From assembly GCF_003441595.1 (NCBI RefSeq), contig NZ_CP031848.1, positions 1,860,001 to 1,924,000 of the forward strand: DNA of 64,000 nucleotides, in the 5' to 3' direction. Positions within the stretch are counted from its first letter, which is position 1. Every line of letters begins with the position of its first letter. This stretch comes from Marinobacter sp. Arc7-DN-1 (lineage in GTDB: Bacteria; Pseudomonadota; Gammaproteobacteria; Pseudomonadales; Oleiphilaceae). The notes under the pieces are model-generated. The model was not told the origin of the DNA and searched no databases. It worked only from the letters and a program-made list of their open reading frames with translations. Made by a program: the position numbers and the translations under genes. Positions 1 through 64,000 of this stretch are shown here, one piece after another.

Positions 1-98
1 CTTACGATCCGGAGTTCAGCGACGATGTTGAGCTGGCCTGGAGGCTCATCCTCAGCCCCGGGATCACCTACATGAAGTTTGGCTATTACCATTTCTGA
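1..98 (+). CDS. 3' end of an unidentified gene
   Basis: Open reading frame entering from the left edge (reading frame begins at base 3) and stopping at TGA 96-98. Only the last 31 residues are visible, beginning YDPEFSDDVELAWRL and ending in the aromatic-rich FGYYHF. No family can be assigned from so short a tail. It is followed within 30 bp by a strong hairpin, consistent with a true gene end. Confidence 0.5.
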   Translation, partial: YDPEFSDDVELAWRLILSPGITYMKFGYYHF

Positions 99-127
99 GT
101 ATCGAAACAGGCATTCGACAAAAACAA

Positions 128-157
128 AAAAGCCGCCGGGGGGTGACCCGGCGGCTT
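128..157. terminator. Bidirectional rho-independent terminator
   Basis: Perfect GC-rich stem AAAGCCGCCGGG / CCCGGCGGCTTT with a 6-nt loop. It has A-tracts on the left and a short T run on the right. It lies between the converging upstream partial gene and the narK2-like gene, so it can serve both strands. Confidence 0.8.
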
Positions 158-177
158 TACGGCTGCTGGCTATCAGG

Positions 178-1680
178 TTATCCGACAACAACAGCCTGCC
201 GGCGACGCTCTTCCTCTTCAATCTGCAGATCCACGGAAGACACGTGGTATTCCTCCGAGAACCCGCTCTCAGGCTCTTTCAGCCACATCATGCACAGCAG
301 CCAGCTGACAAATGCGCCACCGGCAATGATGTAGAAGAACTGAGAGGGCGTTACAAAGGTGAAAATAGTGAGGTACACCACCGCGCCCACATTGCCATAG
401 GCACCCGCCATCCCGGAAATCTGGCCGGTGAGGCGACGCTTGATAGAGGGAATGATTCCGAATGTCGCACCTTCCGCACCCTGCACAAAGAAGGATGTGA
501 ACACGGTGATCCCCACGGCGATGATCAGGGGCCAGTTGGAGTTCATCAGGCCCATCAGCGCGAAGCCCACCGAGATCCCGAACATGTAGCTGAGCATCAC
601 AAACCGGCGATTGCCCATACGGTCTGAAACCAGGCCACCCATCGGGCGTGCCACCAGGTTCACGAAGGCGAAGGAAGCAGCGATCAGGCCGGCAGCGGTG
701 GCGCTCAGGCTCCAGGTTTCCTCGAAGAACATCGGCAGCATGGAAACCACCGCCAGCTCGGCACCAAAGTTCGCGAAGTAGGTGCTGTTCAGCGCAGCAA
801 CGCTGTTGAACGGGTATTTGTCATCCTCGGGCACGCCTTTTTTAAGGATCGGCACGTTCACCCTCAGGATCTGGACAATCTGGTAGCCCACAATGGCGAC
901 AATCACAGCGTAACAGATGGCCGCTCCGGTGGCACTCAGGTACCCCATGTTTTCGATACGCCAGACCAGAATACCAAGCACACCCACCAGCGGAATGGTC
1001 CACAGGATCAGCTTGATCATGTCGCCCCAGTTGCTGACTTCCAGCGCCACCGCCTTGCGCGGCTTGCGATGAACCGTGCCAACAGGGCCGTCGGTAATCG
1101 CGAACCAGTAGTAAACGCCGTAAGCCGCCATCACGATCGCGCTTTGGGCGATGGCCCAGCGCCAGCCATCTTCACCGCCATACATTTGCAGGGCGATGGT
1201 CGGCAAGGTGATTGCCGCGGCAGCGGAACCGAAATTGCCCCAGCCAGCATAGAAGCCTTCGGCAAAGCCGATGTCTTTCGGTTTGAACCACATGGCGGTC
1301 ATGTGGATACCCACCACAAAGCTGGCACCAATGGAGCTGAGCACCAGGCGGCTGACCAGGAGCTGGGTCATGGTGTTGCCGAACGCAAATACCAGGGCAG
1401 GGATGGCCATCAATACCATCAGTACCGAAAACACCCGGCGGGGGCCGAAGCGGTCCAGGGCCATGCCCACGATAATCCGGGCAGGTATGGTCAGCGCTAC
1501 GTTGGCGATGGCAAACAGGCGAAGATCATCCGCGGTGAGCCAGTTGACGCTTTTGAGCATACTGGATGCCAGCGGCGCCATGTTGAACCACACGTAGAAG
1601 GTTATAAAGAATGCGATCCAGGTCAGGTGCAGGGCCCTGACTTCCGGATTTTTGACGTGGAAAACGTCTGCGACTTTCAT
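178..1680 (-). CDS. narK2: NarK-family nitrate/nitrite MFS transporter (NarK2-like)
   Basis: A 500-residue, 12-helix major facilitator protein that should move nitrate in and/or nitrite out across the inner membrane. The nitrate-porter glycine-rich signatures are visible in both halves: GWGNFGSAAAAITLP near residue 155 and GAYGNVGAVVYL near residue 425. The length suits a stand-alone NarK. The start is supported by a GGGAGG Shine-Dalgarno 5 nt upstream. It lies downstream of and on the same strand as the stress-protein gene, and divergent from a second NarK. Many denitrifiers carry NarK1 and NarK2 as a fused or paired set, one favouring proton/nitrate symport and the other nitrate/nitrite exchange. 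Assignment of which is which is inference. Confidence 0.9.
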   Translation of the reverse strand: MKVADVFHVKNPEVRALHLTWIAFFITFYVWFNMAPLASSMLKSVNWLTADDLRLFAIANVALTIPARIIVGMALDRFGPRRVFSVLMVLMAIPALVFAFGNTMTQLLVSRLVLSSIGASFVVGIHMTAMWFKPKDIGFAEGFYAGWGNFGSAAAAITLPTIALQMYGGEDGWRWAIAQSAIVMAAYGVYYWFAITDGPVGTVHRKPRKAVALEVSNWGDMIKLILWTIPLVGVLGILVWRIENMGYLSATGAAICYAVIVAIVGYQIVQILRVNVPILKKGVPEDDKYPFNSVAALNSTYFANFGAELAVVSMLPMFFEETWSLSATAAGLIAASFAFVNLVARPMGGLVSDRMGNRRFVMLSYMFGISVGFALMGLMNSNWPLIIAVGITVFTSFFVQGAEGATFGIIPSIKRRLTGQISGMAGAYGNVGAVVYLTIFTFVTPSQFFYIIAGGAFVSWLLCMMWLKEPESGFSEEYHVSSVDLQIEEEERRRQAVVVG

Positions 1681-1727
1681 GTCAGCCTCCCTGGGCTATC
1701 AGATACAGAAACGGTTAGGCGCCAGTC

Positions 1728-2189
1728 TCAACGGCTGGGCAAAATAAGGAGCGGACACTGGATCCGGCGGGCGAGGAAGGAACTCACGCTGCCGAAGGTC
1801 ATGTAATCCAATTCGTCCACGAAATAGGTCAGCGAGCGGGCGATAAATCCGCCGTCCGGTTCATTGCTGTGGCGCGCAATAACGAGCATATCGGGATGGA
1901 TCTTTTTCTCCGCGGCGTACAGCAGCATTTTCCGCGCATCCCCCTCAAGCAGCATGCTTTCGGCGGAAATCTGCTCCTGCTCGCACACTCCCAGGGCCTC
2001 AGCAAGGTGCTCTTTCAGTTCGGCCACTTCCTGCTGGAACAGGTCTTCGTTTCCGGAGGTGATATCCCGTGGGTTTTCAGCAACCGCAACCAGGGTGATC
2101 ACGGGTTTGAGATCGCGGAACATGGTGATGGTCTGAGCCAGAGCCAACCTGGCGTTCCTCGAACCGTCGTAGGCAATCATAATGTTCAT
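1728..2189 (-). CDS. Universal stress protein, UspA family
   Basis: A 153-residue single-domain Usp beginning MNIMIAYDGSRNARLAL, with the C-terminal GSVSSFLARRIQCPLLIL strand-turn-strand typical of the family. The first glycines of the usual G-2x-G-9x-G nucleotide loop are not clear, so ATP binding is uncertain. The ATG at 2189 is preferred over an upstream in-frame start at 2282 because it has a GGGAGA ribosome site and begins exactly at the conserved domain. It shares a strand with narK2 (47 bp gap) and diverges from narK. In denitrifiers Usp genes of this kind are often under anaerobic (Anr/FNR) control, which fits the site upstream. Confidence 0.85.
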   Translation of the reverse strand: MNIMIAYDGSRNARLALAQTITMFRDLKPVITLVAVAENPRDITSGNEDLFQQEVAELKEHLAEALGVCEQEQISAESMLLEGDARKMLLYAAEKKIHPDMLVIARHSNEPDGGFIARSLTYFVDELDYMTFGSVSSFLARRIQCPLLILPSR

Positions 2190-2284
2190 TTTATGGGTTC
2201 TCCCGAAGGCGTTTTTCATCGCCCGTGTAAGGGGCAGGCATTGGTATCTGCCAGCATTAGCCCACACTCCGGCGCCCCCCATAA

Positions 2285-2298
2285 TTGACGGAAATCAA
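2285..2298. promoter_or_regulatory. FNR/ANR-type binding site
   Basis: TTGAC-GGAA-ATCAA matches the FNR/ANR consensus TTGAT-N4-ATCAA at 9 of 10 defined positions. It lies between the divergent usp (start 2189) and narK (start 2489) genes and could activate one or both when oxygen is low. A further inverted repeat, CGATGT-N6-ACATCG (2443-2460), sits just before the narK ribosome site; its role is unknown. Confidence 0.7.
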
Positions 2299-2488
2299 CG
2301 TTCGCAGCATGTACCCCACGAGAGAAATCAAGGGTCTATCCCTCCGGCCTCGAAAAGCTCCGATCACCTACCACCACCGCCCCCAGCAGGAGGTACCTCC
2401 AATGCCCCGCATCGGAAAACCCTGTTTTTGGTAAGGTTTAGGCGATGTTTTCAGACATCGTTTAATGAATGTCCGGAGGGAGCGGAGC

Positions 2489-3856
2489 ATGGCCAATAGC
2501 CCGTCAAAACCAGAGCAATATCGTGCGCTCGGTTTATCCACATTTGCCTTCACCCTGTGCTTTGCGGTGTGGACGATTTTCTCCATCATCGGAATCCGCA
2601 TCAGCGAAGATCTGGGGCTGTCGGATACCCAGCTTGGCCTGCTGATGGCCACCCCGATTCTCACCGGCTCCATCAGCCGGCTGTTCCTCGGTATCTGGAC
2701 GGACCGCTATGGTGGCCGCTGGGTATTTGGCATCCTGATGCTCACCACCGCCGCCTGCGTGTACCTGCTGACCTTCGCAACCACTTACCTGATGCTGCTG
2801 GTGGGCGCCCTGGGTGTCGGCCTGGCCGGTGGCGCCTTCATCGTCGGCGTGGCCTACACGGCGGCATGGTTTGAACCGGAACGCCAGGGTACGGCGCTGG
2901 GGATTTTTGGCGCGGGCAATGTGGGTGCTGCGGTAACCAACTTCGGGGCCCCGTTCCTGTTGGTCGCGTTCGGCTGGCAGAGCACGGCTCAGATCTACGC
3001 CACCGTGCTGGCAATCATGGGTGTGGTCTTCATCCTGCTGGCCAGGGAGGACCCTCTGGCCGCAGAGCGGGCCGGCACCAGGGCCAAATCATTCATGGAG
3101 CAGATGGAGCCGCTGCGTGAGCTGAGGGTCTGGCGGTTTGCTTTGTACTATTTCTTCGTATTCGGCGCTTTTGTCGCCCTGGCGCTCTGGTTGCCTCACT
3201 TCCTTATTGGCGTTTACGGCCTGGACATCAAAACGGCGGGCATCATCGCCGCGCTCTACACCATTCCGGCGTCACTGTTCCGTGTCCTCGGGGGTTGGAT
3301 GTCGGACCACTTCGGTGCCCGCCGGGTGATGTACTGGACCTTCGGTGCCTCCGTTGTCTGTACCTTCCTGCTGAGCTATCCGCCCACCGAGTATGTGGTG
3401 CAGGGCATCGATGGCGATATCCGCTTTACCCTTGAGATGAGCCTGCCGGTGTTCGTGGCGCTGATCTTTATTCTGGGTTTCTTCATGTCCCTGGGTAAGG
3501 CGGCGGTCTACAAGCACATTCCTGTCTACTATCCGATGCACGTGGGCGCTGTGGGTGGCGTTGTCGGGATGATTGGCGGACTCGGGGGATTCATTCTGCC
3601 ACTGGCCTTCGGCGTGCTGAACGACCTCACCGGAATCTGGCAGAGCAATTTTATGTTGATGTTTGTGATCGTCGCAGCCGCCCTGGTGTGGATGCACTAT
3701 GCGATCCGATCCGCAGAGCGGGTTGAGTGGGCTGCCAACGAGGAACGAACCGATTTGCCAGAGCTGGCCTCTCCCCAACTTTTCTACCCACTGAACCGGA
3801 AAAAACAGCAGGAGCCTCTGATCGAGCCACCCCGGCGAAAGAGCCGACTGCAGTGA
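2489..3856 (+). CDS. narK: NarK-family nitrate transporter (NarK1-like)
   Basis: A 455-residue MFS transporter. The nitrate-porter motif FGAGNVGAAVTNFGAPF is clear near residue 145 and the second-half motif GAVGGVVGMIGGLGGF lies near residue 355. Charged residues in the D-R-Y-G-G loop after helix 2 match MFS motif A. The ATG at 2489 has GGAGGG 8 nt upstream and is preferred to the ATG at 2465. It diverges from usp/narK2 across the FNR-type site. The C-terminus carries a basic hydrophilic tail. Role: uptake of nitrate for respiration; no nitrate reductase genes are in the window. Confidence 0.9.
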   Translation: MANSPSKPEQYRALGLSTFAFTLCFAVWTIFSIIGIRISEDLGLSDTQLGLLMATPILTGSISRLFLGIWTDRYGGRWVFGILMLTTAACVYLLTFATTYLMLLVGALGVGLAGGAFIVGVAYTAAWFEPERQGTALGIFGAGNVGAAVTNFGAPFLLVAFGWQSTAQIYATVLAIMGVVFILLAREDPLAAERAGTRAKSFMEQMEPLRELRVWRFALYYFFVFGAFVALALWLPHFLIGVYGLDIKTAGIIAALYTIPASLFRVLGGWMSDHFGARRVMYWTFGASVVCTFLLSYPPTEYVVQGIDGDIRFTLEMSLPVFVALIFILGFFMSLGKAAVYKHIPVYYPMHVGAVGGVVGMIGGLGGFILPLAFGVLNDLTGIWQSNFMLMFVIVAAALVWMHYAIRSAERVEWAANEERTDLPELASPQLFYPLNRKKQQEPLIEPPRRKSRLQ

Positions 3857-4085
3857 GCGAACCGCCGATGCGTATTCCAGACGAAGCCTGCCACCCATTC
3901 CACGCGAAAGCTGCCACTGATTCCACGGCAAGGCTGTCACCTTGGCAGGCTGCCTGACTCACTCCATCAAACTATCAAAATCGTTCGGCACGGGATAACT
4001 TAACGGTACTCTGCCCCTTTTCATCCGGAGAGGGCCAGATGCCAGCGAAGAGGTTACCAATGTAAGATCAAAATTGCTGCATCCG

Positions 4086-4529
4086 TCACCGCACAGTGGT
4101 TACATATTGCAACACCTCAACCACCTGTTCCGGTGTCTGAGCCCACGCCATGGCTGCAGCATCTACCTCCTTCAAGGGATGTACGATGTCCTCGCCGTGA
4201 AGCGTGATATAGGGCCTACCTAAAGCCGCACAGTAACCGGCATCGAAAGCGGCGTTCCACTGCTTGTATTTATCGCCGAATCGGATCACGGCCAGATCGC
4301 ACTGTTCCAGCATCGTCTTGGTGCGAATGCCATTTACTTTGGACGACTGATGATCCCGCCAAAACGGAACCTCCGGCACGCCCAATATATCACCGGCGGC
4401 ATCACTGGCTCCGTGATCGGTGACGGGTGCTGTAAACTCGACGGGCAACCCCAGCGCTGCCACACCGGCCTGAAGCTGTTCACGCCAGTCAGTATGAATT
4501 TCACCAGAAAGGTACACAGTCCAGCTCAT
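4086..4529 (-). CDS. ytoQ: YtoQ family protein
   Basis: A 147-residue protein beginning MSWTVYLSGEIHTDWR, recognised as the YtoQ family, which resembles nucleoside 2-deoxyribosyltransferases in fold (SGEIH N-terminus, later CDLAVIRFGDKYKQWN and FDAGYCAALGRPYI). No reaction is established that I know of. AGGAG lies 6 nt before the ATG. It follows the aldehyde dehydrogenase on the same strand by 52 bp and could be read from the same LacI-controlled promoter, but it may equally be a bystander at the island edge. Confidence 0.8.
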   Translation of the reverse strand: MSWTVYLSGEIHTDWREQLQAGVAALGLPVEFTAPVTDHGASDAAGDILGVPEVPFWRDHQSSKVNGIRTKTMLEQCDLAVIRFGDKYKQWNAAFDAGYCAALGRPYITLHGEDIVHPLKEVDAAAMAWAQTPEQVVEVLQYVTTVR

Positions 4530-4581
4530 TTAAAACTCCTAGCTTGTTGTCGGGCTATTCTTTATAAATACCTGAAAAGGC

Positions 4582-6039
4582 CTACCATGATGTCGCTATA
4601 TATTGGGTTTCGAGGAACTCTTTTATACCATCCTGAGCACCTTCCCGGCCTATACCACTTTCCTTCATACCACCGAACGGAGCGGCGGGGTCAGATACAA
4701 AGCCGCGGTTTACGCCAACAATGCCTGCGTTCAGCCTCTGTGCGATTCTCATCGCATTACCGACATCCTCGCTGAAAACATAGGCAGCGAGGCCGTAAGG
4801 CGTGTCGTTGGCCTGCTGGATAACAGAACCCACATCCCGAAAGCGGACCAGGGGCGCAACGGGACCAAACACCTCCTGATCAAGAATACGCGCGTCTGGC
4901 TCGACATTTTTAAGCACCGTTGGTGCGAAGAAAAAACCTTTCTCGTGAAGCGCCGTACCACCGGTTGCAACAGTGGCTCCGTCCTCCACTGCCTCAGCAA
5001 CGATGGCCTTTAGTTTTTCCAGTTCCTTACGGGAAATGATCGAGCCCACATCGCTGTCCGCGTCTAACCCGTTGCCAACTTTCAGTTCCTCAAACCGCTC
5101 TACAAGTCTGTCGCAGAACTCATCGTATATCGCGTCGTGAACAAAAAGTCTGTTTGCAGCAATACAAGACTCGCCGGCATTGCGCAATTTGGCAACAAAG
5201 GCCCCCTCAATAGCCGTATCAATATCCGCGTCCTCACAGACAATAAGCGGGGCATTTCCACCGAGCTCCATCGATGTATTGAGAACCCTTTTGGCCGCCG
5301 TACCAAGCAGAAGTCGTCCGACACCCGTGCTACCTGTGAAGGAAATTTTTCGCAACCGATGATCACTCACCAGCGCCTCGGTTAGCATACCCGCATCATC
5401 AGTCGTTAAAACGTTTACAAGACCATCGGGAACGCCGCAGCGTTGCATCAAATCTGCAAGGTACATGGAGGTAAGCGGGGTCTCTTTTGGTGGCTTTACA
5501 ACGACACCGCAACCAGCGGCGATCGCTGGCGCAATTTTTCGGGTAATCATCGCTGCCGGGAAATTCCATGGCGTAATCAGCAAAGCCGTTCCCACCGGTT
5601 GGTGTGTCACAACAATCGTATGTTTGCCACTGGGGGACTGTCGCATTTCCCCGCCCAAACGCAGAGATTCCTCCCCATACCAACGGAAAAATTCCGAGGC
5701 GTAATCAACCTCGCCAGTTGACTCCTTCAGGGTTTTACCTTCCTCAAGCGTAATCAATCTGGCAATGGTGTTCTTTTCTTCCTGCATCGTGTCGAAAATG
5801 GTCCTCAAAACCTCGGAACGCTCTCGTGGCGTTCGGGCCAGCCACTCGGTCACCGCCCTATCGCATGCATTCATAGCCATTTCTGCATGCTCGGATGTGC
5901 AGTTAGGGACAGCCGTAATGACCTCCTCCGTTGCGGGATTGATCACATCGAACTTTGTTGCGGTTTCTGTAATCCACTCGCCATTTAAAAACAGCCCGTT
6001 AGGCACGCTTTTCCCAACTTCTTCAATATAAAATTTCAC
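4582..6039 (-). CDS. NAD(P)-dependent aldehyde dehydrogenase, succinate-semialdehyde dehydrogenase type
   Basis: About 485 residues of the ALDH superfamily, closest by eye to GabD-like enzymes. Visible features are the glycine-rich Rossmann loop FTGSTGVGRLLL, the general-base glutamate in MELGGNAP and the nucleophilic cysteine in NAGESCIAANR. The reaction would be oxidation of an aldehyde to a carboxylate. A GTG at 6039 is preferred because GGAG lies 8 nt upstream; an ATG at 6054, which adds five residues, overlaps that Shine-Dalgarno and has none of its own. It is 111 bp downstream of the M24 gene, in the same LacI-controlled operon. The true substrate is unknown; an acetaldehyde- or semialdehyde-type product of the neighbouring E1/E2 complex is an inference. 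Confidence 0.85.
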   Translation of the reverse strand: MKFYIEEVGKSVPNGLFLNGEWITETATKFDVINPATEEVITAVPNCTSEHAEMAMNACDRAVTEWLARTPRERSEVLRTIFDTMQEEKNTIARLITLEEGKTLKESTGEVDYASEFFRWYGEESLRLGGEMRQSPSGKHTIVVTHQPVGTALLITPWNFPAAMITRKIAPAIAAGCGVVVKPPKETPLTSMYLADLMQRCGVPDGLVNVLTTDDAGMLTEALVSDHRLRKISFTGSTGVGRLLLGTAAKRVLNTSMELGGNAPLIVCEDADIDTAIEGAFVAKLRNAGESCIAANRLFVHDAIYDEFCDRLVERFEELKVGNGLDADSDVGSIISRKELEKLKAIVAEAVEDGATVATGGTALHEKGFFFAPTVLKNVEPDARILDQEVFGPVAPLVRFRDVGSVIQQANDTPYGLAAYVFSEDVGNAMRIAQRLNAGIVGVNRGFVSDPAAPFGGMKESGIGREGAQDGIKEFLETQYIATSW

Positions 6040-6150
6040 AAAAAAGACTCCCATGTTCGGGATTTAAAAACATCTACGGAACGACCGGCCTGGCCCTGAA
6101 GACGGTGCTGAACACAAGATCGCAGTCACCGTCTTCATGTCACATTACGA

Positions 6151-7458
6151 TCAGTACTTGTTAGCGATGAAAAGATCCTTGGACGGGAATAATGTGATCA
6201 CCTGACATCCGTCCGGAGTCACAACAACCTCTTCTTCGATGCGAGCAGCACCGTTTCCGTCAGCGGCGGGGCAGTATGTTTCGAGTGCAAAAACCATCCC
6301 CTCCTGTAATTCAAACGGACTGTCAAACGATACAAGCCGGCTTATGATAGGTCGCTCGTGCAGCGCCATTCCCAAACCATGGCCAAACTGCAGACCAAAC
6401 GCCTCCATCTCATTGGGGAAGCCAAAGTCAGTCGCCTTAGGCCACACGGCGGCAATTTTATCGGTAGTCATCCCGGGACGAACCAACTCGATTGCAGAGT
6501 CTATCCACTCCCGCGCCTGCTTGTAGGCGTCTTCCTGCGACCTGGTAGAGCTGCCGATATTCAGAGTGCGGTAGTAACAGGTGCGATACCCCATGAACGC
6601 CTGAATAATATCGAAAAATGCTTGATCACCCGGCCGGTACATGCGGTCAGTAAAATTATGAGGGTGCGGGCAACAGCGTTCACCGGATACGGCATTGATT
6701 GCCTCCACGTCATCAGAGCCGTTGTCGTAGAGAAACTTATTGACCAGGGCCACCATCTCGTTTTCCCGGGTACCCGGGCGAAGCTTCTCCGCCAGGTGAT
6801 CGTAGGCGCCATCCACCATCGTGGCGGCCATATTCAGGAGAGTGATTTCATCCTGGCTCTTGATCTGTCGCGCATCCAGCATGATCTGTTGCACATCTCG
6901 TATTTCCAGACCGGCTTCCTGGAGTGCAAATAACATTGGCGGCTCGGCGACATCTACGCCCACCGGCATATCGGCAACTCCCTCAGCTTTGAGGATATCC
7001 CGAATCTCTTCCGCCGCACGCTTGAAAAGACCAGCTTCCTGGCCAATAGACCCTCTCAAGCCAAGCATGCCAGCCCGACAACGATCCTGCTTCAGCCAGG
7101 GTGCGTAGATCCGATGGTGAGCGGCAGCTGATCCGAAATCCCACAAATAGGGATCAGAATTGCCGGTAAACAGGGCGTAACGACAAAACTTATCCCGCGT
7201 CCACTCGCCAATAACCGAGCTGGTAAGGTAGCGAATGTTGTTGTTGTCAAAACACAGAATGGCGCCGAGATCGGAATCTGCCAGAGCGTTTCGGGCCCTC
7301 CCCGTCCTGTAGCGATGCAAACGGTCATAGTTCACGCGCTCCTCGAAATCCACATGCATTCTGCCCGGCGCCGGTATGGGACGTCCCCAAACCCAGTGTG
7401 GATCTACATCTTCGGAGCGAACAATGGTTGGCTCGCTGGGTTTCACTGTTTTAGCCAT
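6151..7458 (-). CDS. M24 (pita-bread fold) family protein, probably not a peptidase
   Basis: A 435-residue protein with a creatinase-type N-terminal domain (FDNNNIRYLTSS) and an M24 C-terminal domain. Metal-site residues visible are Asp in QAFFDIIQ, His in QFGHGLGMALHERP, Glu in VFALETYCP and Glu in ARIEEEVVV. The second aspartate expected about 11 residues after the first is replaced by MGYRTCYYRTL, so one canonical ligand is missing. The family includes aminopeptidase P, creatinase, ectoine hydrolase and the DMSP lyase DddP; none fits well enough to name. A strong AGGAGG precedes the ATG at 7458, and a LacI operator lies 70 bp upstream. It heads an operon with the aldehyde dehydrogenase. 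Confidence 0.75.
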   Translation of the reverse strand: MAKTVKPSEPTIVRSEDVDPHWVWGRPIPAPGRMHVDFEERVNYDRLHRYRTGRARNALADSDLGAILCFDNNNIRYLTSSVIGEWTRDKFCRYALFTGNSDPYLWDFGSAAAHHRIYAPWLKQDRCRAGMLGLRGSIGQEAGLFKRAAEEIRDILKAEGVADMPVGVDVAEPPMLFALQEAGLEIRDVQQIMLDARQIKSQDEITLLNMAATMVDGAYDHLAEKLRPGTRENEMVALVNKFLYDNGSDDVEAINAVSGERCCPHPHNFTDRMYRPGDQAFFDIIQAFMGYRTCYYRTLNIGSSTRSQEDAYKQAREWIDSAIELVRPGMTTDKIAAVWPKATDFGFPNEMEAFGLQFGHGLGMALHERPIISRLVSFDSPFELQEGMVFALETYCPAADGNGAARIEEEVVVTPDGCQVITLFPSKDLFIANKY

Positions 7459-7527
7459 GATTCCTCCTGGTGCAACGGCAAAGAAAAGCCTGATTCGCGT
7501 ACGATTGCTAACACAAAACACTTTAGT

Positions 7528-7539
7528 GCAAACGTTTGC
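7528..7539. promoter_or_regulatory. LacI-family operator 1 (GCAAACGTTTGC)
   Basis: Perfect 12-bp palindrome with the central CG typical of LacI/GalR operators. It lies 70 bp before the M24 gene and 46 bp before lacI on the other strand, so it can control the M24-aldehyde dehydrogenase operon and autoregulate the regulator. It is one of four matching sites (see 13370, 15406 and 16535). Confidence 0.85.
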
Positions 7540-7584
7540 GTAAATCAATTTTAAATCTGCAAAGAAGCCATAAGTTCAGTGCTT

Positions 7585-8721
7585 ATGTATACTGTTGATA
7601 TCGGATTCATAGTTCCGGCACACAGTCCGCAATCAGCTTTTCAGTCTCCTTTCGGGTTTTTTGCTTTGATACAGAAAAAACGAGTCACGCTTCGCGATTT
7701 GGCGGAGCACCTGAACATTAATACCTCCACGGTTTCCCGCGCTCTTAGCGAGAAATCGAATGGGATGATCTCTCCTGAAGTAGTGAAACGCGTAAGAAAG
7801 GCCGCTGAGGAAATGGGCTATAAGCAAAATGCGGCTGCCTACGCGCTCAAGGTTGGGAGTACCAAAACCATTGGTATGATTATTCCGGACCTGATGAATC
7901 CGGTGTTTCCTCCGATTATCAGAGGCATACAGAGCGTGCTCGACCAGTACGGGTACACTGCATTTCTGGCTTATAGCCAGAACAATGAGGGAGTCGCCCG
8001 TACTGAAGTAGAGAGGCTTATAAGCCGCGGGGTGGATGGCATCATTTACGCCGCAGCTTTCCGCAAGGACAGTGTTGTGGATTTATGCAAAAAGCAGGGC
8101 GTACCGCTGGTTCTGGTTAATCGAGTGGTAGATCAGGGCGATGTAGACACCGTGAAAGTCGATGACACGCTTGGTATCAGAATGGCGGTCGACCACCTGT
8201 TAGATCTTGGCCATCAGAAAATCGGGTTTATTGCAGGCCCCAAAGACATATCTGTTTCACACATCCGGCTACGCGCCTTTACGCAAACCATGTCCGACCG
8301 TGATTTGGCCGTGGACCCGCACCGCATTGTCGAGGCCCACGCGCTTTCAGAAACCGCCGGGGAGGAAGCAATGTCGCTATTTCTCCAAAAAAATCCCGAC
8401 GCAACAGCGGTGATTGCGTCAAACGACCTCATTGCGCTGGGCTGTATTACTGCTATGACACAATTTGGTTATACCTGTCCAAAGAGAATGTCCATCGTTG
8501 GCTTCAACAATATGCCTTACCTGGACTGGTTCGCGACGCCTCTCACGACGGTGTCCATTCCCCATTTCCAGATGGGGGAACGATCCGCCGATCTGCTGCT
8601 GAAACGGATCAAGTCCGGTAACGCTGACTTTCACGAGGAAGTGTTACTGAAGCCCAGGCTTGTCGTCCGTAAATCAACGGCCGCGCCGGCCAAAACCAGA
8701 AAGAAAATCGAGGCCTCTTAA
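7585..8721 (+). CDS. LacI-family transcriptional regulator
   Basis: A 378-residue repressor. It has an N-terminal helix-turn-helix (VTLRDLAEHLNINTSTVSRAL, near residue 33 of this frame), a hinge, and a type I periplasmic-binding-like effector domain (TKTIGMIIPDLMNPVF through FNNMPYLDWFATPLTTV). The start is uncertain. ATG 7585 and GTG 7579 give a 30-residue extension before the usual start, and a TTG at 7666 would begin right at the domain (IQKKRVTLRD); none has a convincing Shine-Dalgarno. The stop overlaps the stop of the convergent ABC ATPase gene. It is the obvious regulator for the four palindromes around it. The effector is unknown. Confidence 0.9.
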   Translation: MYTVDIGFIVPAHSPQSAFQSPFGFFALIQKKRVTLRDLAEHLNINTSTVSRALSEKSNGMISPEVVKRVRKAAEEMGYKQNAAAYALKVGSTKTIGMIIPDLMNPVFPPIIRGIQSVLDQYGYTAFLAYSQNNEGVARTEVERLISRGVDGIIYAAAFRKDSVVDLCKKQGVPLVLVNRVVDQGDVDTVKVDDTLGIRMAVDHLLDLGHQKIGFIAGPKDISVSHIRLRAFTQTMSDRDLAVDPHRIVEAHALSETAGEEAMSLFLQKNPDATAVIASNDLIALGCITAMTQFGYTCPKRMSIVGFNNMPYLDWFATPLTTVSIPHFQMGERSADLLLKRIKSGNADFHEEVLLKPRLVVRKSTAAPAKTRKKIEAS

Positions 8722-10265
8722 GACGCCTCGGCAACCTGCCCGGTAATGGCCCGGATTAGCAGGTCCTCAGTCACTTCGCTACGATCAAAGCATCGTGTTA
8801 TCCGGCCATCGTACATGCCGATAATGCGGTCACTCACAGTGAGAACTTCGGGCATTTCAGAACTGACAACAATCACCGCAAGGCCGGATTTTGCCAGCTC
8901 CCTGATCAGGTGATGGATCTCTGATTTTGAACCGACGTCAATCCCCCGTGTTGGCTCATCCAGAATCAGAATCTTCGGCGAGGTGCTCAACCATTTGCCA
9001 ATCACCACTTTCTGCTGGTTGCCGCCACTTAAGTTCTGCGTGGAATAATCCCAGCCCGGAGTCTTGATCCGGAGTTTTTTCCTATACTCTTCAAAGGTCT
9101 CTTTCTCAGCAGCTGCATTGATCCAGCCAAGCTTGGTAAAGGTGCTGATATTGGCCAATGTGGTGTTATCTTTACAACTCATCCCCAGCACAAGGCCCTG
9201 CTCTTTCCGGCTTTCCGGTACCAGCCCAAGCCCTTGATCTATAGCGTCAGAGGGCGAATTTATGCCCAGCTGTTTGCCATTGATCCTGATTTCGCCCGAG
9301 TCCGGCTTGCGCAGGCCGAAGATGGTTTCCATCACTTCGGTGCGGCCAGCCCCTACCAGGCCATAGAAACCAACCACCTCACCGATGTGTACGTCAAAAG
9401 AAACGCCCGAGTACAGACCTTCCACGCTCAGATCACTGACCTGAAGGGCTTTCTCGCCAAGTTCAGGGGGTTCGTGGGTAATGTCGGAATCAAGATCGCG
9501 GCCGATCATGCGCTGGGTCACTTCGTCTTCGTTGGTTTGCGCCGTATCGAAGGTCTCCTGGTAGACACCGTCGCGCAATACAGATATCCGGTCAGACAGC
9601 TCGAAAATCTCATCCATGCGGTGGGAGATATAGACAATCGCAGTGCCACTCTCTCTCAGCTCCCTGATGACACCGAAAAGAACCACTTTCTCATAGTCTG
9701 TCAGCGACGCCGTCGGCTCATCGAAGACCACGACTTTCGGCTGGAAAACCAGCGCACGGGCAATTTCAACCATCTGTTGATTGGCGATCGACAGGCTGCC
9801 CAGGCGCTCCGTGGGCTTGAACTTGCAGTTAAGGCGCTCCAGGATTCCCTCGCAACGCCTGTTCAGTAGGCCATTGTTAACGAACCACTTCGCCATTCGG
9901 GGCATATTCCCCAGGAAAACATTCTCACCTACGGTCATATCCGGCACGAGGGACAATTCCTGATGGATCAGCAGCACGCCGTGATCTCTCGCTTCCAGCG
10001 GTGTTCGCATCTGGACCCGCTGATCTTCAAGAACAACCTCACCGGTGTCCGGCTGATAGATGCCCGCCAGTATTTTCATCAAAGTGGATTTGCCCGCGCC
10101 ATTCTCTCCCAGAAGCGCATGAACCTCTCCGGCTCGAACATCCAGATCCACACCATCCAGAGCCTTCACACCCGGGAAGGATTTACTGACGTTTTTCAAC
10201 TCAAGCAACGGTTTCTGGCCTGAGACCGGGCCTATCGACTCTTTCACGTCAACTTGTGTGCTCAT
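8718..10265 (-). CDS. Sugar-type ABC importer, duplicated ATPase subunit (RbsA/MglA-like)
   Basis: A 515-residue protein with two ABC cassettes. The first has Walker A GENGAGKST and Walker B VVVFDEPTA. The second has a degenerate Walker A region (GLVGAGRTE), signature LSGGNQQKV and Walker B LILDEPTRG. This tandem arrangement, with a modified second nucleotide loop, is characteristic of carbohydrate uptake transporter class 2 ATPases. Its start codon overlaps the stop of the upstream permease by 4 bp (translational coupling). Last gene of the binding protein-permease-permease-ATPase operon under operator 2. Confidence 0.93.
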   Translation of the reverse strand: MSTQVDVKESIGPVSGQKPLLELKNVSKSFPGVKALDGVDLDVRAGEVHALLGENGAGKSTLMKILAGIYQPDTGEVVLEDQRVQMRTPLEARDHGVLLIHQELSLVPDMTVGENVFLGNMPRMAKWFVNNGLLNRRCEGILERLNCKFKPTERLGSLSIANQQMVEIARALVFQPKVVVFDEPTASLTDYEKVVLFGVIRELRESGTAIVYISHRMDEIFELSDRISVLRDGVYQETFDTAQTNEDEVTQRMIGRDLDSDITHEPPELGEKALQVSDLSVEGLYSGVSFDVHIGEVVGFYGLVGAGRTEVMETIFGLRKPDSGEIRINGKQLGINSPSDAIDQGLGLVPESRKEQGLVLGMSCKDNTTLANISTFTKLGWINAAAEKETFEEYRKKLRIKTPGWDYSTQNLSGGNQQKVVIGKWLSTSPKILILDEPTRGIDVGSKSEIHHLIRELAKSGLAVIVVSSEMPEVLTVSDRIIGMYDGRITRCFDRSEVTEDLLIRAITGQVAEAS

Positions 10266-11212
10266 GCGCCTACCCCTTGACCTTGCTGTTCCGCAAAGCG
10301 TTTATCAATAATCAGAACGATGATTAAGATCGAGCCCAGAATAATCAGAACGTAGAATGACGGCACCTGAAGCAGGTTCATCCCGTTTCTGAGTATCGCA
10401 ATAGCCAAAACGCCACCAAAGGTTCCAATGATGCTGCCAAAGCCGCCCGTCAGGCGCGTGCCGCCGAGAACCACCGCAGTAATTGCCCAGAGTTCGTAAT
10501 TACGACCAAGGTTAGGTGTGGACGCACCCATCTGGGTGGACAGAAGAATGCCGGACAGCGCCGCCAGGAAACCCACCAGAATAAAATTGATCAACATGTG
10601 CGGCCCAACGCGAATACCAGCCTCTTTGGCCGCAACCCGGTTACCACCCACCGCAAACACATTGCGACCGTGAACGCTGTATTTGAGCATCAAATGGGCA
10701 AGGATGGTCAGTGCAATGAAAATGAGCGCCAGCGTCGGAACAGAAAACAGCGTACTTGAACCAAAGTCGGAATAGGCAAAGTCGAATGCGTAAAAGGATT
10801 GCTCTTCGGTGTAGATAAAAACGAGCCCCCGCACACCAATCATCGCCCCCAGTGTGACAATGAACGCATCAACACCGGTTTTCCAGGCGATGATGCCGTT
10901 CAGCGCACCGATGGCAATACCGGACAGCAGCCCGACGCAAACCGCCCCGGGGATGCCGAGGGCCGGCTGCAGCCCTACCGCAAGGCTGGCAGCCAGAGCC
11001 ACCGTAGCGCCCACAGACAGATCAATGTTGCCGTTGATCATGACGTAGGTCATCCCGAGAGCAATCAGCCCGATCGTCGACGCCTGCACCAGGATATTGC
11101 TGAAATTATTCAGATCGAAAAAATAGGGCGACGAAAAGCTGAAGAAAATAGTAATGGCAAGAACGAACAGCCAGATGGGCTGTTTTGTTGCGATGGCGAA
11201 TATACGTTTCAT
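10262..11212 (-). CDS. Sugar-type ABC importer permease (RbsC-like), second
   Basis: A 316-residue BPD_transp_2 membrane protein with about 8-10 hydrophobic segments and the family motifs MTYVMINGNIDLSVG and LGGTRLTGGFGSIIGT. ATG 11212 is preferred (GGGGAC about 8 nt upstream, and it starts the hydrophobic protein cleanly) over a non-ATG start at 11266. Together with the next permease it probably forms a heterodimeric channel, as two different RbsC-like genes are present. Confidence 0.92.
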   Translation of the reverse strand: MKRIFAIATKQPIWLFVLAITIFFSFSSPYFFDLNNFSNILVQASTIGLIALGMTYVMINGNIDLSVGATVALAASLAVGLQPALGIPGAVCVGLLSGIAIGALNGIIAWKTGVDAFIVTLGAMIGVRGLVFIYTEEQSFYAFDFAYSDFGSSTLFSVPTLALIFIALTILAHLMLKYSVHGRNVFAVGGNRVAAKEAGIRVGPHMLINFILVGFLAALSGILLSTQMGASTPNLGRNYELWAITAVVLGGTRLTGGFGSIIGTFGGVLAIAILRNGMNLLQVPSFYVLIILGSILIIVLIIDKRFAEQQGQGVGA

Positions 11213-11240
11213 TGTTTTTGTCCCCGTTATCTGTCGGGTT

Positions 11241-12245
11241 TTAATAAGTGCTGAGCAGCTTTCCACGCTTGGCGGCGATATCCAGCCATACGGCGACGAT
11301 AATAACGCCCCATGTAACGAGCCACTGGGTGTAATATGGGTAGCCCAACAGCAGCAAACCGTTCTGGATCAATGCAAGAATGAGCACGCCAATGATGGTC
11401 CGTACAATGCTGCCAGAGCCGCCCAACAGGCTCGTTCCCCCGAGAATGACACCAGCGAGCACAAGCAACTCATAGCCCTCACCCACATTGTTCTGGGAAC
11501 CCATAACCCGGGAGCCCAGAATCAGGGCCGCGCAACCGGTTGTGAACGCAGATAACAGGTAGGTGCTGAATACCAGGCGATTCCTCCGCAGCCCCGAGAA
11601 CAGAGCCGCCGTGCCATTGCCGCCGATGGCGAATATCTTTCGCCCGAAACCGGTTTTGACCAGCACGATTTGCAGAATGATTCCAAGCGTGATGAAAAGC
11701 AGTGCCGGTACAGGTATGCCAAAAAGCTCCTCTCGGCCAAAAAAGGCAAACCAGGTGTTTTCCTGGTCAGCAATATCGACGTTCTTGCCGCCGGTATAAA
11801 CGAGCGTGATCCCTTGAATGGCAGACAGCATCCCCAGGGTCACGATCAGCGAATTCAACCTCAGATAACCAATCAGGTAACCGTTTACCGCACCTATCAG
11901 AAGGGTGAACAAAAACATCAGCACGATGGCCATGCCAGGGTCCACCTTGTCATGCAGATCCACCACCAGAACAGTTGAAAAGGACAGCAGAGATCCAACC
12001 GAAAGGTCGAGATTACCGCCGATGACCACAAAGGTGACGCCCAATGCAATGGTGCCGATAATTGAGGCCTGCATCACGACGGTAAAAAAGTTGTCAGCAC
12101 TGAGAAACTTGCTGCTAGCCAGTGAAAAGACCACCACGCAGACAACAAAAGCCACTGAAATGCCGTGCTTTCCAAAAAACTGAAGCGGCGATACGTCCTT
12201 TCCAGGCAAACCTGACTTTAACGACTCCACCCATGCTTTCATCAT
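11241..12245 (-). CDS. Sugar-type ABC importer permease (RbsC-like), first
   Basis: A 334-residue BPD_transp_2 permease. The EAA-like core of the family is seen as VTFVVIGGNLDLSVGS and VILGGTSLLGGSGSIVRT. It is 28 bp upstream of its paralog. The paralogs share the GNIDLSVG/GNLDLSVG motif but differ elsewhere, so this is an old duplication and not a recent one. Confidence 0.92.
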   Translation of the reverse strand: MMKAWVESLKSGLPGKDVSPLQFFGKHGISVAFVVCVVVFSLASSKFLSADNFFTVVMQASIIGTIALGVTFVVIGGNLDLSVGSLLSFSTVLVVDLHDKVDPGMAIVLMFLFTLLIGAVNGYLIGYLRLNSLIVTLGMLSAIQGITLVYTGGKNVDIADQENTWFAFFGREELFGIPVPALLFITLGIILQIVLVKTGFGRKIFAIGGNGTAALFSGLRRNRLVFSTYLLSAFTTGCAALILGSRVMGSQNNVGEGYELLVLAGVILGGTSLLGGSGSIVRTIIGVLILALIQNGLLLLGYPYYTQWLVTWGVIIVAVWLDIAAKRGKLLSTY

Positions 12246-12263
12246 TTGACTCCAACCAATGGA

Positions 12264-12287
12264 GGGGCCCCTGTTTTCCGGGGCCCC
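12264..12287 (-). terminator. Intercistronic hairpin between binding protein and permease
   Basis: Two GGGGCCCC blocks separated by 8 nt form an 8-bp all-GC stem in the 65-bp gap between the binding-protein and permease genes. In ABC operons such hairpins commonly cause partial termination or protect the upstream message, giving more binding protein than permease. There is no T run on the coding strand, so processing or attenuation is more likely than full termination. Confidence 0.6.
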
Positions 12288-12310
12288 TTATTACCTTCAG
12301 ATTACCCTGA

Positions 12311-13285
12311 TCAGAAAACGGGCTTTTCGAATTCGTCCATGTTCTCCGGTGTAATCTTTGGCGTGTCAAAATAACTCAGTTTCTCAACCTTTTGGCCCTG
12401 TGCAACAGCAATTGCAGTCTTCAACGCGTTGCGGGCATCCTCGGCGGGTGACTGATACACTGATCCGTGGTATTCGCCGCGGGCCATGGCCTCGTATCCA
12501 ACCGCAAAGTTGGTTGCACCAATGAAAACAATATCGTCAGCTCGGCCCGCAGCTTTTGCGGCGTTGAGCGCTCCAACACCCATGTTATCGTCGGCTGCAT
12601 ACACACCATCGATGCTGTCATAACGAGTCAGGAAGCCTTCCATCGTCCGCTGTGATTTCTCGCGATTCCAGTCGCCGGGTTGCGTATCCAGAATAGTCAC
12701 ATTGGGGCAAACCTCAGGGAGACGATCCTCAAAGCCTTTTTGCCGCTCAACGGCGGTTGTATATCCTGGCTTCCCAGTGATCTGAACGATCTGACCTTTG
12801 CCGCCGAGCTGGTCACACATCATTTCAGCAGCATACGCGCCCTGTTGGATGTTGTTAGGACCGGAGAACGACGCAATCAGTGGCTGTCCCGCTTCCGCAA
12901 TATTGGAGTTTGTAACGACTACAGGAATTCCCTTATCCACAGCGCCTTTAATAGCCGGGACAACCGCCTGACCATCGGTTGGCCAGATGATTATCACATC
13001 AACCTGCTGTTGAATCAGATCCCTTACCTGGGAAATCTGGCGGGCAACATCCCCGCCTGCATCAAGCACCACGGCCTCTACGTTATCTGCCTCAGCAGCT
13101 GCCTCCTCAAAGGCCTGCTCATAGGTGGTCTGATAGCTATCTACGCCGACGTTATTCTGGGTGATGCCAATTCTAAAGGTTTCTGCCTGCGCCATTGCTG
13201 ACAACCCGAGGCTGACTGCTCCGGCGATCGATAAGACTTTGCCGACATTTCCGATAGTGCGAACTGAATTGATCTGGGTTTTCAT
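12311..13285 (-). CDS. Periplasmic sugar-type substrate-binding protein
   Basis: A 324-residue type I periplasmic binding protein (Peripla_BP_4/RbsB-like). It has a Sec signal peptide ending near AMAQA-ET, followed by FRIGITQNNVGVDSYQTTYEQA. It feeds the two-permease ABC importer encoded downstream. CGGAG lies upstream of the ATG and operator 2 is 85 bp upstream. The ligand cannot be read from sequence. The family binds pentoses, hexoses, polyols, autoinducer-2 and some non-sugars. Confidence 0.92.
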   Translation of the reverse strand: MKTQINSVRTIGNVGKVLSIAGAVSLGLSAMAQAETFRIGITQNNVGVDSYQTTYEQAFEEAAAEADNVEAVVLDAGGDVARQISQVRDLIQQQVDVIIIWPTDGQAVVPAIKGAVDKGIPVVVTNSNIAEAGQPLIASFSGPNNIQQGAYAAEMMCDQLGGKGQIVQITGKPGYTTAVERQKGFEDRLPEVCPNVTILDTQPGDWNREKSQRTMEGFLTRYDSIDGVYAADDNMGVGALNAAKAAGRADDIVFIGATNFAVGYEAMARGEYHGSVYQSPAEDARNALKTAIAVAQGQKVEKLSYFDTPKITPENMDEFEKPVF

Positions 13286-13369
13286 TGTTAAAGCTCCGTT
13301 GATTGTTTTTAGACGGATCGTGAGGGTTTTCTACAGCCCATTACTCACTATGGCAAAGCCAGTCACACA

Positions 13370-13385
13370 ATGCAAACGTTTGCAT
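13370..13385. promoter_or_regulatory. LacI-family operator 2 (ATGCAAACGTTTGCAT)
   Basis: Perfect 16-bp palindrome, the longest of the four. It lies 85 bp before the binding-protein start and 20 bp beyond the groEL stop, so it controls the ABC operon separately from the chaperonin pair. Confidence 0.88.
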
Positions 13386-13405
13386 GAAAGCTTCCGTTTT
13401 CCTTC

Positions 13406-15326
<1,921 letters not shown>

Positions 15327-15405
15327 AATCAATTTCTCCAATTGGTAAATGCTTTCTGCTTACTGACACTTTCTTGTTTGCGTAGCGCACACCATCAAAC
15401 TTAGC

Positions 15406-15417
15406 GCAATCGTTTGC
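15406..15417. promoter_or_regulatory. LacI-family operator 3 (GCAATCGTTTGC)
   Basis: It differs from operator 1 by one base (A to T at position 5), and this variant is identical to operator 4. It sits between the divergent groES (80 bp from start) and SDR (72 bp from start) genes and could govern both. Confidence 0.8.
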
Positions 15418-15488
15418 ATTTGTAAAATTCGTTCGCTAGACTTATTTTTCCACTCGATACCCAAACAACGATAAGATGCGGGGAAACT

Positions 15489-16292
15489 ATGGATAAGACA
15501 CGTTTACAAAGTAAAAACTGCCTGATTACTGGATCAGCCAGAGGTATTGGTGCGGCTGTTGCCGAGTATTATGCGGAACAGGGCGCAAAGGTTTGTATTG
15601 CAGACATCAATATCGAAGGGTGCGAACAGGTTGCTTCCCGGATTCGCGAGAAAGGCGGGGAGGCGATAGCGGTTGCTCTGGATGTAACCAGCCGAGAACA
15701 AATGAAAGCGGCTGTTAAGGCCACAGTTGATGCGTTCGGCAGTTTAAACGTGATGGTTAATAACGCTGGCATCAACAAGCCTCTGATGTTCATGGATATT
15801 ACCGAAGAAAACTGGCGACAGATCATGGACGTGAACGCCTGGGGCTGCCTGGTTGGTATGCAGGAAGCAGCCAGGCAGATGATCGAACAGGGGAAGGAAA
15901 ATGGCCCCTACAAGATCATTAACGTAGGCTCAATCCTGAGCAGGCAGGCTTTTGACGATGTCATTCCCTACTCATGCAGCAAGCACGCTGTTATGGCAAT
16001 GATTAATGGTGGGGCCAAGGCACTGGTAGACCACAACATCACGGTTAACGGCTATGGCCCAGGTGTCGTGAGAACAGAATTGTGGGAGCAGCTAGACAAA
16101 GACTTGGTGGCCATTGGGAAATTTGAAAAACCCGGACAGTCTATGGATGAGTTGGCCGAAAACATGATTCTCATGAAGCGTTACTCCTATCCCGAGGACA
16201 TCGTGGGAACCGCGTCATTCCTGGCAAGCAGTGAATCTGATTACATGACTGGCCAGCTGCTCATGATCGATGGCGGCATAGTGATGCAATGA
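15489..16292 (+). CDS. Short-chain dehydrogenase, 2,3-butanediol/polyol dehydrogenase-like
   Basis: A 267-residue classical SDR. It shows the cofactor loop TGSARGIGAAVA, NNAG, the catalytic Ser (NVGSILS) and YSCSKHA (Tyr-x-x-x-Lys). ADINIEG after strand 2 favours NAD(H). The C-terminal segment VNGYGPGVVRTELWEQLD through YMTGQLLMIDGG resembles meso-2,3-butanediol/acetoin reductases and sorbitol dehydrogenases. It would interconvert an alcohol and a ketone. Next to an acetoin-dehydrogenase-type complex, a diol-to-acetoin step is attractive but unproven. Confidence 0.85.
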   Translation: MDKTRLQSKNCLITGSARGIGAAVAEYYAEQGAKVCIADINIEGCEQVASRIREKGGEAIAVALDVTSREQMKAAVKATVDAFGSLNVMVNNAGINKPLMFMDITEENWRQIMDVNAWGCLVGMQEAARQMIEQGKENGPYKIINVGSILSRQAFDDVIPYSCSKHAVMAMINGGAKALVDHNITVNGYGPGVVRTELWEQLDKDLVAIGKFEKPGQSMDELAENMILMKRYSYPEDIVGTASFLASSESDYMTGQLLMIDGGIVMQ

Positions 16293-16407
16293 CCCACCTC
16301 CACTCATAGGGGCCTCTGAGTAGTGGTAACTCGTCAATAATGGCCTGATGTTGAACAGGCGCCCCAATATTGTGCTCAACATACCCCCTCCCAATTCATG
16401 GGAGTTT

Positions 16408-16434
16408 GCGCCAGCTTTTTGCTGGCGCCTTTTT
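16408..16434 (+). terminator. Rho-independent terminator after the SDR gene
   Basis: GCGCCAGC-TTTTT-GCTGGCGC, a perfect 8-bp stem, followed by CTTTTTC. It ends the SDR transcript about 120 bp past the stop and separates it from the porin promoter. Confidence 0.88.
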
Positions 16435-16534
16435 CTGACCATTCCCGATCCATGCAAGCGTAGAAAAACTACTTTTCCGGCCCCGCCGCCAGTGATCTTC
16501 ACTGATAAGAGAGCAAAAAATTTTTGATTTTCGT

Positions 16535-16546
16535 GCAATCGTTTGC
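16535..16546. promoter_or_regulatory. LacI-family operator 4 (GCAATCGTTTGC)
   Basis: Identical to operator 3 across the 12-bp core and also flanked by T and A (TGCAATCGTTTGCA, 16534-16547). It lies 78 bp before the porin start and is placed to control the porin-TRAP-dehydrogenase operon. Confidence 0.82.
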
Positions 16547-16623
16547 ATTGCTTCGATTGTTCTGCTAGAAAGTAACTGCGGACTTGCATATTCCACACAA
16601 ACAAGAACAAAGCGGAGATAACT

Positions 16624-17877
16624 ATGATTAGCGCGATGCTAAAGGTTCAGACTAATTTTCGGAGATTATCTGTTTTCACTGGCGTGCTCGCAATGCTTTG
16701 CACTTCCACAGCTATTGCTAACACATCACCTGGTTACCAGATAGACGATATTGAGAAACGTCTCGCAGACATCGAGAACACCATACCCCTCAGATTTGGT
16801 GTTGGCGTCGAGACCCTCTACATTTACGCGGACCATTCCGAATCCAGTCGCGAAAAGGTCGGTGATTTCTTTCTCGACAAGCTCGAACTCATTGTCAGCG
16901 GGGAGTGGGACAACGGGCTCTATTACGAGTCGAGATGGGATTATCAGGTGACCCAACAGGGTTTTTTCCCAGCCTGGACCTACGTGGGTCTGAAACATAA
17001 CGAAGCGTGGTCAACCTCCGTAGGCGTTATTATCCAGCCTCTTGGAGCAGGTGTAGACGGTTCTTATTACGACAACAGCTTTCTCAGTGATGTGCCTCTG
17101 TGGATAGGCTTGGCAAACAACCCCGAGCTTGGCATCAAAACCCACTACAAGCAGGACAATTGGCACTGGGTGTTCAGCTTCACTAAAAATACCGAGCGAA
17201 GCGGCGGTAATGCCAATGCCCGTTATCGGCCCGACGTCGTTGCCCAGGGAGAGATAAACCCGCGCGGATTTGCTGACGAAACCTTTTTCGCAGACGTTGA
17301 GCCCACGAACACTTTCCACGGTGGTGGTGCTTACACGTTTTACCTGGATGGGGGTTCGACGTTGCAGTTGGGGTCAAACGGACAGTTTGGAGATTACTTT
17401 AACACTCGTACCAACGGTGATGGTGGCGACCATTGGGCAGCTACTGCTTTTGCAAACTATAGAAACGGTGGCTTTGCACTCACCGTTCAGGGCCTGGCTT
17501 ATGACCGGAATGTCAAAAACGCGCCTGGCGTGAATCAGACCGAAGATTCAATTGCGCTTTCAACAGGTGCCTTGATACCGGCCGATGGAAAGGTCTATTC
17601 AACCCGTATCTCCTACTCCATGCCTCTGTCTGTCGGCATCTTTGAAGACGTTAAGTTCTATCACGATTACGACTATCTCGCGAGTGGTAGCGAGGACATG
17701 TTTACCTCACTTGACACACAGTTCAGCATCGTTGGTGTTCATCTCTCGAGGGGTGCGTTTAATACGTGGATAAGCATGCTGACGTCAAAAAACGCGAACT
17801 TTGCGAATGGTGGGCCGGCCAGGAACGATGATGAGTGGAACTCACAGTTCAACATCGTGGGCGCTCTTTATTTCTGA
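16624..17877 (+). CDS. Outer-membrane porin
   Basis: A 417-residue protein with a signal peptide ending near STAIA-NTSPG, a short predicted coiled segment (DDIEKRLADIENT), then alternating beta-strands and a terminal phenylalanine (NIVGALYF), the signal for outer-membrane barrel insertion. The family is not recognised precisely; it resembles substrate-induced porins. GGAG lies 7 nt before the ATG. Under operator 4, it is probably the outer-membrane entry for the island substrate. Confidence 0.8.
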   Translation: MISAMLKVQTNFRRLSVFTGVLAMLCTSTAIANTSPGYQIDDIEKRLADIENTIPLRFGVGVETLYIYADHSESSREKVGDFFLDKLELIVSGEWDNGLYYESRWDYQVTQQGFFPAWTYVGLKHNEAWSTSVGVIIQPLGAGVDGSYYDNSFLSDVPLWIGLANNPELGIKTHYKQDNWHWVFSFTKNTERSGGNANARYRPDVVAQGEINPRGFADETFFADVEPTNTFHGGGAYTFYLDGGSTLQLGSNGQFGDYFNTRTNGDGGDHWAATAFANYRNGGFALTVQGLAYDRNVKNAPGVNQTEDSIALSTGALIPADGKVYSTRISYSMPLSVGIFEDVKFYHDYDYLASGSEDMFTSLDTQFSIVGVHLSRGAFNTWISMLTSKNANFANGGPARNDDEWNSQFNIVGALYF

Positions 17878-17940
17878 TCAAGTCGCGTAAGAGCGGCTCA
17901 GGCCAAGGATTGCCCGTGCATTACTCAGAATATCAGAACG

Positions 17941-17972
17941 AGCCCGCCCGCACTTCTGTAGGCGGGTTTTGC
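17941..17972 (+). terminator. Terminator-like hairpin between porin and TRAP genes
   Basis: CCCGCC (17943-17948) pairs with GGCGGG (17961-17966) followed by TTTTG. This would end or reduce transcription after the porin gene, leaving the TRAP-dehydrogenase genes either on read-through or on their own promoter. Confidence 0.65.
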
Positions 17973-17983
17973 TCAAAACATTA

Positions 17984-18030
17984 TCGAGAACGAGTAGAGC
18001 CTCGAACAAACGGACTCCGTCCGTTCTCGA
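17984..18030 (+). promoter_or_regulatory. Nested inverted repeats in the TRAP leader
   Basis: Outer arms TCGAGAACG (17984-17992) and CGTTCTCGA (18022-18030) are perfectly complementary. An inner pair CGGAC / GTCCG (18011-18023) overlaps the right arm, so two alternative hairpins compete. It ends 26 nt before dctP and its ribosome site. It could be a leader control element or a second operator. Confidence 0.45.
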
Positions 18031-18055
18031 ACCTACCAACTTTCTTGGAGGAGAA

Positions 18056-19036
18056 ATGACAAACATCTTCAGTATTCCGGGTGTACTTGTAGCCGGCACT
18101 CTTGCCTTGACCGGACCAGGAAACGTCCTTGCGCAGACAGAGTTGAGATGGGCCCATGTCTACGAGTCGCAGTCGCCCTACCATGAGTGGGCGGAGTGGG
18201 CCGCCAAAACCTTTGAAGACCGAACCGATGGCAGGTATACGATTGAGGTTTACCCCGCATCCTCGCTGGGCAAACAAGTTGACCTCGCCGAAGGCCTGGA
18301 ACTCGGTACGGTGGATATCATCTATGATGGCCAGTTCTTTGCGAGCCGCCGCTACGGACCAATAGCAATCGGCAGTGCTCCGTTCATGTTTCAGGACTTC
18401 GCGCATTGGGAAGCCTATCGCGACTCCGACCTCTTCCTTGATCTGGCCGCCGGATATGCCAGTGCCACCGGCGACCATATTGCCGGGCTGGTGTACTACG
18501 GTCAGCGCCATGTAACGTCGAATAAGAGGATCCAGACGCCTGCCGACATGGAAGGCATGAAGATCCGCGTTCCCAACGCATCTCTCTACAAGATGTTTCC
18601 TGAAGCTGTTGGCGCCAACCCCACCCCTATGGCATTTGCCGAGGTGTATCTGGCGTTACAGCAAGGCGTAGTGGATGCCCAGGAGAACCCACTCCCGACC
18701 ATTCAGCTCAAGAAATTCTACGAGGTTCAGGATTTCATCACGCTGACTGGCCACATCACCGACGCGCTGCTCACGATTGTCGCTGGTCGCCTGGAGGACC
18801 GCTTGCCTGAACAAGATCATGAAATTCTGATGTCCGTGTTGAAGGAGGCAGCCGAGGGTGCCTCGGGCGACATCCGCACCGCTGAACTTGAGCTGGTGAG
18901 CTGGTTCCGCGAGCAAGGAACGGCTGTCAATGAAGTTGATCGTGCGCCCTTCCGAGCCGCGGTAGCTGACGACCTGAACGGCCCGCAGGTGGGCTGGGAC
19001 CGCGAGACTTTCGACAGGCTGCAAGCTCTCAAGTGA
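18056..19036 (+). CDS. TRAP transporter substrate-binding protein (DctP family)
   Basis: A 326-residue periplasmic receptor. Its signal peptide runs from MTNIFSIPG and is cleaved near VLAQ-TELRWAH. Family motifs include AKTFEDRTDGRYTIEVYP, GMKIRVPN (the ligand-carboxylate arginine of DctP proteins) and GVVDAQENP. Ligands of this family are usually organic acids bound through that arginine. ATG 18056 follows TTGGAGGAGAA, an excellent Shine-Dalgarno; the longer frame from 17969 is rejected. First of the dctPQM set. Confidence 0.92.
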   Translation: MTNIFSIPGVLVAGTLALTGPGNVLAQTELRWAHVYESQSPYHEWAEWAAKTFEDRTDGRYTIEVYPASSLGKQVDLAEGLELGTVDIIYDGQFFASRRYGPIAIGSAPFMFQDFAHWEAYRDSDLFLDLAAGYASATGDHIAGLVYYGQRHVTSNKRIQTPADMEGMKIRVPNASLYKMFPEAVGANPTPMAFAEVYLALQQGVVDAQENPLPTIQLKKFYEVQDFITLTGHITDALLTIVAGRLEDRLPEQDHEILMSVLKEAAEGASGDIRTAELELVSWFREQGTAVNEVDRAPFRAAVADDLNGPQVGWDRETFDRLQALK

Positions 19037-19127
19037 TCAAACACAGCCGGCCGCATGTAGTTCTGTAGCAGCCGGCCACTTTTCGGGTTTAGCGCCCTGC
19101 AAGGCGCAAACTATCGAGGACCGTGAC

Positions 19128-19658
19128 ATGCCTAATCAGGCCCGAATACCCGACAACCCTAAACAAAAGGCTCACGTTCCAGCCTTTGATGCAGGACTTC
19201 TGATCATTCTGTTCTGGACTCTGGCGTTTGTGGTCTTTGTTCAGTTTTTTACGCGCTACGTGCTGAACGATTCCATCGGCTGGACCGAAGAGCTCGCGCG
19301 GTACCTGCTGATCGTTGTTACCTTTGCCGGCGCCTGCGTCGCGGTTAGACGGAATACCCACATATCGGTTGAGTTCTTCTACCGCTATTTGCCACCGGGC
19401 GCAGCGCGTGGATTATCGATGATCGTTGATCTTCTTCGGACACTGTTGTTTGCAGCACTTACAGGGCTCACCTTTCAGCTTGCAGGTAATACCCGTCAGA
19501 TGATGACGGCGATCGATATGCCGAAGTCAGTGCTATACGGCTTGGTTGCCGGCTGCTTTGCGCTGATGACGATCTATTCAGTCATGGTTACATGGCGCCA
19601 TCTGGTCAGCGGAAAGTCGGACGTGTCGCCTGATGTAAAGACCGGTCATGGACAGTGA
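19128..19658 (+). CDS. TRAP transporter small membrane subunit (DctQ family)
   Basis: A 176-residue protein with four hydrophobic segments and the DctQ signature VQFFTRYVLNDSIGWTEELARYLLIVVTFAG (split here by family positions 35-65). It pairs with the large DctM subunit downstream, 10 bp away. Confidence 0.9.
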   Translation: MPNQARIPDNPKQKAHVPAFDAGLLIILFWTLAFVVFVQFFTRYVLNDSIGWTEELARYLLIVVTFAGACVAVRRNTHISVEFFYRYLPPGAARGLSMIVDLLRTLLFAALTGLTFQLAGNTRQMMTAIDMPKSVLYGLVAGCFALMTIYSVMVTWRHLVSGKSDVSPDVKTGHGQ

Positions 19659-19668
19659 GGGGTAGTTT

Positions 19669-20943
19669 ATGCTGATCCTGTTCGGAACCCTCGCGCTGCT
19701 TTTAATCATCGGGATGCCAGTCGCGCTGTCGCTGGCAGGCGCTTCGCTGACGTTCCTGCTAATCGAAAGCTCTTTGCCTCCGGTGGTGGTTGTACATCGC
19801 ATGATCAACGGCGTCGACAGCTTCCCTCTGCTAGCTGTGCCCTTCTTCATCCTGGCGGGCAGCCTGATGAATCACAGCGGCATTACCGACCGCATTTTTG
19901 CCTTCGCCAAAGCCCTGGTTGGCTGGATGCGTGGAGGACTGGGGCACGTGAACGTCGGTGCCTCGGTTTTGTTCGCGGGAATGTCCGGTGCAGCGGTTGC
20001 AGATGCCGGTGGTCTGGGAACCGTTGAGATCAAGGCCATGAAGGAAGGAGGTTATGACCCGGATTTTGCCGTAGGCATCACCGCTGCATCCTCAACGATT
20101 GGCCCACTGATTCCGCCATCCCTGCCTCTGGTCATTTACGGTGTGGTTTCTTCAACCTCAATCGGGCAACTTTTTGCAGCCGGCCTGCTGCCGGGACTGC
20201 TGATGGCGGTGGCGCTGATGGTCATGGTTGCCTGGTATGCGAAAGTCCGCGGTTATGGCCGTGATGCGGGATTTGCCTGGGTGGTGCTTTGGCATACGTT
20301 CAACCGCGCTTTTCTGTCCTTACTAACTCCCATCATCATAGTGGGCGGTATCCTGGCTGGGCTGTTCACCCCGACCGAGGCGGCCATTGCAGCCTGCGCT
20401 TACGCACTATTCCTGGGTGGCGTCGTCTACAAAGCCCTGGATTTCTCCAGGATCAAAGCGATTTCCATGGATACGATCGAAACGACCGCCATTGTGCTAA
20501 TGATCGTCGCCGCCGCCTCGATCTTCTCCTGGATCCTCACTTCCAATCAAGTCACCGCGATGGTTGCGGATGCGATTCTGGGCCACACGCAGAACCTTTT
20601 CCTGGTGCTGTTGCTCGTCAATCTCGTGCTTCTGGTTGTCGGCTTTTTCATGGAGCCGGTGGCCGCTATCACCATCCTCACGCCCGTCCTGTTGCCCGTG
20701 GTGACCTCAATGGGCGTGGATCCTGTGCATTTCGGCATCATGATGATTCTGAACCTGATGCTGGGGCTGCTAACTCCACCTGTGGGCATGGTGCTCTATG
20801 TGCTCGCCCGGGTTGCCGGTATCAGGTTTGAGAGTGCGGTGCGCGCCACCGCACCCTTCCTCATCCCCCTGGTCATCGTGCTCCTGCTTATCACTTATGT
20901 TCCGGCTGTATCACTGTGGTTGCCGGAACTGCTCTATCGTTAA
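19669..20943 (+). CDS. TRAP transporter large permease (DctM family)
   Basis: A 424-residue protein with about 12 membrane segments. Motifs are AGSLMNHSGITDRIF, SGAAVADAGGLGTVEI, the GPLIPPSLPLVIYGV hairpin loop and LLTPPVGMVLY. It is the sodium-coupled translocating subunit. Full length, directly following dctQ and 23 bp before the E1 alpha gene, so uptake and cleavage appear co-transcribed. Confidence 0.93.
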   Translation: MLILFGTLALLLIIGMPVALSLAGASLTFLLIESSLPPVVVVHRMINGVDSFPLLAVPFFILAGSLMNHSGITDRIFAFAKALVGWMRGGLGHVNVGASVLFAGMSGAAVADAGGLGTVEIKAMKEGGYDPDFAVGITAASSTIGPLIPPSLPLVIYGVVSSTSIGQLFAAGLLPGLLMAVALMVMVAWYAKVRGYGRDAGFAWVVLWHTFNRAFLSLLTPIIIVGGILAGLFTPTEAAIAACAYALFLGGVVYKALDFSRIKAISMDTIETTAIVLMIVAAASIFSWILTSNQVTAMVADAILGHTQNLFLVLLLVNLVLLVVGFFMEPVAAITILTPVLLPVVTSMGVDPVHFGIMMILNLMLGLLTPPVGMVLYVLARVAGIRFESAVRATAPFLIPLVIVLLLITYVPAVSLWLPELLYR

Positions 20944-20966
20944 CCGCTGAAGACTGGATAACTGAC

Positions 20967-22007
20967 ATGACTCCCAAAACCAAGACCAAGACCAAAGCGA
21001 AGACCGAACCAAGCCTGAGCAAGGACGAGTACCTGCGGATGTATACCCAGATGGTGCGCATCCGGAACTTCGAAGACAACGCAAATCAGCTTTATCTTTC
21101 CGCCAAGATGCCGGGGCTGACGCACATGTATTCCGGAGAGGAGGCCGTTGCAGTCGGCATCTGTGAAGCACTGAAAGACACCGACCGCATTACCTCGACC
21201 CACCGGGGTCACGGGCACTGCGTGGCCAAAGGTGCAAACTTCAATGAAATGTTCTGCGAATTGCTGGGCAAGAAAGAAGGCTATTGCCGCGGAAAGGGCG
21301 GCTCAATGCATATTGCCGATCAGAGTCACGGCAACCTCGGGGCCAATGCCATCGTTGGCGGCTCCATGGGGATGGCAACCGGCTCGGCCCTGCGTGCGAA
21401 GTTGCTGGGCAAGGATGACGTGACCGTCTGCTTCTTCGGCGACGGCGCCACGGCACAGGGCCTTCTTTACGAAGTCATGAACATGGCTGCGCTGTGGCAC
21501 CTGCCAGTTATCTACGCCTGCGAGAACAACGGTTATTCGGAATACACCAAAACCGAGGAGATCGCCGCCGGTTCGATTACCGCCCGCGCCGAGGCTTTTG
21601 GCATTGAGGCGTTCAAAGTGGATGGCCAGGACGTGCTTGCCGTCAACGAGCTAAGTAGAAAACTCGTCGAAAGGTGCCGGAATAACGAAGGGCCTTTCTT
21701 TATTGAGCTGAAGACCTATCGCTACCACGGGCACCATGTGGGTGACATTAACCGTGAATATTATCGCTCGAAACAGGAAGAAGCCGACTGGAAAGACAAC
21801 CGCGACCCGATCATCCGCTTCCGCGGTTGGCTGGTCGAACAGGGCCTTGCCACTGAAGATGAGATCGAGGCACTGAATGATCAGATCAAAGAGGACGCGA
21901 AAAAAGCCGTCGCTTACGCCGAAGCCGCGCCCTATCCGGATACCTCAGAAGTAGACATGCATGTCTACGCCGAAACCGACCCAGCCACCCTGCGCGTCGG
22001 TGGATGA
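20967..22007 (+). CDS. Thiamine-diphosphate dehydrogenase E1 alpha (acetoin/pyruvate type)
   Basis: A 346-residue E1 alpha subunit. It has HRGHGHCVAKG, GKGGSMHIAD, the ThDP/Mg motif GDGATAQGLLYEVMNMA...ENN (about residues 155-190) and YRYHGHHVGD. It has a lysine/threonine-rich N-terminus (TKTKTKAKT). By eye it is closest to AcoA-type acetoin dehydrogenases, which cleave acetoin to acetyl-CoA and acetaldehyde, but 2-oxoacid decarboxylation is not excluded. ATG 20967 starts the family-length protein. 13 bp before E1 beta. Confidence 0.9.
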   Translation: MTPKTKTKTKAKTEPSLSKDEYLRMYTQMVRIRNFEDNANQLYLSAKMPGLTHMYSGEEAVAVGICEALKDTDRITSTHRGHGHCVAKGANFNEMFCELLGKKEGYCRGKGGSMHIADQSHGNLGANAIVGGSMGMATGSALRAKLLGKDDVTVCFFGDGATAQGLLYEVMNMAALWHLPVIYACENNGYSEYTKTEEIAAGSITARAEAFGIEAFKVDGQDVLAVNELSRKLVERCRNNEGPFFIELKTYRYHGHHVGDINREYYRSKQEEADWKDNRDPIIRFRGWLVEQGLATEDEIEALNDQIKEDAKKAVAYAEAAPYPDTSEVDMHVYAETDPATLRVGG

Positions 22008-22020
22008 AGGAGACCAAGAT

Positions 22021-23016
22021 ATGAGAGAAATCACCCTGTCCCAGGCTGTAAACGAGGCGCTTGTCGAAGAGATGCGCCGTGACCCCACCACTTTCATCCT
22101 CGGTGAGGACGTGGCCGAAGCCGGCACACCTTTTAAAGTACTTTCCGGCCTGGTCGAAGAATTCGGCACCGAACGCGTGATCGACACCCCCATCTCCGAG
22201 CCGGGATTCCTCGGTATCGCCGTAGGCGCTGCCATGACAGGCGCGCGGCCCATCGTCGACCTGATGTTCGGAGATTTCATTTATCTGGTGATGGACCAAC
22301 TGTGTAACCAGGCGGCCAAACAGCAGTATATGTCTGGCGGCAAACTGAGCGTGCCCATGGTAGTGCGGACCAATCTTGGCGCTACCCGCCGCTCCGGAGC
22401 ACAGCACAGCCAATCCCTGCACGCACTGGTTGCGCACATCCCGGGGCTCAAGGTGGCAATGCCCTCCTCAGCTTACGAAGCAAAAGGGCTGATGAAGACG
22501 GCAATCCGCGATAACAATCCAGTGGTCATCTTCGAAGATAAGCTGATGTACCAGGACAAGGCCCCGGTACCCGAAGAGGAATACCTGATTCCTTTTGGTG
22601 AGGCCAAGATCAAGCGAGAGGGGACTGACATCACACTGATCGGCACGTCTTCCATGGTGCAGGTGGCCGAAGCCGCTGCGAGAATTCTGGAAGCTGAAGG
22701 CATAAGTGCCGAAGTGATCGATCCGCGCACTATTGTGCCGCTGGATGAGAAAACACTGCTGGAAAGCGTCCGGAAAACCAGCCGCGCTATCGTAATTGAT
22801 GAGGGCCACCAGAACTACGGTGTCACCGGCGAGATCGCCAGTCGCCTTAACGAAAAGGCCTTCTACTATCTGGATGCACCTGTACTGCGAATGGGGGCAA
22901 TGGATGTTCCTGTGCCGTTCAGTCCAGTGCTTGAAGATCTAACTGTGCCAACGCCCGAAGGCGTGGCCGCGAACGCTCGTAGACTCTGCGCGGGGGAGAT
23001 GATTCATGCCGCTTGA
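22021..23016 (+). CDS. Thiamine-diphosphate dehydrogenase E1 beta
   Basis: A 331-residue transketolase-like subunit. It begins MREITLSQAVNEALVEEM and contains GEDVAEAGTPFKV, DTPISEPGFLGIAVGAAM (the cofactor-activating glutamate) and GAQHSQSLHALVAHIPGL. With the alpha subunit it forms the alpha2-beta2 decarboxylase. AAGGAGA lies before ATG 22021. The 3' end overlaps the next start by 11 bp, indicating translational coupling to the lipoyl protein. Confidence 0.93.
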   Translation: MREITLSQAVNEALVEEMRRDPTTFILGEDVAEAGTPFKVLSGLVEEFGTERVIDTPISEPGFLGIAVGAAMTGARPIVDLMFGDFIYLVMDQLCNQAAKQQYMSGGKLSVPMVVRTNLGATRRSGAQHSQSLHALVAHIPGLKVAMPSSAYEAKGLMKTAIRDNNPVVIFEDKLMYQDKAPVPEEEYLIPFGEAKIKREGTDITLIGTSSMVQVAEAAARILEAEGISAEVIDPRTIVPLDEKTLLESVRKTSRAIVIDEGHQNYGVTGEIASRLNEKAFYYLDAPVLRMGAMDVPVPFSPVLEDLTVPTPEGVAANARRLCAGEMIHAA

Positions 23017-24322
23017 TGTCATCATGCCAGCACTCGGGATGGCGCAGGACACTGGCGTCATTCTGACCTGGCACAAATCACCCGGGGACCCGGTTTCTGA
23101 GGGAGATGCCTTGTTCGAGGTAGAAACCGATAAAGCAGCCATGGAAGTCGAGGCGCAGGGCTCCGGCTACCTGACAGATGTAACCGCCGCAGCGGGCGAC
23201 GAAGTCCCAGTGGGAAAGGTGCTCGCGCGCATTTCAGAAACGCCCGAGGGAGGGGGAACCACGCCTGACACCTCCGATGATCAACCCAAGAAAAGTGTGG
23301 GAAGTGAGGATCAGACAGACTCTGCCATTCCCGAAGGCGAAGAGGTCATTATGCCCGCCCTCGGCATGACACAGGATGTCGGGCTGATTGTCGCTTGGCG
23401 CAAATCGCCCGGCGACGCTGTGTCCGCGGCTGATATTCTGTTTGAAGTCGAAACCGATAAATCTGTTGTGGAAGTCCAGGCAGGCCACGACGGCTTTGTC
23501 GCGGCTCTGCTGGCAGAGGAAGGCGAAGAGGCCCCGGTCGGGGATGTGATCGCCATTATCTCCCGCGAAAAGCCGGAGGCGCCTGTCAGTCGAAGTCAGA
23601 GGGAACGTAAAGCGCCGACCACAGCACCTCCCGCTCCCTCGACGACAAAGAGGCCGGCTCCGGCGCCCAAAGGCAGTTTGCGTCCCGCCAAGCCTGCTCC
23701 GTCATCGGATTCGCGGATCCTGGCATCGCCCAAGGCACGGCGACTGGCACTCGAGCGCGGCCTGGACCTTTCGCTGCTCGCCGAACAAGGGCACCCTCAG
23801 CCTTACCATGTCAAGGACCTGGAGGTTCTGGAAAACCTTCCAAAGGCCATCGCTCCCCAAGGTTCTGCCATGACAGCCAGCCGTTGTATCTCCGCCGAGG
23901 TGAGCTCGGATGGCTTTGAAGCCTTTGCCGCATGGGCCGCCAAAGAAACTGGCCTGGCCGATGCCAGTGCCCTGCTAGCCGCATTCGCAGGAACCAGTCT
24001 TGGCCGGGAAAACACTATCGTGGCACTAGAAGCCTTCGGAGAGACTCGCCTTTATAAAGTTCGTGGACGCCGCCTTGGCAATCTGACCGAAGCCGACTCT
24101 GACACCACGCCTGACGTAAGGCTGCGTGATTTGCGATTTGGCCACCTGAGTTCCATTCAGGTGGGCCCTGAAGACACCCCGGTGATCAGCATTTTAACTA
24201 CGGGTACCGGGTTGAAGCTGACGCTGGAATGCACCGCAGAGCAGATGAATGCATCCACGGCGATTAACCTTCTTTCGGATTTTGCAGGTCGCATGGAGCA
24301 ACCGCTCCGTCACCTGCTCTGA
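23006..24322 (+). CDS. Double-lipoyl pseudo-E2 (E3BP-like) with inactive acyltransferase domain
   Basis: A 438-residue protein with domains in order: lipoyl 1 (residues 1-78, lysine in ETDKAAME), lipoyl 2 (112-188, lysine in ETDKSVVE), an Ala/Pro linker, a peripheral-subunit-binding domain (about 235-275, SPKARRLALERGLDLSLLAEQG) and a degenerate acyltransferase-like domain. At the C-terminus, where active E2 has DHRV-x-D/N-G-A, this protein has ECTAEQMNAS: catalytic His and Asp/Asn are gone while flanking TGLKLTL and FAGRMEQPLRHLL are kept. This is the layout of eukaryotic protein X/E3BP. Partner catalytic E2 follows 21 bp later. Confidence 0.82.
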   Translation: MPLDVIMPALGMAQDTGVILTWHKSPGDPVSEGDALFEVETDKAAMEVEAQGSGYLTDVTAAAGDEVPVGKVLARISETPEGGGTTPDTSDDQPKKSVGSEDQTDSAIPEGEEVIMPALGMTQDVGLIVAWRKSPGDAVSAADILFEVETDKSVVEVQAGHDGFVAALLAEEGEEAPVGDVIAIISREKPEAPVSRSQRERKAPTTAPPAPSTTKRPAPAPKGSLRPAKPAPSSDSRILASPKARRLALERGLDLSLLAEQGHPQPYHVKDLEVLENLPKAIAPQGSAMTASRCISAEVSSDGFEAFAAWAAKETGLADASALLAAFAGTSLGRENTIVALEAFGETRLYKVRGRRLGNLTEADSDTTPDVRLRDLRFGHLSSIQVGPEDTPVISILTTGTGLKLTLECTAEQMNASTAINLLSDFAGRMEQPLRHLL

Positions 24323-24343
24323 GCTATAGAGTGGAAGCCAATC

Positions 24344-25228
24344 ATGACTGATATTATTGCACCGCCCTCGGTTCGGGCCTTGGCCCGGGAAAAGGGCATC
24401 GATCTCAAGAAACTCGCCAACGATCTGGGCCGCAGGAATATTGTGCGAGAAGATCTTAATGACGAAAAGCCAGCCGCCTCAAAAGTCCCGGCCGGGGACA
24501 CGTCCCACTGGGACGTCGACCACTCCCTCTACGGCCCGGTGAGCGAAGAGCCCCTCAGCCGTTTCGCGAAAGTAGCCTCCGCTAACCTGTCGGCGGCCCA
24601 GGCACTGATTCCAGCAGTCACGTATCACGAACGTGCCAATATCAGCGCTGTCGAAGCCTGGCGCAAAGAACTCAAACCAGAGGCGCAGTCTCGTGGGTTG
24701 AAGCTCACGGTGCTCGCTTTCAACGTTATAGCCCTTGCCCGTTGCCTGGAGGAATTCCCCCGTTTTAACGCATCGCTTTCAGCCGATGGTCAGACACTAG
24801 TGTTTAAAGAGTACGTGCACATAGGCATCGCTGTAGATACCCCATACGGCCTTATGGTACCGGTGATTCGCGACGCTGACACAAAGGGTCTGTGGCAAAT
24901 TGCGGCTGAAATCGCCGATCTAGCCGAAAGAGCACAGAACCGACAGGTTGGCGCGAGCGAGATGGGCGGCGCCTCAATGACCATCACAAATTTAGGTAGC
25001 ATTGGCGGCGTTGGTTTCACACCCATCGTTAATCCACCTGAAGTGGCTATCCTGGGCCTCACTCGTCCAGAAACCGTTCCGGTCTGGGATGGTGAGTCTT
25101 TCCATCCGGTGCCACGAGTCTCGCTGGACCTTAGCTATGATCACCGAGTGATCAATGGCGCTGATGCAGCGCGTTTCTGTGCACGCTACTCATCAATGTT
25201 GTCTGACCCGCGTCGAATGGTGGTGTAA
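24344..25228 (+). CDS. 2-oxoacid/acetoin dehydrogenase E2 catalytic core without lipoyl domain
   Basis: A 294-residue acyltransferase. An N-terminal subunit-binding domain (PPSVRALAREKGIDLKKLAND, residues 6-40) leads straight to the catalytic domain: MTITNLGSIGGVGFTPIVNPP and the active-site DHRVINGADAARF near the C-terminus. Asn in place of Asp in HxxxDG also occurs in some active E2 enzymes. No lipoyl domain is present, so acyl groups must arrive on the two lipoyl domains of the preceding protein. No E3 (lipoamide dehydrogenase) follows; the complex must borrow one. Confidence 0.88.
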   Translation: MTDIIAPPSVRALAREKGIDLKKLANDLGRRNIVREDLNDEKPAASKVPAGDTSHWDVDHSLYGPVSEEPLSRFAKVASANLSAAQALIPAVTYHERANISAVEAWRKELKPEAQSRGLKLTVLAFNVIALARCLEEFPRFNASLSADGQTLVFKEYVHIGIAVDTPYGLMVPVIRDADTKGLWQIAAEIADLAERAQNRQVGASEMGGASMTITNLGSIGGVGFTPIVNPPEVAILGLTRPETVPVWDGESFHPVPRVSLDLSYDHRVINGADAARFCARYSSMLSDPRRMVV

Positions 25229-25338
25229 GAGCGTGTACTGATGATTTCTGAATAAGTCGGGTTGATTGTTTTTGGCAAGACAATGGGATGCGCCGGCTCG
25301 TGCCATCCTTGCAGAAAATGGATGGGGGGGACAATATT

Positions 25339-25377
25339 CCCCGCCAGTTCCAGGCTTTGCAGCCACCGCTGGCGGGG
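25339..25377 (+). terminator. Possible terminator hairpin at the island's right end
   Basis: CCCCGCCAG (25339-25347) pairs perfectly with CTGGCGGGG (25369-25377) around a 21-nt loop, 110 bp after the last island gene. No T run follows, so it may be a processing or rho-dependent end, or the mark of an old boundary. Confidence 0.4.
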
Positions 25378-25432
25378 TTGACAAAGCGGGTTGCCGGGAG
25401 GGACCGGGAATAAATACCGGGCGCAGTGCCTT

Positions 25433-25807
25433 CTAAAAAACCGGCTTCGTCACTGCCAGGTGGAAAATGACAGTGACCTGCACCAGCGCAATCACGGCTG
25501 CAGCCACCCGCACCGGCGTTGCCTGCGTTGTCCGCAAAGCAAACAGACCGGCAATGATGTAGCCGATCAACAGCAAGATTTTGGCCGTCAGCCAGCCATT
25601 CACGAATGGCATCCAGGGCGTCACAAACAACAGGCTGATGGCCGCTATCAGCAAGACCGTGTCATTCGCATGCGGAATCCAGCGCAACGGTGTTTTCCGC
25701 CAGTCGGGCCTGCCAACCGCATCCAGCAGCAGACGCAGAGCAAACAGCACAACGGTCAGATAGGCCGTGGTCATGTGTAGGTGCTTGAGAATTAGATAGG
25801 CACTCAT
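25433..25807 (-). CDS. SirB family integral membrane protein
   Basis: A 124-residue protein of the SirB/SirB2 family with four hydrophobic segments: LKHLHMTTAYLTVVLFALR at the N-terminus, then DTVLLIAAISLLF, AKILLLIGYIIAG and AAAVIALVQVTVIFH. The biochemical function is not established. It converges with the end of the catabolic island and diverges from nnrS. Confidence 0.85.
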   Translation of the reverse strand: MSAYLILKHLHMTTAYLTVVLFALRLLLDAVGRPDWRKTPLRWIPHANDTVLLIAAISLLFVTPWMPFVNGWLTAKILLLIGYIIAGLFALRTTQATPVRVAAAVIALVQVTVIFHLAVTKPVF

Positions 25808-25933
25808 AAATCATCCCGTTGTGAATCAAAACGATGGCGGCATTGTACGCAAAGATACCCCGAACCGGGTATGTTCTTTCTATCGGCTCGCGTATAACAT
25901 GTACTGTAATTATATGTATAAGCGGAGACAACC

Positions 25934-27118
25934 ATGCCGGCGATCCCCACCACCAGCCAAACCGAAGCCGCCAGCGTCAGCCAGCTTTTCAGCTATCCGT
26001 TCCGGATTTTCTTCCTGTCCATGACGGTACTGGCGCTGCTTGCGATCCCCCTCTGGATCATGCAGGTCAATGGTGTGATCAGCCTGCCCCTGGCCCTGCC
26101 GGGCCTGTTCTGGCATCAGCATGAGATGTTGTTCGGTTTCCTGTCGGCAGGCATCGCCGGCTTCCTGCTGACCGCAGTCTGCGTGTGGACCCAGACGGAG
26201 CGCACCTACGGAACCAGACTGGTATTGCTCTGGGGCGTCTGGCTGGCCGGCCGCCTGCTGCTTGCTTTCGGTGCGGGCCTGCCGGACTGGCTTGTGCATA
26301 CCGTGAACCTGGCATTTCTGCCCCTGGTCATGCTGGATGCCGGCTGGCGGATCTGGCGCGCCCGCCAGAAGCGCCAGCTGTTGATCCTGCTGGTTCTGGG
26401 GCTACTCTGGCTGATGCAGATAGGATTCGTGACCCAACTGGATATGACCTTCAGCTACGGTGCCCTGATCATGGCCATGGCGCTGATCAGCATCATTGGT
26501 GGGCGCATCACTCCGGCCTTCACCACCGGCTGGCTTCGTCAACGAGGGCTGGACAGCGCTGCCGTGAAAACTGTCCCAGCCCTGGATATGACCACATTGT
26601 TCAGCCTGATTCTGCTGATGGTCTCCCTGGTCACTGGCTGGCAAACCGTCACCGGCGTATTGGCCATTGTTGCAGGCACCCTGATGCTGGTGCGACTGGC
26701 AGGCTGGAAAGGCTGGCTGGTTCGTAAGGAACCACTGCTCTGGATTCTGCACCTGTCCATCCTCTGGGTGCCCGTGGCCCTGTTCCTGCTGGCCGGCACA
26801 CTGCTTGCCGGCTGGCCATCCAACGCCTGGAGCCACGCCGCCGGCACGGGCGCAGTGGCCTGCCTGATTTTCGGCGTCATCGCCCGCGTCTCCCTCGGTC
26901 ACACCGGCCGGCCGCTGGTTCTGCCCACAGGCATGGTGACCGCATTCATCGCCATTCACCTGGCCGCACTTATCCGGGTGCTGACAGCCTTCGAGGTTAT
27001 CAGCTGGCATCCGGGAATCAGCGCCAGCGCGCTGCTCTGGTTGTTCGCGTTTGGCATGTTCCTGTTCCGCTACACCCGGGTACTGGCCAGTCCACGCCCG
27101 GACGGCCGCGACGGATAA
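25934..27118 (+). CDS. nnrS: NnrS family heme-copper membrane protein
   Basis: A 394-residue, roughly 12-helix protein. Recognisable NnrS features are PFRIFFLSMTVLALLAIPLW, FWHQHEMLFGF (conserved histidines), GGRITPAFT and ARVSLGHTGR. NnrS proteins are linked to nitric oxide and nitrosative-stress metabolism and often travel with denitrification regulators, fitting the NarK genes 20 kb away. The upstream sequence has an imperfect palindrome around 25896-25921 (AACATGTA...TATGTATAA) that loosely recalls an NsrR site, but I do not call it. Confidence 0.9.
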   Translation: MPAIPTTSQTEAASVSQLFSYPFRIFFLSMTVLALLAIPLWIMQVNGVISLPLALPGLFWHQHEMLFGFLSAGIAGFLLTAVCVWTQTERTYGTRLVLLWGVWLAGRLLLAFGAGLPDWLVHTVNLAFLPLVMLDAGWRIWRARQKRQLLILLVLGLLWLMQIGFVTQLDMTFSYGALIMAMALISIIGGRITPAFTTGWLRQRGLDSAAVKTVPALDMTTLFSLILLMVSLVTGWQTVTGVLAIVAGTLMLVRLAGWKGWLVRKEPLLWILHLSILWVPVALFLLAGTLLAGWPSNAWSHAAGTGAVACLIFGVIARVSLGHTGRPLVLPTGMVTAFIAIHLAALIRVLTAFEVISWHPGISASALLWLFAFGMFLFRYTRVLASPRPDGRDG

Positions 27119-27175
27119 ACGCCCGGAACACTCGAATAAAGGCAGACGAAAAAAGGCAGGCCCGGGAGCCTGCCT

Positions 27176-27709
27176 TTACCGTTCAGCCCACTCAGGCTGC
27201 CAGTTTTTCCGCGCCAACTCGGCAAATGCGGACCGCGACTCGTGAAAACGGGCGGCCGGAAATGAAATTCTGATGCCTTCCATCGCCGCCATCAGCATTT
27301 CCAGGTGCGCATCCCAGCCCGCACAGGCAATGGCGATCAACTCGTCGTCAGGGAGAAAAAGCGTGAGGGTAAGGATCGTCCCGCCACCGTCCGGGGACAA
27401 CTCCCAGACCAGTGGCCGTTCCGGATCATCGCCGGCACTCCAGGAATACGCCAGCAGACAGTGGGGTTCGCAAGCGCTGATCCGGCAATCGATGGGTGTG
27501 CCACTGTTGCCAAAATCCAGCTTGACCCTGCCACCCCGCTCCTGTTCCAGAGTGCCCGGTGCCAGCCACTGGCTGAGGCACACGGAATCCGTCAGCATTT
27601 TCCAGACGACCTCGGGCGCATATCCGATTTTTCGTTGCAGCCGGGCGACAACCCACTCTCCCTCACGCCAGATGTTTCCCTGAATGTCATCAGCATCCAG
27701 TGCCATCAA
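27176..27709 (-). CDS. SRPBCC/AHSA1-type ligand-binding domain protein
   Basis: A 177-residue protein of the START-like superfamily related to Hsp90 ATPase activator C-terminal domains: ARLQRKIGYAPEVVWKMLTDSVCLSQWLAPG, then FGNSGTPIDCRI and a helix near ELIAIACAGWDAHLEMLMAAMEG. Such domains bind hydrophobic small molecules or act as small cyclases; the ligand is unknown. It converges with nnrS and no operon partner is seen. Confidence 0.75.
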   Translation of the reverse strand: MMALDADDIQGNIWREGEWVVARLQRKIGYAPEVVWKMLTDSVCLSQWLAPGTLEQERGGRVKLDFGNSGTPIDCRISACEPHCLLAYSWSAGDDPERPLVWELSPDGGGTILTLTLFLPDDELIAIACAGWDAHLEMLMAAMEGIRISFPAARFHESRSAFAELARKNWQPEWAER

Positions 27710-28050
27710 TGCGCCCTCCTTTTATACCATTCCACCTTGCCCCATACCTGCGGGCCAGCAGACAAATAAAAGACCCTGAACATTTATATTTCTTACTTTT
27801 CATAGCCGCAAACCCATACATACCGAATCATGAGTTGCATATTCCCCAAGGAATCCCACGGTATCCGGTGTATCAACGGCTCTGTTCAAGGGCCGGTTCA
27901 CACGTTACCACCATGCCGCTGGCAGATCTTTGATGACCATCAACCCCTCACCCCGGCAAAAAAGGCAATCATCCACTAAAGGTCAATACCGAAACGCCCA
28001 ATTCGCGCTAAAGTATGAGGAAATCATTTTGTAACTGAGATACTGGCACT
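27710..28050. other. fabA upstream region, no gene seen
   Basis: 341 bp with no supportable coding sequence; the in-frame openings are short and lack ribosome sites. It should hold the fabA promoter. I see no FadR- or FabR-type palindrome here, though one is present downstream of fabB (30195-30211). Confidence 0.5.
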
Positions 28051-28560
28051 ATGAACCCGGATCATTTTGATAAAGAAGACCTGATCAGATGTGGCCACGG
28101 CACACTCTTCCCTGGCTCCATGCGTCTGCCCATTGATGAGATGCTGATGTTCGACCGCGTCACGCATATAGCAGACAACGATGGCCTGTATGGCAAGGGC
28201 AGTATCCTGGCGGAACTCGACATCAACCCGGACCTCTGGTTCTTCAAGGTGCACTTTGTTGATGATCCCGTTATGCCCGGATGCCTGGGGCTGGACGCCA
28301 TGTGGCAGCTGGTCGGCTTCTTTCTGGCCTGGGGTGGCGGAGAAGGCAAGGGCCGTGCCCTGGGTTCCGGTGAAGTAAAGTTTACCGGCCAGGTGCTGCC
28401 TACTGCCAAAAAGGTGACCTACCGCCTGGATCTCAAGCGCGTGATCAGGCGCAAACTGACCATGGCAATTGCCGATGGCCGGATGGAAGTGGACGGCCGG
28501 GAAATCTACACCGCCAAGGACCTCCGGGTTGGCATGTTCACCTCGACCGATGATTTTTAG
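28051..28560 (+). CDS. fabA: 3-hydroxydecanoyl-ACP dehydratase/isomerase
   Basis: A 169-residue FabA. It dehydrates 3-hydroxydecanoyl-ACP and isomerises the trans-2 to the cis-3 double bond, the branch point of anaerobic unsaturated fatty acid synthesis in the cytoplasm. The catalytic His lies in [22 protein letters not shown], with the conserved Asp in the GLDAMWQ helix. Full length for the family. fabB follows 11 bp later, the standard coupling. Confidence 0.97.
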
Positions 28561-28571
28561 GAGTTAACAAG

Positions 28572-29783
28572 ATGCGTCGTGTTGTAATTACTGGTATGGG
28601 CATTGTTTCCAGCCTTGGCACCAACCAGAAGGACGTTGCCCAGTCCCTCAAGGATTCCCGTCCCGGCATCGGCTTCAGCGAAGAAGCACGGGACAAGGGC
28701 CTCCGCAGCCACGTCTGTGGCCAGATAAACCTGAACCTTCCGGAACTGATCGACCGCAAACTCTGGCGCTTCATGTGCCCGGCCTCAGGCTATACCTACC
28801 TGGCCATGCTTGAAGCCATCGAACAGGCCGGCCTGACCGACAAGCACATCAAGGCCGACACCACAGGCATTATTTTCGGCCAGGGGGGCGCCTCCACCGT
28901 TGAGCTGCTCGATTCCATCGACACGCACCGTGACCGCGGCATCCGCCGGGTGGGCCCCTATCGCGTGCCCCGCACAATGGGCAGCGCCATTAACGCCTCC
29001 CTCTCAACCGGCTTTGGCATCCGCGGCATCAACTACGGCATTACCTCCGCCTGTGCCACCAGTGCACACGCCATTGGCCACGCTGCAGACCTGATTGCGC
29101 TGGGGCGCCAGGATGTAATGTTTGCCGGCGGCGGCGAGGACATCCACTGGACCCTGAGTCTGTTGTTCGACGCCATGGGCGCCCTGTCCACCAAGTACAA
29201 CGACACGCCGGAACTGGCGTCCCGCACCTATGACGCAAACCGGGACGGTTTCGTTATTTCCGGTGGCGGCGGTGTTCTGGCCCTTGAAGCGCTGGAACAC
29301 GCAGAAGCACGCGGCGCAAACATTCTGGCGGAGATCGTCGGCTTCGGTGCGACTTCCGACGGTGCCGATATGGTTGCCCCGAGCGGCGAGGGCGCGGTGC
29401 GCTGCATGAAGCAGGCCATGAAGCATCTGGACGGCGAGATCAGCTACGTCAACACTCACGGCACCAGCACCCCGGCAGGCGATATCACCGAGCTGAAAGC
29501 ACTGAAGGAAACCTTCGGCGACAAAATCCCGCCGCTGAGCTCCACCAAACCCCTGTGCGGCCATGCCCTGGGTGCGGCAGGCGTGCATGAGGCCATTTAC
29601 AGCCTGATCATGCTGCGCGAGGGTTTCATTGCTCCGTCGGCCAACATCCAGACCCTCGATGAAGGGGCCGAAGGCTACCCGATCGTTCGGGAGCGCATGG
29701 ACAACCAGAATCTGGACCTGGTGATGAGCAACAGCTTCGGCTTTGGCGGCACCAACGCCTCGCTGGTGTTCAAAAAGGTCTGA
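28572..29783 (+). CDS. fabB: 3-oxoacyl-ACP synthase I
   Basis: A 403-residue beta-ketoacyl-ACP synthase. It extends the cis-3-decenoyl-ACP made by FabA. The nucleophile cysteine sits in [14 protein letters not shown], with histidines in [11 protein letters not shown] and [16 protein letters not shown] precedes ATG 28572. It forms the fabAB operon and converges with a small AraC-type gene 6 bp away. Confidence 0.97.
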
Positions 29784-29789
29784 GCCGGA

Positions 29790-30146
29790 TCAGGACAGCC
29801 TGACAGAACGATATTCAGCCGGGGATGTTCCCATCCAGCGCTTGAAAGCCCGGCTGAATGCGCTCAATTCCGAGAACCCGAGCTGCTCTGCAATTTCCAC
29901 GAGTGGCTTGGTTTTATCCTGCATGTAGGTCAGCGCCTGTTTACGGCGAACCTCCTCAAGCAGGCGGGCAAACGTCAGCCCTTCCCGCTTCAGCTTCTTG
30001 TGCAGCGTGTAGCGGCTCATATGCAGCTGCGACGCCACGACTTCCACACCAACCTTGCCACGGGCAAGCTGTACACTGATCAGGGAACTCACCCTAAGAC
30101 TCAGCGAAGCCCGCGCCACCTCTGGCGTCAGAGGCTTTGATCCCAT
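29790..30146 (-). CDS. AraC-type DNA-binding protein lacking a sensor domain
   Basis: A 118-residue protein made of little more than the two helix-turn-helix motifs of the AraC C-terminal domain (VEVVASQLHMSRYTLHKKLK and IAEQLGFSELSAFSRAFKRWMG). ATG 30146 has AGAGGAG about 7 nt upstream and is chosen over 30203, which overlaps a putative operator. Usual AraC proteins add an N-terminal ligand domain, which is absent. Position beside fabAB and behind a FabR-like site (30195-30211) hints at lipid-linked control. Confidence 0.8.
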   Translation of the reverse strand: MGSKPLTPEVARASLSLRVSSLISVQLARGKVGVEVVASQLHMSRYTLHKKLKREGLTFARLLEEVRRKQALTYMQDKTKPLVEIAEQLGFSELSAFSRAFKRWMGTSPAEYRSVRLS

Positions 30147-30194
30147 CTGGAACTCCTCTTTTCCGATTCTGTGGCCATATTGGCCGACGCTGTG

Positions 30195-30211
30195 AGCGTA
30201 CACTTGTTAGC
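30195..30211. promoter_or_regulatory. FabR/DesT-like operator
   Basis: AGCGTACACTTGTTAGC resembles the FabR site upstream of fabB in enterobacteria (AGCGTACA-N2-TGTTAGC form). FabR and DesT are TetR-type sensors of unsaturated acyl groups. It lies 49 bp before the small AraC-type gene and within the region divergent to trhP. No fabR or desT gene is in the window. Confidence 0.5.
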
Positions 30212-30353
30212 CGAAAACAATCAATACTACCTTTGAGCAGGGTCAAGGGAACCTCCGCCAACGTACGGCAAAATACCCCGCTTTTCAGAATGGCGGCATC
30301 CCCTGCCAGGGCCCGCCAACCAGACTGACCTGAACGGACCACCCGGAGCCAAC

Positions 30354-31670
30354 ATGAACACCCCGGAACTGCTTGCCCCCGCAGGCACCCCTGAACACCT
30401 CGAAACCGCCTTCGCCTACGGTGCGGATGCCGTCTACGCCGGCCAGCCCCGCTACTCCCTGAGAGTAAGGAACAACAGTTTCAAGGATGTTGCAGCCCTC
30501 GGCTCCGGAATCGCAAGAGCCCATGAACTTGGCAAACAGTTCTACCTTGTCTCCAACATAGCACCTCACAACAACAAGGTACGCAGCTATCTGAAAGACC
30601 TGGAGCCGGTACTGGAACAAAAACCCGATGCCCTGATCATGTCTGACCCCGGACTGATCATGCTGGTGCGGGAAAAATGGCCGGACCAGCCCATACACCT
30701 CTCGGTGCAGGCCAACGCCGTTAACTGGGCAACTGTGGAGTTCTGGCGCAGACAGGGCATCAGCCGGGTAATCCTTTCCAGAGAACTGGCTCTTGACGAA
30801 ATTCGCGAGATCCGCGACCGGGTCCCGGACATGGAACTGGAAGTCTTCGTGCACGGCGCCCTGTGCATGGCCTACTCCGGCCGCTGCCTGCTCTCCGGCT
30901 ACATGAACCACCGGGACGCCAACCAGGGCGCCTGCACCAACGCCTGCCGCTGGAACTACAAGGAAGTCCAGCACAGCCATGACCAGACCGGCGACCTGAT
31001 CGCCACCTGCAGCGGCGGTGTGCAAGACGTGGAGCCAAAAGAGCTCCTGCTGGAAGAGCCCAATCGCCCCGGAGGCTTCATCCCCGCCTACGAGGACGAA
31101 CACGGCACCTACATCATGAACTCGAAAGACCTGAGGGCCGTCCAGCACGTAGCGGAACTGACCAAAATGGGAGTCCACTCCCTGAAAATCGAAGGCCGCA
31201 CCAAAAGCACCTACTACGTAGCCCGCACCACCCAGGTGTACCGCCGGGCCATCGACGAGGCCGTACACGGCAAGCCCTTTGACATGAACCTGATGGACGA
31301 ACTCGAAGCCCTCTCCAACCGCGGCTACACCGAAGGCTTCCTCCGCCGGCACGTACCCCGGGAATACCAGACCTACGAACAGGGCTCATCGTTCCTCGGC
31401 ACCCAGCAGGTTGTAGGCACCATAACGGATGCGGATGACCGATGGCTGACCATCGACGTGAAAAACAAATTCGCCCCAGGCGACCAACTGGAACTGATCA
31501 ACCCGGCCGGTAATATTCGTTTCTCCGCTGATATCATGGAAAACCGGAACGGCGAAACCATGGAGTATGCCCCGGGCAGTGGCCATATCGTGAGAATTCC
31601 GAAACCAGAACATTTGCCAAAATCTCTGGATTTCACCTACCTGACCAGAATCCTTCCCGCCAGCGAATAG
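30354..31670 (+). CDS. trhP: U32-family tRNA hydroxylation protein TrhP (YegQ)
   Basis: A 438-residue U32 'peptidase' family protein. It begins MNTPELLAPAGTPEHLETAFAYGADAVYAG and carries the cysteine cluster seen in GALCMAYSGRCLLSGYMNHRDANQGACTNACRW (residues about 165-200, quoted in pieces). TrhP works with a prephenate-dependent route to form 5-hydroxyuridine at tRNA position 34. Full length. It ends just before a large palindromic element. Confidence 0.9.
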   Translation: MNTPELLAPAGTPEHLETAFAYGADAVYAGQPRYSLRVRNNSFKDVAALGSGIARAHELGKQFYLVSNIAPHNNKVRSYLKDLEPVLEQKPDALIMSDPGLIMLVREKWPDQPIHLSVQANAVNWATVEFWRRQGISRVILSRELALDEIREIRDRVPDMELEVFVHGALCMAYSGRCLLSGYMNHRDANQGACTNACRWNYKEVQHSHDQTGDLIATCSGGVQDVEPKELLLEEPNRPGGFIPAYEDEHGTYIMNSKDLRAVQHVAELTKMGVHSLKIEGRTKSTYYVARTTQVYRRAIDEAVHGKPFDMNLMDELEALSNRGYTEGFLRRHVPREYQTYEQGSSFLGTQQVVGTITDADDRWLTIDVKNKFAPGDQLELINPAGNIRFSADIMENRNGETMEYAPGSGHIVRIPKPEHLPKSLDFTYLTRILPASE

Positions 31671-31682
31671 CAATTAGTTTGA

Positions 31683-31790
31683 GGCGTCAGGCGGGTCTGC
31701 CTCCCAAAACCGTGCATTGCCATGGATGGCAATGCCGAGCCCCCATGGACGGGTTCACGGCGTGTTTTGGGAGGCAGACCCGCCTGACGC
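31683..31790. repeat. Structured palindromic element A (shared core, unique arms)
   Basis: A 28-bp outer stem (31683-31710 with 31763-31790, perfect) encloses an inner hairpin GCATTGCCAT-GG-ATGGCAATGC (31714-31735) and then CCCCATGGACGGGTTCACGGCGTGTT. The inner hairpin plus the CCCATGGACGGGTTCACGGCGTG tract matches the core of element B (53731-53822, reverse orientation), while the outer arms are unrelated. It lies between trhP and the suf promoter. Confidence 0.85.
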
Positions 31791-31898
31791 CCCCTCCATA
31801 ATACGCCGTCCTGCCCGAGGCCAGACTATCAAGGCTATTGGCAGCCCCCTTAGTGCCCCAAAGGCCGATTAAGGTATAATCACCTCACGCACAAATTA

Positions 31899-31923
31899 AT
31901 ACCTGACTAATTTACTCTGGTAT
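31899..31923. promoter_or_regulatory. IscR type 1 binding site overlapping the suf promoter
   Basis: ATACCTGACTA-ATT-TACTCTGGTAT: an imperfect 25-bp palindrome agreeing with the IscR type 1 consensus at all but two positions. A TATAAT -10 box follows at 31926-31931 and CTGACT (31903-31908) is a plausible -35 at 17-bp spacing, so IscR bound here would cover the promoter. Predicted effect: repression when iron-sulfur clusters are plentiful. Confidence 0.75.
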
Positions 31924-31925
31924 TG

Positions 31926-31931
31926 TATAAT
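31926..31931 (+). promoter_or_regulatory. suf operon -10 box (TATAAT)
   Basis: Consensus -10 hexamer with a -35-like CTGACT 17 bp upstream inside the IscR-type palindrome. About 220 bp of leader separate it from sufB; the leader has no gene. Confidence 0.6.
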
Positions 31932-32150
31932 CGCCAGCCAGAAGCAACGGATTCAGCCTGTTTTTCTGCTTACTTTTCAGCATCAGGCCACCAGAAATCC
32001 GTCATCCAAAAAGCGATTGCAGGGCGCACTCACCGGATGAGCGACCACTGCAACACCCAAACTGATGACATCCGATCGACAGCCCGCCTATGAGGCTGCC
32101 GGCGACACCAAGGGCGCAAGCCCGCGATGAGAGAATACGGAGCGACGATC

Positions 32151-33599
<1,449 letters not shown>

Positions 33600-33689
33600 C
33601 TATTTTGCCTCGCTGCGCCGAACGTTTTGCGGGCACCGAAACGGTTTAATTTACATACAGAATTTCAGAATACAGAGAGAAGCCGACAA

Positions 33690-34475
33690 ATGCTGAGCAT
33701 CAAGAACCTGCACGCATCCGTTGAGGACAAAGAAATCCTCAAGGGTATCAACCTGGAGATCAAGGCCGGGGAAGTTCACGCCATCATGGGCCCCAACGGC
33801 TCTGGTAAGAGCACCCTGTCGCAGGTGCTGGCAGGCAACGAAGCATTTGAAGTCACCGAGGGGGAAATTACCCTGAATGGCGAAAACCTGCTGGAGCTTG
33901 AAACCGAGGAACGCGCCCGCGAAGGCATTTTCCTGGCATTCCAGTACCCGGTGGAGATTCCCGGCGTGAGCAACCTTCAGTTCCTTCGCACCGCCGTGAA
34001 CGCCATGCGTCACCACAAGGGCGAAGGCGAGATGAACGCGGCGGAGTTCATGAAGCTGGCCAAGGAGGTCTCCAAACAGGTAGATCTGGATCCGGCCTTC
34101 CTGAAACGCGGCGTCAATGAAGGCTTCTCCGGCGGTGAGAAAAAACGAAACGAAATCATGCAGGCGCTCCTGCTGCAGCCGAAGCTGGCCATTCTGGATG
34201 AAACCGATTCCGGGCTGGACATCGACGCCCTGCAGGTGGTCTCCAACGGCGTTAACGCCCTGCGCGCAAAAGACCGCGCCATTTTGATGGTGACCCACTA
34301 CCAGCGCCTGCTGAACCACATTGTGCCGGATTACGTGCACGTGCTGGCCGGGGGCAAGATCGTTAAATCCGGCGGCCGTGAGCTGGCCCTGGAGCTGGAA
34401 GAACGTGGCTACGGCTGGCTCGGCATCAAGGATGAAGAAACCGCCGACAGCACAGCCAACGTTTCCGGCAACTAA
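33690..34475 (+). CDS. sufC: Fe-S assembly ATPase SufC
   Basis: A 261-residue ABC-type ATPase: Walker A GPNGSGKSTLSQ, signature FSGGEKKRNEIMQ, Walker B LAILDETDSGLD. It powers the SufBC2D scaffold. ATG 33690 begins at MLSIKNLHASVEDKEILKG; the longer frame from 33627 adds an unconserved extension. 15 bp before sufD. Confidence 0.97.
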   Translation: MLSIKNLHASVEDKEILKGINLEIKAGEVHAIMGPNGSGKSTLSQVLAGNEAFEVTEGEITLNGENLLELETEERAREGIFLAFQYPVEIPGVSNLQFLRTAVNAMRHHKGEGEMNAAEFMKLAKEVSKQVDLDPAFLKRGVNEGFSGGEKKRNEIMQALLLQPKLAILDETDSGLDIDALQVVSNGVNALRAKDRAILMVTHYQRLLNHIVPDYVHVLAGGKIVKSGGRELALELEERGYGWLGIKDEETADSTANVSGN

Positions 34476-34490
34476 AAAGGAGGTCGCGGA

Positions 34491-35777
34491 ATGAAGCCAG
34501 CACCAACCCTTTCTACCGCGTTCCTGCATCCGGCCGGGCACTCATTGCCGGAGCCTCTGGCTGCGCTGCGCAAGCAGCAGGGCTCCAGCCTTGTGGATCT
34601 GCCGCTGCCCACCCGGAAAACAGAGAACTGGAAGTACTCGAGCAAGTACCTGAAGCTGACCGACGATATGGCCATCTCGCTGCCCGCGGAAGGCAAGTCC
34701 GGCAGCAGTCTGGCGGTGCCCGGCTACAAGGTAGTATTGCTGAACGGCATCATGATGCCGGAAGCCAGCGACTACCCGGACCTGGATGGCATAACCATTG
34801 AGCGCTTCGAGGACCTGGACAGCGACACCGCCACCTGGCTGGCCGGGCGCCTGGATCACGCCCTGGATAGCCAGTCAGTGCAGATCTCCCGCCTCAATAC
34901 CGCGCGGTTTGAAGATGGCCTGCTGATTCGTCTGAAGCCCGGCGCGGTTCTGGACCAGCCACTGTTCATTGTTCATGAAACCAGTGCTGATGCCAGCGGC
35001 TCTGCCTACCCGCGCATTTACGTGGACGCCGGCGCTAACAGCCAGATCACCCTGGTGGAAGAGTACATCTCCGGCGGCAGCGAATCGGTCATGGTGAATA
35101 CGGTAACCGAGCTGAACCTTGGTGAAGGTGCCGACGTCACCAGCATCCGCCTGAACATGGAAGGCGAGAATGTTCAGCATATTGGCGCAACCGGCGTCCT
35201 GCAGCAACGCAGCTCCCGCTTTGAAAGCCACTGCGTCGGCTTCGGCGGCCTCCTGCGCCGGCACGACCTGCAGGTTCGCCTGGAAGGTGAAGGGGCGGAG
35301 TGCAAGCTCAACGGCGTGGTGGTAACCCAGGGCAAACAGCACTACGACAACCACACCACCATTGAGCACGTGGCGGCCCGCTGCAACAGCGAAGAAACCT
35401 ATCGCAACATTGCCGCGGATCAGTCCCACGCGATTTTCAACGGCCGGATTCATATCCATCAGGACGCCCAGAAGTCCAGCGCGGATATGAACAACAAGAA
35501 CCTGCTGCTGTCCAATGGCGCAGAAATCGACACCAAGCCGGAACTGGAAATTTACGCAGACGACGTCAAGTGTGCCCATGGCGCCACCATCGGCCAACTC
35601 GACAAAATCTCGCTGTTTTACCTGGTTTCACGAGGTATCGGCCGGCGCGAAGCCAATGTCCTGCTCACCATGGCCTTCATCAACGAGCTGGTGGAGCAGA
35701 TCCCGGTAGAAACCGTTCGGGAAACGGCCCAGGGCCGGCTGAACCAGTTCTTTGAACAGACATTCCAGGAGGCGTAA
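34491..35777 (+). CDS. sufD: Fe-S cluster assembly protein SufD
   Basis: A 428-residue SufD: N-terminal LPTRKTENWKYSS, beta-helix core, and the C-terminal KCAHGATIGQLD-type segment (DDVKCAHGATIGQLDKISLFY). AAGGAGG ribosome site. Partner of SufB in the scaffold complex. Confidence 0.96.
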   Translation: MKPAPTLSTAFLHPAGHSLPEPLAALRKQQGSSLVDLPLPTRKTENWKYSSKYLKLTDDMAISLPAEGKSGSSLAVPGYKVVLLNGIMMPEASDYPDLDGITIERFEDLDSDTATWLAGRLDHALDSQSVQISRLNTARFEDGLLIRLKPGAVLDQPLFIVHETSADASGSAYPRIYVDAGANSQITLVEEYISGGSESVMVNTVTELNLGEGADVTSIRLNMEGENVQHIGATGVLQQRSSRFESHCVGFGGLLRRHDLQVRLEGEGAECKLNGVVVTQGKQHYDNHTTIEHVAARCNSEETYRNIAADQSHAIFNGRIHIHQDAQKSSADMNNKNLLLSNGAEIDTKPELEIYADDVKCAHGATIGQLDKISLFYLVSRGIGRREANVLLTMAFINELVEQIPVETVRETAQGRLNQFFEQTFQEA

Positions 35778-35783
35778 CCGGCT

Positions 35784-37037
35784 ATGACCGATCTGTCCGT
35801 GGCAAACACAACCAGGCGCCCGACCTTCGATGTGGAGGCCATTCGCCAGGACTTCCCGATCCTGTCACAGCAGGTGAACGGAAAGCCGCTGGTGTATCTG
35901 GACAATGCCGCTTCGGCCCAGAAGCCAGAGGCAGTGCTGGACGCCATGGACCGCTATTACCGGGAAATGCACTCCAACGTTCACCGGGGTGCCCACACTC
36001 TCGGGGATCGGGCCACGGTCGCCTTCGAAGGTTCCAGAGAGACGGTTCGCGGGTTCCTGAACGCCGACAGCACCCGGGAAATCATCTGGACCCGTGGCAC
36101 CACCGAGGCCATTAACCTGGTCGCCAACGGCCTGGCCCCGCGACTGAAGGCCGGCGACGAGATCCTGGTCAGCCACATGGAGCATCACGCCAACATTGTG
36201 CCCTGGCAGATGATTGCCGAGCGTACCGGCGCGAAAGTGGTTCCCATCCAGGTAACGCCGGAAGGTGAGCTGGACCTGGAATCCTTCACCAGCCTGCTGA
36301 ACGGGAAGACCCGGGTACTGGCAATCACCCATGTTTCCAACGTGCTGGGCACGGTCAATCCGGTGGCGGCGCTGATCGAGCAGGCCAAGGCCCTCGGCAT
36401 CATCACCCTGGTGGATGGCGCACAGGCGGTACCCCATTACCAGCCGGATGTCCGGGCGCTGGGTTGCGACTTTTACGTGTTCTCATCCCACAAACTGTTT
36501 GGCCCCACCGGCATTGGTGTGCTCTACGGCAAGGCCCAGTTGCTGGAGGAGATGCCTCCCTACCAGGGCGGTGGCGAAATGATTGAGCGGGTATCGTTCG
36601 AGCGCACCACCTGGAACACCCTGCCCTACAAGTTTGAAGCCGGCACGCCGGCCATTGCCGAAGCCGTGGGCCTGGGGGCGGCCATCGACTATCTCCAGGG
36701 TCTGGATCGCCAGGCTATGGAAACCGCGGAATCGGCGCTGCTCGAGCGGGCCAACCAACTGGTGGAAACCGTTCCGGGCATGGAAATCATTGGCACCGCA
36801 AAACGGAAAGTGCCGGTGATGTCCTTTAAAATTGCCGGCCTGCACCCCAGTGATATAGGCACCCTGCTGGATCAGCAGGGTATCGCCATCCGCACCGGCC
36901 ACCACTGCGCCATGCCGCTGATGGATTTCTACGGAGTTCCCGGTACAGCCCGGGCCTCCTTTGCGTTCTACAATACCCTGGACGAGGTGGAAGCATTGTT
37001 TACCGCCCTGCGGAAAGTCCAGCGCCTGTTTGCCTGA
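35784..37037 (+). CDS. sufS: Cysteine desulfurase SufS
   Basis: A 417-residue group II PLP cysteine desulfurase. PLP lysine lies in VFSSHKLFGPTGIGVLYG and the catalytic cysteine in IRTGHHCAMPLM. It releases sulfur from cysteine for transfer through SufE. Starts 6 bp after sufD. Confidence 0.97.
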   Translation: MTDLSVANTTRRPTFDVEAIRQDFPILSQQVNGKPLVYLDNAASAQKPEAVLDAMDRYYREMHSNVHRGAHTLGDRATVAFEGSRETVRGFLNADSTREIIWTRGTTEAINLVANGLAPRLKAGDEILVSHMEHHANIVPWQMIAERTGAKVVPIQVTPEGELDLESFTSLLNGKTRVLAITHVSNVLGTVNPVAALIEQAKALGIITLVDGAQAVPHYQPDVRALGCDFYVFSSHKLFGPTGIGVLYGKAQLLEEMPPYQGGGEMIERVSFERTTWNTLPYKFEAGTPAIAEAVGLGAAIDYLQGLDRQAMETAESALLERANQLVETVPGMEIIGTAKRKVPVMSFKIAGLHPSDIGTLLDQQGIAIRTGHHCAMPLMDFYGVPGTARASFAFYNTLDEVEALFTALRKVQRLFA

Positions 37038-37050
37038 TGGAGATGGAATC

Positions 37051-37404
37051 ATGACAGCTGAAATCTTCACCCCGACCGTCGCCGTCACCATGACGCCCAG
37101 CGCGGTCACACACGTGCGCAAACAACTGGAGAAGAAACCGGAGGCCAAAGGCATCCGGCTGGCCATCAGGAAAAGTGGTTGCTCCGGCTTCAAGTACGAA
37201 ACCCAGTGGGTGGAAGAAGCCGCAGCCGACGACAGGGTGTTTCATATTGATGGCGTTGACGTCTTCGTTAAAGAGGAACACCTGCCACTGGTGAACGGCA
37301 TCGAGATCGATTTTGTCACCGAAGGCGTGAACTCCATGTTCCAGTTCCGCAATCCGAATGCGACCGCCGAGTGCGGGTGCGGCGAGAGTTTTACCGTAGC
37401 GTGA
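37051..37404 (+). CDS. sufA: A-type Fe-S carrier, SufA/IscA family
   Basis: A 117-residue HesB/IscA-family carrier with the three cluster cysteines: RKSGCSGFKYE and ECGCGESF. ATG 37051 follows GGAGATGGA; the frame from 36961 overlaps sufS and is rejected. Ends directly before the triple repeat at 37405. Confidence 0.93.
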   Translation: MTAEIFTPTVAVTMTPSAVTHVRKQLEKKPEAKGIRLAIRKSGCSGFKYETQWVEEAAADDRVFHIDGVDVFVKEEHLPLVNGIEIDFVTEGVNSMFQFRNPNATAECGCGESFTVA

Positions 37405-37470
37405 AATTGGGGTCAGATGAAATTGGGGTCAGATGAAATTGGGGTCAGATGAAAAGTTCATCTGACCCCA
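37405..37470. repeat. REP-like repeat locus 1 (three direct copies plus one inverted)
   Basis: Three tandem 16-bp units GGGGTCAGATGAAATT (the third diverging after GAAA), starting at 37409, 37425 and 37441, then the inverted TTCATCTGACCCCA (37457-37470). The last two form a hairpin. It sits between sufA and sufT and includes the start of the longer sufT reading frame. Confidence 0.9.
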
Positions 37471-37508
37471 CACTAATAAACACAGGATACAGCGAGGCAA
37501 GTCTGGGC

Positions 37509-38051
37509 ATGCAAGAACGGGAAGTGGTCCTGACCAAACGCGAGGTGGAAGCCAGACTCGTTCCTTCCGGGACCGAGATCATGATTCCTTCGGACACCTT
37601 CGTGACCATCACACAGTCACTGGGTGGTACCTTCACCGTTGCAGTCAACGGCAACCTTGCCCGCATCGAGGGCCATGACGCCGACGCCCTTGGCAAGCAG
37701 CCACTGGAAAGCAGCTTCGACACACCGGAAGACGGCACCGTCAACGAAAATCAGGTGTGGGAAGCGATGCGCAACTGCTACGACCCGGAAATTCCGGTTA
37801 ACGTAGTGGACCTCGGCCTGATCTACGAATGCAAGATCGAGAACGGCACCGAAGACGGCAACCACGTGTACGTCAGAATGACGCTAACCGCTGCCGGTTG
37901 TGGCATGGGGCCGGTGATCACCGAAGACGTCAAGCGCAAGCTCGAACATGTGCCGAACGTCGACAAGGTGACCGTGGAACTGACCTTCGATCCGCCCTGG
38001 AGCAACGACATGCTCACCGATGAAGCCAAGCTTGAACTGGGGATGCTGTGA
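37509..38051 (+). CDS. sufT: SufT, putative Fe-S assembly protein (MIP18/DUF59 family)
   Basis: A 180-residue protein. A C-terminal DUF59 domain has the motif NCYDPEIPVNVVDLGLIYE and the cysteine in TLTAAGCGMGPVI. It is linked to cluster transfer to target proteins. ATG 37509 starts MQEREVVLTKREVE. An in-frame ATG at 37449 would add 20 residues encoded by the palindromic repeat, so the shorter start is favoured, although its ribosome site is weak. Confidence 0.9.
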   Translation: MQEREVVLTKREVEARLVPSGTEIMIPSDTFVTITQSLGGTFTVAVNGNLARIEGHDADALGKQPLESSFDTPEDGTVNENQVWEAMRNCYDPEIPVNVVDLGLIYECKIENGTEDGNHVYVRMTLTAAGCGMGPVITEDVKRKLEHVPNVDKVTVELTFDPPWSNDMLTDEAKLELGML

Positions 38052-38062
38052 AGGTTGAAGGT

Positions 38063-38092
38063 GGGGTCAGAAGAAAGCCTTCTTCTGACCCC
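38063..38092. repeat. REP-like repeat locus 2 (compensated variant)
   Basis: GGGGTCAGAAGAA-AGCC-TTCTTCTGACCCC, a perfect 13-bp stem. It differs from the other copies by GATGA to GAAGA on one arm and the matching TCATC to TCTTC on the other, so pairing is preserved. It follows the sufT stop by 11 bp and a CGTTTTCCC tract follows. Confidence 0.88.
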
Positions 38093-38123
38093 GTTTTCCC
38101 CGCAGGCTTCAAACCGCTAACAT

Positions 38124-38153
38124 GGGGTCAGATGAACGCTTTCATCTGACCGC
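38124..38153. repeat. REP-like repeat locus 3
   Basis: GGGGTCAGATGAA-CGCT-TTCATCTGACCGC; one arm has a CCCC to CCGC change. It is the second copy in the sufT-sufE gap, and followed by GTTTT as a terminator would be. Confidence 0.85.
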
Positions 38154-38176
38154 GTTTTCATAACAGTAGCAACCAC

Positions 38177-38647
38177 ATGACCGCCACTAAAGACGATTTC
38201 CTGAACAACCCGCTCGGTAGAGACACCACCCTCGAAGACGTTCTGGATGGCTTCGAGTTGCTGGACGACTGGGAAGAGCGCTACGCCTACATTATCGACC
38301 TGGGCAAACAGCTGCCGGCCTTTCCGGACGAAGCCCGGATTGAAGAGAACTATGTGCACGGCTGCCAGAGCCAGGTCTGGCTGATTCACCATTACGACGA
38401 CGCCAGCGGCCGTCTCTACCTGCTGATTGATTCAGATGCCATGATTGTTCGTGGCCTGGCCGCCATCATTCTGGTAGCACTGAACGGGAAACCCCCACGG
38501 GACCTGCTGGCAACCGACATTGATGAGCTGTTCGAGCAGCTGGATCTGTTCCGCCACATCTCCCCCACCCGAGGCAATGGCCTGCGGGCCATGGTCGGCA
38601 AGATCCGGGATATTGCCGCCGCCGAGGTGGCTGACGCCGCAGACTGA
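38177..38647 (+). CDS. sufE: Sulfur acceptor protein SufE
   Basis: A 156-residue SufE with the acceptor cysteine in NYVHGCQSQVWL. It takes persulfide sulfur from SufS and passes it to SufB. Last suf gene, separated from sufT by two palindromic repeats, so it may be expressed at a lower level. Converges with flgT. Confidence 0.95.
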   Translation: MTATKDDFLNNPLGRDTTLEDVLDGFELLDDWEERYAYIIDLGKQLPAFPDEARIEENYVHGCQSQVWLIHHYDDASGRLYLLIDSDAMIVRGLAAIILVALNGKPPRDLLATDIDELFEQLDLFRHISPTRGNGLRAMVGKIRDIAAAEVADAAD

Positions 38648-38660
38648 ATGAGCTCAACGC

Positions 38661-39890
38661 CTACCACAGGATGGCAATATCATCCCTCTGTATATTCACC
38701 ATGCCACCCAGCTGCGGCATGGTTCCGCGGCTGGACTGAGGCTGAACCCTGTCCAGGGTTACAGAAAGCCGGCTATCGTTCAGTTCCGGCGTGGCACCGG
38801 GTGAATCCAGGTAAGCGGTGCTCCGGTACAGCTTCAATTCGTCGCCAGGCCTGAGCCCTGCAGTTGCGCCGGATCCCAGCGTCACCAAATGCCCATCCAC
38901 CCGGGCAATCCGGGTAATAAACGGCTGACAAGCCAGGGCCTCGGTAACCGCTGTCGCCATTTCTTCAATGACGCCATTTACAGACCGGCCATAGGCGGTT
39001 TTCCGGAACCCCTCCGAACCAAAGCCGACTGAGCTGCCGGGGCCTGCATCCCAATCTGCTGATGTCGCGAACCTCTGCTGATAGACAGGGGAACCGCTGA
39101 ATCCGTCATAAACGACAAGATCCGCAGCAAACCGACGTTGCTGATCCACCGCACCAATGCCACGCTGCATTCTGTCCAGAACCGATGTGCCCCAGGCGGA
39201 GGGATCAGCCACACCCAGATCCCGGATAACGCCCGTTACCACAAACTGAACCTCCATTTCACGAGCCACCTGTAACACATTGGTCAGCTGGTTGTTGCCC
39301 TGCCAAACAGTGGGTGCGTTCAGAAGGTCGGTAAACACCCGTGATGTGGTGGCGCCAAAGACCTGAAAGCCACCCTGCTCCATCAACCGCTGTTGCAGCT
39401 GGTGCGGCAAGATTTCGCCGGCGTCATCAATACGCCCTACCCTGGCCTGGTCCGGATACAGGACCGGAAACCCCGTAACCGCCACTCGCTTCTTCAGCCG
39501 GCTCGACTCACCGGCACTGCATTGTCCTACCCGACTCTCACTGATATCACCCCGTACAACCACCCGCAGCAAATTGCCGCTCTGGTACTCGTCAATAATC
39601 CGTACATTTCGTGCCCGCGCACTGGAAGCCAGGCGTATCCGCGATTCGGTGATAACACCGTTTTCCATGGTGTCGTGGGTGCTCACCCGGGCTTCATACT
39701 GCAACGAGAGATCCCTGATCGCGGCCTTGCGGGCCTCGGCACGGGCGGTCTCAAGATCCCCGTTATAGATACTGGCGTGGCCCACACCTTCCAGAACCAC
39801 GGCCTGCGCCCCGGTGGCAAACACCAGCGGCAGGGCCAGGGCGCACAGCACTATCAGTGACGACAAACGCAGTGATGACAAACACTTCAT
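38661..39890 (-). CDS. flgT: Flagellar assembly protein FlgT-like
   Basis: A 409-residue secreted protein with a signal peptide ending near GAQA-VVLEGVG, an N-terminal BON-like domain (YNGDLETARAEARKAAIRDL), a middle domain (RVAVTGFPVLYPDQARVG) and a C-terminal SH3-like part (TLGSGATAGLRPGDELKLYR). FlgT builds the outer H ring of the sheathed or polar flagellar motor in Vibrio. It follows the FlgP-like lipoprotein on the same strand by 9 bp. Confidence 0.85.
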   Translation of the reverse strand: MKCLSSLRLSSLIVLCALALPLVFATGAQAVVLEGVGHASIYNGDLETARAEARKAAIRDLSLQYEARVSTHDTMENGVITESRIRLASSARARNVRIIDEYQSGNLLRVVVRGDISESRVGQCSAGESSRLKKRVAVTGFPVLYPDQARVGRIDDAGEILPHQLQQRLMEQGGFQVFGATTSRVFTDLLNAPTVWQGNNQLTNVLQVAREMEVQFVVTGVIRDLGVADPSAWGTSVLDRMQRGIGAVDQQRRFAADLVVYDGFSGSPVYQQRFATSADWDAGPGSSVGFGSEGFRKTAYGRSVNGVIEEMATAVTEALACQPFITRIARVDGHLVTLGSGATAGLRPGDELKLYRSTAYLDSPGATPELNDSRLSVTLDRVQPQSSRGTMPQLGGMVNIQRDDIAILW

Positions 39891-39899
39891 AATTTTCGA

Positions 39900-40448
39900 T
39901 CACTCAAGGTAATACAGGGAATCGACGCCCTTGCTCTGCACATCGCCAATACTGTCATTGTCCCGCGGCACGGGGATCGGGCACAGGTCCCGAACCTGAT
40001 CCTCTGCAACCTTGGCAACACAGGCCCGGAACCGGGGTTCCAGCTTCAGCTCCATAACCGTTTCAAAAACCCCGTCGCTGTGCTCGTTGACTGCGACCAA
40101 CTTCGCGCCGCGGAGATAGCTGTCGACATAGGTTCGGAACGTGTCATTGCGCAAAACGAAGTCATTGACGGTGGAGCTGCCGTAAACCACGGTGCCGTAT
40201 ACCCGCTCAACCAGGTTCCGGTAGGCATCCAGTTGCGAAGCCCGCCGGGCCATCAGACGCTTGCGGGTGTCCGAGCGCTCCGATCCGGCATCTTTATAGG
40301 TCCCCAGACCACTCACCCGAACAGTAATGGGCTCCAGCCTGGTATCCTCCCGGGACTGTTTGCCGCCATCACCCTGATAACTGCCAACCGGCGCACAGGC
40401 AGCAAGACTCGTTGCCAGCAGAGGGATCAGTATCCAGCGAAGGGTCAT
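39900..40448 (-). CDS. flgP: FlgP-like LPP20 lipoprotein
   Basis: A 182-residue lipoprotein: lipobox LAAC near residue 18, then the LPP20 domain (RKRLMARRASQLDAYRNLVERVYG). FlgP is an outer-membrane basal-disk or H-ring partner of FlgT and FlgO. No flgO is seen beside it. It forms a two-gene operon with flgT. Confidence 0.85.
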   Translation of the reverse strand: MTLRWILIPLLATSLAACAPVGSYQGDGGKQSREDTRLEPITVRVSGLGTYKDAGSERSDTRKRLMARRASQLDAYRNLVERVYGTVVYGSSTVNDFVLRNDTFRTYVDSYLRGAKLVAVNEHSDGVFETVMELKLEPRFRACVAKVAEDQVRDLCPIPVPRDNDSIGDVQSKGVDSLYYLE

Positions 40449-40696
40449 TGCTTGTCTCCAGAAAACGTCATTTCCGGTTTGCCATGAAAGAATTACGCCA
40501 GTTTTTCTAAGCCCCTGATATTTCGGTTAACAGACGCAAAGCGCACCGACCCGTCAACCCGATGCGGCAAAAACCTGCCTCTGTTTACACATCAAAAACA
40601 AACCGTTACCCCATGTGTCATGTGCTGGAAAACGTTCTGCATTAACCTTTCAGTTACGTAATATTTATTTTGCCTTTTTACCCGACAGGATTCTTC

Positions 40697-42001
40697 ATGA
40701 CCGGACACCGTCTAACCAAGCTTTCTGCTGCCATTGGCCTCTCCGTTGCCACCACCTCGGCACTGGCCAGCCCCCAGTCTTTTATGTCTGCCCGCTCCTT
40801 TGCCATGGGCGGCACCGGTGTTGCTGTTGCAACGCCTTCAACGGCCCCGACTGACAACCCCGCGATGATGGCTGCGGATCACCACAGCTGGAATGATGAC
40901 TTCGGATTGATGCTTCCATCAGTTAACGCCCGAGCCGCCGACGAGGAAGAAACGGTTGACCAGGTTGATGATATTCAGGATGTGATTGATGACCTTGAAT
41001 CCCTGGTCTCTGGATTCGATCCGAACACGGACGATCCGCAAATCATTCAGGATGGTGCAGCCGACCTCCGAGACAGACTGACCGCCTTCGACAGCGACAC
41101 CATGCGAGTAAACGCAGGGCTGGGGCTGGGTTTCGCGGTCCCCGGCAAGTCATTCGCCGTGGGTGTGTTTACCAATGCCAACCTGACGGCGACTGTTCGC
41201 GGCGACGTTTCTGGCCAGGACACAAGCTTGCTCGATGATATTGCCAATGCCGCGAATGCACAGGATGTCGACACCGCGATTGACCAGCTTATCAACCCGG
41301 ATGGCACCCTGGACCTGACCTCAAGAGGCAGAATCCTGGCCTCCGCAGTCGGGGAAGTCGGAATCTCCTTCGCACGCCAGTTTGAACTCCCCAGTGGCAA
41401 TAAGTTTCAACTGGGACTGTCCCCGAAATACGTGGAACTGAGAACATTCCAGTACACCGAGAGTGTCTCTGCTTTCGAGGACAACGACTTCGACGGTGAT
41501 CAATACCAGACCGACAAAAGCGGCTTCAATATGGATATCGGCGCCGCCTATGCCTTCGGTGAAGAACAACAATGGAACGCCGGCATCGTGGTGAAAAACC
41601 TCATCCCCATGGAGCTGGATTCCGCAGCCAGCCGTCCGGCACTGGGCGAGGAAGTCCGGACCCTCGAACTTAACCCGATGGTCACCACCGGCATTGCCCA
41701 TAAAGGCGAGTACCATGTCGTTACCGCGGAAATTGATCTGACCAGGAAGGAAGCCTTTGGTTTTGAGGACGATACCCAGTGGGTGGCGCTGGGCGCTGAA
41801 TTCGATGCCTTCCGCTATGCCCAGCTGCGTGCCGGGGTTCGCCATAACCTGGCCAGCAACGAAGACAACGACGGCATCGAGGAAAAAACCCAGTTCACCG
41901 CCGGTCTCGGCCTGAACATCCTGGGCGCCCGCCTTGATATCGGCGCCCTGTACAGCGATGCGGATGTAGGTGCTGCGCTGGAGCTTGGTACCGCGTTCTG
42001 A
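40697..42001 (+). CDS. traF: TraF-like outer-membrane beta-barrel protein
   Basis: A 434-residue protein of the plasmid TraF-type/FadL-like barrel family: signal peptide to ALAS-PQS, then the characteristic SFAMGGTGVAVATPSTAPTDNPAM (in two parts), a long acidic insert (EEETVDQVDDIQDVIDDLES) and beta strands to the terminal phenylalanine. The family name is historical; a chromosomal copy with no conjugation genes probably has an envelope role. ATG 40697 has AGGA 7 nt upstream. Confidence 0.8.
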   Translation: MTGHRLTKLSAAIGLSVATTSALASPQSFMSARSFAMGGTGVAVATPSTAPTDNPAMMAADHHSWNDDFGLMLPSVNARAADEEETVDQVDDIQDVIDDLESLVSGFDPNTDDPQIIQDGAADLRDRLTAFDSDTMRVNAGLGLGFAVPGKSFAVGVFTNANLTATVRGDVSGQDTSLLDDIANAANAQDVDTAIDQLINPDGTLDLTSRGRILASAVGEVGISFARQFELPSGNKFQLGLSPKYVELRTFQYTESVSAFEDNDFDGDQYQTDKSGFNMDIGAAYAFGEEQQWNAGIVVKNLIPMELDSAASRPALGEEVRTLELNPMVTTGIAHKGEYHVVTAEIDLTRKEAFGFEDDTQWVALGAEFDAFRYAQLRAGVRHNLASNEDNDGIEEKTQFTAGLGLNILGARLDIGALYSDADVGAALELGTAF

Positions 42002-42010
42002 TCGGAAACT

Positions 42011-42051
42011 GAAATTGGGGTCAGATGAAAATTTCATCTGACCCCAATTTC
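42011..42051. repeat. REP-like repeat locus 4
   Basis: GAAATTGGGGTCAGATGAAA facing TTTCATCTGACCCCAATTTC, a 20-bp perfect stem and the longest pairing of the family here. It lies 10 bp after the traF-like stop. Confidence 0.9.
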
Positions 42052-42127
42052 ACCGTTCCCGGATTTGCGAACCTGCCTCCCAGACCGGATAATCCACGCA
42101 CACTTTCCGAAAGGAATCAGGCATTCC

Positions 42128-43249
42128 ATGCAAGCCTATCTGGTTGGCGGTGCTGTTCGTGATGAATTACTCGGCCTTGAGGTCAAGGACCGGGACTGGG
42201 TCGTGGTTGGCGCAACGCCTGACGAAATGCTTGCCAAGGGCTTCAAACAGGTTGGTGCGGACTTTCCGGTATTCCTGCACCCGGGAACCCGGGAGGAATA
42301 CGCGCTGGCCCGTACCGAGCGGAAGCAGGGGCGTGGCTACCATGGTTTTACCGTATACAGCGCACCGGATGTCACCCTGGAACAGGACCTGAAGCGACGT
42401 GATCTGACCATCAACGCCATAGCGAAAACCGAAGGTGGCGATCTGGTGGACCCCTTCCAGGGCCAAGCCGATTTAGCAGACCGGAAGCTGCGCCATGTGT
42501 CGGAGGCGTTCGCCGAAGACCCGTTACGAATCCTGCGCACCGCCCGCTTCGCAGCCCGCTTCCGGCCCCTGGGATTTACTGTGTGCGACCAGACCATGGC
42601 CCTGATGCAGAACATGGTGGATGCCGGTGAAGTAAACCACCTTGTGCCGGAGCGGGTCTGGCAGGAGATACAGCGGGCTCTGCACGAACAGGCGCCAGAG
42701 GCGTTCTTTGAGGTTCTCCGTGACTGCGGGGCTCTTGGCGTGCTGATTCCGGAACTCAATCCGTCAGAGGTTTTCTCTCTGGCAATGGAGACACTTCGCT
42801 GCATCCATACTCAACCTGATACCAGTTCCGAAGAGCGCTTCGCCGCCCTGCTGTCGCCTCTGGATGAGCAAGCAGCCATTGCCCGGGCCAAGGTCCTGAA
42901 AGCTCCCAATGATTGTCAGAATCTGGCACGCCTGGCGACGGCGTTTATACCAAAGGTACAGGAAATGAACTCTCGGAATCCCGAGGGTGAATCATTGCTG
43001 GATCGGCTCGACCATGCGGACTTCTGGCGCCGACCGGGGCGTTTCGCACAACTGCTTAACGTACTGGAATGCGCCCTCCCGGATAGCCGGAACAGCCTGA
43101 AACTGCTTCGGACCGCCTCCGACGCCGCAACCGGCGTTGACCCCAAGACTCTTCTGACCCATGGTTATAAAGGCAAGGCACTCGGGGAGGCGATCCGTAC
43201 CGAACGCCTGAAACGCATTGCCGATGCCGTCACCCCGCCCAGTCACTGA
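42128..43249 (+). CDS. cca: CCA-adding tRNA nucleotidyltransferase, HD domain degenerate
   Basis: A 373-residue class II nucleotidyltransferase. Catalytic motif GGAVRDELLGLEVKDRDWVVVG has the paired aspartates, with RRDLTINAIA and ERVWQEIQRAL also visible. It adds or repairs the 3' CCA of tRNA. Compared with the enterobacterial enzyme the HD phosphohydrolase part is degraded: the HD dipeptide region reads RFAALLSPLDEQ and the following histidine cluster is missing. It therefore probably lacks the 2'-phosphatase and phosphodiesterase activities. ATG 42128 is chosen over 42065. Confidence 0.92.
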   Translation: MQAYLVGGAVRDELLGLEVKDRDWVVVGATPDEMLAKGFKQVGADFPVFLHPGTREEYALARTERKQGRGYHGFTVYSAPDVTLEQDLKRRDLTINAIAKTEGGDLVDPFQGQADLADRKLRHVSEAFAEDPLRILRTARFAARFRPLGFTVCDQTMALMQNMVDAGEVNHLVPERVWQEIQRALHEQAPEAFFEVLRDCGALGVLIPELNPSEVFSLAMETLRCIHTQPDTSSEERFAALLSPLDEQAAIARAKVLKAPNDCQNLARLATAFIPKVQEMNSRNPEGESLLDRLDHADFWRRPGRFAQLLNVLECALPDSRNSLKLLRTASDAATGVDPKTLLTHGYKGKALGEAIRTERLKRIADAVTPPSH

Positions 43250-43258
43250 GGAGTTGAA

Positions 43259-44005
43259 ATGCCCGCCACTGCTCCCGTTGCACTGATCACCGGCGCTGCC
43301 CATCGCCTTGGCGCGCAAACGGCGAAGACACTTCATCAAAGGGGCTGGAATCTGGTGGTTCACTACCGGAGCAGGGAACAGCAGGCCCGGGAGCTGGTTG
43401 AAGACCTGAACCGGGAGCGCCCGGATTCCGCTTATGCGGTTCAGGCTGATCTCGGCCTGACTGGCGATGTGAACCGGTTGGCGAGCGAGGCCATTACCCC
43501 GTGGGACCGACTCGACGCACTGGTAAACAATGCCTCGGCGTTCTACCCCAACCCGACAGAAGTAGCCACCGAGGACGACTGGAACACCGTCCTGCACACC
43601 AATCTCCGGGCTCCATTCTTTCTGCTTCAGGCCTGCCTTCCGGCGCTGCGGGAAAACGGAGGCAGTGTGGTCAACATGATCGACATATACAGCGAAAGGC
43701 CTCTTGCCGATCACCCGCTTTACTGTGCCAGCAAGGCAGGCCTCGCTGCACTGACCCGTTCATGGGCCAAAGACCTGGCACCCGATGTGCGGGTGAACGG
43801 CGTTTCGCCGGGAGCCATTCTCTGGCCGGAGGGGGGAGCCGCGATGGATGAAAAGCACCAGCAGGCCATTCTCGAGAAAACGCCGCTGGCGCGCACCGGC
43901 AACCCGGATGATATCGCCGGGACCATCGCTTTCCTGATCTGCGACGCGCCGTTCATTACCGGGCAAATTTTAGCCGTCGATGGCGGCCGCAGCCTGAATA
44001 TGTAG
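43259..44005 (+). CDS. Pteridine reductase-like SDR
   Basis: A 248-residue SDR with the motif TGAAHRLGAQTAK, whose H-R-L-G form is typical of pteridine reductases (PTR1/FolM type), then NNAS, MIDIYSERP and YCASKAG. It probably reduces dihydrobiopterin or dihydrofolate with NADPH. It starts 9 bp after cca. Confidence 0.85.
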   Translation: MPATAPVALITGAAHRLGAQTAKTLHQRGWNLVVHYRSREQQARELVEDLNRERPDSAYAVQADLGLTGDVNRLASEAITPWDRLDALVNNASAFYPNPTEVATEDDWNTVLHTNLRAPFFLLQACLPALRENGGSVVNMIDIYSERPLADHPLYCASKAGLAALTRSWAKDLAPDVRVNGVSPGAILWPEGGAAMDEKHQQAILEKTPLARTGNPDDIAGTIAFLICDAPFITGQILAVDGGRSLNM

Positions 44006-44134
44006 AGTGCCACCCGGCGTTCCCCGCCCGCTAACTTTGGCCAACCGCCGCTTTCCGGATACAATACTTGCAGTTTTCAATCCTGCACGCGCTGGGGCTC
44101 AGGCCCACGCGCGCCATTGACCCGGAGAATTCCC

Positions 44135-45313
44135 ATGCGTGATGTCGTTATTGTTGCTGCCCGCCGTACTGCTATCGGAGCCTTTGGCGGAGGTCTCTCC
44201 AGCCTGCGCGCAGACCAGCTGGGGACCGCCGTCATCAAGGCGCTCCTGGAGGAAACCGGTGTCGCCGGCGACCAGATCAACGAAGTGGTTCTTGGCCAGG
44301 TCCTTACTGCCGGCTGCGGCCAGAACCCGGCCCGCCAGTCCGCCATCAACGCCGGCATTCCGGCATCGGTGCCCGCCATGACCATCAACAAGGTGTGCGG
44401 CTCTGGCCTCAAAGCGGTCCATATGGCGGCACAGGCCATTCGCTGTGGCGATGCCGAGATGATGATCGCCGGCGGTCAGGAAAGCATGAGCCAGGCGCCC
44501 CACGTCTTGCCCAACAGCCGCAATGGGCAGCGCATGGGCAACTGGTCCATGGTGGATACCATGATCAACGATGGCCTCTGGGACGCGTTCAACGACTACC
44601 ACATGGGCATTACCGCCGAGAACGTCGCAGAGAAATACGGTATCAGCCGTGAAGAGCAGGACGAATTTGCCGCCGCTTCCCAGCAGAAAGCCGCTGCCGC
44701 TCGCGAAGCCGGCTACTTCGATGGCCAGATTGTTCCGGTCTCCATTCCCCAGCGCAAAGGCGATCCGATCGTGGTTGACCGGGACGAAGGCCCCCGTGAC
44801 GGCGTGACTGCCGAGGGACTGGGCAAACTTCGTGCGGCTTTCAAAAAAGACGGCACTGTCACCGCTGGAAACGCCTCGTCACTGAACGACGGAGCGGCTG
44901 CGGTGATGGTGTGCAGCGCGGAAAAAGCCAAAGAACTGGGGCTGACGCCGCTGGCCACCATAAAGGCTCACGCCAACGCAGGGGTAGATCCCACCATCAT
45001 GGGAACCGGCCCGATTCCGGCCAGCCAGCGCTGCCTGAAGCTGGCCGGCTGGAGCGTTGACGATCTGGACCTGGTGGAAGCCAACGAAGCCTTCGCGGCC
45101 CAGGCCATCTCCGTGAACCGGGATCTGGGCTGGGATACCAGCAAGGTGAACGTCAACGGCGGCGCCATCGCCCTGGGCCACCCGATCGGCGCCTCCGGTT
45201 GCCGCATCCTGGTCTCGCTGCTTCATGAGATGGTGCGCCGGGATGCCCACAAGGGACTGGCCACCCTGTGCATCGGCGGCGGCATGGGCGTTGCCCTGGC
45301 TGTCGAGCGCTAA
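44135..45313 (+). CDS. Acetyl-CoA C-acetyltransferase (thiolase)
   Basis: A 392-residue biosynthetic-type thiolase. Acyl-enzyme cysteine lies in [14 protein letters not shown], histidine in [14 protein letters not shown] and the second cysteine in TLCIGGGMG. It condenses two acetyl-CoA or cleaves acetoacetyl-CoA; either PHB synthesis or short-chain oxidation could be its use. ATG 44135 with GGAG about 8 nt upstream. Confidence 0.92.
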
Positions 45314-45318
45314 GCTTC

Positions 45319-45783
45319 ATGCTCCACGTGGTGCTGTACGAACCGGAGATACCGCCGAATACCGGCAATATCATCCGGCTGTGCGCCAACACCGGCTGCC
45401 AGCTTCATCTGATCGAACCCCTGGGCTTTAGCCTGGAAGACAAACAGATGCGGCGGGCGGGGCTGGATTACAGTGAGTACGCCCGGGTTAAGGTCCACAA
45501 GGACTACCCGAGCTTTCTGGACAGCGAGCAGCCGGAACGCCTGTTCGGGCTGACCACCAAAGGCAGCCACCCCTACCATGAAGTGAGTTATCAGGGCGGC
45601 GACTATCTGATGTTCGGCCCGGAAACCCGGGGCCTGCCGGCCGGTATCCGTGAAGGCCTGCCGCCAGAACATCGCCTCAGGGTTCCCATGCGCCCTGAGA
45701 GCCGCAGCCTGAACCTCTCCAACACCGCCGCGCTGGTGGTTTACGAAGCCTGGCGGCAACTGGGATTCAACGGAGCAGTGTGA
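45319..45783 (+). CDS. trmL: tRNA (cytidine/uridine-34-2'-O)-methyltransferase
   Basis: A 154-residue SPOUT methyltransferase starting [21 protein letters not shown], with the knot motifs FGPETRGLP and [20 protein letters not shown]. It methylates the wobble ribose of tRNA-Leu isoacceptors. ATG 45319 lies 6 bp after the thiolase stop; the longer frame is an overlap artefact. Confidence 0.95.
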
Positions 45784-45787
45784 AGTT

Positions 45788-45848
45788 GGGGTCAGATGAA
45801 AAAGGGGTCAGATGAACTTTTCATCTGACCCCTTTTTCATCTGACCCC
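45788..45848. repeat. REP-like repeat locus 5 (nested double hairpin)
   Basis: Two direct GGGGTCAGATGAA units followed by two inverted TTCATCTGACCCC units, so that an inner and an outer copy pair concentrically. It separates trmL from the convergent secB. Confidence 0.9.
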
Positions 45849-45868
45849 GTATTCGGAAAGTGCCAGCC

Positions 45869-46372
45869 TCAGTGAGTCTGCTGCTCTTCCTTCGCCTCAC
45901 CCGCCGCTTCTTCCTGCTTGCGTTTCAGAGCCTGGGCGTAGATGGCATCAAAATTCACCGGCGCCAGCATCAGGGCCGGGAAGCTGCCCTTATTCACGAT
46001 GCCGTCAATGGCTTCGCGGGCATAGGGGAACAAGATAGTCGGGCAGTAGGCACCGAGCATCTGACCCAGTTGCTGGCCTTCAATACCCTGAACCAGGAAC
46101 ACGCCACCCTGCTGGATCTCGACGATGTAGGCAACCTTCTCACCCACTTTGGCCGTCACGGTCAGCGAAAGCACAACTTCGTACTGGTTGTCGCTCACCT
46201 TGTTGTGGGACGTATTGAGGTCCAGGTTAACCTGTGGCTTCCACTGCTCCTGAAACACCACCGGAGAATTGGGTGATTCAAAAGACAGGTCCTTCACGTA
46301 AATACGCTGAAGGGCAAACTGGGGTTGGTTCTGGTTGTCACTGCCTGCTGCGGCTTGCTGATTCTCAGCCAT
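45869..46372 (-). CDS. secB: Protein-export chaperone SecB
   Basis: A 167-residue SecB: QRIYVKDLSFESPNSPVVF, YIVEIQQGGVFLV and PTILFPYAREAIDGIVNKGSFPAL (quoted in parts). It keeps precursors unfolded for SecA. It follows the rhodanese gene, but the usual glutaredoxin gene grxC between them is missing. Confidence 0.97.
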   Translation of the reverse strand: MAENQQAAAGSDNQNQPQFALQRIYVKDLSFESPNSPVVFQEQWKPQVNLDLNTSHNKVSDNQYEVVLSLTVTAKVGEKVAYIVEIQQGGVFLVQGIEGQQLGQMLGAYCPTILFPYAREAIDGIVNKGSFPALMLAPVNFDAIYAQALKRKQEEAAGEAKEEQQTH

Positions 46373-46516
46373 GTTCAGTCCTTTCGTTCTCGGTCATGGG
46401 CCCGGGGCCCGTTGTTATGGAGTGTTGTGGAGTTTGCTGCCGGAACAGTTTACGTCGAGGCTACGCCGGCTTATGTGAAACAGTGCGGCAGATTGATCTT
46501 CAGATCAAGAGTGGCC

Positions 46517-46933
46517 TTATTTCTTCACCAGCGGAAGATTGCTGGCCTTCCAGTCAGAAACGCCACCGTTGAGACGCACAACATTGCTGAAGCCTTCGGC
46601 GTTCAGCTGCTTGACCGCCATCGCTGAATGCTGGCCCATCTTGTCAGCAACAATAATCTGCTTGTCTTTGAACTTGTTCAGCTCGGCAACCCGGCTCTTG
46701 AGGCTGTTCAGCGGAATATTGATGGAACCGGTAATGCGCCCTTCACCGAATTCCTTCCGGTCCCGGATGTCCACCACGATGGCCTCATCCTTGTTGATGA
46801 GGTTAACTGCGCCCTGGGCCGAGATCTTGGCACCGCCACGACGGGACTCCAGAATAAGAATCGCGACCAGAAATGCCACAAACAGCGACACAAGAATGTA
46901 GTGATTAACGACAAATTCAAACAACCGGCCCAT
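46517..46933 (-). CDS. yibN: Membrane-anchored rhodanese-like protein (YibN type)
   Basis: A 138-residue protein: one N-terminal membrane segment (HYILVSLFVAFLVAILIL), then a rhodanese domain (AIVVDIRDRKEFGEGRITGSINIP). The active-site loop position reads VADKMGQHS with no cysteine in the expected Cys-loop, so sulfurtransferase activity is doubtful. Divergent from gpmI. Confidence 0.88.
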   Translation of the reverse strand: MGRLFEFVVNHYILVSLFVAFLVAILILESRRGGAKISAQGAVNLINKDEAIVVDIRDRKEFGEGRITGSINIPLNSLKSRVAELNKFKDKQIIVADKMGQHSAMAVKQLNAEGFSNVVRLNGGVSDWKASNLPLVKK

Positions 46934-47077
46934 GAATTTACCCCGATGATGAGTTTGGCGGGATTATACACAGCCTGCTCCCCGGACAGAAGGTGACGAA
47001 ACTGGCCTGTAAATGCGAGAATAGACAAACTGAATTTTTGGTTTAGTAAATTTACTAACATTTTACTTCCGGACTGA

Positions 47078-48628
47078 ATGATGACTGCAATGCGCAAGCC
47101 GACTGCCCTGATTATCCTGGACGGCTGGGGCCACCGCGACCCGGCTGAAGACAATGCCATCAGCACCGCCAATACCCCGTTCTGGGACAAGCTCTGGCAG
47201 AATCAGCCAAAGACCCTGCTCAACACGTCGGGCATGTTTGTTGGTTTGCCTCAGGGGCAAATGGGTAATTCGGAAGTCGGCCACATGAACCTCGGCGCAG
47301 GGCGCGTGGTCTATCAGAGCCTGACCCGGATCGACAAGGATCTGGAAGAAGGCACCTTCCAGAGCAACGAAGTGCTTTGCTCGGCCATCGATAAAGCCGT
47401 TCAGGGTGGTCGCGCTGTTCACCTGATGGGGCTGATGTCTCCGGGTGGCGTGCATAGCCATGAAGACCATATTCTGGCCGCTGCCGAACTGGCTGCCGCT
47501 CGTGGTGCAAAGGAAGTTTACATACATGCCTTCCTGGACGGCCGGGACATGCCGCCTCGCAGTGCCAAGCCCTCTCTGGAGAAAGCAGCAGCCAGATTGA
47601 AGAGCCTGGGTGTAGGCCGTGTCGCCTCCATCGTTGGCCGTTATTACGCCATGGACCGCGACAACCGCTGGGATCGTGTTGAAGCCGCGTACAACCTGAT
47701 GACCCAGGGCACATCCGAATTCACAGCAACCGATCCGGTATCAGGCCTTGAGCAGGCCTACGAGCGCGGCGAGAATGACGAATTCGTGATGCCCACTCGT
47801 ATTCACGCACCGGGGGAGCCAGAAGGCACCATTAACGACGGCGACACGGTTCTGTTCATGAACTTCCGGGCCGACCGTGCCCGGGAAATGACCCGCACTT
47901 TTGTGGAGACGGACTTCAACGGTTTTAAGCGCCGCAAACTCCCCGAACTGGCGGATTTCGTGACGCTGACCGAGTACGCGGCGGACATCAAGGCATCCTG
48001 CGCCTACCCCCCGGAGCAGTTAACCAACGGTCTCGGCGAATATGTGGCAAATCAGGGCAAGACCCAGCTCCGGATTGCTGAAACGGAGAAATACGCCCAT
48101 GTCACGTTCTTTTTTAACGGCGGCCTGGAAACACCGTTCGAGGGCGAAGACCGGATTCTGGTCCCCTCCCCGAAAGTCGCCACCTACGACCTGCAACCGG
48201 AAATGAGCGCGCCGGAAGTAACGGACAAACTCGTAGAAGCCATCAAGAGCGGCAAATACGACCTCATTGTCTGCAACTACGCCAACGGCGACATGGTTGG
48301 CCACACCGGCAAGCTGGCTGCCGCCATCAAGGCCGCCGAGTGTCTCGACGAGTGTGTAAAGCGAGTGGTTGAAGCGCTGAATGAAGTGGGCGGCGAAGCC
48401 CTGATTACGGCGGACCATGGTAACTGCGAGCAAATGACTGACCCCAATTCAGGGCAGGTTCATACCGCGCACACCATTGGCCCGGTTCCGCTGGTCTACA
48501 CCGGCCACCGCGAGGTGACGCTGAAAAACGACGGCAGCCTGAGCGACGTGGCGCCCTCGCTGCTGACCCTGATGGGACTGGACCAGCCGAAAGAAATGAC
48601 CGGGCACAGCCTGGTTCAGATCGGTTGA
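47078..48628 (+). CDS. gpmI: 2,3-bisphosphoglycerate-independent phosphoglycerate mutase
   Basis: A 516-residue alkaline-phosphatase-fold enzyme of glycolysis. [12 protein letters not shown] provides the metal aspartate, and the phospho-serine is in [28 protein letters not shown] carries further ligands. Needs manganese in most bacteria. It overlaps the envC reading frame by 4 bp. Confidence 0.97.
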
Positions 48629-49782
48629 TCCCGGCGCGGACCCACCCCTTGCGACTGCCTGCAATGCTGGCGCTCACCCTTGTTCTGGGTGCGGCGCCGG
48701 CGATCTCCCAGCAAGAGGTCACACCGGCCCAGATCGAGAAACTCAAGGAACGTATTGAGGAGATTGATGACTGGCTGGCGGATGCCGAAGAAGACCGATC
48801 CTCCCTGGAGCAGCAGCTCGCTTCGACTGAACGCACCATCAGCCGCCTGACCCGGGAACGCCGCTCCCTGCGCCAGCAGGTGGAACAGCAGCAACAGCGA
48901 CTCAAGGAACTGCAGAAAGAAGAGCAGGAACTCACCCGCACGCTGGACCGGCAACGGGAGAGCCTGAAGAAACAGATCCGGGCTGCCTGGATGGAGGGCG
49001 ACGCGCCGGCGGTAAAGGTTCTGCTGAATGAGATCGATCCGGACAGGATCGCCCGGACCATGACTTACTACGAGTATCTGAGCAAGGATACGGTCACCCG
49101 CCTTGAGGTGTTCAGGAAAAGCCTGCAGGAACTCAAAAACACCCGCGCCGCAGCGCAGGCGACACGGGTGGAACTGGCCCGAACGGAAGATGATGTGGCC
49201 AGGCGCCAGCAGGAATTGGCGGCATCCAGAAAGCAACGGCAGCAGACCCTCGCATCGCTCAACGCCGACATCAAGAACCGGCTCGGCGAACGGGAAGAAC
49301 TGACATCCGACCGCAAACGACTGGAAAAACTGCTTGAGGAAGTTCAGCAGGCGATCAATAACATTCCTTCGCCCAACGAATCCCGGCCCTTCGCTTCACT
49401 ACGGGACAAGCTGCCCTGGCCTGCACAGGGGAAGGTTCTCAGCGGCTACGGAGACAGGTACGCCGATGGCAGATTGCGACGCAATGGCCTTCTCATCGGC
49501 ACCGAAGAAGAAGCGGAGATACGGGCAATTCATTATGGCCGGGTGGTTTTTGCCAACTGGCTTCGGGGCTTTGGCCTGATCACCATTATTGATCACGGCG
49601 ACGGCTACATGACACTCTATGGCCACAGCAGCAGCCTGTTTACCAGCCCCGGAGACTGGGTGGCAGCCGGCGAACCCATCGCCCTGGCCGGGCGTACCGG
49701 CGGCACGGATTCTCCAGCCCTGTATTTTGAGGTTCGGCACAATGGCAAACCTGACAATCCGGGCCGGTGGCTGGCAAACTGA
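48625..49782 (+). CDS. envC: Murein hydrolase activator EnvC-like (coiled coil plus degenerate LytM)
   Basis: About 385 residues: signal peptide, a long coiled coil (about 30-240, rich in E/R/Q heptads) and a C-terminal M23-fold domain ([17 protein letters not shown] onward). The LytM metal site is degenerate (NGLLIGT where peptidases have a ligand), as in EnvC proteins that activate amidases AmiA/AmiB at division. The start is TTG 48625, overlapping the gpmI stop. The internal ATG 48664 would give a signal peptide without basic residues, which is why the TTG is favoured. Confidence 0.85.
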
Positions 49783-49879
49783 CAGGCTGCGGGAGGGCTG
49801 ACAAACGTCCCGGGTAACGCCATACTGTCGGGTGTCAGGGAAACCAGTCCAACTATCGGAATAAAAACGGGATATGTGA

Positions 49880-51289
49880 ATGAAACGGGTCAGAAGTACA
49901 CTCCATGCCTTTCCATTACGCAGCATTGCACTCGCTACCTGTTTCGCCACCGCATCCGGTCTGGCCTGGGCCCAGGAGAAAAACTCCGCTACCGAACAAC
50001 TGCTCGAAGGCATCCGGGACGGCGAACGGGTTGAAATCCGCCTCCCTGACCCGGAAAAGCAGCTGCCTCTGGAAGATCTCCGAAAATTTACCGAGGTGTT
50101 CAGTCGGATAAAAGACGCCTATGTAGAGGAAGTGGATGATCGACAGCTGCTTGAAAGCGCCATCAAGGGCATGCTGTCAGACCTGGACCCCCACTCCACC
50201 TATCTTGCCCCCAAGGATTATGAGGATCTGGAAGAAAGCACCTCCGGAGAATTTGGCGGGCTCGGCATTGAAGTGGGCATGGAGAATGGCTTCGTAAAGG
50301 TAATCGCACCGATTGATGACACTCCCGCACAAAAGGCCGGGGTTCAGGCCGGAGACCTGATTATCAAGCTCGATGAGAAGCCGGTGAAAGGCATGGGCCT
50401 CGAAGAAGCAGTCCAAATGATGCGCGGCAAACCCGGCACCATCCTCACTCTGACCATCATGCGTGAGGGCGAGACGGGGCCCATTGAGATCAAAGTCGAG
50501 CGCGACATCATCAAGGTCACCAGTGTGAAATCCCGGATGCTGGAAAACGGCTACGGCTATGTCCGGATTACCCAGTTCCAGGCGGATACCGGCTCGCAGT
50601 TCAGAGACGCCCTCGGCAACCTCGAGGGCGAACTGGGCCGCGATCTCGATGGTCTGATCATTGATCTGCGTAACAATCCGGGTGGTGTTCTTCAGGCGGC
50701 CGTGGAATCCGCGGACGTGCTCCTTGATGAGGGGCTGATTGTTTATACCGAGGGCCGCATCCAGAGTTCGCGCCTTCGCTTCAGCGCCGGAGCCGGCGAC
50801 GTCATGGAAGGCACTCCGATTGTGGTACTGATTAACGGAGGCTCTGCTTCTGCCTCCGAAATCCTGGCCGGAGCCCTGCAGGACCATGAACGCGCTGTGA
50901 TCATGGGCACCCAGTCCTTCGGCAAGGGCAGCGTTCAGACGGTCATTCCCCTGGATGAAACCCACGCGATCAAGATGACCACTGCACGCTACTACACACC
51001 GAATGGCCGCTCCATCCAGGCAACCGGCATCAAACCGGATATCGAAGTGCGCCCGGCAGAGCTGAAGGAACTGGACAGCAAACCCTTCTTCACCGAGGCA
51101 GACCTGAGCGGACACCTGGAAGGCCAGGACGAGAACAAGAAGCAACAGGACAATAAAACCCTGGCGGAGGACGAAACCGCCTCCCTGGCAGACAGGGACT
51201 ACCAACTGCGCTCGGCTCTTAATCTGCTCAAGGGCATCCGGATTCTGAGTCCGCAAGGCAAAGGCAAGGCAGAAGGAAGCAGTCAGTGA
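49880..51289 (+). CDS. ctpA: Carboxy-terminal processing protease (S41)
   Basis: A 469-residue periplasmic protease: signal peptide to GLAWA-QEK, an N-terminal helical part, PDZ domain (about 95-180), and the catalytic serine in NGGSASASEILAGAL with the lysine in GTQSFGKGSVQT. It degrades or trims envelope proteins, often controlling cell-wall hydrolases, which suits the envC neighbour. Confidence 0.95.
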   Translation: MKRVRSTLHAFPLRSIALATCFATASGLAWAQEKNSATEQLLEGIRDGERVEIRLPDPEKQLPLEDLRKFTEVFSRIKDAYVEEVDDRQLLESAIKGMLSDLDPHSTYLAPKDYEDLEESTSGEFGGLGIEVGMENGFVKVIAPIDDTPAQKAGVQAGDLIIKLDEKPVKGMGLEEAVQMMRGKPGTILTLTIMREGETGPIEIKVERDIIKVTSVKSRMLENGYGYVRITQFQADTGSQFRDALGNLEGELGRDLDGLIIDLRNNPGGVLQAAVESADVLLDEGLIVYTEGRIQSSRLRFSAGAGDVMEGTPIVVLINGGSASASEILAGALQDHERAVIMGTQSFGKGSVQTVIPLDETHAIKMTTARYYTPNGRSIQATGIKPDIEVRPAELKELDSKPFFTEADLSGHLEGQDENKKQQDNKTLAEDETASLADRDYQLRSALNLLKGIRILSPQGKGKAEGSSQ

Positions 51290-52110
51290 AATTGGTAGGC
51301 TCCCTGCTGGCATTTGCCCTCTCGGTTGTGCCCACCCTGGTAGCAGCCGAGCCTGCAAAACAGGCGCTGCCTCCGACCATTGCCATCATTATTGATGACA
51401 TGGGACACAGCCTTCACGAGGGCAAGCGCCTGGCCAACCTGGATCAGCCGCTGACCCTCGCCTTCCTGCCCTACCGCAGGCATACCGATACCCTTGCCCG
51501 GCTTGCCTATCGGAAAAACAAGGAAATCATGCTGCACGCCCCGATGGCCAACACACGAAGCTTCGGGCTTGGCCCCGGCGGGCTGACGCCCGATATGGAC
51601 GAGCTGAGCATGGCAATGACGCTCCGGCGCGCGCTCCGCTCCATTCCTCACGTACAGGGTGTGAATAATCACATGGGTAGCCTGCTAACCCAGCAGCTCC
51701 AGCCCATGGACTGGGTAATGAAGGAGCTCTTTCGCTACCCGGTCTATTTTGTAGACAGCCGCACCATTGCTGCATCAGTCGCCGGTGATGTGGCTGCCGC
51801 TTACAGGATTCCCACCCTGAACCGGGATGTCTTTCTCGACCACGAACAAACCGAGGAGTTTGTCGACCGCCAGTTCAAGCTGCTGATCCAGCGTGCGCGG
51901 GAGAACGGCAGCGCCATCGGCATCGGCCATCCACACAAAGTCACCGTGGACTATCTGGAAAAGCACCTTCCGGAACTGGACGCCCAGGGCATTGCCATCG
52001 CTACCGTGAGTGGCCTCTGGGCCATGCGCAACAGCAACCAGAAGATGTTTGCAGAGGGTGAGAAGCAGGCCATTCGACCTGCTTTTGCACGTAAAAAAGG
52101 GGTCAGATGA
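51286..52110 (+). CDS. yibQ: Divergent polysaccharide deacetylase family protein (YibQ)
   Basis: A 274-residue secreted protein starting at GTG 51286, which overlaps the ctpA stop. Signal peptide to VVAAEP, then IAIIIDDMGHSLHEGKRLANL, HAPMAN and NNHMGSLLT. NodB-like fold, with activity unproven. Its last codons and TGA stop lie inside the palindromic repeat at 52099, so the repeat inserted at or created the gene end. Confidence 0.88.
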   Translation: MKLVGSLLAFALSVVPTLVAAEPAKQALPPTIAIIIDDMGHSLHEGKRLANLDQPLTLAFLPYRRHTDTLARLAYRKNKEIMLHAPMANTRSFGLGPGGLTPDMDELSMAMTLRRALRSIPHVQGVNNHMGSLLTQQLQPMDWVMKELFRYPVYFVDSRTIAASVAGDVAAAYRIPTLNRDVFLDHEQTEEFVDRQFKLLIQRARENGSAIGIGHPHKVTVDYLEKHLPELDAQGIAIATVSGLWAMRNSNQKMFAEGEKQAIRPAFARKKGVR

Positions 52111-52128
52111 AAGCTTTCATCTGACCCC
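52099..52128. repeat. REP-like repeat locus 6
   Basis: GGGGTCAGATGAAAG / CTTTCATCTGACCCC, a perfect 15-bp stem meeting at an AGCT centre. The left arm encodes the yibQ stop codon. It lies between the convergent yibQ and hisF and could terminate both. Confidence 0.9.
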
Positions 52129-52148
52129 TTATTCGCCGGCTTTCATGT

Positions 52149-52922
52149 TCAATCGCGGACTTCTATCCCCAGAGCCTTCATAAAAGCTTTGGCCTCGGGA
52201 ATGGTGTGCTGGCCAAAGTGAAAAATGGAAGCCGCCAGAACCGCATCGGCACCACCCTGGGTCACGCCATCGGCCAGGTGCCGCAGCTCCCCGACACCGC
52301 CGGAGGCGATCACCGGCACAATGACAGCATCTGAAATTGCCTTGGTCAGGCCCAGATCGAAACCGATCTTGGTGCCGTCCCGGTCCATACTGGTCAGCAG
52401 CAATTCCCCGGCGCCCATTTCGACCATCTGGCGGGCCCACTCTATGGCGTCCAGGCCGGTTGGCTTGCGGCCACCGTGGGTGAAGATTTCCCAGCGAGGC
52501 TCCCCGCCTTCCTCACTGACCCGCTTGGCATCAATGGCCACTACGATGCACTGGCTGCCAAAACGCTCCGCTGCTTCACGCACAAATTCCGGGTTGAAGA
52601 CCGCCGCGGTGTTGATCGAGACCTTGTCGGCGCCGGCATTCAGCAACTTGCGAATATCGTCCACAGTACGCACACCGCCACCCACGGTGAGCGGAATAAA
52701 CACTTCCGCCGCCATCCGTTCGACAGTTTCGTAGGTGGTATCACGGCTTTCATGGCTGGCCGTTATATCGAGAAAGGTAATTTCGTCGGCACCCTGCTCG
52801 TTGTAGCGGCGGGCCACTTCCACCGGATCGCCGGCGTCGCGGATATCCACGAAGTTAACACCTTTTACAACGCGGCCTTTGTCGACGTCCAGACAGGGAA
52901 TAATACGTTTCGCCAGAGCCAT
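52149..52922 (-). CDS. hisF: Imidazole glycerol phosphate synthase subunit HisF
   Basis: A 257-residue (beta-alpha)8 cyclase: [17 protein letters not shown] with the catalytic Asp, and [18 protein letters not shown] with the second. It uses ammonia from HisH to make IGP and AICAR in histidine synthesis. 8 bp after hisA. Confidence 0.97.
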
Positions 52923-52930
52923 ATGTCGTC

Positions 52931-53668
52931 TTACCCCTTCAGGCTGTCACAGAAGGCCTGGGCTTCAGCCACATCCAGCGTGCCTTCGTAGATGGCACGG
53001 CCGGTAATGGCACCGAGGATACCCTTATCGGCCACGGTAGCCAGGCGCCTGAGGTCGTCCATGTTGGTGACGCCGCCGGAAGCAATCACGGGAATGCCGC
53101 CCTCTTCCGCCAGTGCCGCAGTGGCTTCCACGTTAACGCCCTGCATCATGCCGTCGCGGCTGATGTCGGTGTAGACAATGGCGTCCACGCCGTCGTTGGC
53201 GAACCGCTTCGCCAGGTCGGTAGCCATCACTTCGGAGACTTCCGCCCAGCCGTCGGTCGCAACGCGGCCGTCTTTGGCGTCCAGGCCAACAATGATGTGG
53301 CCAGGGAAGCGCTTGCACATATCGGTAACGAATTCCGGCTCTTTCACCGCCTTGGTGCCGATGATGACCCACTGCACGCCGGCCTTCAGGTAGGCTTCGA
53401 TGGTTTCCGCGGAGCGGATGCCGCCGCCGATCTGGATCGGCAGATCCGGGTATTTTCGGGCAATGGTCTGAACGATTTCGCCGTTTACCGGCTCGCCGGC
53501 GAAGGCACCGTTCAGGTCCACCAGGTGCAGGCGGCGGGCGCCGGCTTCCACCCAGCGGGTGGCCATATCTACCGGGTCGTCACCGAATACGGTGGAGTCG
53601 TCCATCCGGCCCTGGCGCAGGCGCACGCATTTGCCGTCTTTCAGATCAATGGCGGGGATAATGAGCAT
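52931..53668 (-). CDS. hisA: Phosphoribosylformimino-5-aminoimidazole carboxamide ribotide isomerase HisA
   Basis: A 245-residue half-barrel relative of His[18 protein letters not shown] with catalytic Asp, and [15 protein letters not shown]. Full length. Separated from hisH by 182 bp holding structured element B. Confidence 0.97.
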
Positions 53669-53730
53669 ATTTTCTAGCTTCCTCGGAGATGGCCGATCAG
53701 ATACCGGAGATAGTCGCCCACCCTCCGCTA

Positions 53731-53822
53731 CGGGGAGCTACTGCCGGAACACGCTGTGAATACGTCCCTGTGAGCTTGCCTGCAGCATCCATGCTGCAGG
53801 CAGTCCCGGCAGTAGCTCCCCG
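53731..53822. repeat. Structured palindromic element B (inside the his cluster)
   Basis: A 17-bp perfect outer stem CGGGGAGCTACTGCCGG (53731-53747) / 53806-53822 encloses a perfect inner hairpin GCCTGCAGCAT-CC-ATGCTGCAGGC (53778-53801) and the tract that in reverse complement reads CAGGGACGTATTCACAGCGTGTT. That core aligns with element A (CATGGACGGGTTCACGGCGTGTT) while both stems are unrelated in sequence. Confidence 0.85.
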
Positions 53823-53850
53823 CATCGAAGGGCTGAAACATTCCGGTCCG

Positions 53851-54492
53851 TCAGCTCTTTCCAGTCCAGTTTGTGAAATTCTCTAGCAACTGCAAACCCG
53901 CCCGTGCACTTTTCTCCGGGTGGAACTGCACTGCAAAAATGTTGTCTCTGGCCACCGCTGCTGCAAGGTCTACGCCGTAATGCGTGCGGCCGGCCATATC
54001 GGCATTGCCCTCGGCTTCCGCGTAGAAGCTGTGCACGAAGTAGAAACGGTCGCCCTCCGGAATGTTGTGCCACAGGGGGTGATCGATGGTCTGGTGCACC
54101 TGGTTCCAGCCCATGTGGGGCACCTTCAGGCGTTCACCGTTTTCCGTGAGGTGGTCACCAAAATAACGCACCTCCGAAGGGAACAGGCCGATGCAGTCGA
54201 CGCCGCCGTTTTCTTCACTGCGGGACATCAGGGCCTGCATGCCAACGCAGATGCCCAGGAATGGTCGGTCCTGGGACACTTCACGAACCAGGGTGTCGAC
54301 GCCCAGGCGGCGGATTTCGGCCATGCAGTCGCGGATGGCGCCGACGCCGGGAAGGATCACATGGTCGGCTTCGCGGATTTTGCCAGCGTTGTCGGTGACC
54401 AGTACGGTGGTGTCCGGGGCGACGTGCTCTACCGCTTTTTTGGCAGAGTGAAGGTTGCCCATGCCGTAGTCGATTATGGCAACGGTTTTCAT
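53851..54492 (-). CDS. hisH: Imidazole glycerol phosphate synthase glutaminase subunit HisH
   Basis: A 213-residue class I glutamine amidotransferase: nucleophile in GICVGMQAL, His and Glu in VQFHPEKS. Supplies ammonia to HisF. 71 bp downstream of hisB. Confidence 0.97.
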
Positions 54493-54563
54493 GGTTGTTG
54501 CGGTGTCCTTGATTGACCGGTGAAAAGTGACCGGTTACAGCGAGTCTTCTTGCGACGAGCCTT

Positions 54564-55157
54564 TTACAGCGAGCCTTTGGTGGACGGAGTAATACCCGCC
54601 ATGCGCTCGTCCATTTCAATAGCCATGCGCAGGGCGCGGCCAAAGGCCTTGAACACGGTTTCAATCTGGTGATGGGTGTTCTTGCCCTTCAGATTGTCAA
54701 TGTGCAGGGTCACCATGGAATGGTTCACGAAACCGTGAAAGAACTCCTCGAACAGGTCCACATCGAAGCCACCAACGGCACCCCGGGTATAGGGCACGTC
54801 CATCATCAGGCCGGGACGGCCGGACAGGTCAATCACAACACGGGAAAGGGCTTCGTCCAGCGGCACATAGGCGTGGCCATAACGGCGAATGCCTTTTTTG
54901 TCACCCACCGCCTGCTTAAAGGCCTGGCCCAGGGTGATACCGATGTCCTCCACCGTGTGATGGTCATCAATGTGCAGGTCGCCCTTCGAAACGATGTTCA
55001 GATCCACCAGGCCGTGACGGGCAATCTGGTCCATCATGTGCTCCAGGAAGGGCACGCCGGTGTCGAAACTGGATTTGCCGGTGCCGTCGAGATCGATCTC
55101 AACGGTGATCTGGGTTTCAAGGGTATTTCGTTCTACCCGAGCCTTACGTTCGGCCAT
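54564..55157 (-). CDS. hisB: Imidazoleglycerol-phosphate dehydratase
   Basis: A 197-residue monofunctional His[33 protein letters not shown] and the second half equivalents [33 protein letters not shown] (metal-binding histidines in both halves). ATG 55157 has GGAG 6 nt upstream; the ATG at 55184 is rejected. It leads the hisB-hisH-hisA-hisF cluster. Confidence 0.97.
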
Positions 55158-55295
55158 GGGGACTCCGTGACAATTGAGCGGCATAGCGCCGGAAAAAATC
55201 TATCCGGCGATTATACCTTTTATGTCCGCCTGAGTCCCACAACCGGTTTAATCGCTCCGATAGCAAAGCGCGGTTAATCCGAAAGAAAAGCGCGG

Positions 55296-55757
55296 TTAAA
55301 ACGCCTTCTTGAGGTTATTCATGTAGGTATCCACGAGGCTGTTGAACTCGTGCTTGATCACCGGGCTGATCGCCAGTTTCAGCAGGCTGGGCAGTGGCAA
55401 AGTAAGCTCAGCGCTGGTCTGGAATTTCACTGCCGTGGCCTTGTCACCCCTGGACTTAATGGTCCAGGAGCCGCTCACCACCCCGTTGCCCTCACCTTTA
55501 ACGGGGTCCCAGGTAATCTTGCCGGCGTCTTTGTCTGAGTAATATTTGCAGGCATACACGGATTGGATCGCGTGCTTGTCCACGCCCACCTTTTCCATTT
55601 CCCACCGGTAGGCGTTGTCGCCAAGGTCGGTCAGCTTGTGGACCTTGGGAAAATGGCTGGCGGAACGTGGCACATCCGCCAGCAGGTCAAACACTTCATC
55701 ATAACTACCCGGTATTTCAAGCTCCCGGTTCAGCTCAATCGAAACAGTAATAGCCAC
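55296..55757 (-). CDS. SRPBCC-family (polyketide cyclase/START-like) protein
   Basis: A 153-residue START-like domain: ELEIPGSYDEVFDLLADVPRSASHFPKV, then YRWEMEKVGV and a C-terminal helix HEFNSLVDTYMNNLKKAF. Ligand unknown. GTG 55757 is chosen because AAGGAG lies 6 nt before it. Stands alone between hisB and asmA. Confidence 0.8.
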   Translation of the reverse strand: MAITVSIELNRELEIPGSYDEVFDLLADVPRSASHFPKVHKLTDLGDNAYRWEMEKVGVDKHAIQSVYACKYYSDKDAGKITWDPVKGEGNGVVSGSWTIKSRGDKATAVKFQTSAELTLPLPSLLKLAISPVIKHEFNSLVDTYMNNLKKAF

Positions 55758-55950
55758 AACCAACTCCTTCTTGTGTTTATAGGTATCAATGTAGTCGGAA
55801 AATCAAGGACGTGTATTTTGGCCCAACACTACGGCATTGTCATACTCCTGCGCTGTTAATTTGTTAACCCTGCGTTATCCTTTGGGTCATTGGCGTCGGT
55901 ATTCTCCGCGAATACTGCAAGCTCCCAACATTAGGAAGGAAGCCTGAATC

Positions 55951-58113
55951 ATGAAAGCCGTCCGTTATGTGCTGATCACCCTCGTTGCGCTGGTCATTCT
56001 CGCCGTGGCTGCCGTTGCCATCGCCATGGCCGTGATCGACCCCAACGACTACAAACCGCAGATTGAACAGGCCGTTGAGAAGCAGACCAACCTCGACCTG
56101 ATTCTCAAAGGCGACATTGGCTGGTCTTTCATCCCGCTGGGGTTTGAACTGAATTCCGTAGAGGCCACCCTGGAAGGTGATCGTTTCGTTGCTCTGGAAA
56201 AGCTGGTTGCCCAAATCGACTTCTGGTCACTCATTGCCATGTCGCCCCGGGTGAATACCTTTGTGCTGGACGGGCTGGACGCGCGCCTCGAAGTAGACGA
56301 ACAGGGCAACGGCAACTGGACCCGCATCATGCCCGGGAAGTCCGCCGGAGAGGCAGCCGCGGAAACAGCCGGGACCCAGGAGGAGCAGGCACAGGAAGAT
56401 CAGGGTGCCGGCGGCGAGCCCCTGAACTTCAACGTGGAGAATGTTCAGATCAGCAATGCCCAGGTGCACTACACCGACAAGAGCACCGGCCAGTCGGTCA
56501 CCCTGGAAAACTTTACCGTTAACGCCAGCAACATCACCCTGGGTTCCGAGTTCCCGCTGGAGATCGGATTCCGGGTTGCCACCACCCAGCCGACCCTTGA
56601 GGTGGATGGCAACATCAGTGCCCGTCTTGCCGCCAACGAAGCACTCAACGAGTTCGCCGTATCCGGCCTGAAAGCCGTGTTCGATATGGCCGGCGAACCG
56701 TTCGGCAGCAAAGAGGTCACCGCTGAACTTGGTGGCTCTGCCAAGGCAAACCTGGAAAACGAAACCGCAACCCTGAGCGACTTTACCGCCAGCCTTGCCA
56801 ACCTGTCCCTCAGCACGGAACTCACCGTGAACGGGTTCGGTGACAAACCGACCCTGAGCGGCAAGGTATCCATCGCAGATTTCTCCCTCAGGAAGCTGCT
56901 AAGCAACCTCGGCCAGCCAGCCGTTGAAACCCGTGACAAAGGCGTTCTTGAAGCCCTCGCCTTCTCCACCAGCATCGGCGGCCCGGCCGGCAAGGTGGAG
57001 CTGTCCGACCTGACCATCAAACTGGATGACACCACCTTCAATGGCTCCGGCAGCTACAACCTCGCTGACACTGGCATCGTCTTCAACCTTCAGGGCGACC
57101 AGCTGAATGCAGACCGCTACCTCCCCCCTCAAGCAGAAGGCGATACAAAGCAGGCCGCCACCCCCGAAAAGGCGACAACCGGCCCGGAAGGCGATCTGTT
57201 GCCACTGGAAACCATCCGCGGCCTGCTGCTGGACATTGATCTGGGACTCGGCCAACTGATTGTCAGCAACCTGACCATCAAAGAAATCAAAGCCAGTACC
57301 ACAGCGAAAAATGGCCTGTTAAAAGTGGATGAGTTCAGCGGCAAGCTCTATGAGGGCCGCTTTAGCGCCAACGTAACCATCGACGCCCGGAGCGACAACC
57401 CGAAATGGACCATTGGCTCAGACGTTACCAATGTGCAGACCCTGCCCCTGCTCACCGACCTTGCCGACGTGGACATGCTCGGCGGTGGCGCCAACCTCAA
57501 AGTGAACGTCACCACCACCGGTAACCGCATCTCGGCACTACGCAGCAACGCCGATGGCCAGGTCAGCTTCAACCTGGCGGAGGGCCAGTTCCGCCGAATG
57601 AACCTGACCCGCATGGCCTGCCAGGGAATTGCTCTGGTTAACCAGGATCAGCTGACCACCACCGACTGGGGCACCAGCACCCCGTTTAACGACATGCGCG
57701 GGACCCTGAACATCAACGGCAACACCCTGAACAACACCGATCTGGTGGCCTCACTGGCCGGCATGCGCCTTGAGGGCAAAGGAACCATAGACATGGAACA
57801 GAGCCAGCTGGATTACGAGGCGGGGCTTCGAATCGTGGGTGAGATTCATCGGGATAACGCCTGCCGGGTTACCGAGTATGTGGAGAACGTGGTTATTCCG
57901 GTGGAATGCCGGGGCAACTTTGCCGAAGATCCCGCCGGCCTCTGCTCCTTTGACGGATCACGTTTCCGGGATACCCTGAAAACCATCGCTGAAAATGCCG
58001 CCAGGGCCAAAGTTAAGGAGAAAGTTGACGAGACCAGGACAAAAGCCGAGGAAAAGGTGAAAGAGAAGCTGCAGGATAAACTTGGCGACAAACTCAAGGG
58101 CCTGTTCAACTGA
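55951..58113 (+). CDS. asmA: AsmA family protein
   Basis: A 720-residue protein with one N-terminal membrane helix (VLITLVALVILAVAAVAIAMAV), then a long repetitive beta-rich periplasmic region and a C-terminal AsmA domain (ALRSNADGQVSFNLAEGQF). A charged K/E-rich tail ends the protein (EKVDETRTKAEEKVKEKL). AsmA-like proteins bridge the envelope and move phospholipids. It overlaps mutY by one base. Confidence 0.93.
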   Translation: MKAVRYVLITLVALVILAVAAVAIAMAVIDPNDYKPQIEQAVEKQTNLDLILKGDIGWSFIPLGFELNSVEATLEGDRFVALEKLVAQIDFWSLIAMSPRVNTFVLDGLDARLEVDEQGNGNWTRIMPGKSAGEAAAETAGTQEEQAQEDQGAGGEPLNFNVENVQISNAQVHYTDKSTGQSVTLENFTVNASNITLGSEFPLEIGFRVATTQPTLEVDGNISARLAANEALNEFAVSGLKAVFDMAGEPFGSKEVTAELGGSAKANLENETATLSDFTASLANLSLSTELTVNGFGDKPTLSGKVSIADFSLRKLLSNLGQPAVETRDKGVLEALAFSTSIGGPAGKVELSDLTIKLDDTTFNGSGSYNLADTGIVFNLQGDQLNADRYLPPQAEGDTKQAATPEKATTGPEGDLLPLETIRGLLLDIDLGLGQLIVSNLTIKEIKASTTAKNGLLKVDEFSGKLYEGRFSANVTIDARSDNPKWTIGSDVTNVQTLPLLTDLADVDMLGGGANLKVNVTTTGNRISALRSNADGQVSFNLAEGQFRRMNLTRMACQGIALVNQDQLTTTDWGTSTPFNDMRGTLNINGNTLNNTDLVASLAGMRLEGKGTIDMEQSQLDYEAGLRIVGEIHRDNACRVTEYVENVVIPVECRGNFAEDPAGLCSFDGSRFRDTLKTIAENAARAKVKEKVDETRTKAEEKVKEKLQDKLGDKLKGLFN

Positions 58114-59180
58114 TGCCCGACCGATTCGCCCAAAAACTGCTGCAATGGTACGACAGCCACGGCCGGCATGACCTGCCGTGGCACCATAACCGGAACGCCT
58201 ACCGGGTGTGGGTCTCGGAAATCATGCTGCAGCAAACCCAGGTAACCACCGTTATCCCCTACTTTGAAGCGTTCATGGAACGCTTCCCGGATGTCCAGGC
58301 GTTGGCCGAAGCACCCGTAGATGACGTGCTCAGCCACTGGTCCGGCCTTGGCTATTACGCCCGGGCCCGCAACCTGCAGAAAGCCGCGCAAACGGTCGTT
58401 CGCGACTTCGGTGGTGAGTTTCCACAAACCCAGGAAGAGCTCGAGTCCCTCACCGGAATCGGCCGCTCGACCGCAGCGGCCATACTGGCCCAGGCCTTCG
58501 GCATTCGCGCCGCCATACTGGACGGCAACGTGAAACGGGTACTGGCCCGCTACCACGCCATCCCCGGCTGGCCCGGCCAGACCGCCGTGCTCAACCAGCT
58601 CTGGCAACGGGCCGAGGAACACACGCCAGAACAACGGGTGCGGAATTATACCCAGGGCATTATGGATCTGGGCGCCATGGTGTGTACCCGTAGCCGCCCG
58701 GCCTGTGACAGCTGCCCATTGCAACACGGCTGCCAGGCCTATGCCCGGCGCGAAACATCACTCTATCCGGGCTCAAAGCCCAGGAAAGCCAAACCGGAAA
58801 AGACTACCTGGATGATGATCCTTCAAGACAGCGAGGGCCGCATCCTGCTGGAGCGTCGCCCACCCAGCGGCGTCTGGGGTGGCCTCTGGAGCCTGCCGGA
58901 ACTGGACCCGGCCTACGGGGCAGACGAACTCCAGGAAGCCTGTGAACAGAACCTCGGGCTGGATTGCGGAGAACCGGAACTGATCAGCGGCTTCCGCCAC
59001 ACCTTCTCCCATTACCACCTGCACATTCAACCCGCCCGCCTGAACGTGGCCAGCGGCTCTAAAAGCATTGCAGACCAGGGCCACCTGAAATGGCTGCACC
59101 GCCATGAAGCCCTGAATCTCGGGTTACCGGCGCCGATTCGTTTGCTGCTCACCAAACCGGAGCAAACCGCCCTGCTTTGA
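58113..59180 (+). CDS. mutY: Adenine DNA glycosylase MutY
   Basis: A 355-residue base-excision enzyme that removes A opposite 8-oxoG. HhH-GPD domain with LTGIGRSTAAAILAQAFG and the catalytic Asp in ILDGNVKRVLAR region; [4Fe-4S] cysteines C-x6-C-x2-C-x5-C in CTRSRPACDSCPLQHGC; C-terminal NUDIX-like domain (LLERRPPSGVWGGLWSLPE). Cluster protein expression fits the suf operon of the same genome. Confidence 0.97.
   Translation: MPDRFAQKLLQWYDSHGRHDLPWHHNRNAYRVWVSEIMLQQTQVTTVIPYFEAFMERFPDVQALAEAPVDDVLSHWSGLGYYARARNLQKAAQTVVRDFGGEFPQTQEELESLTGIGRSTAAAILAQAFGIRAAILDGNVKRVLARYHAIPGWPGQTAVLNQLWQRAEEHTPEQRVRNYTQGIMDLGAMVCTRSRPACDSCPLQHGCQAYARRETSLYPGSKPRKAKPEKTTWMMILQDSEGRILLERRPPSGVWGGLWSLPELDPAYGADELQEACEQNLGLDCGEPELISGFRHTFSHYHLHIQPARLNVASGSKSIADQGHLKWLHRHEALNLGLPAPIRLLLTKPEQTALL

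Positions 59181-64000: not shown

Follow-up and report, generated by a model that had tools for sequence, protein, structure and literature searches.

What is the perfect inverted repeat that follows a gene near the middle of the window (the whole 64,000-nucleotide stretch of Marinobacter sp. Arc7-DN-1 DNA that was analyzed), and does its likeness to a second structure in the window reflect a function of the folded nucleic acid? The repeat, element A (31683-31791, plus strand), consists of a core of 53 nt flanked by the two arms of a perfect 28-bp inverted repeat. Its 5′ outer-stem arm (31683-31710, 28 nt) is 100% complementary to its 3′ arm (31764-31791, 28 nt), as the preliminary description had stated. 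Within the core, hairpin 1 (31714-31735), assigned from sequence and fold, carries the loop AUGGAU at 31722-31727, and hairpin 2 (31742-31753), assigned from sequence and drawn differently in the single-sequence minimum-energy fold, carries AUGGAC at 31745-31750; the 3′ junction UUCACGGCGU (31754-31763) covers alignment columns that are mostly invariant. RNA folding of the region 31665-31815 yielded -89.9 kcal/mol (z = -9.9), and none of 200 shuffled sequences reached so low a value. The element begins 12 nt past the stop of the frame at 30354-31670, which from its sequence we take to be a U32-family peptidase, and ends ∼360 nt ahead of a frame that we take to be sufB-like.

A dispersed repeat family with paired GGA loops

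Element B (53721-53832, minus strand) lies between two genes that we take from their translations to be hisH and hisA, has the same orientation as these his genes, and presents the loops AUGGAU (53787-53792) and AGGGAC (53764-53769) within a covariance-model match of 86.2 bits (G000:C1:1913727-1913827). Its core is the best minus-strand match to that of element A (32 of 53 positions identical); the preliminary description had noted a core shared in reverse orientation. The exact 23-mer given there occurs only once in the window even when three mismatches are allowed, element B carrying a subtype of it. The outer stems had been called completely different and each perfectly paired. The latter is true of element A, but the arms of element B (53721-53750 and 53803-53832, 30 nt) are 87% complementary, and its stem is not perfectly paired since it contains 26 Watson-Crick pairs, four G-T pairs, and one mismatch over 31 positions. 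The stem sequences do differ, but a weak arm consensus is evident across copies, with GGG ∼16 pairs from the core and TTCC and AAAAC or GGGAC beside the core. Elements A and B are two members of one dispersed repeat family.

A covariance model trained on 19 copies identified 107 places at E ≤0.01 in the 4.3-Mb Marinobacter genome, 103 of them below 1e-7. After duplicates and opposite-strand echoes had been removed, the genome contained at least 107 copies, a lower bound obtained by scoring the best 150 of 1405 first-look candidates. The preliminary description had proposed such a search and had named the recovery of only two copies as an outcome that would refute its reading; with at least 107 copies found, this outcome did not occur. 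The unit of ∼108 bp comprises an unconserved outer stem of ∼27 bp enclosing two hairpins with ANGGAN loops, and the core between the arms is mostly 52-58 nt long. Copies are uneven along the chromosome: 7 of the 107 are located in 0-0.5 Mb plus 4.0-4.3 Mb, and most at 1.0-4.0 Mb, including 18 in 1.25-1.5 Mb.

Subtypes, named T1-T5, differ in their cores; hairpin 2 reads GUACAGGGACGUAUUCACAGCGU in T1, GCACAUGGAUGUGC in T2, and CCCAUGGACGGGUUCACGGCGU in T4, the subtype of element A; T3 possesses a third site, AAGGAG, besides the two loops. Among 99 well-paired copies, the loop fits ANGGAN in 97 for hairpin 1 and in 96 for hairpin 2. An ANGGA site occurs in both hairpins of 94 copies, the two sites being mostly 23-24 nt apart (23-25 nt in 74 of the 94); each of the other five copies either carries one change or has lost a hairpin. 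The N position was T in 66, G in 19, A in 7, and C in 1 case for hairpin 1, and G in 44, T in 44, A in 1, and C in 4 cases for hairpin 2. The inner hairpin sequences covary while the ANGGAN loops stay; for example, the hairpin 2 stem is CCC/GGG in some copies and UAC/GUA in others. We counted 154 cells with both sides changed, compared to 50 (SD 5.5) in shuffled controls and at most 44 in slid controls.

Stem turnover and strand asymmetry

Across 100 copies, 75-100% were paired at each of the outer-stem positions 0-26, counted outward from the core, and the next three positions gave 48, 36, and 27%; the stem thus has a nearly constant length, but not a constant sequence. When 97 copies were compared with each other (4656 comparisons), the closest stems agreed at 24 of 27 positions, and the outer 15 nt never agreed at more than 13. 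No two of these copies share a stem, so no recent duplication was seen.

The imperfect pairs are strongly asymmetric. In a fixed 27-bp register, 99 of the 107 copies yielded 2557 Watson-Crick, 62 G-T, 6 A-C, and 48 other pairs (p = 8e-13 for G-T versus A-C); these copies had a stem of at least 19, the eight left out having short or broken stems, and their choice rested on a score that favors G-T over A-C. An unfiltered count over positions 0-26 of 100 full-length copies, summed by hand, gave 75 G-T and 18 A-C pairs. The excess was found in all four gene contexts (G-T:A-C of 10:1, 33:2, 8:3, and 11:0) and was independent of chromosome half, which makes host-gene transcription and replication direction unlikely causes. 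Because a G-T pair on one strand is an A-C pair on the other, the asymmetry means that folding is required of the strand with the GGA loops, and we conclude that this strand of the element is maintained in a folded, single-stranded form. The asymmetry is most simply explained by selection on an RNA; C-to-T bias or damage on the exposed sense strand may also be its source, as this too would yield a G-T excess.

Comparison of congeners revealed how these stems change. Behind the same peptidase gene, the model detected the element at 18 of 30 genus loci, our own (L080) included, and at L106 a nineteenth element lies ∼1 kb further on. Some of these stems differ by changes that are fully compensated; element A and L103, for instance, are separated by two G-C/C-G flips only. 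The core at this locus is of T4 type in our genome, L084, L095, L099, L101, and L103, of T1 type in L086, L091, L092, L093, and L097, and reversed in direction in L094, which may be due to spacer inversion or independent insertion. At locus L102, an incomplete remnant of an old left arm precedes a second element, which is complete and has another stem, as if the stem had been replaced through a rearrangement. Between hisH and hisA, 8 of 30 loci possess an element; by the model, the remaining 22 lack one, 10 having a gap of 20-38 bp and 12 a read frame running into hisA. Here the stems of L306 and L309 differ by two both-side changes and one G-T. Many congeners keep a head-to-head pair of elements at gatB-rimO; others show deletions and fusions there. 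Short alleles (L085, L087, L088, L326, L332, L336, L338, and L349) are best interpreted as products of deletion or fusion involving two repeats or two arms. Clean empty sites with one arm remaining, which would indicate that arms are copied from the target, were not found among the orthologous loci. Three gatB-rimO loci (L325, L334, and L341) have a long variant with a structured-looking insert of ∼80 nt in hairpin 2, for which an Rfam scan returned no match.

The 36 nearest orthologue pairs contained 149 changed stem positions: 91 both-side changes, of which 40 were transversions, 56 one-side changes (30 G-T, 3 A-C, and 23 other), and 2 changes between unpaired states. A separate pairwise comparison of orthologous stems, from which the L103 and L306-L309 examples are taken, used the 200 of 542 pairs whose arms agreed at 18 or more of 27 positions, and these pairs share sequences. 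The elements are inherited vertically with compensated stem change. Selection for structure, which the preliminary description had suggested, is supported by these compensated orthologous changes, by the G-T excess, and by covariation above the controls.

Genomic surroundings and distribution

According to a simple gene finder, 106 of the 107 copies are intergenic. Their orientation relative to the neighboring genes was near random (+/+ 41, -/- 24, +/- 21, and -/+ 20), with a weak excess of sense copies in codirectional gaps (41 versus 24, p = 0.046). A sense 3′-UTR or 5′-leader device was therefore rejected as a general rule. Copies antisense to both neighbors (24 of 106) would need their own promoter; a search for flank motifs around the copies and a scan at element A disclosed no clear promoter. 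The flank motifs themselves, AAGTTTG ∼10 nt from the stem on the 5′ side and CnCCnAA within 12 nt on the 3′ side, were weak, each being above three shuffles. The numbers of copies by chromosome half and strand (28/26/28/25, the halves being set without a located origin) showed no dependence on the replication strand.

Nine neighboring pairs of copies lie within 300 bp of each other, where ∼1 adjacency would be expected by chance, and all nine are head-to-head. At gatB-rimO, several congeners have REP sequences between the two heads that we take to be of GTAG type. A tandem element array was also observed in another genome (L285, G102:C1:92500-97500), with 227-bp units and GTAG-type REP sequences in between, and a Saccharophagus MAG (L194) has three element copies ∼153 nt apart.

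The element was present in all 25 genus genomes searched, with 3 to at least 106 copies each, and in 3 of 13 genomes from other families of the order. A wider draw, for which the best 13 candidates per genome were scored, identified it in at least 112 of 293 genomes; these belong to at least 54 of the order's 118 sampled genera, and presence across genera is patchy. A scan with one core gave mostly gammaproteobacteria and many MAGs among the matches listed, including Marinobacter, Microbulbifer, Sedimenticola, Catenovulum, Pectobacterium, Zobellella, Rheinheimera, Vreelandella, Pseudomonas, Saccharophagus, and others. Copies from outside the genus retained the layout, the stem length of ∼27 bp, and an excess of G-T (76) over A-C (18). 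This set comprised 58 of 71 matches, including several tandem copies from one genome; matches were dropped if they lay too close to the end of a contig, were too short, or had fewer than 13 of 20 inner pairs.

Likeness to TwoAYGGAY and possible functions

Judged from its sequence and layout, the element probably belongs to the TwoAYGGAY type of structured RNA, here in the form of a dispersed repeat. The preliminary description was right that no function had been described, but the fold itself is known as Rfam TwoAYGGAY (RF01731), in the record since 2010 with its function not given. The accessible portion of PMC2864571 lists the motif without calling it cis-regulatory or a switch, that of PMC4333381 proposes from its loops that it binds CsrA, and neither portion mentions copy number, dimers, or orientation. 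In both structures, two hairpins whose loops resemble AYGGAY are enclosed by a long outer stem. They differ in that the second loop base here is T, G, A, or C rather than Y alone, and in that the present element is repeated at least 100 times, its loops being ANGGAN and its ∼27-bp stem having no set sequence. Element A scored 34.9 bits against RF01731, below the cut-off of 43. The same model gave five matches in the Marinobacter genome, the best at 42.6 bits and none above the cut-off, and all five fell on elements found independently by our covariance model. Among genomes of the genus and order, 15 of 24 matched, with nine matches in 8 of the 24 exceeding the cut-off, and 14 control genomes gave no match. 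An all-Rfam scan of 20 loci from our genome together, including that of element A, detected no TwoAYGGAY at E 0.05; most copies here are thus missed by the RF01731 model. A literature text search with the core letters gave no match, and a literature search, with supplements and most subscription papers beyond reach, recognized no description of the repeat. The present analysis adds to this picture how many copies there are and how they are dispersed, their dimers, the turnover of the stems, the asymmetry between strands, and the free N position.

The Rsm/CsrA motif is given as CANGGANG, with one degenerate position (PMC6849547). The loop and closing pair of the element hairpins fit this motif, paired motifs are present in hairpin loops, and the variable N of the loops coincides with the degenerate position. 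Selection with E. coli CsrA gave the consensus RUACARGGAUGU, which T1 hairpin 2 in our judgment resembles. The csrA product was found in 38 of 38 genomes searched and is encoded by a single copy in our genome; as these include genomes with and without the element, the presence of CsrA does not discriminate. Like CsrB, CsrC, RsmX, RsmY, and RsmZ, the element has GGA hairpins that would bind CsrA/RsmA dimers, a property that is putative for the element; unlike them, it has two or three sites rather than many, lacks a clear promoter of its own, and is dispersed in ∼100 copies. A genome-wide search for sRNAs of this group, covering RF00166 (PrrB/RsmZ), gave no match in our genome.

On balance, we lean toward regarding the element as a REP-like dispersed structured RNA with putative CsrA/RsmA-binding loops. 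Where the sense strand is transcribed, the ∼27-bp stem would present two ANGGAN hexaloops, across which one element could dock one CsrA/RsmA dimer. The long outer stem would protect or position the loops, and its sequence would be free to drift because only pairing matters, with template switching between the arms perhaps helping to keep it paired. Many copies might tie their host transcripts to CsrA and jointly buffer or titrate it, and copies would spread as REP elements do, intergenically, in either orientation, and as head-to-head dimers. The weakest point of the CsrA-binding RNA reading is expression, as copies antisense to both neighbors need their own transcription. A bolder version, which we consider rather unlikely, is a distributed genome-wide CsrA/RsmA sponge. 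In this version an RNA repeat, either selfish or domesticated, would spread through gammaproteobacterial intergenic regions with each copy a CsrA-dimer dock, and the summed transcription of ∼100 loci would set the level of free CsrA and couple unrelated operons, in place of or beside CsrB/RsmZ-type RNAs.

The main rival, doubtful but the most plausible of the other explanations, is a REP- or MITE-like non-autonomous mobile element that is recognized as folded single-stranded DNA, with the CsrA-like loops as sites for the mobilizing protein and no host function. PMC3733652 describes REPs as sequences 20-40 bp long that bear a tag, GTAG or CGTC, and are often in head-to-head dimers, and notes G-T pairs in their stems. 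The element resembles these GTAG and CGTC families as a dispersed intergenic palindrome with head-to-head dimers and G-T in its stems, and its high copy number, near-random orientation, patchy presence across genera, nine of nine head-to-head pairs, and association with GTAG-type REPs at gatB-rimO and in the G102 tandem all agree with mobility. It differs in consisting of two ∼27-bp arms plus a core, ∼108 bp in all, and not a 20-40 bp palindrome, and in a copy number that does not track Y1 transposases. PF01797 had no match in 9 of the 19 genus genomes with at least 50 copies, and its highest count (22) was in a genus genome with only seven copies, and a Y1 transposase was therefore rejected as the mover; the transposase association considered in the preliminary description thus failed for the one family examined. 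Mobility also sits poorly with the lack of a shared stem among 97 copies, each of which is nevertheless kept paired, and with a G-T excess independent of chromosome half.

Other explanations concern the stem. Some bacterial stem-loop repeats act as RNase III sites or as 3′-end or intercistronic protectors, and a local role of this kind in mRNA processing or stability, with the GGA loops secondary, would suit a stem length that is nearly constant within and outside the genus, the position of element A 12 nt past a stop, and that of element B in a run of his genes. We consider it improbable because the copies antisense to both neighbors speak against it, as does the conservation of the GGA loops where a stem alone would suffice. 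It is highly improbable that the element is purely a palindrome in the DNA, or an inverted duplication of recent date, in which template switching alone keeps the arms identical with no selection on a folded strand. Such switching is known to homogenize arms and invert spacers (PMC8794818 and PMC8604942), and the many both-side changes between orthologous stems, with their transversions, are in its favor. A selection-only two-site model predicted 44-45% both-side changes versus the 61% observed, so a contribution from template switching between the arms is possible without being necessary, selection alone already coming near the observed pattern. Arm correction alone, in contrast, predicts about equal numbers of G-T and A-C rather than the 62 and 6 counted, and leaves aside the conserved loops and covarying inner stems. 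An intrinsic transcription terminator is scarcely credible: the strong GC-rich hairpin near a gene end fits, but a check of 31550-32150 for termination, as raised in the preliminary description, found nothing resembling a terminator followed by a T run, convergent gaps hold no excess of copies (21 of 106), and the conserved internal loops would not be needed.

If the preferred reading of a dispersed RNA with CsrA/RsmA-binding loops is true, a global regulator would be tied to a mobile-like RNA repeat. An orphan Rfam motif becomes a family with hundreds of natural variants, in which the stems vary throughout but the GGA loops stay the same, and this makes the 2014 proposal of CsrA binding directly testable in culturable relatives. 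The family is also a rich case of long RNA stems staying paired during sequence turnover. Other structured sequences were encountered near some copies: a group II intron match (L035:1397-1468, 48.4 bits, cut-off 40) lies ∼30 nt from the element at 2845529 of our genome, and a 6S RNA match (L036:382-563, 89.9 bits) ∼940 nt from the one at 2139763. The window also contains a separate repeat family built on TGGGGTCAGATGAA (37408-38160, 42010-42052, 45781-45854, and 52094-52133), which forms perfect or near-perfect inverted repeats in several places, of up to 29 bp with a 3-nt spacer.
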